NCBI GenBank assembly: GCA_036704125.1
Contig: DATNQI010000018.1
Coordinates: 1 to 46,641 of the forward strand
Reading direction: 5' to 3'
DNA: 46,641 bases
From: Pantanalinema sp.
GTDB taxonomy: Bacteria; Cyanobacteriota; Sericytochromatia; S15B-MN24; UBA4093
In this document: positions 1-46,641 of the stretch, in pieces
How the letters are laid out: every line of letters starts with the position of its first letter
Position numbering within the stretch: position 1 is the first letter of the stretch
The notes under the pieces: model-generated
Told to the model about the DNA's origin: nothing
Databases searched by the model: none
What the model saw: only the letters and a program-made list of their open reading frames with translations
Translations under genes and position numbers: made by a program

Positions 1-1
1 C

Positions 2-703
2 AACCAGGGCATCATCCAGGACCCCGACCTGATCTATCCGGGGCAGCTGCTGCTCATCCCGGGGGGGCCTCACGCGCGCACGAGCGCCCCCGAGCGCCGG
101 CACGCCTCGAAGGGCTCCAGGCACTCCCTTCGCACCACCGAGCGCACGAGCCCCCACGCCCCCGTTGACCACGCGCGCACCCGCGCGGTGGTGTCGCGCA
201 AGGCGGACGGCGGCTTCGACGTCGCGCTGCGGAGCGCCGACAAGCGCGAGGCCCCGCGCATGGCCAGGCCACCGGCACGCCAGGTGGTCGCCAAGCCCCC
301 GGCCCAGCCGCTCCAGCCCGGGGTGGTCGGCGACCAGTTCCAGGGCCACCGCCGCGTCGACGGTCACTTCTACCGCATCTCGCAGGGCAGGCTCGTCTGG
401 GCCGACGACCGGACGCCCGTTCGCGGCGACTGGAGCAAGCGCCTGGGCGAGCAGGTCTATCCCAACCGCCAGGCGCCTGTCTCCGAGCCGCAGGCGCTTT
501 CCGGGCCGCAACCTCCCGCTCCCCCGGTCGTCCCTGCCGCCGTGGCCCCGGCCCCCGAGGCCTCGAGCGCAGAACCGACCATCCAGGGGCATCGCCGCGT
601 CAACGGCACCTTCTTCGTGCGCACCGAGGCGGGCCTGTTCTGGTCCGACGACGGCACCCCGGTGCGACAGGACGCCCAGCGCACCTCGGCAGCGGTCCCC
701 TGA
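2..703 (+). CDS. LysM-domain protein, C-terminal fragment
   Basis: The reading frame is open from the window edge, so the start lies upstream. The first visible residues, IIQDPDLIYPGQLLLIP, are the typical end of a LysM module, the fold that binds peptidoglycan or chitin glycans, so the protein probably sits at the cell wall. A basic, low-complexity linker follows. Two copies of a roughly 29-residue unit come next, one at nt 344-430 beginning GHRRVDGHFYRI and one at nt 587-673 beginning GHRRVNGTFFVR. Each ends in a W-x-DD-x-TPVR stretch, and a proline/alanine-rich spacer separates them. I do not recognise this repeat as a named domain. The gene ends in TGA at 701-703. The LysM call is fairly secure, while the role of the repeats is unknown. 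Confidence 0.7.
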   Translation, partial: NQGIIQDPDLIYPGQLLLIPGGPHARTSAPERRHASKGSRHSLRTTERTSPHAPVDHARTRAVVSRKADGGFDVALRSADKREAPRMARPPARQVVAKPPAQPLQPGVVGDQFQGHRRVDGHFYRISQGRLVWADDRTPVRGDWSKRLGEQVYPNRQAPVSEPQALSGPQPPAPPVVPAAVAPAPEASSAEPTIQGHRRVNGTFFVRTEAGLFWSDDGTPVRQDAQRTSAAVP

Positions 704-723
704 TTCGAGTCGCGCCCACCGGC

Positions 724-742
724 GCCCCCCGCCGTGGGGGGC
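724..742 (+). terminator. GC hairpin after LysM gene
   Basis: A 7-bp stem, GCCCCCC / GGGGGGC, with a five-base loop lies 21 bp after the LysM gene stop. No T-tract follows, so it may be a weak or factor-assisted terminator, or only an mRNA 3' stabiliser. Confidence 0.35.
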
Positions 743-764
743 CTCGCACGCGCGGGGCAGGCCG

Positions 765-792
765 TTGACACCCCCTCATCGGGAGTTACACT
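765..792 (+). promoter_or_regulatory. Candidate sigma70-type promoter
   Basis: TTGACA at 765-770, a 16-bp spacer and TACACT at 787-792 form a plausible housekeeping promoter. It lies about 160 bp upstream of the small gene at 951 and the sensor kinase behind it. The -35 box is a perfect match and the -10 box matches 4 of 6 positions. Confidence 0.4.
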
Positions 793-950
793 TGACCCCA
801 GGACCGACAAACGCCCCCTGAAGCACCAGGCCCGCCGCCCAGTCAGGCCCCCCCGCCGCAACATTCTGACCCGTTCGAGCCTCGCGAGATCCACGCGAGA
901 GGCCACCCGCACGCGACGGTGTGGAACGCTTGCACGAAGGGGTGAAGGCG

Positions 951-1223
951 ATGGGCAGCTTCAAGCACTACCTACCGGCCGCCAACGGTGCGGAGCAGAT
1001 CCTCCTCGAAGAACTCGCCCGGGAGCACCCCCGCCACCTCTCGGTGCACAGCCGGCAGGTCCGCGAGACGGCCCAGCTCTTCTTCGAGGCGGACGACCAG
1101 AGCCTCGCGAGCTACATCTGGTTCATGCTCGCCAGGCTGCGCAGGCTCCAGCGCAAGGTCGAGGAGATCTACCTCCAGCCCGCCAGCATGTCGCAGAGCG
1201 ATCGCGAGCGCGCCCTGCGTTGA
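951..1223 (+). CDS. Small helical protein of unknown function
   Basis: This 90-residue protein is not a family I recognise. It is predicted mostly helical, and the second half is rich in Arg, Leu and Glu (ARLRRLQRKVEEIYLQP). It has no signal peptide or membrane segment, so it is probably cytoplasmic. I chose ATG 951 over the in-frame GTG at 921 because AAGGGGTG, a good ribosome-binding site, lies about 8 bases before the ATG, while nothing comparable precedes the GTG. It ends 34 bp before the sensor kinase on the same strand, so the two are probably co-transcribed. It could be a small partner of that kinase, but nothing in the sequence proves it. Confidence 0.55.
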   Translation: MGSFKHYLPAANGAEQILLEELAREHPRHLSVHSRQVRETAQLFFEADDQSLASYIWFMLARLRRLQRKVEEIYLQPASMSQSDRERALR

Positions 1224-1257
1224 GCGTTCCCTCTCGTCTCCTCTCTGGCAGGCCCGG

Positions 1258-3699
1258 ATGAAGCACCTCACCTTCCACCACCTGAACTCCTTGATCGCCG
1301 CCAAGGTCGCCCTGGTCATGGCGCTCATGCTCGCGCTGCTCGTCGCCAGCGGCGCGATCTTCCTCCGCCAGGTCCTGGTCGAGCGCATCGAGCAGGACGG
1401 CCAGCGGATCGCCGACAGCGTCGCCCAGGGGCTCAACGCCGACAACCTGCGAGCCCAGCAGATCTCGCGCGACCTGCTGGCCATGCAGCAGAGCGGCGGC
1501 TTCGGAAAGCGCAAGGCCATCCTCGACCTCATGGAGAGCCTGCTGCGCAACACCCCCAACATCCTCTCCACCTACGCCAACTACGAGCCCGACGCCGACG
1601 GCCAGGACGCGCGCTGGCGCACCCATCCCGCCATGCCGGGCGGGCGCTTCACCCCCTACTGGTATCGCAAGGGCGATCGCCTCATCCTGACCGGGGTCGA
1701 AGACATCGACGCCATCGCGTTCTACGCCGAGACCAAGCGAAGTGGCGCCCCCCTCATCACCGAGCCCTACCGTTACCTGGGCATCCCCATGGTCTCCTAC
1801 ACCCTGCCCCTGCGCCTCCACGGGCGCTTCGTCGGGATCACGGGCACCGACCTGAGCCTCGAATCGATCAACCGGGCAATCGCGCGCCTGCCCACCATGC
1901 CCCACTCCCACCTCTTCGTCCTGAGCCCCCAAGGCCGCCTGATCGTCGCTCCGCGGCCCGGGGACTACGCCCGGCCCTACGCCGACTCGTCGCTCGCGAA
2001 GCTCGACTGGCAAGCGCTGAGACGCCAGGCCCCGGGCGCGGTGGTGACCCTGAGCGACCCCCTCGACGGCAAGCCCGCCTGGAGCTTCTCGAGCCGGGTG
2101 GAGACGGGCGCCTGGCACGTCGTGCTCCTGGTCGACAAGGCGGCCACCATGAGGCCGCTCAACCACTTCCTCTGGACGCGCGCCATGGGCACGGCGGGGA
2201 TCCTGCTCGCCCTGACGGCCATGCTCATCTGGCTCATCGGGCGGGCCACCCGGCCGCTCGCCCCCATGGCGGCCGCGTGCGAGGCCCTCGCCCAGGGCGA
2301 CCTCCAGCGGGTGCGACGGCTCGTCGAGCAGCTCGGAGACCTGCCGGGCGACGACGAGTTCAGCCGGATGGCAGGGGCCTTCAGGCAGGCGATCGCCTAC
2401 CTGAGCGAGCTCAGCGCGCACTTCCAGCGCATCGCCCGGCACGACCTCTCGGGCGCGATCACGCCCGCCGGACCCCACGACCAGCTCGGCCTGAGCGCCC
2501 AGGCGATGCTCGCCGGCCTGCAGGAGGCCACCGCGAGCCTCGAGGCGCGGACCCGAGAGCTGGAGGCCAGTCGACGAAGCCAGGCCACCCTGCTCTCCAA
2601 CTTGCCCGGCATGGCCTACCGGTGCCGGCTCGACCCTCACTGGACCATGGAGTTCGTCAGCGAGGGCAGCATGGCCCTCGCCGGCTACGCCCCGGACGAC
2701 CTCGTCCTCAACCGGCGCCTGGGGTACGCCGACCTGATCCATCCCGACGACCGCGAGCAGGTGCGCCGGGAGGTCGAGGCGTCGCTCGAAGAACGCCGCC
2801 CCTTCCGGCTCGTCTACCGGCTATGCACCGCCGAAGGAGAGATCAAGTGGGTCTGGGAGCAGGGGGTGTGCGTGCTCGGCGAGCACCCCGGCGAAATCCT
2901 GCTCGAGGGGCTCGTCATCGACATCTCGGACCGCAAGCGCCTCGAGGAGACCCTCGAAAAGCGCAACCGAGAGCTCCAGGAGCTCGACCGCCTCAAGAGC
3001 TCTTTCGTCAACGCGGTCTCCCACGAGCTGCGCACGCCCCTGACCTCGATCATGGGCTACGCGGAGTTCCTGGAGGACGAGCTGGGCGGGGCGCTCAGCG
3101 CCGATCAGGCCGAGTTCGTGAAGCAGATCCAGGCGAGCAGCCAGCGCCTGAAGCGACTGATCGACGATCTGCTGGACTTCGCGCGGATCGAGGCCGGCAC
3201 CTTCAAGCTCGCGGTGGCGCCCTTCGACCTGGGCGACAAGGTCGAGGAGATCGTCGAGAGCCTGCGGCCGCAGGCCGCTCAGGCGAGGGTCACCCTGCTC
3301 AGCGAGGTGACGGGCGCGCCCGGCGAGCTGAACGCGGACGCCCAGCGCCTGGGACAGGTCCTCATCAACCTGATCGGCAACGCCCTCAAGTTCACCCCCG
3401 AGGGCGGCCGCGTCACGGTCCGCCTGAGGCGCGAGCCGGACGCCATGGTCTGCGAGGTCGAGGACGACGGGCCGGGAATCCCGCCCGAGGATCAGCCCCT
3501 GCTCTTCCAGCGCTTCAGCCAGCTCGAGGCGGGCAAGCACAAGGGCGGCACCGGCCTGGGGCTTGCGATCTCGAAGGCCCTGGTCGAGGCCCACGGGGGA
3601 AAAATCGGCCTCGAGAGCACCCCTGGCCGAGGCAGCGTCTTCTGGTTCCGGATCCCGCTTTCGCCCGAAGCGATCAGGAGCGTTCCGGCCTCGACCTGA
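1258..3699 (+). CDS. Membrane sensor histidine kinase (Cache-HAMP-PAS-HisKA-HATPase)
   Basis: This 813-residue kinase has a membrane segment at about residues 13-38. A long extracytoplasmic region follows (about 40-300) with the pattern of a double-Cache ligand sensor. A second membrane segment lies at about 310-328, then a HAMP linker. A PAS domain occupies about 445-565 (LSNLPGMAYR... IHPDDREQV). The HisKA helix has the phospho-acceptor His589 in SHELRTPL, and the ATPase carries NALKF, DDGPGIP and GGTGLGL boxes. It has no receiver domain, so an unlinked response regulator must act downstream. ATG 1258 is chosen because the open frame further upstream overlaps the preceding gene and codes for nothing recognisable. 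Its 3' end overlaps the convergent rarA by 26 bp. The kinase core is strikingly similar to the minus-strand kinase at 5029-6546. Confidence 0.85.
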   Translation: MKHLTFHHLNSLIAAKVALVMALMLALLVASGAIFLRQVLVERIEQDGQRIADSVAQGLNADNLRAQQISRDLLAMQQSGGFGKRKAILDLMESLLRNTPNILSTYANYEPDADGQDARWRTHPAMPGGRFTPYWYRKGDRLILTGVEDIDAIAFYAETKRSGAPLITEPYRYLGIPMVSYTLPLRLHGRFVGITGTDLSLESINRAIARLPTMPHSHLFVLSPQGRLIVAPRPGDYARPYADSSLAKLDWQALRRQAPGAVVTLSDPLDGKPAWSFSSRVETGAWHVVLLVDKAATMRPLNHFLWTRAMGTAGILLALTAMLIWLIGRATRPLAPMAAACEALAQGDLQRVRRLVEQLGDLPGDDEFSRMAGAFRQAIAYLSELSAHFQRIARHDLSGAITPAGPHDQLGLSAQAMLAGLQEATASLEARTRELEASRRSQATLLSNLPGMAYRCRLDPHWTMEFVSEGSMALAGYAPDDLVLNRRLGYADLIHPDDREQVRREVEASLEERRPFRLVYRLCTAEGEIKWVWEQGVCVLGEHPGEILLEGLVIDISDRKRLEETLEKRNRELQELDRLKSSFVNAVSHELRTPLTSIMGYAEFLEDELGGALSADQAEFVKQIQASSQRLKRLIDDLLDFARIEAGTFKLAVAPFDLGDKVEEIVESLRPQAAQARVTLLSEVTGAPGELNADAQRLGQVLINLIGNALKFTPEGGRVTVRLRREPDAMVCEVEDDGPGIPPEDQPLLFQRFSQLEAGKHKGGTGLGLAISKALVEAHGGKIGLESTPGRGSVFWFRIPLSPEAIRSVPAST

Positions 3700-5014
3700 G
3701 CGAGGCGCGCAGGGCCTCGATCCGCGCCTTGATGCGGCCCTCCTCCCCATGCTCGGTGGGACGGTAGAAGCGCTGCGGCTTCATTTCGTCGGGCCAGTAG
3801 GCCTGCCCCACGAAGCCCCCGGGATAATCGTGGGGGTAGAGGTACTCCTTGCCGTAGCCGAGCTGCTTCATCAGCTTGGTGGGGGCGTTCCTCAGGTGGA
3901 GGGGGATCGGGTAGGTCGGCAGCTTGGCGACGGCCGAGAGGGCCTCGTTGATGCCCTTGTAGCTGGCGTTGCTCTTGGGGGCCGCCGCCAGGTAAGTGAC
4001 GGCCTGCGCCAGGGGGATGCGCGCCTCGGGCATCCCCAGGACCTGCACCGCCTGGAAGGTCGCCAGGGCGATCGAGAGGGCCCGCGGGTCGGCGTTGCCC
4101 ACGTCCTCGCTGGCCAGGATGAGCAGGCGGCGGGCGACGAAGACCGGGTCCTCGCCGCCCGCGAGCATGCGCGCCAGCCAGTAGAGGGCCGCGTCCGGAT
4201 TGGAGCCCCGGATGGTCTTGATGAAGGCCGAGACGGTGTCGTAGTGGTTCTCGCCGCCCTTGTCGTAGGGCATGGTGCGCTGCTGGAGGGCCTGGGCGAT
4301 CGACTCGAGCGAGCGGTCCGCCAGGTCCCTGACCGTCTCCAGGGCGTTGAGGGCGCTGCGCGCGTCCCCCCCCGCAAACTCGGTCAGAAGGGCGAAGACC
4401 TCGTCGCCGAGGGCCTCGGGGCTCTGGGCCAGGCCCCGCTCGGGGTCGGTCCAGGCGCTGCGCAAGAGGCCCTCGATCGCCGCATCCGGCAGGGGCTGCA
4501 GGGTCAGGACCCGCGCCCGGGACAGGAGCGCCGCGTTGAGCTCGAAGCTGGGGTTCTCGGTGGTCGCCCCGATCAGGGTGACGGTGCCGTCCTCGACGTG
4601 GGGCAAGAAGGCGTCCTGCTGGCCCTTGTTGAAGCGGTGGATCTCGTCGATGAACAGGATGGTGCGGCGGCCGAGGCGCTTCTGCTCCTTGGCCTCCTTG
4701 AGGCGCTCGCGCAGCTCGGCCACCCCGCCGGTGACCGCCGAGAAGGGCACGAAGCGCGCCTCGGTGGCGCGGGCGATGAGCTGGGCGAGAGTGGTCTTGC
4801 CCACCCCGGGCGGGCCCCAGAAGATCAAGGAGGGGACCTTGTCCGCCTCGATCAGCTTGCGCAGGGGCTTGTCCGGACCCAGGAGGTGCTCCTGGCCCAG
4901 GTACTCGTCGATGCCGCGCGGGCGCATCCGGTGCGCCAGGGGCGCGTCGGGATCGACGCCCGTGCCGGACTTGCCGGCACCGAAGAGGGACATCTGGTCG
5001 TCAATGGCGCTCAT
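3674..5014 (-). CDS. rarA: Replication-associated recombination protein A (AAA+ ATPase)
   Basis: This 446-residue protein belongs to the RarA/MgsA/WRNIP1 family. These AAA+ ATPases are related to clamp loaders and act at stalled replication forks. Walker A is GPPGVGKTT (about residue 68) and Walker B is ILFIDEIHRF, followed by sensor-1 GATTENPSF. The C-terminal half has the family oligomerisation region (KAYLYPHDYPGGFV-like: KEYLYPHDYPGGFVGQAYWP). Near the N-terminus, QMSLF (residues 7-11) fits the beta-clamp binding pentapeptide QxxLF, which would tether it to the sliding clamp. The start lies 14 bp after the stop of the upstream kinase, so the two form an operon. Length and motifs are normal for the family. 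Confidence 0.95.
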   Translation of the reverse strand: MSAIDDQMSLFGAGKSGTGVDPDAPLAHRMRPRGIDEYLGQEHLLGPDKPLRKLIEADKVPSLIFWGPPGVGKTTLAQLIARATEARFVPFSAVTGGVAELRERLKEAKEQKRLGRRTILFIDEIHRFNKGQQDAFLPHVEDGTVTLIGATTENPSFELNAALLSRARVLTLQPLPDAAIEGLLRSAWTDPERGLAQSPEALGDEVFALLTEFAGGDARSALNALETVRDLADRSLESIAQALQQRTMPYDKGGENHYDTVSAFIKTIRGSNPDAALYWLARMLAGGEDPVFVARRLLILASEDVGNADPRALSIALATFQAVQVLGMPEARIPLAQAVTYLAAAPKSNASYKGINEALSAVAKLPTYPIPLHLRNAPTKLMKQLGYGKEYLYPHDYPGGFVGQAYWPDEMKPQRFYRPTEHGEEGRIKARIEALRASLRSRPERS

Positions 5015-5028
5015 GTCCCCATTTTACG

Positions 5029-6546
5029 TCATTTCGCGACCGCGGGCCTCAAGGAAAGCGGCAGGGTGAACCAGAAGGTGCTGCCTCGCCCCGGGGCGCT
5101 CTCGAGGCCGATCCGGCCCCCGTGGGCCTCGACCAGGGCCTTGGAGATGGAGAGCCCCAGGCCGGTGCCGCCCCGGCGCGCGCCCGTGGACAGCTGGCTG
5201 AAGCGCTGGAAGAGCTTGGCCTGCTCCTCGGGGGCGATGCCCTCGCCGCTGTCGCTGACCTCGCAGCGGACCATGCCGTCCTCGCGCCTCAGCCGCACCG
5301 CGATCAGCCCGCCCACGGGGGTGAACTTGATGGCGTTGTTCAAGAGGTTGATGAGCACCTGGGCGATCCGCTGGGAGTCCATCTCGAGGCAGGGCACCTC
5401 TTCCCCCAGCGCAAGGCGCAGGGTGAGGCCGGCCGCCTCGATCTGGGGCTTGAGGCTCGCGGCCACCTCCTGGATCTTGGCCGAGAGGTCCTCGCGCGCC
5501 ATGTTGAGCCTGAAGGTCCCGGCCTCCATCCGCGCGAAGTCCAGGAGATCGTCCACCAGGCGCTCCAGGCGGGTGGAGCTCTGCTCGATCTGCCGGACGA
5601 ACGCCAGTTGCTCGTCGGAGAGCTGCCCGCCGATGCCGTCCTCGAGGAACTCCGCGTAGCCCATGATCGAGGTCAAGGGGGTGCGCAGCTCGTGGGAGAC
5701 CGAGTTCACGAAGTCGCTCTTGAGGCGATCGAGGCCCTGGGCGGCCTCCAGGTCGGCTCGCGCCTTCTGCTCGCGCATCAGCGAGGCGGCGCGCTCGGCC
5801 TCGGCCCTTTCGCGCATGGCGATGTCCTCTTGCAGCTCGCGGTTCTTGTCCTCGAGCTGGGAGAAGAGCCCGCGCAGGGCCTGGCGCGTGGCCTCCAGGC
5901 GGTTGCCGAGGCGCCCCAGCTCGTCGCCCCGCTCCCAGACGAAGGGCGCTTCCAGCTGCCTGTGCTCGAGGCGCCCGGCCTCGGCCATCAGGCGGCGAAG
6001 GGGATTCAGCAGGCGCCGCTGGAGCAGGACCAGGATGAAGAGGAGGCTGACGAGCAGCTGCGCCCCCACGACCACGAGCAACCAGGCGCGATTGGCGGCC
6101 ATCCGGGCCACCAGGGACGCGTCGGACATCTCGAGGAGGACCGACCCGATCGCCTGGCCCTGGTGACGGACCTCGCGCCGCAGGGAGTAGGTGCGCCCCG
6201 CCGGGGCCGCGCCCCGTCCCTGCGCGAACACGCCGAGGACCGGATCCCGCACCTCGACCCGCACCACCCGCTGGTCGCCCATGATCGCATCGACCAGGGG
6301 CTGGCCCTCGGCGGGGTTGAGGTTCCAGAGGGGCTGCTCCATCCCCTGCGCCAGGATGTCGACCAGTCGCGCCTGATCGGCCGCGAGCGCGGCCAGGCCC
6401 TCCTCGCGCTGGCGGTGCAGCATCACGGCGCTGGCGACGGCCGCCGGAATCAGCAGGCCCAGCACCACCAGGAGGACGATGGCCCCTCGCAGCGAGCCGG
6501 CCCAGCGGCGCAGGATCGCGAGCCCCGCTCCGAACGCTCCCTTCAT
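5029..6546 (-). CDS. Membrane sensor histidine kinase, paralogue of the kinase at 1258
   Basis: This 505-residue kinase has a membrane segment at about residues 20-42. A short periplasmic sensor region of about 100 residues follows, then a second membrane segment at about 150-172. Next come a HAMP-like linker and a long coiled coil (SQLEDKNRELQEDIAMRERAEAE). The HisKA helix carries His285 in SHELRTPL, and the ATPase has NNAIKF, DSGEGIA and GGTGLGLS boxes. The first residues of the HisKA region and the last 30 residues nearly match the kinase at 1258-3699, although the sensor halves differ. I chose ATG 6546 over GTG 6558, four codons upstream; neither has a strong ribosome-binding site. It precedes rarA by 14 bp in the same direction. 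No receiver gene is adjacent. Confidence 0.85.
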   Translation of the reverse strand: MKGAFGAGLAILRRWAGSLRGAIVLLVVLGLLIPAAVASAVMLHRQREEGLAALAADQARLVDILAQGMEQPLWNLNPAEGQPLVDAIMGDQRVVRVEVRDPVLGVFAQGRGAAPAGRTYSLRREVRHQGQAIGSVLLEMSDASLVARMAANRAWLLVVVGAQLLVSLLFILVLLQRRLLNPLRRLMAEAGRLEHRQLEAPFVWERGDELGRLGNRLEATRQALRGLFSQLEDKNRELQEDIAMRERAEAERAASLMREQKARADLEAAQGLDRLKSDFVNSVSHELRTPLTSIMGYAEFLEDGIGGQLSDEQLAFVRQIEQSSTRLERLVDDLLDFARMEAGTFRLNMAREDLSAKIQEVAASLKPQIEAAGLTLRLALGEEVPCLEMDSQRIAQVLINLLNNAIKFTPVGGLIAVRLRREDGMVRCEVSDSGEGIAPEEQAKLFQRFSQLSTGARRGGTGLGLSISKALVEAHGGRIGLESAPGRGSTFWFTLPLSLRPAVAK

Positions 6547-6608
6547 CCCGGCACCCACCGGCCCATGTCCGTTCCCGTCAAGCGCATCTCGGCGCCCCCC
6601 CGAGCGCA

Positions 6609-6631
6609 GTTAAGTCCTTACATTCCTTAAC
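6609..6631. promoter_or_regulatory. AT-rich dyad in divergent promoter region
   Basis: GTTAAG (6609-6614) and CTTAAC (6626-6631) form a perfect inverted repeat around TCCTTACATTC. This is an AT-rich patch between the divergent kinase-rarA operon and the gene at 6714, so it could be an operator or part of the promoters. The evidence is only the symmetry and the position. Confidence 0.3.
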
Positions 6632-6713
6632 ATAGGCGCGAGAGACGAAGGCTGCAAGGGACTTTTGTTCCCCGCGCGGATGCCTTGGCGCACGACCGGG
6701 GAATAAGAGGCTC

Positions 6714-7040
6714 ATGATGGACTTCAACGACAAGGAAGCGATCGAGCGAGCAGCCGAGTTCACCTTCACCGAGCAGGGCCTGCTGGGCCTCGGCCCCATG
6801 CCTCCGCTCGAGAGCTACACCCTCGGCTTCGTCGCCGGCATGCGCCTGGCGGGCGAGGAGATCCTCAAGCGGGCCCGCGACAAGGCCTGGCACCGCGCGC
6901 CCCTCGCGGCGCTCGAAGGGCGGCTCGACGCCCCTCGCCAAGAGGCGATCGCCGAGGCGATCAGAGCCCTCCAGGCGGCGGGCTTTCCCGGCGCCCACCT
7001 GGAGATCCGCGGCCAGGAGCTGCGCATCGGGCTGGAGTGA
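6714..7040 (+). CDS. Hypothetical protein, 108 residues
   Basis: I do not recognise this family. The protein begins MMDFNDKEAIERAAEFTF and looks soluble, alternating helical and short strand segments. The central helix AGMRLAGEEILKRARDKAWHR is amphipathic. The C-terminal part (IAEAIRALQAAGFPGAHLEIRGQELRIGLE) has an alpha-beta-beta pattern. AAGAGG precedes the start at good spacing, and the second in-frame ATG at 6717 is equally possible. It stands divergent from the kinase-rarA operon and 71 bp ahead of the binding-protein pair. Nothing ties it firmly to either neighbour. Confidence 0.55.
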   Translation: MMDFNDKEAIERAAEFTFTEQGLLGLGPMPPLESYTLGFVAGMRLAGEEILKRARDKAWHRAPLAALEGRLDAPRQEAIAEAIRALQAAGFPGAHLEIRGQELRIGLE

Positions 7041-7111
7041 GGCCGATGTGATATGCTGCCGCCACGAGGGTCTCGCACGAGGGTCTCGCGGGAGCGGAGG
7101 GATTTTCCGGC

Positions 7112-7912
7112 ATGCGCGCAAGACGCTTCCTACTCTTGCCTCTGAGCCTGCTCGTCTTGCTGCTCGCGGCATCGCCGTGCCTCGCCCTCAAGGTCCTCAC
7201 CGAGCAGCAGCCCCCCCTGACCTTCACCCGGCACGGCGCCCCGGCCGGGATGGCGGTGGAGGTGGTCGAGGAGATCCTCGCCCGCCACCACGACCCGACC
7301 CCGATCCAGGTCGTGCCTTGGGCCCGCGGCATCAAGGCGCTCACCACCCAGCCCGGCATCCTGCTCTTCACCATCAACCTCACCCCGGAGCGCAAGCAGC
7401 TCTACACCTTCATCGGGCCCATCGCCCGCATGCACGGCACCTTCTACGCCCGCCGGGACAGCCACCTTCGCCTCCGCACGGCCGAGGACGCCCGCAAGGT
7501 CGAGCGGATCGGGGTCTACGCCGGGACGTCCTACGAGAAGACCCTGCGCAAGCTCGGCTTCACCAACCTCGACGTCTCCCCCGATCCCCATAGCGCCGCC
7601 CGCAAGCTGATGCGGGGCCGGATCGACCTCTGGTACGAAGGCAACCTCAGCGCACCGTACACCCTGAAGCAGGTCGGATACCGCCCGAGCGACATGAGGC
7701 CCCTGCTCGCGCTGGAGCGCGATGACGTTTGCCTGGCCTTTTCGCGCGGGACGCCGGCGCAGGTGATCCGGCGCTGGTTCGCCACGCTTCGCGCCTTGCA
7801 GCAGGACGGCACCCTCGCGCGGATCCAGCGGCGCTGGCTCCCCTCCGAGTCCGTCCCCCGCCGACTCGTCATCACCGGGGTGCCGCCGGGCACGCCCATG
7901 CCGCCCCCTTGA
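7112..7912 (+). CDS. Periplasmic solute-binding protein, family 3 (copy 1)
   Basis: This 266-residue protein has a signal peptide (MRARRFLLLPLSLLVLLLAA, cut near SPCLA). The mature part resembles family-3 solute-binding proteins: KVLTEQQPPLTFTRHGAPAGMAVEVVEEI matches the usual opening strand and helix that introduce the ligand pocket. The family normally delivers polar amino acids or similar small molecules to an ABC transporter, but no permease or ATPase gene is nearby, so the ligand is unknown. Such orphan binding proteins can also feed sensor kinases. GGAGCGGAGG lies 11 bases before the start. The next gene is a tandem duplicate, and the shared C-terminal stretch (PPGTPMP) confirms common origin. 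The mature start overlaps the expected fold, so I see no truncation. Confidence 0.75.
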   Translation: MRARRFLLLPLSLLVLLLAASPCLALKVLTEQQPPLTFTRHGAPAGMAVEVVEEILARHHDPTPIQVVPWARGIKALTTQPGILLFTINLTPERKQLYTFIGPIARMHGTFYARRDSHLRLRTAEDARKVERIGVYAGTSYEKTLRKLGFTNLDVSPDPHSAARKLMRGRIDLWYEGNLSAPYTLKQVGYRPSDMRPLLALERDDVCLAFSRGTPAQVIRRWFATLRALQQDGTLARIQRRWLPSESVPRRLVITGVPPGTPMPPP

Positions 7913-7944
7913 GCGCGCCCGCCCCTCTCCCTGGAGGCCCTGCG

Positions 7945-8742
7945 ATGCCCCTGCCCCCCCTTCGCCGCTGGTCGATCGCCCTTGCCGCCTGGCTCGCCCT
8001 GGCGGCGCCGAGCCAGGCCCTCCAGATCCTCACCGAGGATTGGCCTCCCTTCACCAACGCCCGCCAGGGCGTCCCCGAGGGGATGATCGGGGAGGTCGTC
8101 CAGGCGATCCAGGAGCGCCTCGACGACCACACCCCGACCACGGCCCTGCCCTGGTCCCGCGGCTACCACCTGCTCCTCCAGACGCCGAACGTCATGCTCT
8201 TCTCGGTGTTTCGCACGCCCGACCGAGAGAAGCGCTTCACCTTGCTCGGCCCGGTCGCGATCGTCGAGAACATCCTCTACGCGCGCCGCAGCAGCCCACT
8301 CACGATCAAGCGCCTGGCGGACGCCAAGCGCGTCAGGCGCATCACCACCCAGCGGGACACCGGTTACCTGGAAACCCTTCAGCGTCTGGGCTTCACCAAC
8401 CTGGACGTCTCATCGAACCCGACGGACTCGGCCCGCAAGCTCATGACCGGCAGGGTGGACCTCTGGAGCGACTCGAACCTCAGCGCGGCGTACCACGTCC
8501 AGAAGCTGGGCCACTCCCCCGATGCGATCGCGCCCAAGCTCGTGGTGGGGCGCATGGAGCTGTACTTTGCCTTCTCGCGCGGGACACCGGCCCCGGTGAT
8601 CCGGCACTGGAGCGCGGCCCTGCGCGCCATGCAGCAGGACGGCACCCTCGCGCGGATCCAGCGCAAGTGGACGCCGAGCGCCCGAACGCCCCGGCCGGTG
8701 GGCCTCGTCGGGCTCCCGCCCGGTACCCCCATGCCGGATTGA
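7945..8742 (+). CDS. Periplasmic solute-binding protein, family 3 (copy 2)
   Basis: This 265-residue protein follows copy 1 after 32 bp. GGAGG lies 7 bases before ATG 7945, which fixes the start although the frame stays open upstream. It has a signal peptide ending near APSQA, then LQILTEDWPPFTNARQGVPEGMIGEVV, the family-3 binding-protein opening. It aligns end to end with copy 1. Shared segments include LGFTNLDVS, SARKLM-x-GR-x-DLW, FSRGTPA and QQDGTLARIQR, all in the same order. The first-domain pocket residues differ (QQPPLTF against DWPPFTN), which may mean different ligands. No transporter membrane genes are adjacent. Confidence 0.75.
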   Translation: MPLPPLRRWSIALAAWLALAAPSQALQILTEDWPPFTNARQGVPEGMIGEVVQAIQERLDDHTPTTALPWSRGYHLLLQTPNVMLFSVFRTPDREKRFTLLGPVAIVENILYARRSSPLTIKRLADAKRVRRITTQRDTGYLETLQRLGFTNLDVSSNPTDSARKLMTGRVDLWSDSNLSAAYHVQKLGHSPDAIAPKLVVGRMELYFAFSRGTPAPVIRHWSAALRAMQQDGTLARIQRKWTPSARTPRPVGLVGLPPGTPMPD

Positions 8743-8774
8743 TGCCCGCCCCCCACTCCTGGTAACATGCAGGA

Positions 8775-10688
8775 ATGATCACCCTTTCCGGCGTCTCCAA
8801 GCACTTCCCCACCAAGACCGTCCTGGACGAGGTCGACTGGCACGTCTCGCCCGGCGATCGCGTCGGGCTGGTCGGCCCCAACGGCGCGGGCAAGTCCACC
8901 CTGCTCAAGATCCTGCTCGGCGAGACCGGCCCCGACGAGGGCCGGGTGCTCCTGCGCCCAAAGGCGACTATCGGCTACCTGTCGCAGGAGCTGCCCGGCA
9001 TCGCGGGCCGCACCCTCCAGGCCGAGATGTGGACGGCCTTCTCGGCGCTGCAGGCCCAGGCCGATCGCCTGGCTCAGCTCGCCGACGAGCTGACCCACGC
9101 CTCGGACCCCGCCGAGCTCTCGCGGCTGACCATGGCCCAGGCGCAGGCCACCGAGGCCTTCGAGGCCATGGGGGGCTACACCGTCGAGACCCGGATCGGC
9201 AAGGTGCTCTCGGGGCTGGGCTTCTCGGAGAGCGATCGAGCGCGTCTGGTCGAGAGCTTCTCGGGCGGCTGGCAGATGCGCGTCACCCTGGCCAAGCTCC
9301 TCTTGCTCCAGCCCGACCTGCTCCTCCTGGACGAGCCGACCAACCACCTGGACCTGGACGCCATCGAGTGGCTCGAGGACTACCTGCGCGACTACCCGGG
9401 CACGGTGGTCGTGATCTCGCACGACAGGCGCTTCCTCGACCGGGTCGTCACCCGGATCTCCGAGCTCGAGCAGAGCCGGATCGACGACTACGCCTGTAAC
9501 TACACGACCTACCTGGACCAGAAGAAGGAGCGGGTCGTCGCCCAGCAGGTGGCCTTCGATCGCCAGGCGCGCGAGCTCTCGCGCCAGCAGGCCTTCGTCG
9601 AGAAGTTCCGCGCCTCGGCCACCCGCTCGACCCAGGCCAAGAGCCGCGAGAAGCAGCTCGCGAAGATCGAGCGGCTGGAGGCCCCCACCGTCCTCGACAC
9701 GGTGCGCTTCCGGTTCCCGCCGGCGCCTCCGAGCGGCCTTCAGGTCCTCTCGGGCTCCCACCTCGCCAAGGCCTACGGCGCAAAGCCCGTCATCACCGAT
9801 TTGAGCCTCAAGCTGGAGCGCGGCCAGCGCCTCGCCCTGGTCGGCCCCAACGGGTGCGGCAAGTCGACCCTGCTGCGCATGCTCGCCCAGCAAGAGGAGC
9901 CGGACGACGGCGAGGCGGGCTTCGGCTACAACGTGAAGCCCGCCTACTACTCGCAGCACCAGGCCGACCAGCTCAACGACGACCAGTCGGTCCTGGACGA
10001 GGCGTACCGCTCGGTGGAGGGGGACACCTGGACCCTGGAGCGGACGCGCAGCCTGCTCGCGCGCTTCCTCTTCCGCGGCGAGGACGTGTTCAAGCCGGTC
10101 TCGAAGCTCTCGGGCGGCGAGCGCGCCAGGCTCTGCCTGGCCAAGATGCTCATGAAGCCCTCGAACTTGCTCTTGTTGGACGAGCCCACCAACCACCTGG
10201 ACCTGGGCTCCAAGGAGATGCTCGCCGACGCCCTCGAGGAGTTCGCGGGCAGCGTGATCCTGATCTCGCACGACCGCTACCTGCTGGATCGCGTCGCCAC
10301 CCACGTCCTGGCCTTCGGCGAGGGTGGCCCCAGGCTGCACGTGGGCAACTACACCGCCTACCGCGAGCAGAACGCGCGCCCCCAACTCGCGAGCGACGCG
10401 CCGGCAAAGACCGCCCCCAGGTCGGCCCCGCAGCCGGAGGCCGCACCGAGCGAAGCCCCCGCCAAAAAGCCCAAGCTCAACGCGTTCCAGCGTTCGCGCC
10501 GCATCGAGGCCCTCGAGACCGAGATCGCCGAGCTCGAGGCGCGGATCTCGGAGCTCGAGGCCCTGATCGCGGACCCCGCCCTGTACGAGGACCACGTCCG
10601 CGCGGCCGCCGTGACCGCGGACTTCGACGAGAGCCGCGCACGGCACGAGGCAGCGACCGAAGAATGGCTCGACCTCTCAGACGACTAG
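8775..10688 (+). CDS. ABC-F family ATPase (Uup-like)
   Basis: This 637-residue protein has two ABC nucleotide-binding domains and no membrane segments, the hallmark of ABC-F translation factors that act in the ribosomal E site. Walker A motifs are GPNGAGKST and GPNGCGKST. Signature motifs are FSGGWQMR and LSGGERAR. Walker B with the catalytic Glu appears twice as LLLLDEPTNHLDL. The inter-domain linker (FVEKFRASATRSTQAKSREK) is the expected P-site-tRNA-interacting region. A charged tail ends in a coiled coil (RIEALETEIAELEARISELEAL), as in Uup-type members. The last 25 bases overlap the next gene, so translation is probably coupled. Whether it handles translation elongation, DNA repair or antibiotic protection cannot be read from sequence. 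Confidence 0.92.
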   Translation: MITLSGVSKHFPTKTVLDEVDWHVSPGDRVGLVGPNGAGKSTLLKILLGETGPDEGRVLLRPKATIGYLSQELPGIAGRTLQAEMWTAFSALQAQADRLAQLADELTHASDPAELSRLTMAQAQATEAFEAMGGYTVETRIGKVLSGLGFSESDRARLVESFSGGWQMRVTLAKLLLLQPDLLLLDEPTNHLDLDAIEWLEDYLRDYPGTVVVISHDRRFLDRVVTRISELEQSRIDDYACNYTTYLDQKKERVVAQQVAFDRQARELSRQQAFVEKFRASATRSTQAKSREKQLAKIERLEAPTVLDTVRFRFPPAPPSGLQVLSGSHLAKAYGAKPVITDLSLKLERGQRLALVGPNGCGKSTLLRMLAQQEEPDDGEAGFGYNVKPAYYSQHQADQLNDDQSVLDEAYRSVEGDTWTLERTRSLLARFLFRGEDVFKPVSKLSGGERARLCLAKMLMKPSNLLLLDEPTNHLDLGSKEMLADALEEFAGSVILISHDRYLLDRVATHVLAFGEGGPRLHVGNYTAYREQNARPQLASDAPAKTAPRSAPQPEAAPSEAPAKKPKLNAFQRSRRIEALETEIAELEARISELEALIADPALYEDHVRAAAVTADFDESRARHEAATEEWLDLSDD

Positions 10689-11419
10689 CGCTCGCGCTCG
10701 CCCTCCTGATCCTCTCGGCCCCGGCGGCCGAGGCCTTCGAGCTCGGCAACTCCGGAATCCAGGTCGAGCGCAGCCCCCAGAGCCTCATCGTGAAGGGGAT
10801 CGACCCCCACTCGCCGGCGGACGGCGCCCGGCTGAGCGTCTCGGGCGATCGCCTGGTGCGCCTGCGCTACGTCAACGGCCAGGACGCCCTGGACCTCCTG
10901 GCCAAGGACCGCCTGCGCATCCCGTTCGGCATGCCCTCGGTGACGGTGACCCTGGGGGTGCGCGGGCCGAACGACCTCGAGGAGCGGCTCGAGGGGCCCT
11001 ACAGGCTGGACCTGGTCGATTCCCCCGAGACCCGCATCAGGCGCCACATGGCCTCGGAGCAGTGGGAGAGGGGCGTCACCCTCGTTCGCTCGGGAGCCCT
11101 GGGAGCCGCCGACGCCGAAGCCTTCTGGTCGCGCCTGACCCTCGCGGCCCACGCCCACGCGCGCGCGGGCCAGTGGCGAGAGGCCCTCGCCATCGCCGGC
11201 CTGCTGGGGCCGAGCGATCCGGCCTACGCCGCGCTGCTGCGCTACGGCAAAGAGTGGCGAACCGCGGCCGCCGAGGCCGAGCGGGGCGACCGGCAACTGC
11301 TCGCCCGCGAGGTCCTCCACGCCGGCCCCAACCCCCGCCTGGCCGTAAAGAAGCCGGCCGTCGCCAAAAAGGCCACCAAGAAGACCGCCGTTCGTCACCG
11401 GAAGCGCACCCGCGGCTGA
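10664..11419 (+). CDS. Secreted PDZ-like protein with lysine-rich tail
   Basis: This 251-residue protein starts inside the end of the ABC-F gene (25-bp overlap) at ATG 10664. It has a signal peptide (RRLALALALLILSAPAAEA). Residues about 27-95 (GIQVERSPQSLIVKGIDPHSPADGARLSVSGDRL...) have the pattern of a PDZ domain, including the SPADGA helix start and the GDRL strand. The middle is helical with TPR-like alternation. The last 30 residues are Lys/Ala-rich (KKPAVAKKATKKT), like histone H1 tails, and may bind anionic polymers such as the cell wall or DNA. There is no protease domain, so it is an adaptor or structural protein at best. The PDZ call is by pattern only. Confidence 0.6.
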   Translation: MARPLRRLALALALLILSAPAAEAFELGNSGIQVERSPQSLIVKGIDPHSPADGARLSVSGDRLVRLRYVNGQDALDLLAKDRLRIPFGMPSVTVTLGVRGPNDLEERLEGPYRLDLVDSPETRIRRHMASEQWERGVTLVRSGALGAADAEAFWSRLTLAAHAHARAGQWREALAIAGLLGPSDPAYAALLRYGKEWRTAAAEAERGDRQLLAREVLHAGPNPRLAVKKPAVAKKATKKTAVRHRKRTRG

Positions 11420-11434
11420 GCCCGGGTCTCGACC

Positions 11435-11986
11435 TCAGCCGAGAGGCTCCAGCCCGGTCTCCTTCGTCGGCCGGGGGCCGGGCGCCGCCGAGAAGGCGTC
11501 CAGCTGGTCCAGCACCCGCTGCACCTGCTCGCGCCGGCTGAGATCCCGCTCGATCTGCTCGACCAGGCCGGGCACGCTCGGCGCCCCGAGATCGCCCACC
11601 AGGCGCCGCAGCGCCCCCTGGGCCTCCAGGAGCTCGGCGCGCAGGCGCACGTCGCCGCGCTTGGCCTCGAGGTGCGCGATCTGGCTGGCGAGCGCCAAGA
11701 GCGCCAGGCGCCCCTCCTCGATCCGGCGCCGCTGATCGTTGACCTGCTCGGCGAGCCGCTCCGCCAGCGCGTCGCCCGCCGCGCCCGGGAGGCGGAGGGC
11801 CGAGAGCTGGCGCTCGCCTTGCCGGTGCTCGACGATGAGCTCGGCCAGGTGAAGCTTGTGCCGGTTGGCGGCGTGCCGGAGCCGCTCGATCACGTGGGCG
11901 AGGGTGTCCTCGGGACGCTGATACCGGGCGAGGATGCGCCGGGCGAGGCCGTGGACGAGGATCCAGACCTGAGTCAGAAGCTTCAT
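11435..11986 (-). CDS. Coiled-coil protein, possibly PspA/IM30-like
   Basis: This 183-residue, almost entirely helical protein is rich in Arg, Glu, Leu and Ala. The N-terminus (MKLLTQVWILVHGLARRIL) is an amphipathic helix. It is followed by RYQRPEDTLAHVIERLRHAANRHKLHLAELIVEH, whose layout resembles the DPE-x-x-L start of PspA/IM30 membrane-remodelling proteins. It is shorter than PspA (about 220 residues) and the similarity is weak. GGAGGAG lies 4 bases before the start. It converges with the PDZ gene (15-bp gap) and diverges from the NfeD-SPFH pair. That neighbourhood, with membrane-organising proteins, makes a PspA-like role plausible but not shown. Confidence 0.5.
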   Translation of the reverse strand: MKLLTQVWILVHGLARRILARYQRPEDTLAHVIERLRHAANRHKLHLAELIVEHRQGERQLSALRLPGAAGDALAERLAEQVNDQRRRIEEGRLALLALASQIAHLEAKRGDVRLRAELLEAQGALRRLVGDLGAPSVPGLVEQIERDLSRREQVQRVLDQLDAFSAAPGPRPTKETGLEPLG

Positions 11987-12105
11987 GGGGCTCCTCCCGA
12001 TTCAATGACGGGAAAGATAATGGCCCATTTCGGGTAGATAAGCATCAGTCCAAGCGGCGGAGCTGATTGGACAGGTCCGACAAACCAACCAGAAAGGAAC
12101 GACGG

Positions 12106-12537
12106 GTGACAGCCTGGCAACTATGGGCCATCGGGGGCCTGGTCCTGCTGATCGCAGAGGTCTTCACGCCGGGCTTCGTCCTGGCTTGCTTCGCCGTGGG
12201 GTGCGGCGCGGCCGCCCTCCTGGCGGCAGTCAAGGCGGGAGCGGCGGTGCAGGCGATCGCCTTCGCGGCGGTCTCGTTCGCCTCCCTGTTCCTGGTGCGC
12301 CCCCTGTTCTCGCGCGCCTTTGCTGGAGGCCGGGCGGTAAGGACCAACGCGGACGCCCTGGTCGGCAAGACGGGGATCGTCTCGCAGGCGCCCCATGACG
12401 CGCACGGGAGCTGGCGCGCGATGGTCGACGGTGAAGACTGGTCGGTGGTCTCGCTCGCGGAGGGCGAGCTTGCGGCCGGCCAGAAGGTCAAGGTGATCAA
12501 GGTCGACGGTTCGCGCCTGATCGTGGAAACGTATTAG
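12106..12537 (+). CDS. NfeD-family membrane protein
   Basis: This 143-residue protein is of the short NfeD type. Two to three membrane segments lie in residues about 3-70 (AIGGLVLLIAEVFTPGFVLACFAVGCGAAALLA). A C-terminal OB-fold of about 60 residues follows (ALVGKTGIVSQAP... GSWRAMVDGEDWSVVS... VIKVDGSRLIVE). NfeD proteins pair with stomatin-like SPFH proteins in the membrane, and the next gene, 20 bp downstream, is exactly that. I chose GTG 12106, preceded by AAAGGA at 7-8 bases. An upstream in-frame TTG at 12067 has no ribosome-binding site and would put a charged tail before the first membrane helix. The pair is usually linked to membrane microdomains and stress. Confidence 0.9.
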   Translation: MTAWQLWAIGGLVLLIAEVFTPGFVLACFAVGCGAAALLAAVKAGAAVQAIAFAAVSFASLFLVRPLFSRAFAGGRAVRTNADALVGKTGIVSQAPHDAHGSWRAMVDGEDWSVVSLAEGELAAGQKVKVIKVDGSRLIVETY

Positions 12538-12557
12538 AGCAAGGAGTAGCAACGAAG

Positions 12558-13559
12558 ATGGGATTTCTCTTGTTCCTGCTGATCGTGATGGCGACCGCGG
12601 TGGTCGTCGTCGCCAAGAGCGTCAAGATCGTCCAGCAGTCCGAGACGATGGTGATCGAGCGTCTCGGCTCTTACAACCGGACCCTCGAGTCGGGGATCAA
12701 CATCATCTGGCCGGTGATCGACACGCCGCGCGCCGTGGACTGGCGCTACGTCGAGGAGCAGGGCGGCGGCAAGAGCCTCGTCCGGCACCGGCGCATCAGC
12801 CGGATCGACCTGCGCGAGACGGTCTACGACTTCCCCAAGCAGAACGTGATCACCAAGGACAACGTGGGCACCGAGATCAGCGCCCTGCTCTACTTCCAGA
12901 TCACCGACCCGGTGAAGGCCGTCTACGAGATCGCGAACCTCCCCGACGCCATGGAGAAGCTGGCCCAGACCTCGCTGCGCAACATCATCGGCGAGATGGA
13001 CCTGGACGAGACCCTCACCTCGCGCGACACCATCAACTCCAAGCTGCGGGTCATCCTGGACCAGGCGACCCACAAGTGGGGCGTCAAGGTGAACCGGGTG
13101 GAGCTGCAGGACATCAACCCGCCCAAGGACATCCGGGCCGCCATGGAGAAGCAGATGCGCGCCGAGCGCGATCGCCGCGCCGCCATCCTCGAGGCCGAGG
13201 GCCTCAAGCAGGCGCGCATCCTCGAGTCCGAGGGCTACAAGGAGGCCGAGATCAACCGGGCCGAGGGCGAGATGCGCGCCCGGCTGCTGTCCGCCGAGGG
13301 CGAGGCCGGGGCCCGCTCCATGGTCGCCCAGGCCGAGTCGGAGGCCATCATGAAGGTGACGGGCGCGATCGCAGCAAGCAACGGGGATCCGGCGAGCTAC
13401 CTGATCGCCGTTCGCTACCTCGAGACCCTCAAGGAGATGGTCTCGGGCAAGGAGAACAAGGTCGTCTACATGCCCTACGAGGCCACGGGCGTCCTCGGCT
13501 CGCTGGGCGGGATCAAGGAGCTGCTCGGCGGTATCTCGAGCCCGCCCGCCGGGAAGTAG
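12558..13559 (+). CDS. SPFH/stomatin-like protein (QmcA/paraslipin type)
   Basis: This 333-residue protein has one N-terminal membrane helix (FLLFLLIVMATAVVVVAKSV). The SPFH domain follows: QQSETMVIERLGSYNRTLESGINIIWP, then DFPKQNVITKDNV and the helical WGVKVNRVELQDINPP. A long Glu/Ala/Arg coiled coil spans residues about 195-270 (AEGLKQARILESEGYKEAEINRAEGE), and the tail ends in a Gly-rich stretch. Such proteins form large oligomeric cages at the membrane and regulate proteases or microdomains. It forms an operon with the NfeD gene and ends at a strong terminator. A 20-residue insert-like stretch (EEQGGGKSLVRHRRISRID) between the first two SPFH strands is slightly longer than usual. Confidence 0.93.
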   Translation: MGFLLFLLIVMATAVVVVAKSVKIVQQSETMVIERLGSYNRTLESGINIIWPVIDTPRAVDWRYVEEQGGGKSLVRHRRISRIDLRETVYDFPKQNVITKDNVGTEISALLYFQITDPVKAVYEIANLPDAMEKLAQTSLRNIIGEMDLDETLTSRDTINSKLRVILDQATHKWGVKVNRVELQDINPPKDIRAAMEKQMRAERDRRAAILEAEGLKQARILESEGYKEAEINRAEGEMRARLLSAEGEAGARSMVAQAESEAIMKVTGAIAASNGDPASYLIAVRYLETLKEMVSGKENKVVYMPYEATGVLGSLGGIKELLGGISSPPAGK

Positions 13560-13570
13560 GCCCCACCCAC

Positions 13571-13610
13571 AGCGAAGCGCCCCGCCGAAGAATCGGCGGG
13601 GCGCTTCGCT
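13571..13610. terminator. Perfect 18-bp hairpin, bidirectional terminator
   Basis: An 18-bp perfect stem (13571-13588 with 13593-13610) carries an AGAA loop. It lies between the convergent SPFH gene (stop 13559) and the minus-strand gene ending at 13619. There is no clear T-run on either side, so termination may rely on the very strong stem. Confidence 0.8.
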
Positions 13611-13618
13611 GAAAGGAT

Positions 13619-14275
13619 TCAGGAGAGGGTGACGACGCGGTTGTCGTAGCGAAGGGAGCGGCCATTGGCCAGCAGGTCCAGCTCGATGGTCTTACCCGAC
13701 TCCAGGCCGATCGAGAAGCGGGTGTCCCCGCTGGGCGCGCGCTGGCTGGTCACCTGGCTGATCCGGACGGGGGCCTTGCCGTCCTGGGCGAAGACGTAGG
13801 TCCCGTTCTGGCGCGAGAAGGTCGCCCCGCCGAAGCCCGAGGCCTCGAGGACCAGGCGATCCGGCTCCCGCCGGGCCTCGACCGGGACGAAGCCCAGCAC
13901 GGTGCCGTGGCCGGTGGGGAACTGCGCGAAAAGCTGCTCGCGGGCGTCGGGGTTGACGGCGGGCCAAGCCGCCGTCGCCGGCTGCGCGACGGGGGCCGAG
14001 CCCGGCGAGAAGAGCCGGCGCAAGAAGTCCATGAAGCGCGCGCCCATGGCACGAAGGGTCGCCATCACTCCGACCTCCTGTGCGAGCGCCTGCTGTGGAA
14101 GCGGAGCCTGAGGCTGGCTCTGATACGGCTGCGACCACTGGACCCGGTCGCCCTGCATCGAAGGGGCCTGCTGCGGGGGCTGGGCGGGAGGCTCTCCCTT
14201 GATCTGGCGCGCGATCTCGGAGACGCCGTAGGCGAACTGGGAGACCTGCTGGAGGACCTGGACGTAATCGCTCAT
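13619..14275 (-). CDS. Hypothetical protein, 218 residues
   Basis: I do not recognise this protein. Residues 1-25 (MSDYVQVLQQVSQFAYGVSEI) are helical. A Gln/Pro-rich linker spans about 30-65 (GEPPAQPPQQAP, QSQPQAPLPQQ). A short amphipathic stretch follows (MATLRAMGARFMDFLRRLF). The last 100 residues look like a small beta-rich domain (RLVLEASGFGGATFSRQNGTYVF... RFSIGLESGKTIELDLLANG). ATG 14275 is preceded by GAGGTGAG at good spacing, so I prefer it to the GTG twelve codons upstream. It lies 94 bp downstream of the FliI-type gene in the same direction and may belong to that operon, but nothing in it resembles FliJ or another export component. Confidence 0.55.
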   Translation of the reverse strand: MSDYVQVLQQVSQFAYGVSEIARQIKGEPPAQPPQQAPSMQGDRVQWSQPYQSQPQAPLPQQALAQEVGVMATLRAMGARFMDFLRRLFSPGSAPVAQPATAAWPAVNPDAREQLFAQFPTGHGTVLGFVPVEARREPDRLVLEASGFGGATFSRQNGTYVFAQDGKAPVRISQVTSQRAPSGDTRFSIGLESGKTIELDLLANGRSLRYDNRVVTLS

Positions 14276-14369
14276 GCTCACCTCGGCCGCGAGGGCCTTC
14301 CCGCTGGACACGAGGGATTTATCCCCCCGGGAAGCCCGCGAGTTGCGGTAAGGAACGATTAAGAGTGCA

Positions 14370-15731
14370 TTACGAGAACATGCTCGCGGCCGAGGTGTCC
14401 GAGCCCAGCATGAGGATGGTCTTGACCGTCTCCTCGTAGGGGTCGTTCTCGTGGATGCCCTGCTTGAGGAAGCTCTTGATCTGGTCCCAGAGCGAGATGG
14501 CCTTGTCGAAGTTGGGGTTGCTGCCCCGCACGTAGGCGCCCATGTTCAGGAGGTCCTGCACCTCCCGGTAGTCGGCCATGATCTGGCGGACCTTCATCTG
14601 GGCCTTGTAGTGCTCCTTGGTCGCCAGGAAGTTGATCAGACGGCTGACGCTCTGCAGGACGTCGATCGCCGGGAAGATGCCCTGGGATGCGATCGAGCGC
14701 AGCATGACCACGTGGCCGTCCAGCACGCCTCGAACGCAGTCCGCGATGGGCTCGTCCATGTCGCCGCCGTCCACCAGCACCGTGTAGATGGCCGTGATGG
14801 AGCCCTTGTCCGAGGTGCCCGCCCGCTCCAGGAGCTTGGGGATCAGGGCGAAGACCGAGGGGGTGTACCCCTTCTGGGCGGGCGGCTCGCCGATGGCCAG
14901 GCCGATCTCGCGCATGGCCATGGCGAAGCGCGTCATGGAGTCCATCATCAGGAAGACCCGTAGGTTCTGGTCGCGGAAGAACTCGGCGATGCTGGAGGCG
15001 ACCAGGGGCGCCTTGAAGCGCATCAGGGAGCTGGTGTCCGAGGTGGCGACCACGACCACCGAGCGCTTGAGGCCCTCCTCACCGAGCGATTCCTCCATGA
15101 ACTCGCGCACCTCGCGGCCGCGCTCCCCCACCAGGCACAGGACCGAGATGTCGGCCTTGCAGTTCCGGGCGATCTGGCCGAGCAGGGTGGACTTGCCCAC
15201 CCCCGAGCCCGCGAAGAGGCCGATGCGCTGCCCCTCGCCGAGGGTCAAGAAGCCGTCGATCACCCGCACCCCGGTCGGCATGACCGTGTCGATGCGCTTG
15301 CGAGTCATGGAGTTGGGCGGCGGGTTCATCAGGGGATAGGCCGTCTCGGCGATGATCGGCCCCTTGCCGTCGATGGGGTTGCCGAGGCCGTCGAGCACCC
15401 GGCCCAGGAGCCCGGGCCCCACCTTGACCGACACCATGCGGCCGGTGGCGACCACCTCGCAGCCGGCCCCCAGGCCCTCGATCTCGACCAGCGGCATCAG
15501 CATGACGCGGCGGGCCTTGAAGCCCTGCACCTCGGCCGGGAAGATGCGGGACTTGTCGATCGAGTAGATGTAGCAGAGCTCGCCGTAGCGCACGCCCTGC
15601 AAGACAGCCTCGATGACCAGGCCCACGAGCTGGACCACCTGGCCGCGGGAGCGGATGGGCGCCGTGTCCTTGAGGGCGAAGTCGTAGGCCTCGAAGCCGA
15701 AGTCGCGCTGCGGCGGCAACTCGATCGCCAT
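14370..15731 (-). CDS. fliI: FliI/SctN-type rotary secretion ATPase
   Basis: This 453-residue hexameric ATPase belongs to the flagellar/type III export family, which unfolds and feeds substrates to an export gate. An N-terminal beta-barrel is followed by the family signature GPGLLGRVLDGLGNPIDGKGP. Walker A is AGSGVGKST, Walker B lies in RVFLMMDSMTRFAMAMRE, and GYTPSVFALIPKLLERAG is the conserved central motif. The start is 2 bp after the FliH-like stop, so the two are translationally coupled. F1/V-type ATPase subunits are excluded by the FliI-type central motif and the FliH neighbour. Flagellar and injectisome versions cannot be told apart here, because no ring, rod or gate gene is in the window. 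The symbol is provisional. Confidence 0.88.
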   Translation of the reverse strand: MAIELPPQRDFGFEAYDFALKDTAPIRSRGQVVQLVGLVIEAVLQGVRYGELCYIYSIDKSRIFPAEVQGFKARRVMLMPLVEIEGLGAGCEVVATGRMVSVKVGPGLLGRVLDGLGNPIDGKGPIIAETAYPLMNPPPNSMTRKRIDTVMPTGVRVIDGFLTLGEGQRIGLFAGSGVGKSTLLGQIARNCKADISVLCLVGERGREVREFMEESLGEEGLKRSVVVVATSDTSSLMRFKAPLVASSIAEFFRDQNLRVFLMMDSMTRFAMAMREIGLAIGEPPAQKGYTPSVFALIPKLLERAGTSDKGSITAIYTVLVDGGDMDEPIADCVRGVLDGHVVMLRSIASQGIFPAIDVLQSVSRLINFLATKEHYKAQMKVRQIMADYREVQDLLNMGAYVRGSNPNFDKAISLWDQIKSFLKQGIHENDPYEETVKTILMLGSDTSAASMFS

Positions 15732-15733
15732 GG

Positions 15734-17092
15734 CTAACCTCCCGTCATGTCCAGGGGCTCCTCGGCGTACTCGCGACGCACCGCGTCGAAGGCTTCCATG
15801 ATGACCGAGAGCTGGGTCTTGATCTGGGCGTCCACCGAGCCGGAGGAGGTGTCGATGAGCACCCCGCCCCGCTGGATCTTGGGGCTGGACTGAAATTCGA
15901 CCTTGCGGACGTTCTTGAGGCGATCGCGGAAGGTCTCCTCGTGCTCGGTGACCAGCGCCATGTCCTCGGGGTTGACCTTGATGGTCACCTCCTCGAGGTC
16001 CGAGACCTTGCTGATGGCCTCGTCGAGGGTCTTGAGGACCGTGTCGGGGCGCACCGCGATCTCGTCCATCAGGACCTTCTCGGCGATCCCGATGGCGAGC
16101 TTCAGGAGCTTCTCCTCGTTCTGCTTGACCGCTTCGCGCAAAGCACCCGCCATCCGGTTGAGCGAGTCCATGGCGTCCTGGACGATCTTGGCGCCTTCCT
16201 CGTCCGCCTGGCTGCGGCCCTCCTGGTAGCCCTCGGCGTAGCCCTGCTGGCGCAGGTCGGCGAGCATCGCCTCGCGCTTGGTCTCGATCTCGAGGATGAC
16301 CCCGGCCGCCTGCGAGTGGGCCTCGTTGACCAGCTGCGCGGCCCGGACCTCGGCCTCCTGCACCGTGCGCGCCGCCTTGAGGCGGGCCTCGGCGAGGATC
16401 CCCTCGCGCTCGGCCAGCAGCGAATGGAGCGCAAGCTCGGAAGGGGGCTCGGCGAGCACGCGGCGGGCGTAGTTGTCCACCAGGCCCGCGAGCTGCTCCT
16501 CGGCCGTCGAAAGCTCGCGCCAGCGCGCGTCGCTCACCGAGTGAGCGGCGAGCTCGGCGTAAGCGGCCTCCACCTGCTTTTCGACGTAGGGGGCGACGCT
16601 CGCGAGCGCCGAATCGAAGCGGGGCCCGCCGGGGAACGCATCCCGGATCGCCGCGACCGCCTCGTCCATTGCAGGCCCCGCGTCGGGCGTGCCGATCTCG
16701 GCGATGGCCTCCTGGGCTGCGTGGTCGGCGGCCTCGTGCGCGGCCTGCACCACCGCGTCACGCTCGACGTCGAAATCCCCGATCAGGTCGAGGGAAGGGG
16801 TTGCGGGCTCGTCACCGGCGTCCTCGAAGGGGATCGCCTCGGCGTAGGCCGTCTCGAGCGCCTCTTCCTCGGGCTGGGTCTCATGCCCCTCGGCGATCGG
16901 CTCCTCGCTCCAGGGCTCGGCCGTCTCGGGCTCGAGCGCCTCGGGTTCGGGCTGGTAGGCGGGAACGACGTGCTCGATGGCTTCCGGCTGCGGCGCAGGG
17001 GCGGTGGGCGCGAACTCTCCGGCCACGATCTGATCGCCGGCCACCACCGCGGTGCCGGTCTGGATCAGCTGGTTGGATTTGATGAGCGCCAT
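15734..17092 (-). CDS. fliH: FliH/SctL-like stator with long acidic N-terminal extension
   Basis: The C-terminal 230 of 452 residues look like FliH. A long charged helix with the G-x-x-x-G run GYAEGYQEGRSQADEEG is followed by the V-ATPase-E-like domain (KLLKLAIGIAEKVLMDEIAVRPDTVL... VTIKVNPEDMALV... RGGVLIDTSSGSVDAQIKTQL). FliH holds FliI in a ring and regulates it. The first 200 residues are unusual: acidic and Pro/Glu/Ala-rich (EPEALEPETAEPWSEE), then a helical segment (YVEKQVEAAYAELAAHSV). Normal FliH is about 230 residues, so this is nearly double. The opening MALIKSNQLIQ resembles short FliH N-termini. It lies 2 bp before the ATPase gene and 58 bp after the DUF2795-like gene. Confidence 0.8.
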   Translation of the reverse strand: MALIKSNQLIQTGTAVVAGDQIVAGEFAPTAPAPQPEAIEHVVPAYQPEPEALEPETAEPWSEEPIAEGHETQPEEEALETAYAEAIPFEDAGDEPATPSLDLIGDFDVERDAVVQAAHEAADHAAQEAIAEIGTPDAGPAMDEAVAAIRDAFPGGPRFDSALASVAPYVEKQVEAAYAELAAHSVSDARWRELSTAEEQLAGLVDNYARRVLAEPPSELALHSLLAEREGILAEARLKAARTVQEAEVRAAQLVNEAHSQAAGVILEIETKREAMLADLRQQGYAEGYQEGRSQADEEGAKIVQDAMDSLNRMAGALREAVKQNEEKLLKLAIGIAEKVLMDEIAVRPDTVLKTLDEAISKVSDLEEVTIKVNPEDMALVTEHEETFRDRLKNVRKVEFQSSPKIQRGGVLIDTSSGSVDAQIKTQLSVIMEAFDAVRREYAEEPLDMTGG

Positions 17093-17126
17093 GGTGAATA
17101 TCCCCGGAAGAGGCCAGTTCCGGGGA

Positions 17127-17138
17127 CATTGTACCCAC
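17127..17138 (-). promoter_or_regulatory. GTGGGTACAATG promoter-like element
   Basis: On the minus strand this reads GTGGGTACAATG and lies 35 bp before the fliH-like start. TACAAT makes a good -10 box. The identical 12-mer sits at the identical distance before the lipoprotein gene at 41460. No TTGACA-like -35 is visible at either place. Confidence 0.45.
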
Positions 17139-17150
17139 GCAAGGCCGCTC

Positions 17151-17426
17151 TTAGAGGGCGTGCTCGATCTTTTGGACCAGATCCGTCACCGACAGGAACT
17201 CGTCGTCCTCCACCCGCAGCAGCATGACCCGGAGCCGCTCGGGGCGATCGCCCGTCAGGTCGATGGTCTCGTCGCCCTTCTGGGCGATCAGCTGATCCTT
17301 CTTGATGGGGAAGTGCACCCCCTCGACCGCGTCCATGAGCGTGGCGATCCCGACGTGCTGGGGGTTGTCGGCGTTGGTCTCCGGGTTGAGCCGGGCGGTG
17401 TCCATGCGGGACAGGTCGTCAGCCAT
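17151..17426 (-). CDS. DUF2795-like small protein
   Basis: This 91-residue protein opens with a polar leader (MADDLSRMDTARLNPETNAD). About 70 residues follow, reading VGIATLMDAVEGVHFPIKKDQLIAQ... LLRVEDDEFLSVTDLVQKIEHAL. That layout (L-x-x-x-x-GV-x-FP-x-x-K-x-x-L, later D-x-x-F-x-x-x-x-DL) fits DUF2795, a small helical domain of unknown function. A near-perfect ribosome-binding site (AAAGGAGG) precedes the start by 6 bases. It lies upstream of and in line with the FliH-FliI pair, 58 bp away, although a promoter-like element in that gap may let the pair be transcribed separately. The family assignment is by pattern and the function is unknown. Confidence 0.6.
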   Translation of the reverse strand: MADDLSRMDTARLNPETNADNPQHVGIATLMDAVEGVHFPIKKDQLIAQKGDETIDLTGDRPERLRVMLLRVEDDEFLSVTDLVQKIEHAL

Positions 17427-17437
17427 TCCGGGCCTCC

Positions 17438-17472
17438 TTTCGCGAGCGCCCCTATCCTAGGCGTGCGCGAAA
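17438..17472. terminator. Imperfect hairpin between LptD-like and DUF2795-like genes
   Basis: TTTCGCGAGCGCC (17438-17450) pairs imperfectly with GGCGTGCGCGAAA (17460-17472). On the minus strand it lies after the DUF2795-like gene's upstream neighbour and before its ribosome-binding site, whose AAA is part of one arm. It may be a terminator for the LptD-like operon or a leader structure. Confidence 0.35.
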
Positions 17473-17492
17473 AGTGCCACAAGGCCTTCTTG

Positions 17493-19187
17493 CTAGAACC
17501 CCGCGAGCTGGTAGTCGAAGGAGAACTGGGTGAAGGGCTGTCCGGGACGCGGCGGGCGGAAGGTCACCCCGAGGCTCAGGCAGTTGACTGCGTAGCGCAG
17601 GCCGAACCACAGATCGCCCATCCCGAAGCTGTCGACGGCGAAGGGCTTGTCGTAGTTGCGCGCCCACCAGGCCCCGCTCCCGAGGCTCCAGGGACCGTAG
17701 ATGTTCAGGTTGGATCCCACGACGACGCGATCGACCGCCGTGGCGCCGTCGTGCAGGAAGGGGGTGCCTCCCCCCGTCTTGTAGACCGGCTGCGTTTCCA
17801 GGTTGAAGTTGGTCGTGAACCAAGGCGCCCAGCGCTGGGCGTTGCCCATTCCGAGCGAGAGAACCGACTGGCTGCGATCGCCCGTGTAGTAGGCAGTGCT
17901 CGCCCCCCCGTAGAAGCCCGTGCTCCAGAACGCGTTGGGGTTCCAGCTCGGCAGCCCCAGCGAGAGACCGGCCGAGGTGACCCCCGATCCGGTCCCCGAG
18001 TTCTCCTCGAAGATGTAGCCGGCACGAACCGACGGCCCCAGGGTCACCGGGCCCAGCGACACGGCGGGCCAGGTGGTGGTCAGCTCCGGCAGGCGATGGA
18101 CCGGGAAGCCGCCCGGGTCCACCTGGTACTGCTCGTCGTTGCGGCGGCCCACGTCGACCCGGTAGCCCACGTTCATGATCGAGCGGGCCCCGCCCCAGTC
18201 CTTGGTGAAGGAGAGGTTGGCGTGCGGCCCCTGACGCCCCTTATCAGGCGTCAGCCATGGAAAGTACTGCGTGTAGTTGGCGTCGAAGCGGCCGTGAGCC
18301 TCCGCGGGCGCGGGGAAGTCCTGGATCACCCCGGCCGAGACGCCACGCGACGACATGACCCGGACGGGGACGGCCCCCGGCATGTCCGGCCCCAGCTGGT
18401 AGGGGGTCCGCGAATCGACGAAGATGCCCTGCGCGTCGTTGAAGCCCACGTTGGCGTCGATCCTGGTGTCCTGGAGACCGACGCTGAAGCGCTGGGCCGC
18501 CTGGCCGATAGTGGCGACGAAGTAAGGGATCACCATGACCGGCACGCCGCCGACCACCGCCTTCACCCAGCGACCGCTGAGGTTCCAGGTCTTGCGCTTG
18601 GGATACCAGTCCAGGCGATCGCCCGCGAACCAGTAGCCCGGATCCTCCTGCGCGCAGGGCGACACCCTCACGTCCTCGGAATAGGCGAGGTCCGGGGTGA
18701 AGTGGAGGCGCCGGCCGCCGAACCAGGCCTGGCGCTCGATGGTCGCTTGCCAGTCGTCGGCGTCGATCGTGCGCGTCGCCAGGTCGAAGCGGATGCGCTC
18801 GGCCTTGAGGTGGTGGATCCCCTGCGAGAGGCGAACGCTGCCGCTCGCCTCGCCGCGCATGGTCACCCGGTCGAAGTGGATGCCGTCGGCGGTGAGGGTG
18901 ATGCCGTCGTAGACGGCGCGCACCTTGCCGGTGGCCGTCACGTAGCCGGCCTCGTCGTCGACGGCCTCGACGCGCTCGGCCTCGAGGGTCACGAGCAGGG
19001 CCTCCGGGTCGGCGCTCGGCGTGGCGGCCGCGACGAACGCGATCTCTTCCAGCGGCTCGGTCGGCGCGACGGGCACGGCGGCAGGCGCCTCGGAAGCGGG
19101 GTTCTTCGGGCAGCTCTCGCACGCCCAGGCACCAGGCGCCGTCGCCACCGAGAGGGCCAGCGCGAAGCCAACGGCAAGCCGCCTCAC
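17493..19187 (-). CDS. lptD: LptD/OstA-like outer-membrane LPS-assembly protein
   Basis: This 564-residue protein has a signal peptide (MRRLAVGFALALSVATAPGAWA). An OstA/LptA-like jellyroll follows (AGYVTATGKVRAVYDGITLTADGIHFD... LKAERIRFDLATRTIDAD). Next comes the LptD junction: SPCAQEDPGYW, then WVKAVVGGVPVMVIPYF, matching the conserved Cys-x-x-x-x-P-x-W and GVPV-x-x-x-PY. The remainder is an aromatic-rich beta-barrel ending in Phe. LptD inserts lipopolysaccharide into the outer leaflet, so the organism should be diderm. It is shorter than proteobacterial LptD (about 750). A CESC pair sits just after the signal cleavage site. The GTG start overlaps the DUF58 stop (GTGA), with GGAGGGTGG just upstream. 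Confidence 0.8.
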   Translation of the reverse strand: MRRLAVGFALALSVATAPGAWACESCPKNPASEAPAAVPVAPTEPLEEIAFVAAATPSADPEALLVTLEAERVEAVDDEAGYVTATGKVRAVYDGITLTADGIHFDRVTMRGEASGSVRLSQGIHHLKAERIRFDLATRTIDADDWQATIERQAWFGGRRLHFTPDLAYSEDVRVSPCAQEDPGYWFAGDRLDWYPKRKTWNLSGRWVKAVVGGVPVMVIPYFVATIGQAAQRFSVGLQDTRIDANVGFNDAQGIFVDSRTPYQLGPDMPGAVPVRVMSSRGVSAGVIQDFPAPAEAHGRFDANYTQYFPWLTPDKGRQGPHANLSFTKDWGGARSIMNVGYRVDVGRRNDEQYQVDPGGFPVHRLPELTTTWPAVSLGPVTLGPSVRAGYIFEENSGTGSGVTSAGLSLGLPSWNPNAFWSTGFYGGASTAYYTGDRSQSVLSLGMGNAQRWAPWFTTNFNLETQPVYKTGGGTPFLHDGATAVDRVVVGSNLNIYGPWSLGSGAWWARNYDKPFAVDSFGMGDLWFGLRYAVNCLSLGVTFRPPRPGQPFTQFSFDYQLAGF

Positions 19188-20086
19188 AGGGCCACCCTCC
19201 GGCGCCGCACCTGGCGCTTGGCGCGGCGCTCGAAGAACTCGGCCAGCGGCTTCACGTAGGTCTGGTCGGTCCTGAGCACCAGCTCGTCGATGCCGAGCGA
19301 GCGAAACAGCGCCGAGCGGTTGTCCGCGAGGTCCTTGGCCCGGCGGGCGTAGTCGGCGCGCACGCGCGCGCTGCCCGTGTCCACCAGCATGGTCTCGAGC
19401 GTCTCGGGATCGGCGACCTCCATCAGGCCCACGTCCGGCAGCTCCAGCTCGCGCGGGTCCACCAGGGTCACGGCGATGACGTCGTGCTTGGCCAAGAGGC
19501 CCTTGAGCGGCCCCTCCACGTCCAGGTCGATGAAGTCCGACAGCACGAAGACGACGGCCCTGCCGGTCAGCACCTTCTGGAAGTAGGCGAGGCTCTCGGC
19601 GTAGCGGGTCCTCACCCCCTGGGGGCGGTAGACCAGCATGTCCCGGATCATGCGAAGGACGTGCGCCCGGCCGCGCCGGGGGGGCACGAAGCGCTCGGGC
19701 CCGTCGCTGAACAGGAAGAGCCCCACCCGGTCGTGGTTCTGCATGGCCGAAAGGGCGATCGCCGCGGCGAACTCGGTGGCGAGCTCCCGCTTGAGGCGGC
19801 CCTTGGAGCCGAAGGAGAGCGAGGCCGACAGGTCCACCGCGAGCATGATGGTCAGCTCGCGCTCCTCGACGAACTTCTTGACGAAGAGGCGATCCATGCG
19901 GGCCGTGACGTTCCAGTCGATGAGGCGGACGTCGTCGCCCTCCTGGTACTCGCGCACCTCGTCGAAGTCGATGCCGCGTCCCTTGAAGACCGAATGGTAC
20001 TCGCCGCCGAAGATGTTCGAGACCAGGCGGGTGGTCTTGATCTCCAGGCGACGGATCCGGCGGGAAAGCTCGGGCTGCTCGGCCAT
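19184..20086 (-). CDS. DUF58 protein (vWA-like)
   Basis: This 300-residue protein contains the DUF58 core: GRGIDFDEVREYQEGDDVRLIDWNVTAR, then the vWA-like strand and metal site IMLAVDLSASLSFGS (D-x-S-x-S) and VVFVLSDFIDLD. DUF58 proteins are almost always encoded beside MoxR AAA+ ATPases and are thought to be their substrates or partners in assembling cell-envelope or metal-cofactor complexes. Here MoxR lies 6 bp upstream, and the stop overlaps the LptD-like start by four bases. No membrane segment is present, so it is cytoplasmic. It lacks the N-terminal membrane helices of longer DUF58 members, which is common in the roughly 300-residue subtype. Confidence 0.9.
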   Translation of the reverse strand: MAEQPELSRRIRRLEIKTTRLVSNIFGGEYHSVFKGRGIDFDEVREYQEGDDVRLIDWNVTARMDRLFVKKFVEERELTIMLAVDLSASLSFGSKGRLKRELATEFAAAIALSAMQNHDRVGLFLFSDGPERFVPPRRGRAHVLRMIRDMLVYRPQGVRTRYAESLAYFQKVLTGRAVVFVLSDFIDLDVEGPLKGLLAKHDVIAVTLVDPRELELPDVGLMEVADPETLETMLVDTGSARVRADYARRAKDLADNRSALFRSLGIDELVLRTDQTYVKPLAEFFERRAKRQVRRRRVAL

Positions 20087-20092
20087 GGGGGG

Positions 20093-21085
<993 letters not shown>

Positions 21086-21199
21086 CCCTCGCCCAGAACC
21101 TCTCGCTGATAGCTCGATCGTCCCTTCGCCACCAAACGACGAAGCCAGGCCAATTCTAGCCTAACGGGCATGGTTCCTCAAGCGAGCGGCGCAAAGGCG

Positions 21200-22357
21200 C
21201 TAGCCCCCGAGCGGGGTCTCCAGGCACGCCCGGATGGCGCCCTCGGCCAGAGCGATGTCGGCGATACCCGCCAGGTGACCGCGCTTGGGGGGCAGGGGCG
21301 CGACCGCGTAGTCCGCCCCGGCGGCCTCGAGAGCCTGCACCACGGGCAGGTGATAGCTCGGCAGGTGCACCAGCTCGTCGCCCTCGCCGGGGATGAGCAG
21401 CACCCGCGCCTTGACCCGCTCGAACGCGGCGGCCAGCGAGCCGTGGCCCGAGGAGAGGTCCCAGCGCATGTTGGCGCGCAGCATGGCGATCCAGGCGTTG
21501 GCGTCGTACAGGGCCGCACGCTTGCGCGCCTCGGCGTCGAGCCATGCCTCGATCGCCCACTCGGCGGTCCGATCCCGGCGCGGATCGCACTCGGGGTCGG
21601 CGAAGGCGCGGCCGAAAGTCTCGAGGAGCATCTCGCGCCCGCTGGAGAGCAGCGTCATGAGCTTGATCGAGGTGGCCAGGCCGTCGATGGGCGGGTTGTC
21701 GGGCGCGTAGCGGCCGTCCTCGAAGCGCGGGTCGAGCCGGACGGCGTCCATCATCACCCGGTAGAGGCCGATCTCGCGGGGCTGGAACTCGGCCAGGCCG
21801 ATGGCCGCGATCACGCGGTCGACCTCGGTCGGGTGCGAGACGGCCCACTCGAGCGCCTGCATGGCTCCGAGCGAGGGGCCCGCCACGGCCGCGAGCCGGT
21901 GGATGCCGAGCTGCCTGAGGACGTGGCGCTGGGCGCTGACCGCGTCGGCCATGGCGAGGGGCGGGAAGGCCGGGCCATAGGGCTTGCCGGTCGAAGGGTC
22001 GAGGCTCGCCGCGCTGGTGGTCACCCCGTGCGGGGCGTCGGTGCGGACGCAGCCGAGCGCGTCGATGGAGACGACGAAGTAACGCTCGGTGTCGATGGCC
22101 TTGCCGGGGCCGATCACCGGGTCCCACCAGCCGAGCTCGCTGTCGGCCGCGTCGTAGCGGCCCGCCGCGTGCGAGTGGCCCGAGAAGAAGTGACAGATGA
22201 GCACGGCGTTGTCGCGCGCCGCGTTGAGGCGGCCGTAGGTCTCGAAGCCCACCGAGACCTCGCGCAGGCGCTCGCCGCAAGCGAGCGTCAGCTCGGGGAT
22301 GGTGGCGACCTGCTTGGTGGTCAGCAGGGGGGCGGGTTTCAGGGGTGCTTCGGGCAT
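21200..22357 (-). CDS. MetX-like alpha/beta-hydrolase (homoserine O-acetyltransferase family)
   Basis: This 385-residue protein matches the homoserine acetyltransferase fold family: SVGFETYGRLNAARDNAVLICH, SGHSHAAG, WWDPVIGPGKAIDTERYFVVSIDALG, and the nucleophile elbow GPSLGAMQALEWAVSHP. A late Asp (GEGDELVHLPSYH) and a late His (KRGHLAG) complete a likely triad. It departs from true MetX: the usual GSTGP stretch is replaced by VRTDAPHGVTTS and the elbow is GPSLGAM, not GGSMGGM. A different acyl-transfer or hydrolase activity is therefore possible. ATG 22357 with GGAG upstream is preferred to the longer frame. Its promoter carries the 11-bp direct repeats also found before the PHA genes, which hints at acyl or PHA metabolism rather than methionine synthesis. 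Confidence 0.7.
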   Translation of the reverse strand: MPEAPLKPAPLLTTKQVATIPELTLACGERLREVSVGFETYGRLNAARDNAVLICHFFSGHSHAAGRYDAADSELGWWDPVIGPGKAIDTERYFVVSIDALGCVRTDAPHGVTTSAASLDPSTGKPYGPAFPPLAMADAVSAQRHVLRQLGIHRLAAVAGPSLGAMQALEWAVSHPTEVDRVIAAIGLAEFQPREIGLYRVMMDAVRLDPRFEDGRYAPDNPPIDGLATSIKLMTLLSSGREMLLETFGRAFADPECDPRRDRTAEWAIEAWLDAEARKRAALYDANAWIAMLRANMRWDLSSGHGSLAAAFERVKARVLLIPGEGDELVHLPSYHLPVVQALEAAGADYAVAPLPPKRGHLAGIADIALAEGAIRACLETPLGG

Positions 22358-22394
22358 CGCAGCTCTCCAGAGAGGTGGCGCAAAAGACCCCCTC

Positions 22395-22427
22395 AAGGTA
22401 GCAATGGCCCGTTACGCACGGGTTACA
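22395..22427 (-). promoter_or_regulatory. Putative SARP operator and -10 of the MetX-like gene
   Basis: Read on the minus strand: TGTAAC (22427-22422), 5 bp, CGTAAC (22416-22411), 10 bp, then TACCTT (22400-22395) as a weak -10. The 11-bp direct-repeat pitch and the 10-bp gap match three other sites in this region. It stands back-to-back with the site for the divergent SDR gene. Confidence 0.65.
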
Positions 22428-22433
22428 AGGCCC

Positions 22434-22466
22434 TGTAACGGGGGTGTAACGAGGGGGAGCTATGAA
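22434..22466 (+). promoter_or_regulatory. Putative SARP operator and -10 of the SDR gene
   Basis: TGTAAC (22434-22439), 5 bp, TGTAAC (22445-22450), 10 bp, TATGAA (22461-22466). If TATGAA is the -10 box, the ATG at 22462 lies inside the promoter and cannot be the start codon. This supports translation from ATG 22537 with a leader of about 60 bases. Confidence 0.65.
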
Positions 22467-22490
22467 CGATCAAGATCCCCCCACCCCCGA

Positions 22491-22513
22491 CCCCGCCCCA
22501 CCGGGGGGCGGGG
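22491..22513. repeat. GC hairpin repeat, copy 1
   Basis: CCCCGCCCC and GGGGCGGGG form a perfect 9-bp stem around ACCGG, in the leader of the SDR gene. A nearly identical unit, including the following A(G/A)TC, lies downstream of the gene at 23449-23472. Confidence 0.6.
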
Positions 22514-22536
22514 AGTCCGACAACAGGAGAAGGCCC

Positions 22537-23349
22537 ATGCTCGACACGACCGCCCGCGCCTCCGACGCCCTCGCCAACGCCCTCCCCAACTTCCGGCTGA
22601 CCGACAAGGTCGCCGTCGTCACCGGCGCAGGCTCCGGCCTCGGCAAGGCGATCGCCCTCGGCTTCGCCGCCTCGGGCGCCAAGGTCGTCCTGACCGAGCT
22701 GCCCGGCCGCATGGCCCTCGCCGAGGAGACGATCAGCGAGATCGAAGGCTTCGAGGGCGAGGCGCTCGCCGTCGCCCTCGACATCACCTCGACCGAGTCG
22801 ATCGAGGCGGTGTTCGAGGCCGCCGTGGGCCGCTTCGGCGGCATCGACGTGCTGGTGAACAACGCCGGGATCAACATCCCCAAGCCCGCCCTCGAGGTCA
22901 CCGAGGAGGACTGGGACAAGGTGCTGGACATCAACCTCAAGGGCACCTTCTTCGCCTGCCAGGCCGCGGGCCGCCGCATGGTCGCGCAGGGCCGCGGCGG
23001 GCGGATCGTCAACATCACCTCCCAGAACGGGGTGGTCGGCTACTACAAGCGCGCCGCCTACTGCTCGAGCAAGGCGGGCGTGGTCAACCTGACCCGCGTG
23101 CTCGCCATCGAGTGGGCCGAGCACGGCATCAACGTCAACTCCGTCGGCCCCACCTTCGTTGAGACCCCGCTGACGGCCGTGACCTTCGCCGATCCGGGCT
23201 TCCGGGAGGACATCCTGCGCCGCCTGCCCGTCGGCCGCCTGGGCACCCCCGAGGAGATCGTCGGCGCCGTGGTCTACCTGGCCTCGCCGGCTTCGAGCCT
23301 CGTCACGGGCCAGACCCTCCTGGTGGACGGCGGCTGGACCGCGCTCTAG
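22537..23349 (+). CDS. SDR-family NAD(P)-dependent oxidoreductase
   Basis: This 270-residue short-chain dehydrogenase has the cofactor motif TGAGSGLGKA, the structural motif NNAG, the catalytic Ser in NITSQNG and the YCSSK active site (Y-x-x-x-K). The C-terminus (TGQTLLVDGGWT) is typical. The family covers 3-oxoacyl reductases, sugar dehydrogenases and gluconate 5-dehydrogenases, and the substrate cannot be read from sequence. ATG 22537 is preceded by AGGAGA. The upstream ATG 22462 also has a purine-rich site, but it falls in the predicted -10 box and its extension is Pro/Gly-rich and non-conserved. The shared operator suggests it works with the PHA genes, perhaps on 3-hydroxyacyl intermediates. 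A classic terminator follows. Confidence 0.85.
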   Translation: MLDTTARASDALANALPNFRLTDKVAVVTGAGSGLGKAIALGFAASGAKVVLTELPGRMALAEETISEIEGFEGEALAVALDITSTESIEAVFEAAVGRFGGIDVLVNNAGINIPKPALEVTEEDWDKVLDINLKGTFFACQAAGRRMVAQGRGGRIVNITSQNGVVGYYKRAAYCSSKAGVVNLTRVLAIEWAEHGINVNSVGPTFVETPLTAVTFADPGFREDILRRLPVGRLGTPEEIVGAVVYLASPASSLVTGQTLLVDGGWTAL

Positions 23350-23366
23350 CAAGCGAACGCAAGAGG

Positions 23367-23397
23367 GGCCCGGCGGATGACCGCCGGGCCTTTCTGT
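23367..23397 (+). terminator. Rho-independent terminator after SDR gene
   Basis: A perfect 10-bp stem (GGCCCGGCGG at 23367-23376 with 23381-23390) and an ATGA loop are followed by TTTCTGTT. It lies 17 bp after the SDR stop codon. Confidence 0.9.
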
Positions 23398-23448
23398 TCG
23401 CTCGGGTCTAAGCATGTCTTGCCGGAATCGAACGTCTGCCTGGGTCCT

Positions 23449-23472
23449 CCCCGCCCCACCGGGGGGGCGGGG
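23449..23472. repeat. GC hairpin repeat, copy 2
   Basis: CCCCGCCCC and GGGGCGGGG pair around ACCGGG. It matches copy 1 at 22491-22513 with one extra G. It sits between the SDR terminator and the convergent peroxidase gene, where it could serve as that gene's terminator on the minus strand. Confidence 0.6.
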
Positions 23473-23506
23473 AATCAAGCGAACGCTTCGTTTCACATCG
23501 ATCTGC

Positions 23507-24550
23507 TCAGACCGGGAGCTTGGGCGCCTTCTGCCTGGGGAACTCGCCCGTCAGCGCGTTCAGGAAGGCCACGATGTCCTTGGTCTGGGCGTCGGTGAGG
23601 GTGGCGTTGAGCTGGGACTTGGCCATCACGCGCACCGCCTCGTCGAGGGTCTTGACCGAGCCGTTGTGGAAGTAGGGCGCGGTCCTGGCCACGTTGCGCC
23701 AGGTGGGCACCCGCCACACGTGGCGGTCCGCCTCGGCGCGGGTCACCTCGTAGCGGCCCGGGTCCTTCTTGAGCTGGTACCTGGCGTCGTAGGCGCTCGC
23801 GACGCTCGGGAAGCGCTGGTAGAAGCCGGTCCCCTCGGGCAGGGGGGGCCCCGAGAAGTTGGGGCCGCTGTGGCAGCTGACGCAGCCCAGCTGCTGGACC
23901 AGGCCCATGCCGCGCCTGGCGGCGCTCGAGAGGGCCGACGCGTCGCCCTTCACGTAGCGATCGAAGGGGCTGTTGGGGGTGACGAGGGTGCGCTCGTAGG
24001 CCGCGATCGCCCCGGCCGCGTTGTCGATGTTGAGCCCGTTCTTGCCGTAGACCGCCTCGAACTGCTTGACGTAGCCGGGGATGAGCGACAGGCGCTTGAC
24101 CACCGCGGCGTGATCGGGGTTGCCCATCTCGACCGGGTTGACCATGGGCCCCTTGGCCTGCTCCTCGAGGCTCGCGGCGCGGCCGTCCCAGAACTGGACC
24201 GAGAGGTGGGCGGCGTTCCAGACGGTGGGCGCCGAGCGGCCGCCGGTCTTGCCGTGGACGCCGAGCGAGGTGGCGCGGTTGTCGTCGCCGCCCTTCATGA
24301 CGTCGTGGCAGGAGTTGCACGAGACCGCCCCCGTGCTGGAGAGCCTGGGGTCGAAGTAGAGCTGGCGGCCCAGCTCGACCTTGGCCGCGGTCATGGGGTT
24401 GGAGCTGGGCACGGGCGGCTTCTCGGGCAGGATGAAGGCCTTCCACTGGGCGCGGGCCTCGGCCGGGACCGCGGCCGAGGCCGCGCCCCCCAGGGCGGCG
24501 AAGGTGGCGATCGCCGCCAGGGCTCCGATCGACAGACGTGTTGCGCGCAT
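23507..24550 (-). CDS. Di-haem cytochrome c peroxidase (CcpA/MauG family)
   Basis: This 347-residue protein has a signal peptide (MRATRLSIGALAAIATFAALGGAASA) and two c-type haem sites, CNSCH and CVSCH, spaced as in bacterial di-haem peroxidases. ELGRQLYFDPRLSSTGAVSCNSCH and the later RVPTWRNVARTAPYFHNG are family signatures. The enzyme reduces hydrogen peroxide in the periplasm with electrons from a small cytochrome or quinol. Starts are possible at ATG 24568 and 24550. I prefer 24550, because AAAGGGAG precedes it and because a Per-box palindrome ends 5 bp before the other. The likely promoter and operator lie in the gap behind the phaB terminator, suggesting peroxide-responsive control. Confidence 0.92.
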   Translation of the reverse strand: MRATRLSIGALAAIATFAALGGAASAAVPAEARAQWKAFILPEKPPVPSSNPMTAAKVELGRQLYFDPRLSSTGAVSCNSCHDVMKGGDDNRATSLGVHGKTGGRSAPTVWNAAHLSVQFWDGRAASLEEQAKGPMVNPVEMGNPDHAAVVKRLSLIPGYVKQFEAVYGKNGLNIDNAAGAIAAYERTLVTPNSPFDRYVKGDASALSSAARRGMGLVQQLGCVSCHSGPNFSGPPLPEGTGFYQRFPSVASAYDARYQLKKDPGRYEVTRAEADRHVWRVPTWRNVARTAPYFHNGSVKTLDEAVRVMAKSQLNATLTDAQTKDIVAFLNALTGEFPRQKAPKLPV

Positions 24551-24572
24551 GGGGCTCCCTTTCATCATCGAT

Positions 24573-24587
24573 TTAGAATCATTCTAA
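24573..24587. promoter_or_regulatory. Per box (PerR/Fur-family operator) before peroxidase gene
   Basis: TTAGAATCATTCTAA is a perfect 7-1-7 palindrome and fits the Per-box consensus TTAnAATnATTnTAA at every fixed position. It lies 22 bp before the peroxidase ATG and overlaps the predicted transcription start, a position expected for repression. Confidence 0.8.
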
Positions 24588-24591
24588 TCCA

Positions 24592-24621
24592 TTAATACAA
24601 GCAAGCGGCGAGGGGAGTCAA
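24592..24621 (-). promoter_or_regulatory. Candidate promoter of the peroxidase gene
   Basis: On the minus strand TTGACT (24621-24616), an 18-bp spacer and TATTAA (24597-24592) make a good sigma70-type promoter. The start would fall near 24585, inside the Per box. The -35 lies in the loop of the upstream operon's terminator. Confidence 0.55.
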
Positions 24622-24635
24622 GCCCCCCTCGCCGC
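24605..24635 (-). terminator. Terminator of the PHA operon
   Basis: An 11-bp perfect stem (GCGGCGAGGGG with CCCCTCGCCGC) carries a 9-base loop. Read on the minus strand it lies 22 bp after the phaB stop and is followed by TTGCTTGTATT, a moderately T-rich tract. Confidence 0.75.
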
Positions 24636-24656
24636 GCCGGGTGCCGGTCCTGGAGT

Positions 24657-25397
24657 CTAGAGGACCAGCCCCCCGTCCACGCTCAGGACGTGGCCGTTGA
24701 TGAAGTCCGAGTCGTCCGAGGCCAGGAAGAGGAAGGCCTTGGCGATGTCCGAGGGCTGCCCCAGGCGGCCGACGGGGGTCTTGTCCTTCATGGCGCTGAG
24801 CACCTTCTCGGGCATGGCCTGGGTCATCTCGGTGGCGATGAAGCCGGGGGCCACGGCGTTGGCGGTGATGCCCTTGCGGCCGAGCTCCTTGGCCCAGGTC
24901 TTGGTCATGCCGATGACGGCCGACTTGGTGGCGGCGTAGTTGGTCTGGCCGAAGTTGCCGAAGAGGCCGACCACGCTCGTGGTGGTGATGATCTTGCCCT
25001 TGCCCTGGGCGAGCATGTGGGGCAGCACCGCCTGGGTGCAGTTGAAGACGCCCTTGAGGTTGACGTCGATCACCCGGTCGAACTGATCCTCGGTCATCTT
25101 GGCCAGGGTCGCGTCCATGGTGATGCCCGCGTTGTTGATGAGCACGTCGATTCGGCCCCAGTCGGCCACGACCCGATCGGCCAGGGCGACGAGCTCCGAG
25201 CGCTTGGTCACGTCGACGCTCAGGCCCATGGCCTTGCCGCCCGCCGCCTCGATGGCGGCGACCGTGGCGGCCACGCCCTCGGCGTCGCGATCGCATACCA
25301 CGACCCGGGCGCCCTCGCTTGCGAGGGTGAGGGCGCTCTGGCGGCCGATGCCGCGACCCGCGCCGGTGATGATGATGACCTTGTCCTGAACGCGCAT
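24657..25397 (-). CDS. phaB: Acetoacetyl-CoA reductase (PhaB/FabG-type SDR)
   Basis: This 246-residue short-chain dehydrogenase has the cofactor motif TGAGRGIGRQ, NNAGITMDATL, the catalytic TTSVVG Ser and the YAATK site. The end is INGHVLSVDGGLVL, within the core shared by FabG and PhaB. PhaB reduces acetoacetyl-CoA to (R)-3-hydroxybutyryl-CoA with NADPH, supplying the PHA synthase. Context decides: the gene begins 18 bp after phaC in the same operon, with GAGGT at good spacing, and ends before a terminator. A housekeeping FabG would normally sit with fab or acp genes, none of which is here. No ketothiolase (phaA) gene is in the window, so acetoacetyl-CoA must come from elsewhere. Confidence 0.85.
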   Translation of the reverse strand: MRVQDKVIIITGAGRGIGRQSALTLASEGARVVVCDRDAEGVAATVAAIEAAGGKAMGLSVDVTKRSELVALADRVVADWGRIDVLINNAGITMDATLAKMTEDQFDRVIDVNLKGVFNCTQAVLPHMLAQGKGKIITTTSVVGLFGNFGQTNYAATKSAVIGMTKTWAKELGRKGITANAVAPGFIATEMTQAMPEKVLSAMKDKTPVGRLGQPSDIAKAFLFLASDDSDFINGHVLSVDGGLVL

Positions 25398-25415
25398 GGT
25401 TTTACCTCTGAATGC

Positions 25416-26489
25416 CTAGTTGGAGCGGGCCGAAAGCCAGGCGTTGAGCCCGGGGAAGAACTTCTGCTTGGCGCTGCGCCCGGCGACCAGCCCCACGTGG
25501 CCGGCCTTGATGGCCAGCTGCTCGGCGTCCTCGCTCGAGATGTGAGCCAAGAGCGGGGTGGACTGGCAGACCTGCACGATGTGGTCCAGGTTCGCGACCA
25601 CGCTCAGCACCGAGCAGCGGATGTTCGAGAGGTCGACCTTTCGGCCGCCCAGGCGCATCTCGCCCTTGATGAGCTTGTTCTGCTGGTAGAGATCCTTGAT
25701 CCACTGGCGGAAGGCCTCGCCCGCGAACGGGATGCCGTCGTTGATCCAGTGGTTCATCACCAGCCAGCCCTGCACGAACTGCTCGTCGTCGAGCCGGTCC
25801 ATGAGCGTGGCGTAGGGGCTCATGTAGTTCTGGATCGGCTTGAGCAGCTTGGATCCGAACTCGATGAAGTCGGCGGGCACCAGCTTGTAGGCGTCCACCA
25901 CCCGGTCCACGTCGTAGTGCTTGGGGTCGAGCCAGGCGGAGAAGAGGCCCGCCTCCGAGAAGTCGACGGGGGTCGCCATCAGCACCAGGTTGCGCAGGGG
26001 CGCCTCGGGGTGCAGGGCCGCGTACATGGTCGCCATGGTGCCGCCCATGCAGTAGCCGATCAGGCTGAAGTCCTTGGCGCCCGAGTGCTTGAGCACCTGC
26101 TTGACCGCGCGCGGGATGTAGTCGAGCACGTAGTCGTCGAACTTGAGGCCCGCGTCCTCCTCGCCGGGGGTGCCCCAGTCGAGCAAAAAGACGTCGTACC
26201 CCTGTTCGACCAGGAACTCGACCATGCTGTTGCCCGGCGCGAGATCGAGGATGTAGGGGCGGTTGATCAGGGCGTAGACGAACAGGATCGGAGTCGCGTG
26301 CTTGCGATCGCCCTTGGCGTGGTAGCGGTACAGCTTGGCCTTGTTCTTGGTCCAGACCACGTCCTTGGGGGTCTGCCCCACCATGGGCGCCAGCGGGCGC
26401 TTGGCGTAGGCCATGGCGGCCTCGGTCCGCTTCAGGGCGCGCTCGAAGTCGACCCGGGCCTGGTCCATCGATTCGGTGTGGCTGCTCAT
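25416..26489 (-). CDS. phaC: Class III poly(3-hydroxyalkanoate) synthase catalytic subunit
   Basis: This 357-residue enzyme has the size of class III/IV synthases rather than class I/II (about 590). The lipase-like box is GYCMGG with catalytic Cys147. The other triad members are Asp302 (NLDHIV) and His331 (AGHVGLVAG). In the class III enzyme of Allochromatium vinosum the triad is C149/D302/H331, so the spacing is nearly identical. FVYALINRPYILDL and DWGTPG are also family motifs. The enzyme polymerises (R)-3-hydroxyacyl-CoA on the granule surface and needs a PhaE or PhaR partner, and a candidate lies two genes upstream. ATG 26489 is preceded by AGAGGA. Longer frames upstream run through an intercistronic hairpin and are rejected. 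Confidence 0.95.
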   Translation of the reverse strand: MSSHTESMDQARVDFERALKRTEAAMAYAKRPLAPMVGQTPKDVVWTKNKAKLYRYHAKGDRKHATPILFVYALINRPYILDLAPGNSMVEFLVEQGYDVFLLDWGTPGEEDAGLKFDDYVLDYIPRAVKQVLKHSGAKDFSLIGYCMGGTMATMYAALHPEAPLRNLVLMATPVDFSEAGLFSAWLDPKHYDVDRVVDAYKLVPADFIEFGSKLLKPIQNYMSPYATLMDRLDDEQFVQGWLVMNHWINDGIPFAGEAFRQWIKDLYQQNKLIKGEMRLGGRKVDLSNIRCSVLSVVANLDHIVQVCQSTPLLAHISSEDAEQLAIKAGHVGLVAGRSAKQKFFPGLNAWLSARSN

Positions 26490-26517
26490 GCGAATCCTCT
26501 CGTGTGACGACATGACA

Positions 26518-26541
26518 CCCCCTCGCCTTGCGGCGAGGGGG
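26518..26541. other. Intercistronic hairpin between phasin-like gene and phaC
   Basis: A perfect 10-bp stem (CCCCCTCGCC with GGCGAGGGGG) has a four-base loop that reads GCAA, a stable GNRA tetraloop, in the operon's transcript. It may stabilise or partly terminate the message, giving more phasin than synthase. Confidence 0.6.
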
Positions 26542-26553
26542 AGCGGAAGAAAG

Positions 26554-26847
26554 CTAGCGCTCGACGAAGGAGACGCCGCCGGGGATCCAGCGCATGGTGT
26601 CGCGCACGCCGCCCTCGACCACGCGGTTGAAGGCGTCATGGTTGGCCTTGGCCTGCGAGAGCAGGGTCTCGGTGAGCTTCTGGCCCTCCATGCGGCTCGA
26701 GCGAGCCTGCTCCAGCCAGGCGCTGGCGAGGGCGTCGGCCTGCTCCTGGGCCCAGAACATGGTCTGGATGCCGGTGCGGGCCATGCCCCAGAACTCGCCG
26801 GTCAGCGAGGAGGCGTCGAAGAGGGGGCGCTCGGTGGTGGCGTTCAT
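26554..26847 (-). CDS. Phasin-like small protein
   Basis: This 97-residue protein is helical throughout and has no Cys. Helices such as FWGMARTGIQTMFWAQEQADALASAWLEQA are amphipathic with a broad hydrophobic face. This suits phasins, which coat PHA granules and control their number and size. Phasin families are highly divergent, so I rely on size, composition and position: it lies between the PhaE/R-like gene and phaC in one operon. AAAGGAGA precedes the start by 6 bases. The end (RDTMRWIPGGVSFVER) is not helical. It could alternatively be part of the synthase complex. Confidence 0.65.
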   Translation of the reverse strand: MNATTERPLFDASSLTGEFWGMARTGIQTMFWAQEQADALASAWLEQARSSRMEGQKLTETLLSQAKANHDAFNRVVEGGVRDTMRWIPGGVSFVER

Positions 26848-26874
26848 ATCTGGTTCTCCTTTGAGGGGGGCGTG

Positions 26875-27309
26875 TTAGCGGGAGCGACGGGACTTGGTCG
26901 AGGCGGCGGGGGGCGCGACAGGGGTCGCAGCGACTGGAATCGAGGCGACGGCCGCGACGGGGGCCGCGGCGAGGGCCGTGAGACCGTACAGGATCTGGTC
27001 GAGCTTCCGCTCGACGGCGTCGAAGCGATCGTCCAGGGCCTCGATCTTGGCCTCGAGGGCGACGACCTGGGCGGCGAGGGCCGCGTGGTCCGACTTGGTG
27101 GGCACCCGCATGCTTTGCAGGTACTTCTCCATCCCCTCGCGCATGGCGGCCTGCGAGGAGAGCGCCTGCTCGCGGGTGTCCCCCAGCGCCGAGGCGAAGG
27201 CCTCGCTGTTGAGGGTCTCGTGCATGGTCGGGGTCCAGGCCTGCTCGAACTGGTCGAACATCTGCTTCCAGGCGGCGAAGGGGTCGGTCTGGGACGAGGC
27301 GGACGACAT
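26875..27309 (-). CDS. PhaE/PhaR-like synthase subunit or phasin
   Basis: This 144-residue first gene of the PHA operon has a helical N-terminal half (DPFAAWKQMFDQFEQAW). A segment follows, EKYLQSMRVPTKSDHAALAAQVVALEAKIEALDDRFDAVERKLDQIL. The VPTKSD motif leading into a coiled coil is the region by which PhaE and PhaR subunits are recognised. Class III/IV PhaC enzymes are inactive without such a partner. It is much shorter than PhaE (about 350) and nearer PhaR (about 200). An Ala/Pro/Val tail ends in KSRRSR. ATG 27309 has AGGAGGAAA at 8 bases, so the longer GTG frame is rejected. The operon's putative operator lies 39-84 bp upstream. Confidence 0.7.
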   Translation of the reverse strand: MSSASSQTDPFAAWKQMFDQFEQAWTPTMHETLNSEAFASALGDTREQALSSQAAMREGMEKYLQSMRVPTKSDHAALAAQVVALEAKIEALDDRFDAVERKLDQILYGLTALAAAPVAAVASIPVAATPVAPPAASTKSRRSR

Positions 27310-27347
27310 GGCGGCTTTCCTCCTGCGGCGGTTCACTTGCTGCGAGA

Positions 27348-27393
27348 AGACTACCGCCCCGACGTTACAGGGTGGTTACAAGGCTTCGTTACA
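27348..27393 (-). promoter_or_regulatory. Putative SARP operator and -10 of the PHA operon
   Basis: On the minus strand: TGTAAC (27393-27388), TGTAAC (27380-27375), 5 bp, TGTAAC (27369-27364), 10 bp, TAGTCT (27353-27348). The two proximal copies have the 11-bp pitch seen at the other sites. The third, distal copy is offset by 13. Confidence 0.7.
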
Positions 27394-27421
27394 AGCGCAA
27401 CAGGGAAGAGAAGCCGGAGGC

Positions 27422-28693
27422 TCAGCGGGAGCGCAGGGCGCCCGCGACCCACGCGTGGGCCTCGGGGGCAATCACCAGGTCCATGTGGTTGAGGTGCAGG
27501 AGGTCCTTGGCGACCAGGCGCGCGCCGGCGCGGGTCATGTCGTCGGTGGCCGTGGCGCTCTTGACGAAGACCACCCCGTCCGAGGGGCCGGTGTGCTCGT
27601 TGTGGATCCCCGCAAGGTCCGCGCGGTTGCCCGCGAGCACCGCGAGCTCGACGCTCGGATCCAAGGGGTAGCGGCGCAGCGTCTCGATGAAGTTGCCGCC
27701 GTCGGCGATCGCCTGGTCGATGCCGGGCGAGCGGCTCAGGAAGCCCTGCCCGCCGTTGTAGGTGGTGTACCAGTCCACCTCGGTCTGGGGAAGGGGGTAC
27801 TCGTGGTCCCAGCGCGCGAGCATCTGGGCCTGGCCGGGGAAGTAATCGCCGTACTTCTTGAACATGGTCTGGGCCGAGGTGTCGGCCCAGACGCCCAGCA
27901 CCAGCATCCCCGTCCAGGACATGGGGGCGTTGAGGCGCGAGTCGCTCTTCTCGGGGTACAGCCCGTAGTTGATGATCGGGTGGCGGAAGGTGGTGTCCAG
28001 GCCCAGGTGCGGCCCGGCGATGAGCACCAGGCGGCGGATGTCGCGCTTGTAGGCGGTCATCCAGGGATAGCGGACGTCCGAGGCCAGGACGCGGGCGGCG
28101 ACGGTGCCCTTGCTGTGGGCGACCACGTCCACTTCCTTGGCTCCGGTCACCTGCTTGATCCGGGAGATCGCCCAGGCGATCTGCTCGGCCTGGAGGACGT
28201 TGTCCCCCTGGCGGTTGGCGAAGGTGACGGCGAAGACGCCGAGGCCCTGGTCGGCGAGGGTCTGGGCGAGCCCCTTCTGGTCGTGCGGCTTGATCCAGGA
28301 GCTGGTGGCGTCGAGGATGGTCCCGTGGACCAGCAGGACCGGGGTGCCCTTGGCCTGCTCCCAGCCCTTGTAGTAGTGAAGCAGCACGTCGGTCGAAGGC
28401 GGGGCGTCGGTGCCGAAGGCCTTCACGATGTCCGCGTCGGTATGGCGGCCGTTGGGGCGCAGCTTCTCCTTGGGGAAGTCGGCGACGGTGCTCGACAGGC
28501 GCTCGATCTTCTGCCACTCGCGGCCCGAGACGGTGCCCGCCAAGCGGTAGCGCGCGCTCGCGGCGGACTCCGCCTGAACGGTATCGCTTGTTCGATCCGG
28601 AACCCTGCCCATCGTGCTCCAATCCCATGCGCCGCAACCCGAGACAAGAGCGGCCATGAGGAGCATGGTGAGCCGGGGGGGACGCGCACGCAT
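27422..28693 (-). CDS. Lipase/esterase lipoprotein (alpha/beta hydrolase)
   Basis: This 423-residue protein has a lipoprotein signal (LTMLLMAALVSGC), so it is anchored in the envelope. GTPVLLVHGTILDATSSW gives the oxyanion-hole HG motif, and VVAHSKGTVAAR is the nucleophile elbow (A-H-S-K-G, a variant of GxSxG). This is most like secreted class-2 triacylglycerol lipases. A late His in LNHMDLVIAP completes the likely triad. Substrates may be esters or extracellular polyesters. It lies between the PHA operon and the SARP-like regulator but lacks the TGTAAC operator. ATG 28693 is preceded by GGAG, and a candidate promoter lies 38-66 bp upstream. Confidence 0.75.
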   Translation of the reverse strand: MRARPPRLTMLLMAALVSGCGAWDWSTMGRVPDRTSDTVQAESAASARYRLAGTVSGREWQKIERLSSTVADFPKEKLRPNGRHTDADIVKAFGTDAPPSTDVLLHYYKGWEQAKGTPVLLVHGTILDATSSWIKPHDQKGLAQTLADQGLGVFAVTFANRQGDNVLQAEQIAWAISRIKQVTGAKEVDVVAHSKGTVAARVLASDVRYPWMTAYKRDIRRLVLIAGPHLGLDTTFRHPIINYGLYPEKSDSRLNAPMSWTGMLVLGVWADTSAQTMFKKYGDYFPGQAQMLARWDHEYPLPQTEVDWYTTYNGGQGFLSRSPGIDQAIADGGNFIETLRRYPLDPSVELAVLAGNRADLAGIHNEHTGPSDGVVFVKSATATDDMTRAGARLVAKDLLHLNHMDLVIAPEAHAWVAGALRSR

Positions 28694-28730
28694 CGGCGGA
28701 AACTCCAGACGCTCGGGGAGACGTTCATCT

Positions 28731-28759
28731 ATCATAGACGGGCAAGCGTTGAATCTGAA
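28731..28759 (-). promoter_or_regulatory. Candidate promoter of the lipase gene
   Basis: On the minus strand TTCAGA (28759-28754), a 17-bp spacer and TATGAT (28736-28731). It lies in an unusually AT-rich patch of the 167-bp divergent region shared with the regulator gene, placing the start about 30 bases before the ATG. Confidence 0.5.
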
Positions 28760-28860
28760 TTAAAAGATCGTTCATATTGCATTAAAGAATCACGAAGGAA
28801 GGGGGATCGGGTAGAGCGAAATCGAGCGGGGGTACGTAGAGGAGAGCAGGAGGAGGCAGC

Positions 28861-31800
28861 TTGTTCGGCGCAGAGGTCGTCACGCGTACCAAATTCTTGG
28901 CCCCGCGCATGCGTCGCGCCCACCTGGGGCGCGAGCGGCTCGACGTGCTGCTGGACCAGGCGCGCGACTTGCCGCTCTTCGCCGTGGTCGCGGGAACCGG
29001 GTACGGCAAGAGCGCGCTTCTGGCCGACTACTTCGAGCGCCGGGGGCTCGCCACGCTCTGGTACGCCCTCTCCGAGCGCGACGCGGACCCGCAGGTGCTC
29101 TCGCTCCACCTGGCTCACCTCGCCCACCGGCGCTTTCCCGGGGTGGCCGATCGCGCCCTGGCGCTGTTGGCCCAGCCGGGCGGAGCCGCCCTGCACGGCC
29201 TGGAGGCCGTCGAGCGCCTCGCGGACAGCCTGATCGATCGGCTCGAGGGCGAGCACTGGCTCATCCTCGACGACTTCCACCACCTCCACGGCGCCCCCGA
29301 CGCCCTCGCCCTGGTCAATCACCTGCTGACCCACCTGCCCCCCGCGCTGCACCTGGTGCTGGTCTCGCGGCAGCGGCCCGAGCTGCCCGACTTCGCCCGC
29401 TACCGCCTGCAGGGGGACGCCCTCACCCTCGACCAGAAGACCCTCGCCTTCACCCCGGCCGAGGCCCGCGCCCTCTTCGATCGCCTGGGCGGCGAGGCAC
29501 CGGGGGCCGAGGCGGCCGAGCACCTCATCGACAGGACCGAGGGCTGGCCCATGGCCCTGCAGCTTCTCGCCCAGCGCGCCGCCGACGGGGAGCACGAGGG
29601 CTGCTTCGAGGACGAGGCGGGCTCGCGGCGGGACCTCTTCGAGTACCTGGCCCGCGAGGTCTTCGCCAAGCTTCAACCGGCCGAGCGCGAGCTGCTGCTC
29701 GCCGTCGCGCCCCTCTCGCGCCTCGACGCGCGGGCCTGCGGCGCCCTGGTGGACGACCCCGAGGCCCCCGCGCGCCTGCGCAGCCTGGGCGAGCGCGGCC
29801 TGTTCCTCGCTCCCTTGGGGCCGAGCGCCTATCGCCTGCACCCCCTCTTCAAGGAGTTCCTGCTCGCGCGCCTCCTGGAGACGAACGCGCTCCAGGCCGC
29901 CCACCTTTCAGCCGCCCGCGCCATGCGCGCCCTCGAGGAGCACGAGGAGGCGATCGCCCACCTCCTCTCGGCCGGCGCCCTCGCCGAGGCCTGCGCCCTG
30001 ATGACCGCCCTGGCGCCCGGCCTGGTGAGGCAGGGGCGCTTCGCGCCGCTCGGCACCTGGCTTTCGGCTTTGCCCGCCGAGCTGGTGGATCGGACCCCCG
30101 AGCTGACGCTCGCCCACGGTGACGCCTGCCGCCTGGCGGGCCGCTTCGACGAGGCGATCGCCTGGTACGACCGATCGGAGAAGGGCTGGGGCGATGCGCC
30201 CGCCGAGCGCGCCAAGGCGCTCTCGGCCAAGGCCATGGTCTACCTGGACACCCTGCAGCCCGCCCTGGCCGAGCACTGGCTGCAGGAGGCCCTCGCCTGC
30301 GACCCGGATCCCGCGCGCCAGGCCTCGCTGCGCACCCACCTGGCCGAGAACCTCCTCAACCAGGGCCGCGCCCCCGAGGCCGAGCGCCTCCTGGAGGAGG
30401 CCGGGCTCGCCGCGCGGCCCGAGACCCTCGAGCACATGGGGCGCATCCTCCTGCGCACCGGGCGCCTGGCCTCGGCCCAGGCCCTGCTGCGAGCGATCGC
30501 CCCCCCCGAAAGAGAGGGCGCGACCAAGGCCCATCGGGAGGGGGCCCTCATCCTCTCCTTCATCGAGGCCCTCGCGGGCGCCGGCACGGAGGCCCTCGGC
30601 CACGCCACGAGCGCCCTGGAGCGGGCGCGGCGGCAAGGGGCCGCCTGGACCGAGGCCGTGGCCCTGATCCGCGAGGGGCACGCCCACCTGGTGCTCGGCA
30701 ACGCCGAGGCCGCCGAGACCCGGTACCGAGAGACCCTCGCGCTGGCCGTCACCGTGGGCGTGGCGCGCCTCAAGGCCGAGCCCCTGATGGGCCTCGCGCT
30801 GGTGGCCGGGCGCAAGGGGCAGCTCGCCGAGGCCGAGGCCTTCGCCCGCGAGGGGCTGGATCTCGCGCAGGCCACCGGCGACGTCTGGCTCTCGGCTCTT
30901 CTGGGCCTCTCGCTCGGGGCCGTCTACGCGGCGGCGGGCGATCCCAAGGCGGAGCGCTGGCTCATGCAGGCCCAGAGCGGCTTCGAGCGGTGCACGGACC
31001 CCTTCGGCCAGGCGCTCTGCGCCCTGTGGTTCGCGCGCCTGGCCATTTCGCTGCGCGAGCCCAAGGCCCTTTCCCTGCGCGTCCGGACGCTCTGCGCCCT
31101 GGTGCGCAAGCACGACTACGGCTTCCTGCTGGAGCGCGGCACCTTCCTGGGCTTCTCGAGCGCCGAGGCCTCCCGGGCCTTCCTCGACGCCGCCCTTTCC
31201 CTGGGGGTCTCCAGAGCGACCCTCATGCCATGGATCAAGGAGGACGAGGCCGCGCCGAGCGCCGCGAGCACCGACGCGCTGCGGGTGCGGACGCTGGGGA
31301 CCTTCCGGGCGTGGCGCGGCGCGCAGGAGCTGAGCGATCGCGCCTGGGGCCGCGAGAAGGCCCGCCAGCTCTTCCACCTGCTCGTCGCCTACCGCGGCCA
31401 GTGGCTGCCGAAGGCCCGGCTGGTGGACCTCTTGTGGCCCGAGCTGGACGCGAAAGCCGCCGACCAGACCTTCCGCGTGGCCCTCAACGCGCTCAACAAG
31501 GCCCTGGAGCCCGAGCGCGCGAGCGGGCAGCCCACGCGCTTCGTCTTGCGGCAGGGCCTCAGCTACGGCCTGATGGCGAGCCCCGAGGTCTGGATCGACG
31601 CGGCCGAGTTCGAGCGCCTGCTCGAAGCCGCCCGCGCCCGGGAGACCGCGCTCGAGGACCCCGCCGACTGCTACCGCGAGGCCCTGGAGCTGTACGAGGG
31701 GGACTTCCTCCAGGATTTCCCCCACTACGACGCGTGGTGCGAGCAGGAGCGCGATCGCCTCAAGGACCGTTACAGCGAGGCCGCCCTGCGCCTCTCGCGC

Positions 31801-32055
31801 CTGTTGGCCGAGCGGGGCGACGACGCGGGCTCGGCCCACTGGTGCCAGCGGCTCATCGAGAAGGACCGCTCGATCGAGGAGGCCTACCGCCTGCTCATGC
31901 GCGCCTACTACCGCCAGGGCGATCGCCCCCTGGCGCTGCGCACCTACGACCGCTGCGTCGCGGCCCTGGCCGAGGAGCTGGACGTGGACCCCATGCCCGA
32001 GACCGAGGAGCTGTTCGATCGCATCTCCCGGCTCGCCCCTGTAACCGACCTGTAA
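28861..32055 (+). CDS. MalT-like STAND-TPR regulator with C-terminal SARP (winged helix + BTAD) module
   Basis: This 1064-residue regulator starts with a STAND NTPase like MalT. KFLAPRMRRAHLGRERLD leads to the P-loop VVAGTGYGKSALL (about residue 44) and Walker B HWLILDDFHHL. The middle (about 340-800) is a TPR-like superhelix, usual for inducer or protein sensing. At about 808-900 comes an OmpR-type winged helix (LRVRTLGTFRAW... GREKARQLFHLLVAYRG... LVDLLWPELD), then a BTAD domain (DAAEFERLLEAAR... EGDFLQDFPHYDAW... EELDVDPMPETEELF). This is the SARP module, not the LuxR helix-turn-helix of MalT. TTG 28861 is the start, with AGGAGGAGG just upstream. It lies between the PHA operon and the acyl-CoA synthetase gene, and 11-bp direct repeats before both fit SARP binding. 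Confidence 0.88.
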   Translation: MFGAEVVTRTKFLAPRMRRAHLGRERLDVLLDQARDLPLFAVVAGTGYGKSALLADYFERRGLATLWYALSERDADPQVLSLHLAHLAHRRFPGVADRALALLAQPGGAALHGLEAVERLADSLIDRLEGEHWLILDDFHHLHGAPDALALVNHLLTHLPPALHLVLVSRQRPELPDFARYRLQGDALTLDQKTLAFTPAEARALFDRLGGEAPGAEAAEHLIDRTEGWPMALQLLAQRAADGEHEGCFEDEAGSRRDLFEYLAREVFAKLQPAERELLLAVAPLSRLDARACGALVDDPEAPARLRSLGERGLFLAPLGPSAYRLHPLFKEFLLARLLETNALQAAHLSAARAMRALEEHEEAIAHLLSAGALAEACALMTALAPGLVRQGRFAPLGTWLSALPAELVDRTPELTLAHGDACRLAGRFDEAIAWYDRSEKGWGDAPAERAKALSAKAMVYLDTLQPALAEHWLQEALACDPDPARQASLRTHLAENLLNQGRAPEAERLLEEAGLAARPETLEHMGRILLRTGRLASAQALLRAIAPPEREGATKAHREGALILSFIEALAGAGTEALGHATSALERARRQGAAWTEAVALIREGHAHLVLGNAEAAETRYRETLALAVTVGVARLKAEPLMGLALVAGRKGQLAEAEAFAREGLDLAQATGDVWLSALLGLSLGAVYAAAGDPKAERWLMQAQSGFERCTDPFGQALCALWFARLAISLREPKALSLRVRTLCALVRKHDYGFLLERGTFLGFSSAEASRAFLDAALSLGVSRATLMPWIKEDEAAPSAASTDALRVRTLGTFRAWRGAQELSDRAWGREKARQLFHLLVAYRGQWLPKARLVDLLWPELDAKAADQTFRVALNALNKALEPERASGQPTRFVLRQGLSYGLMASPEVWIDAAEFERLLEAARARETALEDPADCYREALELYEGDFLQDFPHYDAWCEQERDRLKDRYSEAALRLSRLLAERGDDAGSAHWCQRLIEKDRSIEEAYRLLMRAYYRQGDRPLALRTYDRCVAALAEELDVDPMPETEELFDRISRLAPVTDL

Positions 32056-32072
32056 CAAACAAATCTTAACCT
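32040..32072 (+). promoter_or_regulatory. Putative SARP operator and -10 of the acyl-CoA synthetase operon
   Basis: TGTAAC (32040-32045), 5 bp, TGTAAC (32051-32056), 10 bp, TAACCT (32067-32072). The second hexamer contains the regulator's own stop codon, so the operator overlaps the end of the regulator gene. The start codon of the target lies 42 bp further on. Confidence 0.65.
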
Positions 32073-32114
32073 GCCCTCCAAACGTCACCCCCCACCCGTG
32101 ACAGGAGGATCGGC

Positions 32115-33638
32115 ATGCACTTTGGAGACTGGCTCAGCCGCTGGGCGACCTACACCCCCGAGAAGATCGCCGTCGTCGACGAGGCGAGCGAGCGCCGTCT
32201 GAGCTACAAGACGCTGAACCAGCGCTGCGATCGCCTGGCGCACGTCCTGCGCCACCGCTTCGGCATCCAGAAGGGCGATCGCGTCGGGGTCCTCGCCCAC
32301 AACTGCAGCGAGATCCTCGAGCTCTTCTTCGCCGCGGGCAAGCTCGGCGCGGTGCTGGTGCCGATCAACTGGCGCCTGGCGGGTCCCGAGGTCCGCTACA
32401 TCCTCGACGACTGCGCCCCGCGCGCCCTGTTCTACGGGAGCGAGTTCGACGGCCTGGTCCGCGAGATCCTCCCCTTGCTGTCGCTCGAGTACGTGGTGCC
32501 GCTCTCACCGGGCGGGCTGCTGACCTCCTACGAGGACCTGCTCGCCATGGCCCCTTCCGAGGTGCCCCCCCCCGCCGAGATCGCCCTCGACGACCCTCAC
32601 CTCATCCTCTACACCTCGGGCACCACGGGCAACCCCAAGGGCGCCGTCCTCACCCACGGCACCATCACCTGGAACGCCATCAACACCCAGGTCGGCTGGG
32701 ACCTGTGCCACGACGACGTGACCCTCGCCCACACCCCCTTCTTCCACACGGGCGGGCTCAACGTCCTGACCACCCCCCTCATGCACCGGGGAGGCACCGT
32801 CGTGGTGATGCGCGGCTTCGAGGCCGCCCGCTCGCTCTCCTTGATCGAGCAGGAGCGCTGCACCGTGGTCTTCGCCGTGCCCACCATGTTCCAGATGCTG
32901 CTGGATGCGTCCAACTTCGAGAGCTCGGATTTGAGCTCCATCCGCTTCTTCATCACCGGCGGCGCGCCCTGCCCGGTGCCCCTGATCGAGGCCTACGCCC
33001 GGCGCGGGGTGACCTTCAAGCAGGGCTACGGCCTCACCGAGGCGGGCCCCAACTGCTTCACCCTGGACGCCCGGGACGCCGTGCGAAAGGCGGGCAGCGT
33101 CGGCTTCCCCAACATGCACCTGGACGTGCGCCTGGTGGACGACGCGGGGATGGACGTGCCCACCGGCGAGGTCGGCGAGCTGCTCATCTCGGGGCCGCAC
33201 GTCTTCGCGGGCTACTGGCGCAACCCCCAGGCGAGTGCCGACGCCATCCAGGACGGCTGGCTGCACACCGGGGACCTGGTGCGGCGCGACGAGGAAGGGT
33301 ATTACTACATCGTGGACCGCAAGAAGGACCTCTTCATCTCGGGCGGCGAGAACGTCTACCCCGCCGAGCTGGAGAAGGCCCTGCACCACCACCCGAGCAT
33401 CCACGAGGCGGCGGTGATCGGGGTGCCGGACCCCAAGTGGGGCGAGGTCGGCCGCGCCTTCGTGGTCCTGCGCGACGGCCACCTCCTCACCGAGGCCGAG
33501 GTGCTCGACTTCCTGCGCGCGCGGCTCGCCAAGTACAAGATCCCCAAGTCGGTCGTCTTCAGCGACTCCCTGCCCCGCAACTCGGCGGGCAAGGTCCAGA
33601 AGAACGCCCTGCGCGCGCCCCAGGCCGCGTCGGTCTAG
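32115..33638 (+). CDS. Acyl-CoA synthetase (AMP-forming)
   Basis: This 507-residue adenylate-forming enzyme has the P-loop-like motif LYTSGTTGNPKGAV, the GYGLTEAGP motif and the YYIVDRKKDLFISGGENVYPAELE hinge. The C-terminal catalytic Lys lies in PRNSAGKVQK. It activates a carboxylic acid with ATP and joins it to coenzyme A. The closest architectures are medium- and long-chain fatty acyl-CoA ligases, but the chain length cannot be read from sequence. AGGAGG lies 7 bases before ATG 32115. The MFS transporter gene follows after 15 bp and may import the acid. The upstream operator links both to the PHA genes, so the pair probably provides acyl-CoA precursors. Confidence 0.9.
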   Translation: MHFGDWLSRWATYTPEKIAVVDEASERRLSYKTLNQRCDRLAHVLRHRFGIQKGDRVGVLAHNCSEILELFFAAGKLGAVLVPINWRLAGPEVRYILDDCAPRALFYGSEFDGLVREILPLLSLEYVVPLSPGGLLTSYEDLLAMAPSEVPPPAEIALDDPHLILYTSGTTGNPKGAVLTHGTITWNAINTQVGWDLCHDDVTLAHTPFFHTGGLNVLTTPLMHRGGTVVVMRGFEAARSLSLIEQERCTVVFAVPTMFQMLLDASNFESSDLSSIRFFITGGAPCPVPLIEAYARRGVTFKQGYGLTEAGPNCFTLDARDAVRKAGSVGFPNMHLDVRLVDDAGMDVPTGEVGELLISGPHVFAGYWRNPQASADAIQDGWLHTGDLVRRDEEGYYYIVDRKKDLFISGGENVYPAELEKALHHHPSIHEAAVIGVPDPKWGEVGRAFVVLRDGHLLTEAEVLDFLRARLAKYKIPKSVVFSDSLPRNSAGKVQKNALRAPQAASV

Positions 33639-33653
33639 AAGAGGAAAGCCACC

Positions 33654-34913
33654 GTGACCACCGAACAGCCCCCCCGCTACCGCTTCGTCGTCGAGGCCCT
33701 CCTGTTTCTCACCTACGCGGTCTTCGGCCTCTCCTGGATCGCCGTCACCCCGCTCAGCGCCGAGATCCAGGCGAGCTTCCACATCACCGCCGCCCAGTTC
33801 GGGCTGATCACCACCCTGGTCTCCGTGGCCAAGGTCGTGGCCCCCCTGGTCACGGGCCTCTTGGCCGTCAAGATCGGCATCAAGCGCACCGTCTTGATCG
33901 GCAGCCTGTGCATCTCGTGCGCGGCGCTCTCGCCCCTGGCCACCGACTTCAACCTCTTTTTGGTCTCGCGCTTCGTGTTCGGGGTGGGCGGGGCCATGGT
34001 CGTCACCCTCTTCAGCGCCTCGGTGATGCAGTGGTTCCCCAAGGACGAGCTGCCCCTGGTCACCGCCCTCAACAACGTGGCGGTCAACACCGGCATCACC
34101 GTCACCCTCTTCGCCACCGTCCCGCTGTCGGGGATGCTCGGCTGGCGCAAGACCCTCCTGGTCTACGGCCTGGTGAGCGTCGGCCTGCTGGTCGCCTGGG
34201 CGGTGTTCGGGCGCGATCGCAGCACCGCCCAGGCCACCCGGGCGCAAGCCAGCGAAGAGGCCAGCTACGCGGACGTGTGGCGCATGAAGGAGACCTGGAT
34301 CATCGCCCTGAGCTTCGCGGGGCCGCTCGCGCTGTACCTGGCCTTCAACACCTGGCTGCCCAAGTACTACATGGAGGCCTTCGGCATGACCAAGGCGGCG
34401 GCCTCGCAGTACACCGGCCTCTTCAACCTGGTCGGGATCCCGACGGCCATCGTCGCGGGCATCCTCACCAAGCAGCTCGGGCTGCGCCGGCCCTTCATCA
34501 TCGGGGCGGGGGTGCTGATGGGCTGCTCGAGCTTCGGGATGTTCCTCTTCAACCAGCCCGCGCTCCTGATGGTCTCGGCCGTCTGCCTCGGCGTGGCCAT
34601 GTTCACCTACGTCGCGCCCCTCTTCACCGCGCCCATGGAGCTTGCCGGGATGACCCCGCAGAAGGTCAGCCTCATGATGGGGACGGTCTTCAGCTTCGCC
34701 TACGTCTTCTCGTCGCTCTCGCCGGTGGTGGTGGGCTACCTGCGCGACGCGACCGGCACCTTCACCCTGGGCTTCGGCATCTGGGCGGCCTTCTCGTGGG
34801 TGCTCGCCCTGGGCGGGCTGCTGCTGCCCGAGACGGGGCCGCGCCGCTCCGGCGCCTGGCTCGGGCGGGTCGTGCCGGCGCAGCCGGAGCGCGAGTCGGC
34901 CGAAAGGCGCTAA
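33654..34913 (+). CDS. MFS transporter
   Basis: This 419-residue membrane protein has about 12 predicted membrane helices in two groups of six, separated by a charged loop (FGRDRSTAQATRAQASEEASYADVWRMKETW). The loop between helices 2 and 3 (GLLAVKIGIKRTVLIGS) is the degenerate MFS motif A. The overall pattern is close to the nitrate/carboxylate and cyanate-type major facilitators. GTG 33654 is the start, with GAGGAAA upstream and only 15 bp from the acyl-CoA synthetase stop, so the two form an operon. A likely task is uptake of a carboxylate that the synthetase activates, an inference from context. A very strong palindromic terminator follows. Confidence 0.88.
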   Translation: MTTEQPPRYRFVVEALLFLTYAVFGLSWIAVTPLSAEIQASFHITAAQFGLITTLVSVAKVVAPLVTGLLAVKIGIKRTVLIGSLCISCAALSPLATDFNLFLVSRFVFGVGGAMVVTLFSASVMQWFPKDELPLVTALNNVAVNTGITVTLFATVPLSGMLGWRKTLLVYGLVSVGLLVAWAVFGRDRSTAQATRAQASEEASYADVWRMKETWIIALSFAGPLALYLAFNTWLPKYYMEAFGMTKAAASQYTGLFNLVGIPTAIVAGILTKQLGLRRPFIIGAGVLMGCSSFGMFLFNQPALLMVSAVCLGVAMFTYVAPLFTAPMELAGMTPQKVSLMMGTVFSFAYVFSSLSPVVVGYLRDATGTFTLGFGIWAAFSWVLALGGLLLPETGPRRSGAWLGRVVPAQPERESAERR

Positions 34914-34916
34914 CAA

Positions 34917-34958
34917 GAGACGCGTGGGGCGGGCCGGCCGGCCCGCCCCACGCGTCTC
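34917..34958. terminator. Perfect 42-nt palindrome, bidirectional terminator
   Basis: The two 21-base arms are exact complements about 34937/34938, giving a hairpin whose tip is GGCC. It begins three bases after the MFS stop and ends 11 bp before the end of the convergent lipoprotein gene. There is no T-run on either side. Confidence 0.8.
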
Positions 34959-34969
34959 CTGCATCCCGA

Positions 34970-36868
34970 TCAGTAGGTCGCACCCACCTCCTGCACGACG
35001 GGCGAGACGGCGGGGTTCGCGCTGCTGAGCGAAAGGCGGGTCTTGAGGTAGCGCCCGCTGACCCCCGGCAAGTTGAACGCGTTGCCCCCCGGCATCGAGG
35101 TGCCCGTCACCAGCTGCCAGCCTCCCCAGTCCAGGCCGTCGCTGGCGGTGGCCACGTCCACGGCGACGCCGGTGAGCGCGGGCAGGCTCTCGACGTTCCA
35201 GAAGACCGAGCGCCACGTCACGGCCGCACCCGCGTCCAGGGGCGGGGTCTCGTAGGTGCCCGAGGCGGCGTAGACCGGCGCGTCCGGCTGGCGATCGCCG
35301 GTCAGGCGCAGGGCGCCGCCGGTCCCCTTGGGGTCCTGGCCGCGCAGGTGCTGGACGCGGAAGCCCAGGCGATCGACATGCCACAGGCTGCCGTCGGCCG
35401 CCCACTCCATGCCCCCGGGGTTGCTGAACTCGCAATTCCCGGTGCCGCTGCGGCCGTAGCGGCTGAGCGGAACCCCCGTCGGCGTGAAGACCTGGGTGAA
35501 GTAGGGGGCCGCGCCGTACGCGGTGACGTAGAGCAAGCCCGTCGGGCTGATGCCCAGGTGCCCCGAGGAGTTGGTGGGCTTGTCGGCGGTCGCGGTCGAG
35601 AAGGAGCGCACGAAGGCGCCGCTCGACGTGATGACCTGCACCCGGTTGGTGTTGTCGGTCACGTAGTAGAAGCCGTCGGGTCCCACCTTGACGATCCAGG
35701 GCGACTCGAACGCGCGACTCACGCTCCCCGTGGCCGCCGGCTGAGGCGCGCCCGTCCAGGTGGTACCCTGCCCGATCCCTCTGATGCAGACGCCGTTCTG
35801 GTTGAAGATCTGGAGGCGATGGCTGTTGACGTCGGTGACGACCAGGTTGCCGTTCCGGTCGATCGCCACGCCATGGGGCGTATGGCTGCCGGAGGCGTTG
35901 GTGGGGGCCACGACCGAGGCGGTGCTCGGGGCCACCCAGCTCGTGCCGTAGCCGACGCCCATCAGGAAGGTGCCGTTCGCGTCGAACTTGAGCACCCGGT
36001 AGTTGGTGTAATCCGTGACGTAGAGGTTGTTCTCGGCGTCGCACGCGAGCGAGGTAGGCTGGTTGAAGCCCTGGTTCGCCGTGCTCGAGGCGGTCGAGGC
36101 GGGGGCTGCGGTAGGCGCCACCCAGATCTGCCCCTGGCCGATGCCCCGCAGGAAGGTGCCGCCCGCATCGAACTTGAGCACCCGGTTCTGGGGCTTGTCG
36201 CACACCCAGATGTCGCCCCGGCGGTCGATGGCGATCTCGTTGATCAAGTTGCCGAACTGCCCGTTGCCGCTGCCCGCCGAGCCGAACTGACCGAGGTAGT
36301 CGTGCTGGCCGGTCGAGTAGACCTCGACGCTGCTCGCCGTCCCCGGCGCGAAGTCGTCCATGGAGGTCAGGACCCGCTGAGCGCCCAGCTGCTCGGCGCC
36401 CGCTCCCGCAGGCCCGCCCTCCAGGTCGTCCGCTCCCGCCCCCGAGGCCAGCACGACGGAGAGGGAGAGCCCCAGCTGGTTGCGCCCCGACGCCAGGGTC
36501 ACGGGCAGGCGCCCCCAGCTCATCATGCGGCCGGTGCCGGCAGCCCCCGCGAAGCCCGCGGCGTAGAGGGTGTAGCCCCCGCCCGCGGGCAGGTCCGCGA
36601 ACGTGATCTGGCCCCCGCCTGCGCCGAGGGTGGCGTTGCGCACGACGACGCCGTTGCGCAGCCGCACCGTGACCGACTGGGTGTTGGAGACGAGGGCCTG
36701 GGCCTCGCGGGGCAGCACGACCCTGATCGTGACGGTGGCGAGACCGGTGGCGCTCGCCGGGGCGCCCTCCACCGACGGGCTCACCGCCCGCAGGGGAACG
36801 GCCTGGCAGGCTGCCACCAGGCTCAGGGCGATCGCGGCGAAGGCAGTCAAACGCAAGGAACGCGTCAT
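34970..36868 (-). CDS. NHL-repeat lipoprotein
   Basis: This 632-residue protein has a lipoprotein signal (AAIALSLVAAC). An N-terminal beta domain of about 110 residues (ATVTIRVVLPREAQALVSNTQSVTVRLR) precedes NHL repeats forming a beta-propeller. Typical units read IAIDRRGDIWVCDKPQNRVLKFD, ACDAENNLYVTDYTNYRVLKFD and AIDRNGNLVVTDVNSHRLQIF, each followed by G-x-G-x-G-x-x-W. A C-terminal beta region of about 120 residues (VYAASGTYETPPLDAGAAVTWRSVFWN) ends the protein. NHL propellers bind proteins, glycans or RNA, or carry enzymatic sites; nothing here indicates an enzyme. Its ATG overlaps the stop of the upstream gene (ATGA), so translation is coupled. The ligand is unknown. Confidence 0.8.
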   Translation of the reverse strand: MTRSLRLTAFAAIALSLVAACQAVPLRAVSPSVEGAPASATGLATVTIRVVLPREAQALVSNTQSVTVRLRNGVVVRNATLGAGGGQITFADLPAGGGYTLYAAGFAGAAGTGRMMSWGRLPVTLASGRNQLGLSLSVVLASGAGADDLEGGPAGAGAEQLGAQRVLTSMDDFAPGTASSVEVYSTGQHDYLGQFGSAGSGNGQFGNLINEIAIDRRGDIWVCDKPQNRVLKFDAGGTFLRGIGQGQIWVAPTAAPASTASSTANQGFNQPTSLACDAENNLYVTDYTNYRVLKFDANGTFLMGVGYGTSWVAPSTASVVAPTNASGSHTPHGVAIDRNGNLVVTDVNSHRLQIFNQNGVCIRGIGQGTTWTGAPQPAATGSVSRAFESPWIVKVGPDGFYYVTDNTNRVQVITSSGAFVRSFSTATADKPTNSSGHLGISPTGLLYVTAYGAAPYFTQVFTPTGVPLSRYGRSGTGNCEFSNPGGMEWAADGSLWHVDRLGFRVQHLRGQDPKGTGGALRLTGDRQPDAPVYAASGTYETPPLDAGAAVTWRSVFWNVESLPALTGVAVDVATASDGLDWGGWQLVTGTSMPGGNAFNLPGVSGRYLKTRLSLSSANPAVSPVVQEVGATY

Positions 36869-39216
36869 TGGACCACCCCCATGTGGGCGCGCCGGACCCA
36901 CTCGGCGGCCTTCTGAACGTCCCAGACCTGGAGCCCGTCCAGGGTGGCGTTCTGCAACACCGCACCGTTGGCCCCCGGGATCAAGAGCGGGCTCGAGAAG
37001 CTTAGCAGCGCAGGCAGCTCAGTCACCCCAAGGCGGCCCGCGTACGGATCGGTGGCGCGCAGCTCGCCGTCCCAGTAGAGTTCGAGCCCCCGCGAGCCCC
37101 ACGTCGCCGCCACGTGGTGCCACTCCCCCCTCTGCCACGGTGCCGACGTCGGCACCCACGTGGCGAGGTGGCTTCCCCCCGGGTCGTAAGAGGAGAAGTA
37201 GATCTCGTAGCGACCGTCGGTCCGTCGGCGCTTGGTGATCGAGACGAAGGTGTTGAAGGACGGGTTGTTGAGCTTGAAGAGGGAGACGCCCCCGGCCTCC
37301 TCCCAGGAATAGGCCGGGCGGATCCAGAAGGCGATCGCCCCCTGTTCCATGTTGAAGGCGCGCGCGTCGAAGCTCAGGCGATCGGGAGCAACGGAATCTC
37401 CGGCGTAGGGGGTGGCAACATCCCCCTCCTCGATCTGGAAGCCGTCAAACCACGCGGTTCCGGTCTTGTTGCGGAACAAGGGATAGAACACGGTTCGGCA
37501 GTCCTCCGACACCGAGAAGGACACGCTCAGGCGCGTCCAGTCGAAGGTCCCGATGGGGCAGGCTGCGGCGAAGGTGCTGACCACCACGCCGCCGTTTCGA
37601 AAGGTGTTCACTCTGAGCCCCAAATCCGTGGCGCTCCCGCCGGCCGAGACGTTTTGACCCCTGACCCACAAGGAGAAGGTATAGGACTTGCCCGCCTTGA
37701 GGTGGTACGTACCGCTGTCGAAGTAACCAAGCGTGTTGTCCGCGGCCCCCGTCCGGACGATCTTGAGGGACCTCTGGCCAAAGCGGGGAACCGTGGCATC
37801 GAGCGAAAAGGTGGCATCGGGGGTCACGCTAGTCACCATCATGCCGTCGGGCACGCCGTTGCCGTCCGAGTCCAGCTCGACGCTGGAATTCGCGATCATG
37901 TTCACGCCCGAATCGACCACGACCCCCCTACCGACCCGGCCCTCGTCGTCGGTGGTGCCGACGTTCTCGACGGCGCTGCCGAAGCCGTCGACGATCAGGC
38001 TCCCTCCCGCCTCGAAGCCGGTCGCCGCCGCCCCCTCCTCGAGCTGGGCGGCGTCCACGTCCACCGTTGCAGGGAACACCGCCTGCCCGGCCACGGAGCC
38101 GACGCGCACGAAGACGATGTTGTGCGGGCTCGAGACCGTGGGCGTGAACGTCAGGGAGTAGCGCTTCCACGCGGTCGTCAGCGCGACGCTCGGGCCGTTG
38201 AAGCTGGGCCCCGGCACGAGCCGGTCGGTGGCGCACGTCAGCTGGATCTTCTCGCCGCCCACCGCCCCGCGCGCATGGACCGAGAAGGTGTAGGGGCGGC
38301 CCGCCACGAGCGAAAAGGGGTTCGCGCCGCGGGGCGGGGTGCCCGCGTGCCCCTGGCCCAGCCAGACATCCCCCGCCGAATTGGTCGTGATCCGCGCGAA
38401 GCGGGCTCCCTGCTGCGCCCCGCCGACCACCACCGAATCGGTCGCGTTGCCACCCGGCGTCCACAGCTGCCACGACCAGCGCTGATAGTCGCTGGGGCTC
38501 GCTTGCTCGAAGCCGGGGTTGATCAGCATGTTGGAGCCCTGGCCCGAAAGGCCGAGCCGGAAGGCCCCGCCCGGCCCCGGCCGGACGAGCTGGATGGGAT
38601 CGAGGTTGAGGCGCAGGGCCTCGGTGACGAGGCCCTCCACCTCGCGGGCCTTGGCCTCGCTCAGGTTGGGCAGGCCCGTGGCGAAGCGGTGGGTCCCGGT
38701 CACGGCGTCCCATGTCACCGCGCCCATCACGTCCGAGGCCGCAAGGCCCAGGTGGTCCCAGAGGATGGCCGCGGCGGTGGTCGCCGACGAGAGCTGGACC
38801 TTGCTTCCCGAGATGCTGGTCCAGCCGGCCGCCGTGAGGCTGACCAGGGTGCGCAGGCGGAAGGCCGCGCTGCCGGTCCCACCAAGGGTCTTGGTCGACT
38901 CCAGGAGGTAAGGGGCGTCGAGCACGGGGGTGAAGCTGCCGGGGGCCTGGACGGTGAAGGTGCCGTCGGGGGCGGTGATCCCCGTGGCCCTGGCCTCCAG
39001 GGTGGAAGGATCGAGCAGGGTCACCGTGGCGTTGGCGCGGATCGAGCCGGCACCGGCCTGGGTTTCGTACCCCTCTGGCAGGATCACCCGGCCCGCAAGC
39101 AAGGGAGTCGCCGGGATCGTCGCCACAAACGACGGGCCGACCAGCGGCGCCGGACGGCAGCCGAGGACGACGAGTGCCGCGAGCAGCGAGGTCAGGATGA
39201 GGCGAAAGGGGCGCAT
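36865..39216 (-). CDS. LamG/carbohydrate-binding-like lipoprotein
   Basis: This 783-residue protein has a lipoprotein signal (LLAALVVLGC). An N-terminal region of about 200 residues is shared with the next upstream protein. Two carbohydrate-binding-like beta-sandwiches follow, beginning NMLINPGFEQASPSDYQRWSW and NMIANSSVELDSDGNGVPDGMM. A C-terminal LamG-type domain follows (NMEQGAIAFWIRPAYSWEE... QRGEWHHVAATWGSRGLELYWDGEL). The two middle modules end in the matching motifs VDVDAAQLEEGAAATGFEAG and WFDGFQIEEGDVATPYAG, as in CBM4/9-type modules. It is probably an envelope-anchored glycan- or protein-binding factor. It begins 3 bp after the upstream gene and overlaps the downstream one by four bases, so the three form one operon. 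Confidence 0.8.
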   Translation of the reverse strand: MRPFRLILTSLLAALVVLGCRPAPLVGPSFVATIPATPLLAGRVILPEGYETQAGAGSIRANATVTLLDPSTLEARATGITAPDGTFTVQAPGSFTPVLDAPYLLESTKTLGGTGSAAFRLRTLVSLTAAGWTSISGSKVQLSSATTAAAILWDHLGLAASDVMGAVTWDAVTGTHRFATGLPNLSEAKAREVEGLVTEALRLNLDPIQLVRPGPGGAFRLGLSGQGSNMLINPGFEQASPSDYQRWSWQLWTPGGNATDSVVVGGAQQGARFARITTNSAGDVWLGQGHAGTPPRGANPFSLVAGRPYTFSVHARGAVGGEKIQLTCATDRLVPGPSFNGPSVALTTAWKRYSLTFTPTVSSPHNIVFVRVGSVAGQAVFPATVDVDAAQLEEGAAATGFEAGGSLIVDGFGSAVENVGTTDDEGRVGRGVVVDSGVNMIANSSVELDSDGNGVPDGMMVTSVTPDATFSLDATVPRFGQRSLKIVRTGAADNTLGYFDSGTYHLKAGKSYTFSLWVRGQNVSAGGSATDLGLRVNTFRNGGVVVSTFAAACPIGTFDWTRLSVSFSVSEDCRTVFYPLFRNKTGTAWFDGFQIEEGDVATPYAGDSVAPDRLSFDARAFNMEQGAIAFWIRPAYSWEEAGGVSLFKLNNPSFNTFVSITKRRRTDGRYEIYFSSYDPGGSHLATWVPTSAPWQRGEWHHVAATWGSRGLELYWDGELRATDPYAGRLGVTELPALLSFSSPLLIPGANGAVLQNATLDGLQVWDVQKAAEWVRRAHMGVVQ

Positions 39217-39219
39217 CGG

Positions 39220-41460
39220 CTACTCCTGTGCGAGCCCCCGGGCGAGGCGCTGGATGGCCTCGACCGAGAGGACGCTGTCGTAGATCCGGAACTGGTCGAA
39301 GGTCGCCTCGGCCGGCGACGCGCCGGTGGTGTACGAGCCGACGCCCATGGCGGCCGGCACCGGCGCGCTGAAGCTCGCGACGGCGCCGGTGCTGTAGCTG
39401 CGGAACTCGGTACCGTCCAGGTAGAAGTGGAGATCGGCGGAATCGAGCGCCCAGCTCAGGGCGACGTGGTGCCACTCGTCGCGCCTGACCAGGCGCGAGA
39501 AGTCCGCGAGGCTCACCCCGACGCGCCGGGTTCGCAAGTTGTTGCCGACGTCGTCGGAGAGGTACGCGTAGAAGGTGCCGCCGATGCAGACCAGGTTGAG
39601 GGCCCAGGTGGTGGAGACGTTGTTGAAGTCGAAGAAGCAACGGGCGGGCTCTGCGATCGAGGGCGTCCAGGCGGGCTTGAACCAGAAGGAGACCGTCCCC
39701 TTCGTCGGATCGAGGTTGCCCGCCGTCGGGAACCTTGCCCCCACGTTGGCCGGGATGAAGCGCTGGACGCGGTTGTTGGTGTCGTCCGCCACGTAGAAGC
39801 GACCGTCCGGAGAAAAGGCGAGGTTGCGCGGGTTCTGGAACTGCGACGGGGCTGAGCCCTGGGTACCGAGCTGGCCCAGCAGGTTGCCCTGGCGATCGAC
39901 CTTCGAGACGCAGTGCGCCAGGCTGCCCGTCAACCACGCGTTGCCCCCCAGGTCGAAGGCCAGGTCTTCGATCAGGTAGAAGGGGCCCGAGCCGCTGCCC
40001 GTGGTGCCCCACTGCGAGAGAAAGTTGCCGCTCGCGTCGAAGCGCTGGACGCGGCTGTTTCCCCCGTCGACCACGTAGATCTCGCCGCTCGGGTGCACCG
40101 TCGCGTTCCCCCAGCCGTTGAAGGCGCCCGGCACCGAGCCCGACGCGCTCTGGTTGCCCGCGGAAGTGGTCCACTTGGTGCCGTTCCCCATCCCCAGCAG
40201 GAAGGTGCCGTTGGGGTCGTACTTGAGGACGCGGTAGTTCGCCGCGATCCAGACGTTGCCCGACGCGTCGACCTCGCAGAAGCCCGGGTTGGTGAACTGG
40301 TTGTGGGCGGAGCCCGACGTCGCCCCGACGGGAATCGTCCAGCGCGACCCCGAGCCGATGCCCCAGAGCAGGCTGCCGAAGGGATCGAACTTCATGAAGC
40401 GGTGGTTGTTGTAGTCCACCACCACCGTGTTGCCGTCCCGGTCCACGCCGATGCCGTGGGGGTAGTTGAAGGTGCCGGTCCCCCCGGAGAAGGTGTTGAA
40501 GGACCAGATGTAGCGGCCGTCCGGGGTGAACTTCTGGATGCGATTGTTGACCAGGTCGGGAACGTAGATGAAGCCCTGGCGGTCCACGGCCACCGAGGTG
40601 ACACGATTGAACTGGCCGAGGGCCGAGCCCTGGCCGCCGATCTGGCCGTCGTAGAGGGCGATCGCGCTGGAGAAGGCGTAGGCCTCGCCCCCGTCCTTGC
40701 CCCGCACGGGGGTGAGGCTCGAAGTGGCATAGGGGCCGACCTGGAGGGCGTCCTCCAGGTCGAAGAGCACGCGCGCGTTCGGGTTGAGGGCGAGGGAATA
40801 GGCCCCCGAGGCGTAGCGGAGCCACTGGACGGGGTCGAGGTTGGCGCCGAGGGCCCGGGAAACCAGGCTAGCCACCGTCTCCAGCTCGGCAGAGGTCACG
40901 CCCGCCGCCTCGGTGAAGGCCCCCGTGGCGGGGTCCAGGGAGCCCAGCAGGCTGGCGCCCGCGATCGCCCGCAGGTCCGCGACCGCGGCGAGCGCCGTGG
41001 TGCGCGCGTCGATCCGGATCCCCGCCCCGAGCGAGGTCGCGCCCGACAGCGAGCGCCACTGGGCGCCGTCCCACATCACCAGGGTTCGGAAGCGCAAGAG
41101 GGCGCGGTCGTTCGAAGCCGCGAAGGTCTTGCGCGCGTCCAGCACGTAGACGGCGTTGGTGGTCGGGGCGAAGGCGGCGAAGGGATTGAGGGAGAAGGCG
41201 CCCGCGGCGTCGGTGAGGCCCGTGGCCACGACCTGCCGGTCGGCGTCCAGGAGCGTCACCGTCGCGTGGGCGACCAGATCCGCGGCCGAGGCCTGGACGG
41301 CGTAGCCTGCCGCCACGCGCCCCCAGAGGCCTGAGGCGGATCGCGCCTCGGAGGCGACGCGCGCCGAGGCTGCCTCTCGGGGGAGGCTCGATGGGTTCTG
41401 ACACCCCCCGACGAGCAACGCCAGGCAGAGCACCTTGATCAGCTTGGACTCATCGGTCAT
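39220..41460 (-). CDS. NHL-repeat and LamG lipoprotein
   Basis: This 746-residue protein has a lipoprotein signal (VLCLALLVGGC). The shared N-terminal region follows (ATVTLLDADRQVVATGLTDAAGAF... DPVQWLRYASGAY). NHL repeats form a propeller over residues about 250-560 (VAVDRQGFIYVPDLVNNRIQKF, IGVDRDGNTVVVDYNNHRFMKF, NLAFSPDGRFYVADDTNNRVQRF). A LamG-type domain ends the protein (GTVSFWFKPAW... RRDEWHHVALSWALDSADLHFYLDGTEF). It is the first gene of the three-lipoprotein operon. ATG 41460 is chosen because it starts directly before the signal peptide, and its promoter-like element lies 35 bp upstream. It combines the two domain types that the other two proteins carry separately. Confidence 0.82.
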   Translation of the reverse strand: MTDESKLIKVLCLALLVGGCQNPSSLPREAASARVASEARSASGLWGRVAAGYAVQASAADLVAHATVTLLDADRQVVATGLTDAAGAFSLNPFAAFAPTTNAVYVLDARKTFAASNDRALLRFRTLVMWDGAQWRSLSGATSLGAGIRIDARTTALAAVADLRAIAGASLLGSLDPATGAFTEAAGVTSAELETVASLVSRALGANLDPVQWLRYASGAYSLALNPNARVLFDLEDALQVGPYATSSLTPVRGKDGGEAYAFSSAIALYDGQIGGQGSALGQFNRVTSVAVDRQGFIYVPDLVNNRIQKFTPDGRYIWSFNTFSGGTGTFNYPHGIGVDRDGNTVVVDYNNHRFMKFDPFGSLLWGIGSGSRWTIPVGATSGSAHNQFTNPGFCEVDASGNVWIAANYRVLKYDPNGTFLLGMGNGTKWTTSAGNQSASGSVPGAFNGWGNATVHPSGEIYVVDGGNSRVQRFDASGNFLSQWGTTGSGSGPFYLIEDLAFDLGGNAWLTGSLAHCVSKVDRQGNLLGQLGTQGSAPSQFQNPRNLAFSPDGRFYVADDTNNRVQRFIPANVGARFPTAGNLDPTKGTVSFWFKPAWTPSIAEPARCFFDFNNVSTTWALNLVCIGGTFYAYLSDDVGNNLRTRRVGVSLADFSRLVRRDEWHHVALSWALDSADLHFYLDGTEFRSYSTGAVASFSAPVPAAMGVGSYTTGASPAEATFDQFRIYDSVLSVEAIQRLARGLAQE

Positions 41461-41494
41461 GGACGCGCACCCCGGCACTCTCGCAACATACGAG

Positions 41495-41506
41495 CATTGT
41501 ACCCAC
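41495..41506 (-). promoter_or_regulatory. GTGGGTACAATG promoter-like element
   Basis: On the minus strand this is the same 12-mer as before the fliH-like gene, again exactly 35 bp before the start codon. TACAAT is a likely -10 box, and no clear -35 is visible. Confidence 0.45.
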
Positions 41507-41587
41507 CGGATGCCGAGACCTCCTTGATCCTGGGCATCGCCTTGGGCAAGGGCCCCAGGGTACCGGGACGCCGGGCGCCGAAAGGCG

Positions 41588-42658
41588 CTAAGCCACCTCG
41601 GAGGCGCTCTTCTCGGAGGTTCTCGGCACGTCGGGGTAGGCCTCGTGGATGGCGAGCACCTCGTCCCACTGCTGGAAGAACGCCTCCACGCAGGCCGGAT
41701 CGAAGTGACTCCCTGCCCCCTCCCGGATGACGGCGGCCGCGCGCTCGACCTCCCAGGCCCGCTTGTACGGGCGCTCCGAGGTGAGGGCGTCGAAGACGTC
41801 CGCCACCGCGACGATCCGCCCGAAGAGGGGGATGGCCTCGCCCGCGCGGCCGTGGGGGTAGCCGCTGCCGTCGAACTTCTCGTGGTGGCTGACGGCGATG
41901 AGGGCGGCGGCCTGCAGCAAGTGAGAGGAGCTGCCCCTGAGGATCTCGTAGCCGATGGCGGCGTGCTGCTTCATGATCTCGAACTCCTCGGGATCGAGCT
42001 TCCCCGGCTTGAGCAGGATGTGATCGGGAGTCCCCACCTTGCCGACGTCGTGCATGGGCGCCGCCCTCAGGATGAGCTCCTGGTCGGACTCCGAGAACCC
42101 GATGGCCTTGGCGATGAGCTGGGAGTAGCTGGCCATGCGCTGGATGTGGGAGCCGGTCTCGGGATCGCGGAACTCGGCGGCCCGCGAGAGCCTCAGGATG
42201 GTGTCATGCTCGCGCGCCAGGATCCCCGCCAGCGACATCCGCACCTCGCTCGCCAGGCCCTCCGCCCGGTCGGCGAGCATCCTCTGGTGGCGGCGCAGGG
42301 CGAGCATGTTCCGAACGCGGGGCACGAACTCGCTCTTGTCGACCGGCTTGGTGAGGAAGTCGTTGGCGCCGTACTCGAGGGCCTGGTAGCGTACCTCGGC
42401 CTCGTTCACCGAGGTCACCATCAGGACGGGGATCTCCGCGCAGCCCCGGCTCTCGCGAAAGCGGCGGACGAACTCCAGGCCGTCCATCTCGGGCATCATG
42501 TAGTCCACCAGCACCAGGTCGGGCTCCATGGCCCGGCACCAGCTCAGCGCCTCGGCGGCGGAGGTGAAGCAGAACGACTGCACCCCCTCCAGCTTCGAGA
42601 GCAGGGCGCTCAGGAACACGGTGTTCACCTTGCTGTCGTCGACGACCACGACGTTCAT
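41588..42658 (-). CDS. Response regulator with HD-GYP domain (c-di-GMP phosphodiesterase)
   Basis: This 356-residue protein has a receiver domain (residues 1-120, [10 protein letters not shown], phospho-acceptor Asp52 in LVLVDYMMPEMDG, Lys in FLTKPVD). An HD-GYP output domain follows, with the metal-binding HD pair in APMHDVGKVGTPD and the GYP motif HHEKFDGSGYPHG. Both catalytic motifs are intact, so it should hydrolyse cyclic di-GMP. RD-x-ETGSHIQRMASYS, the usual opening of the family, is also present. The start overlaps the stop of the hybrid kinase by four bases (ATGA), so translation is coupled and the kinase's HPt domain is the probable phosphate donor. Phosphorylation would tune a c-di-GMP-controlled lifestyle change. 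Confidence 0.93.
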   Translation of the reverse strand: MNVVVVDDSKVNTVFLSALLSKLEGVQSFCFTSAAEALSWCRAMEPDLVLVDYMMPEMDGLEFVRRFRESRGCAEIPVLMVTSVNEAEVRYQALEYGANDFLTKPVDKSEFVPRVRNMLALRRHQRMLADRAEGLASEVRMSLAGILAREHDTILRLSRAAEFRDPETGSHIQRMASYSQLIAKAIGFSESDQELILRAAPMHDVGKVGTPDHILLKPGKLDPEEFEIMKQHAAIGYEILRGSSSHLLQAAALIAVSHHEKFDGSGYPHGRAGEAIPLFGRIVAVADVFDALTSERPYKRAWEVERAAAVIREGAGSHFDPACVEAFFQQWDEVLAIHEAYPDVPRTSEKSASEVA

Positions 42659-45375
42659 CCGTCAAACTCTCCTTGCTTCAAGGTCCCGACGAAGGCCCGC
42701 ACGCGCGCGGCCTCCTGCGCAAGCTCGCCTTCGAGCGCGCGCAGACCGTTCCAATCCGAGGTCTCCTCCATCCGGCGGCAGATCGCGGCCAGCGCCGCGA
42801 CCCCGAGGTTGGCCGCGGTCCCCTTCAGCTCGTGGACCACCGAGACGAGCGCCCTGGCGTCCTCGCGCGCGAGCGCGTCGCCGATCCTCGCCTGGATCTC
42901 GGGCAGCGACTCGACGAAGAGGCCCAGCAAGAGCCCGGCCTCCTCGGGATCGACCACCGCGCGCAGGCGCGCCAGATCGACGCACGGAAGGGCCCGGGCA
43001 TCCAGGTCGGCCGGGGGCGCCGCGGCCCCCGGCGAATCATCGCCGAGCCAGCGCGCCAGGACGGCCGCGAGCTGCTCCTGGGTGAAGGGCTTGGACAGGT
43101 AATCATCCATCCCCGCCTCCAGGCACTTCTCCCGATCGCCGCGCATGGCGTTGGCCGTCATGGCGACGATGGGCACGCGGCGGCCCTGGGGCGCCTCGTG
43201 CAGGCGGATCAGGCGCGTCGCCTCGAAGCCGTCCATGAGCGGCATCTGGCAGTCCATCAGGATCAGGTCGTAGGCGTCGCCCGAAAAGGCCTCCAGGGCC
43301 GCCGTGCCGCTCGCGGCGACGTGCGGCTCGACGCCCAGCCTCCTGAGCTGCGCCTGGGCCACCCGCTGGTTGATGGGGTTGTCCTCCACCAGCAGGAGGC
43401 GCCTTGGCGCGAAGTGAGCCCGCCCGGCCCGGAGCGGCGCGGGATCCTCGGCCTGCGCCTGCCGGCCGGACGAGGCGAGCTCGACCAGGCAATCGAAGAG
43501 CTGGGACTGGCGCAGCGGCTTGGTCAGGTGGGCGGCATAACCCGCGGCCGAGGTCTGATCGCTGACGAGCCGTCGATCCAGGTCGGCCAGGAGGACCAGC
43601 CGGGTCGCGCCCAGCGCCGGGTCGCTCGCCACCTGGCGCCCCAGACACAGGGCGACGTCCTCGGCCTGGCTGGAGTCCACGATCACCACCCCGAAGGGGT
43701 CGCCCTCGGAAGCCGCCTGCCGGATGACCTCCAGGGCGTCGTGGAGGCCGGCCTGGGCCCCGTTGCGCATCCCCCACGACGAGATGTAGCGGTGGGCGAT
43801 CTCCTGACCGGCCGCGTCCCCCCCGACCAGCAGCACGCGCACCCGGTGCAGCGGCGAGGGGTCCGAGGTCCCCTCCGCGAGGCGGCCATGCTGGAAGGGC
43901 AGGGTGAACCAGAAGGTGGACCCTGCCCCCTCCCGGCTCTCGACGCCCATCTCGCCACCCATCAGCTCCACCAGGTGCTTGGAGATGGAAAGGCCGAGAC
44001 CGGTGCCGCCGTAGCGGCGGGTCGTCGAGCCGTCGGCCTGCACGAAGGGCTGGAACAGGCGCCGGCGAGCCGCCTCCGAGAGGCCGATCCCCGTGTCGCG
44101 GACCTCGAAGCGCAGGGTGGAGGTCTCTTCGCTCGCCTCCTGCAGGCCCACCCGCAGGGTGACCTCGCCTTTTTCGGTGAACTTGAGGGCGTTGCCCGCC
44201 AGGTTGAGCAGCACCTGCCGCAGGCGCCCCGGATCCCCCTGCAGGGGGGTGGGGATGGCGGGGGAGATGAAGCTCGTCAGGGCCAGGCCCTTGCCGAAGG
44301 CCCTCGTGGAGAGGAGGCCGACGACGCCCTCCACGACCGACGCCGGATCGAACGCGACCGAATCGACGCGCATCATCTCCGCCTCGATCTTCGAGAAGTC
44401 GAGGATGTCGTCGATGATGCTCAGGAGGGCGACGGCCGACTCCTTGAGGATGCCCAGAAAGTCGCGCTGCTCCGCGCTGAGGGCCGTGTCCATGAGCAGA
44501 TCGGCCATCCCGAGGACGCCGTTCATCGGGGTCCGGATCTCGTGGCTGACGGTGGAGAGGAACTCGGACTTGAGGCGCGAGGCCGCGAGCGCCTCGTCCC
44601 GGGTCTTCTCCAGCTCCTGCTCGGCCTGCTTTCGCTCGGTGATATCGCGCTTGATGGCCACGAAGTGCGAGACCTTCCCGGTCTCGTCCTTCAGGGGGGT
44701 GATGGTCTGCTCCTCGGGGTAGAGGCTCCCGTCCTTGCGCCGGTTGATGAGCTCGCCTTCCCAGACGTCGCCGGAAAGGACGGTCCTCCACATCTCGGTG
44801 TAGAAGGAGCGCGCCTGCAGGCCGGATCGAAGGACGCCGACCTTTTCTCCGACGACCTCGTGCGCCTCGTAGCCGGTCCGGGCGGTGAAGGCGCGGTTGG
44901 CGTACTGGACGATGCCGGACGCATCGGTGATGAGGACCATGTTCGCCGCCGCGTCCAGGGCGGCCCGGTGCAGCTTGAGCTGCGCCTCGGCCTGCCGGCG
45001 CTCGCTCAGGTCCTGGAAGGAGACGATCATCCCCGACGCCTCGCCCCCCTGCCTCAGCCCCTGGACGACGACGGCGACCGGGACGAAGCGCCCGTCCTTG
45101 GCGACGAAGAGCTCTCTGCTCTCCACCCTGCCGCTGGACGTCAGCGCCAAGAAGAAGGGGCACTCCTCGGCGGGGAACGGGCGCCGGTCCGGGTGCAGGA
45201 AGTGGAAGGCCGCGTGGCCGACCTGGCCCCGCAGCTCGGCTTCCTTCCAGCCGAGAACCCGCTCGGCTACCGGGTTCATGAGCACGATGCGGCCCTGAGG
45301 ATCCAGGACCAGCATGCCGTCGCTCGCGGTGTCGAGCACCGCGCGGATCAAGTCGGAGGAGCCTGGATCGACCAT
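42655..45375 (-). CDS. Hybrid histidine kinase (PAS-PAS-HisKA-HATPase-REC-REC-HPt)
   Basis: This 906-residue kinase lacks membrane segments, so it senses inside the cell. Two PAS domains come first (about 10-125 and 130-255; ending [12 protein letters not shown] and [12 protein letters not shown]). HisKA carries His278 ([10 protein letters not shown]), followed by HATPase ([17 protein letters not shown]). A degenerate receiver follows (about 515-635): its acidic pocket reads LLVGGD instead of a D-D pair, though VVIVDSS and LTKPL remain. An intact receiver then has Asp708 ([13 protein letters not shown]) and KPF. The last domain is an HPt with His848 ([13 protein letters not shown]). ATG 45375 has GGAG at 7 bases, so the longer GTG frame is rejected. 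It is a complete internal phosphorelay probably feeding the HD-GYP regulator. Confidence 0.9.
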
Positions 45376-45558
45376 TTTAGCTCCGTCATCGCACGAGTCA
45401 TCCGGCAACAACCGCAAAGCGAGGCGCAGCGCCCCGCACGTCCTTGCCCGAAAGGCCAAACGCCCACCAATGCTCCATCATGGCGCCCATCATAGTCGCA
45501 ACCAAGGCATCAGGCCATCCGTAGGATTTGCGTAACAACATCAGAGCAGCAACGAAAC

Positions 45559-45580
45559 CCGTCATTGTATCCAATGACGG
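45559..45580. promoter_or_regulatory. Palindrome in divergent region
   Basis: CCGTCATTG and CAATGACGG pair perfectly (9 bp) around TATC, flanked on both sides by ACGAAA. It could be an operator serving either divergent gene or a transcript hairpin. There is no sequence-specific family assignment. Confidence 0.4.
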
Positions 45581-45634
45581 AACGAAATCATGGGCGCGGC
45601 GAAATTCGGACGCAAGTCCCCCTTGAGATCAAGG

Positions 45635-45666
45635 TATAATTAGAACAAGATTAAGCACCGATTAAG
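45635..45666 (+). promoter_or_regulatory. -10 box and 11-bp direct repeat before carboxypeptidase gene
   Basis: TATAAT at 45635-45640 is a consensus -10, but no -35 lies at the right distance. Just downstream GATTAAG occurs twice (45649-45655 and 45660-45666) at exactly 11-bp pitch, the pitch recognised by OmpR-type winged-helix proteins. It differs in sequence from the TGTAAC sites. Confidence 0.45.
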
Positions 45667-45691
45667 TCCCACCTGTCGGAGGAGTTGCTGA

Positions 45692-46641
45692 ATGACCCGT
45701 CTTTCCATCGCGTCCCGCTGGCGCAAGGCGGCCGCGATCGCCCTGACCCTCGGCCTCGTCGCCGGCTGCGGCATGAGCCCCATGCGCACCGGCGCCGACC
45801 CCGCCGAGGTCTCCCGGCTCAAGGCCCAGGCCGAGCGCTCGACGACCGGCCTGGTCAACGTCGTCGTCACCCACGGCACCGCCAAGAACCTGAGCGAGCT
45901 GGTCAGCGCCGGCTTCGACGTCTGGGGCGTCGAGGGCAAGCGCGTCAAGGGCAGCGCCAACGCCGCCTCGCTGGAGACCATCCAGCGCCTCAACCTGCCC
46001 GTCGAGTCCTTCAGGAGCCTGGGCAACTCCTTCGACAAGGGCTACAAGACCACCGAGCAGATCGAGGCCGACCTCAAGGCGCTCGCGGCCAAGTACCCCG
46101 ACATGACCAAGCTCGAGGACTTCGGCGACAGCTGGGAGAAGACCCAGGGCAAGACCGGTCACGACCTCTTCGTCCTCAAGATCGGCCGCGGCAACACCGC
46201 GAGCAAGCCGGGCGTCATCTTCCTGGGCAACCACCACGCCCGCGAGATCGTCACCCCCGAGATCGTGCTGAACATCGCCCACATGCTGCTCGAGGGCTAC
46301 GGCAAGGACCCCGAGATCACCGCCTACGTCGACAGCCGCGACATCTGGCTGGCTCCGACCGTCAACCCCGACGGCCACGTCCACGCCGAGCAGGGCGCCA
46401 ACCAGCGCAAGAACACCAACGTCGTCACCGGAGGCAAGCGCCGCATCGGCGTCGACCTCAACCGCAACTACGGCTACAAGTGGAACAACGGCGGCGCCAG
46501 CAGCGACCCCGAGAACGACACCTTCATGGGCGTGAGCGCCTTCTCGGAGCCCGAGACCCAGGCGATCAAGCAGCTCGTCGGCAGCCGCAAGTTCGCCTTC
46601 CTGATGACCTACCACAGCTTCAGCAACCTGATCCTGTGGCC
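45692..46641 (+). CDS. M14-family metallocarboxypeptidase lipoprotein (partial)
   Basis: The gene runs off the window edge after about 316 codons. A lipoprotein signal (AAAIALTLGLVAGC) is followed by a prodomain-like segment of about 75 residues. The M14 catalytic domain has the zinc motif H-x-x-E in GNHHAREIVTPEIV. PTVNPDGHVH, VDLNRNYGYKW and the third zinc ligand His in MTYHSFSNLILWP also match the family. The enzyme removes C-terminal residues from peptides and would work at the outer surface or in the periplasm. GGAGG lies 9 bases before ATG 45692. The substrate pocket residue is beyond the edge, so specificity is unknown. Confidence 0.88.
   Translation, partial: MTRLSIASRWRKAAAIALTLGLVAGCGMSPMRTGADPAEVSRLKAQAERSTTGLVNVVVTHGTAKNLSELVSAGFDVWGVEGKRVKGSANAASLETIQRLNLPVESFRSLGNSFDKGYKTTEQIEADLKALAAKYPDMTKLEDFGDSWEKTQGKTGHDLFVLKIGRGNTASKPGVIFLGNHHAREIVTPEIVLNIAHMLLEGYGKDPEITAYVDSRDIWLAPTVNPDGHVHAEQGANQRKNTNVVTGGKRRIGVDLNRNYGYKWNNGGASSDPENDTFMGVSAFSEPETQAIKQLVGSRKFAFLMTYHSFSNLILW

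Follow-up and report, generated by a model that had tools for sequence, protein, structure and literature searches.

The closest described systems are the PerR regulons of Bacillus and Clostridium, in which a Fur-family repressor acts through a 7-1-7 palindrome over promoters, regulates its own gene and controls peroxide-defence targets. The Per box consensus of B. subtilis is TTATAATNATTATAA, as quoted in PMC545781. PerR is set apart from Fur by two canonical residues, N61 and D104; Leptospira PerRA and PerRB have this Asn and Asp but neither a cysteinate zinc motif nor a Cys4 zinc site (PMC8638851). Peroxide induces cytochrome c peroxidase (CCP) in Leptospira. Predicted deltaproteobacterial PerR regulons have perR clustered with rbr and cytochrome peroxidase genes, with the box over the -10 (PMC545781). 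In R. sphaeroides, Irr binds the ccpA and mbfA promoters, ccpA by EMSA, and loss of Irr raises peroxide resistance (PMC3413700).

The locus described here is a PerR-type regulon member, a familiar kind of gene switch in an unstudied lineage. It lies in the window, the whole 46,641-nucleotide stretch of DNA analysed, which is contig C18 of a 3.5 Mb draft genome (G000). With Bacillus and Clostridium it shares the type of repressor, the 7-1-7 layout, autoregulation and the kind of target, but the half-site is TTAGAAT here and TTATAAT there, and the G000 regulator lacks the Cys4 zinc site. The likeness to Leptospira, a different phylum, rests on the regulator and not on the operator or the target set, PerRB being the best NCBIfam match. 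The deltaproteobacterial regulons resemble it in gene content but differ in operator consensus sequence. Based on the sequence comparisons below, we assign a probability of roughly 0.8 to the reading that the palindrome upstream of the CCP gene is the operator for a Fur-family repressor of PerR type, encoded on contig C99, which would control CCP within a peroxide regulon.

The palindrome and its recurrence

The perfect 15-letter palindrome TTAGAATCATTCTAA lies at 24573-24587, upstream of the CCP gene. In gene orientation (minus strand), the predicted PerR/Irr-type operator reads TTAGAATGATTCTAA. Allowing up to 3 mismatches, a search of the 46.6 kb finds this one site and no other; shuffles would give 0.02. 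The original prediction described it as a perfect fit to the Per-box consensus. Sequence and palindrome are as described, but one position in each half differs from TTATAATNATTATAA, so "perfect" applies to the palindrome.

The site is one of four perfect boxes in G000, against ~6.5e-5 expected from composition and 0 in the reversed-pattern control. All four precede redox or regulator genes. On C99, 5 bp separate the box from the start codon of the Fur-family gene that heads a perR-trxB-ahpC cluster (L014:3023-5108). ahpC itself, which comes after perR-trxB, has no box directly upstream (best, 6 mismatches). Contig C45 carries a perfect box and a second box (1 mismatch) upstream of rubrerythrin (PF02915), and on C17 the box stands before an old-yellow-enzyme/NemA-like gene (FMN oxidoreductase, PF00724). 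The halves of the CCP box, TTAGAAT, are like those of the genome's own perR box.

Sites with 2 mismatches on C11 (before a valyl-tRNA synthetase-like gene), C62 and C79 were judged unconvincing, and none had a redox gene as target; the reversed-pattern control already reached 9 matches once 3 mismatches were allowed. Just upstream of the rubrerythrin box is a short ORF on the minus strand (L015:3573-3965), whose match to a CxxCxxCC domain stays below threshold.

The window is ~70% GC, and the 45 bp around the palindrome are 71% AT, a local richness from which such a palindrome could arise by chance. Four perfect sites where some 7e-5 are expected, every one of them preceding a functionally linked gene, leave that explanation with a negligible probability. 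The operator is almost certainly real and its regulator very probably identified.

Boxes also recur in genomes of the same class. The perR orthologues of G001, G003, G007 and G015 each have an upstream box with 2 mismatches, and that of G017 a perfect one. Other boxes were found upstream of Prx/AhpC genes (G003, G017), a Prx-glutaredoxin gene (G015), rubrerythrin and katG (G010), and dps and trxB (G005). Gene order matches that of G000, with perR-trxB-ahpC in G001 and perR-trxB in G003. Sites with 2 mismatches in the AT-rich G015 were fewer than control counts and were left unused. Of the 17 class genomes, 5 have OxyR above its curated cut-off (G011-G014 and G016), and these are also the only 5 that give no match to the C99 PerR; G000 and the PerR-bearing relatives have no OxyR above that cut-off. 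PerR and OxyR apparently replace one another between families, as a trend rather than a strict rule, because in some of the remaining genomes weak matches to PerR could represent Fur. The same-class genomes are without Photo_RC reaction-centre genes, and the same-phylum set held photosynthetic genomes with Photo_RC and ~2 Mb genomes without. We infer that the host class is one of non-photosynthetic Cyanobacteriota, probably Sericytochromatia.

The Fur-family regulator

The original prediction proposed a search for a PerR or Fur homologue in the genome, which yielded a PerR-type regulator on C99 and a separate Fur paralogue on C48. The C99 protein scores best with the NCBIfam PerRB model (169 bits, compared with 82-85 bits for Irr), and its best structure matches in the PDB are the PerR structures 5nl9 and 2fe3. 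Its recognition helix has the N in TVYN, at the B. subtilis N61 position, where the Fur paralogue of G000 has TAYR. At B. subtilis position 104 it has the D in LLDI, where the Fur paralogue has E. Aligned with 2fe3, it retains all five metal ligands, including H37, D85, H91 and H93. These PerR residues are also common to an Irr-like protein. The structural Cys4 zinc site is missing from the C99 protein, which has no CxxC pairs; because Leptospira PerRA and PerRB are likewise without it, this site, common but not universal, is a non-defining feature of PerR. The protein falls under the NCBIfam cut-offs of all PerR models (169 bits against 250 for PerRB, a narrow "exception" type model built for one group) and under those of Irr/IrrA (82-85 bits against 150-170). 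As in known PerR systems, the box stands in the regulator's own promoter and before peroxide-defence genes.

The 7-1-7 layout is common to Fur-family operators and a Fur paralogue is present on C48, so the box might instead be a Fur site that makes CCP iron-repressed. The genome, however, holds separate Fur-type TGAGAATNATTCTCA sites (C70, C102 and a variant at C8), and only the C99 protein has the PerR Asn, making control by Fur very unlikely. The likely Fur boxes of this type are at C70:42445 near a methyltransferase gene, at C102:56958 near a Porin_O_P-type porin gene, and at C8:33480.

The identification of the palindrome as a Per-type box has thus gained considerably over the original prediction, through a PerR-type regulator with a box in its own promoter and through boxes before peroxide-defence genes in the genome and the class. 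Operator and regulon are strongly supported because of the recurring sites in genome and class, the PerR signature residues, and the OxyR-bearing relatives without the regulator. At the level of sequence, the regulator, the box and the common target set are evident.

The peroxidase and the Irr alternative

The gene after the box (23507-24550, minus strand, start codon at 24550) encodes a 347-aa di-haem cytochrome c peroxidase (CCP_MauG). A PF03150 domain (8.1e-60) and two CxxCH haem motifs read from the sequence, CNSCH and CVSCH, confirm the original assignment. A Shine-Dalgarno sequence, AAAGGGAG, was read at 24555-24562 on the minus strand. The protein is ~66% identical to a Chromatiales homologue and at most 50% identical to homologues of its own class. 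In a quick tree, it grouped with a Bdellovibrio sequence in a clade made up mostly of Pseudomonadota and Bdellovibrionota, and the class's own CCPs fell elsewhere. The gene was likely acquired horizontally. No close CCP orthologue carrying the box was found in near relatives, so this particular site has no phylogenetic footprint in the family.

A second reading makes the box an operator of Irr/ICE type and treats the C99 regulator as functionally Irr-like, reporting iron or haem status and controlling CCP as a haem enzyme. The Irr/ICE operator of alphaproteobacteria is similar, TTTAGAA...TTCTAA, and the operator TTTAGAANNNTTCTAA presumably fits the ICE consensus as well. Binding of Irr to the ccpA promoter in R. 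sphaeroides (PMC3413700) points the same way. Among CCP homologues of other phyla, 10 of 42 have an upstream box with at most 2 mismatches (0.09 expected). A homologue of the C99 regulator (E<1e-14) is present in 9 of 12 genomes with a box at up to 3 mismatches and in 0 of 14 others (Fisher p = 7e-5, with kinship of genomes ignored). Two of these regulators, scanned or aligned, have Irr/IrrA as their best-scoring models, with scores slightly below the cut-offs. The G000 regulator itself, in contrast, has a PerRB score twice its Irr score, and the regulon seen across genome and class, made up of perR-trxB-ahpC, rubrerythrin, KatG, dps and Prx, serves peroxide defence, where that of Irr concerns iron and haem. 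None of the sites examined had a haem-synthesis target. We consider control by an Irr-like regulator unlikely, though the best placed of the alternatives to PerR.

The predicted operator type is a recurrent arrangement on CCP genes across phyla. Because the motif is equally of Irr/ICE type and recurs in this way, the signal sensed in G000 is deduced from the target set. Gammaproteobacterial CCP genes with TTAGACTNAGTCTAA-like boxes (L024, L025, L030, L032, L040, L049, L050, L051, L055 and L063) were observed, many of the boxes with TTAGACT halves, and most genomes with these CCP boxes have a PerR/Irr-like regulator.

Candidate promoter, putative terminator hairpin and proposed mechanism

On the minus strand, the order is a PhaC-type polyhydroxyalkanoate (PHA) synthase gene (25416-26639; PF00561 4.8e-19, PF07167 PhaC_N 1.1e-9), a PhaB/FabG-type short-chain dehydrogenase gene that ends the upstream operon (24657-25397; PF13561 4e-70), a hairpin, the palindrome and CCP. 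The hairpin (24605-24635, minus strand), a putative terminator of the phaC-phaB-type operon, has a 13-pair stem, a 5-nt loop and a short T-rich tail, TTGCTTGTAT, and starts 21 nt past the stop codon of the upstream gene. The 61-nt hairpin segment folds with an MFE of -34.9 kcal/mol (z = -3.8). Across positions 6001-46000, the part of the window covered by the scan, no terminator-like match is stronger than this GC-rich hairpin, which has at least 5 T in the 8 nt after the stem, although the U-run is weak. The hairpin of the original prediction is real and well placed to end the PHA operon.

The best sigma-70 match of the intergenic region in a PWM scan is TTGACT-N18-TATTAA, and 2% of 1000 shuffled sequences score as high. 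The candidate -35 TTGACT is at 24616-24621 and the candidate -10 TATTAA at 24592-24597 (both minus strand), 4 nt before the operator. This -10 is weak, and the pair does not pass the promoter scanner's stricter rule. The predicted start falls inside the box, in agreement with the expected overlap. Of the -35 said to lie in the hairpin loop, TTGA does so, whereas the remaining CT belongs to the stem.

Box position varies among the predicted promoters of the regulon. In G000, G001, G003 and G007, the perR promoter is built from TTGACN-N17-TATTCT-type elements and its -10 falls within the box. At rubrerythrin the box occupies the spacer, and at the old-yellow-enzyme gene it covers the -10. The CCP promoter would fit a third layout, in which TTGACT-N18-TATTAA is followed by the box. 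The Prx-glutaredoxin gene of G015 has the same 4-nt distance (TTGACA-N17-TAACCT, 4 nt, box). The perR-type register was rejected for CCP, since only the much weaker TTGCTT-N18-GATTCT fits it. At the old-yellow-enzyme promoter (L016:3485-3512), TTGACG lies between short imperfect inverted repeats (GCCAGG...CCTTGGC), where a terminator is not expected.

Promoter position, repression and peroxide sensing are the inferred parts of the PerR reading. The C99 repressor dimer, loaded with Fe(II) or Mn(II), would sit on the box over the CCP start site and block RNA polymerase. Peroxide would oxidise the metal site of the repressor, which would then leave the box. CCP would thereby be made along with perR-trxB-ahpC, rubrerythrin and the old-yellow-enzyme gene.

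The DNA shared by terminator and promoter had been proposed as a possible link between PHA-operon transcription and peroxidase expression. The geometry held, with a real hairpin and a plausible candidate promoter; the coupling stays a hypothesis. A coupled switch, in which transcription of the PHA operon occludes or feeds the peroxidase promoter in addition to PerR control, draws on the co-directional arrangement of operon and CCP, on the real hairpin and on the best -35 sitting in it. A close overlap is nevertheless expected, because the intergenic region is short (~106 bp), and the terminator tail is ordinary. Rho, absent from Synechococcus-type cyanobacteria (PMC13289151), is encoded in G000, so termination need not depend on this hairpin and has other routes. 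We regard such a switch as improbable; most likely, the hairpin insulates CCP from the PHA operon.

A broader scenario can be drawn, at similarly long odds. A zinc-free PerR from the PerRB/Irr side of the Fur family would run peroxide defence in non-photosynthetic Cyanobacteriota through an Irr-like box, would have captured a horizontally acquired peroxidase and, through a -35 in the PHA terminator loop, would tie peroxidase output to polymer-operon transcription. The overlap of terminator and promoter would matter only if expression were coupled. A common operator type on CCP genes across phyla, with PerR-like or Irr-like regulators, bears on the divergence of both sensor families. Herein, our findings outline a concrete predicted peroxide regulon in uncultured Cyanobacteriota of a non-photosynthetic class, where PerR and OxyR apparently interchange between families.
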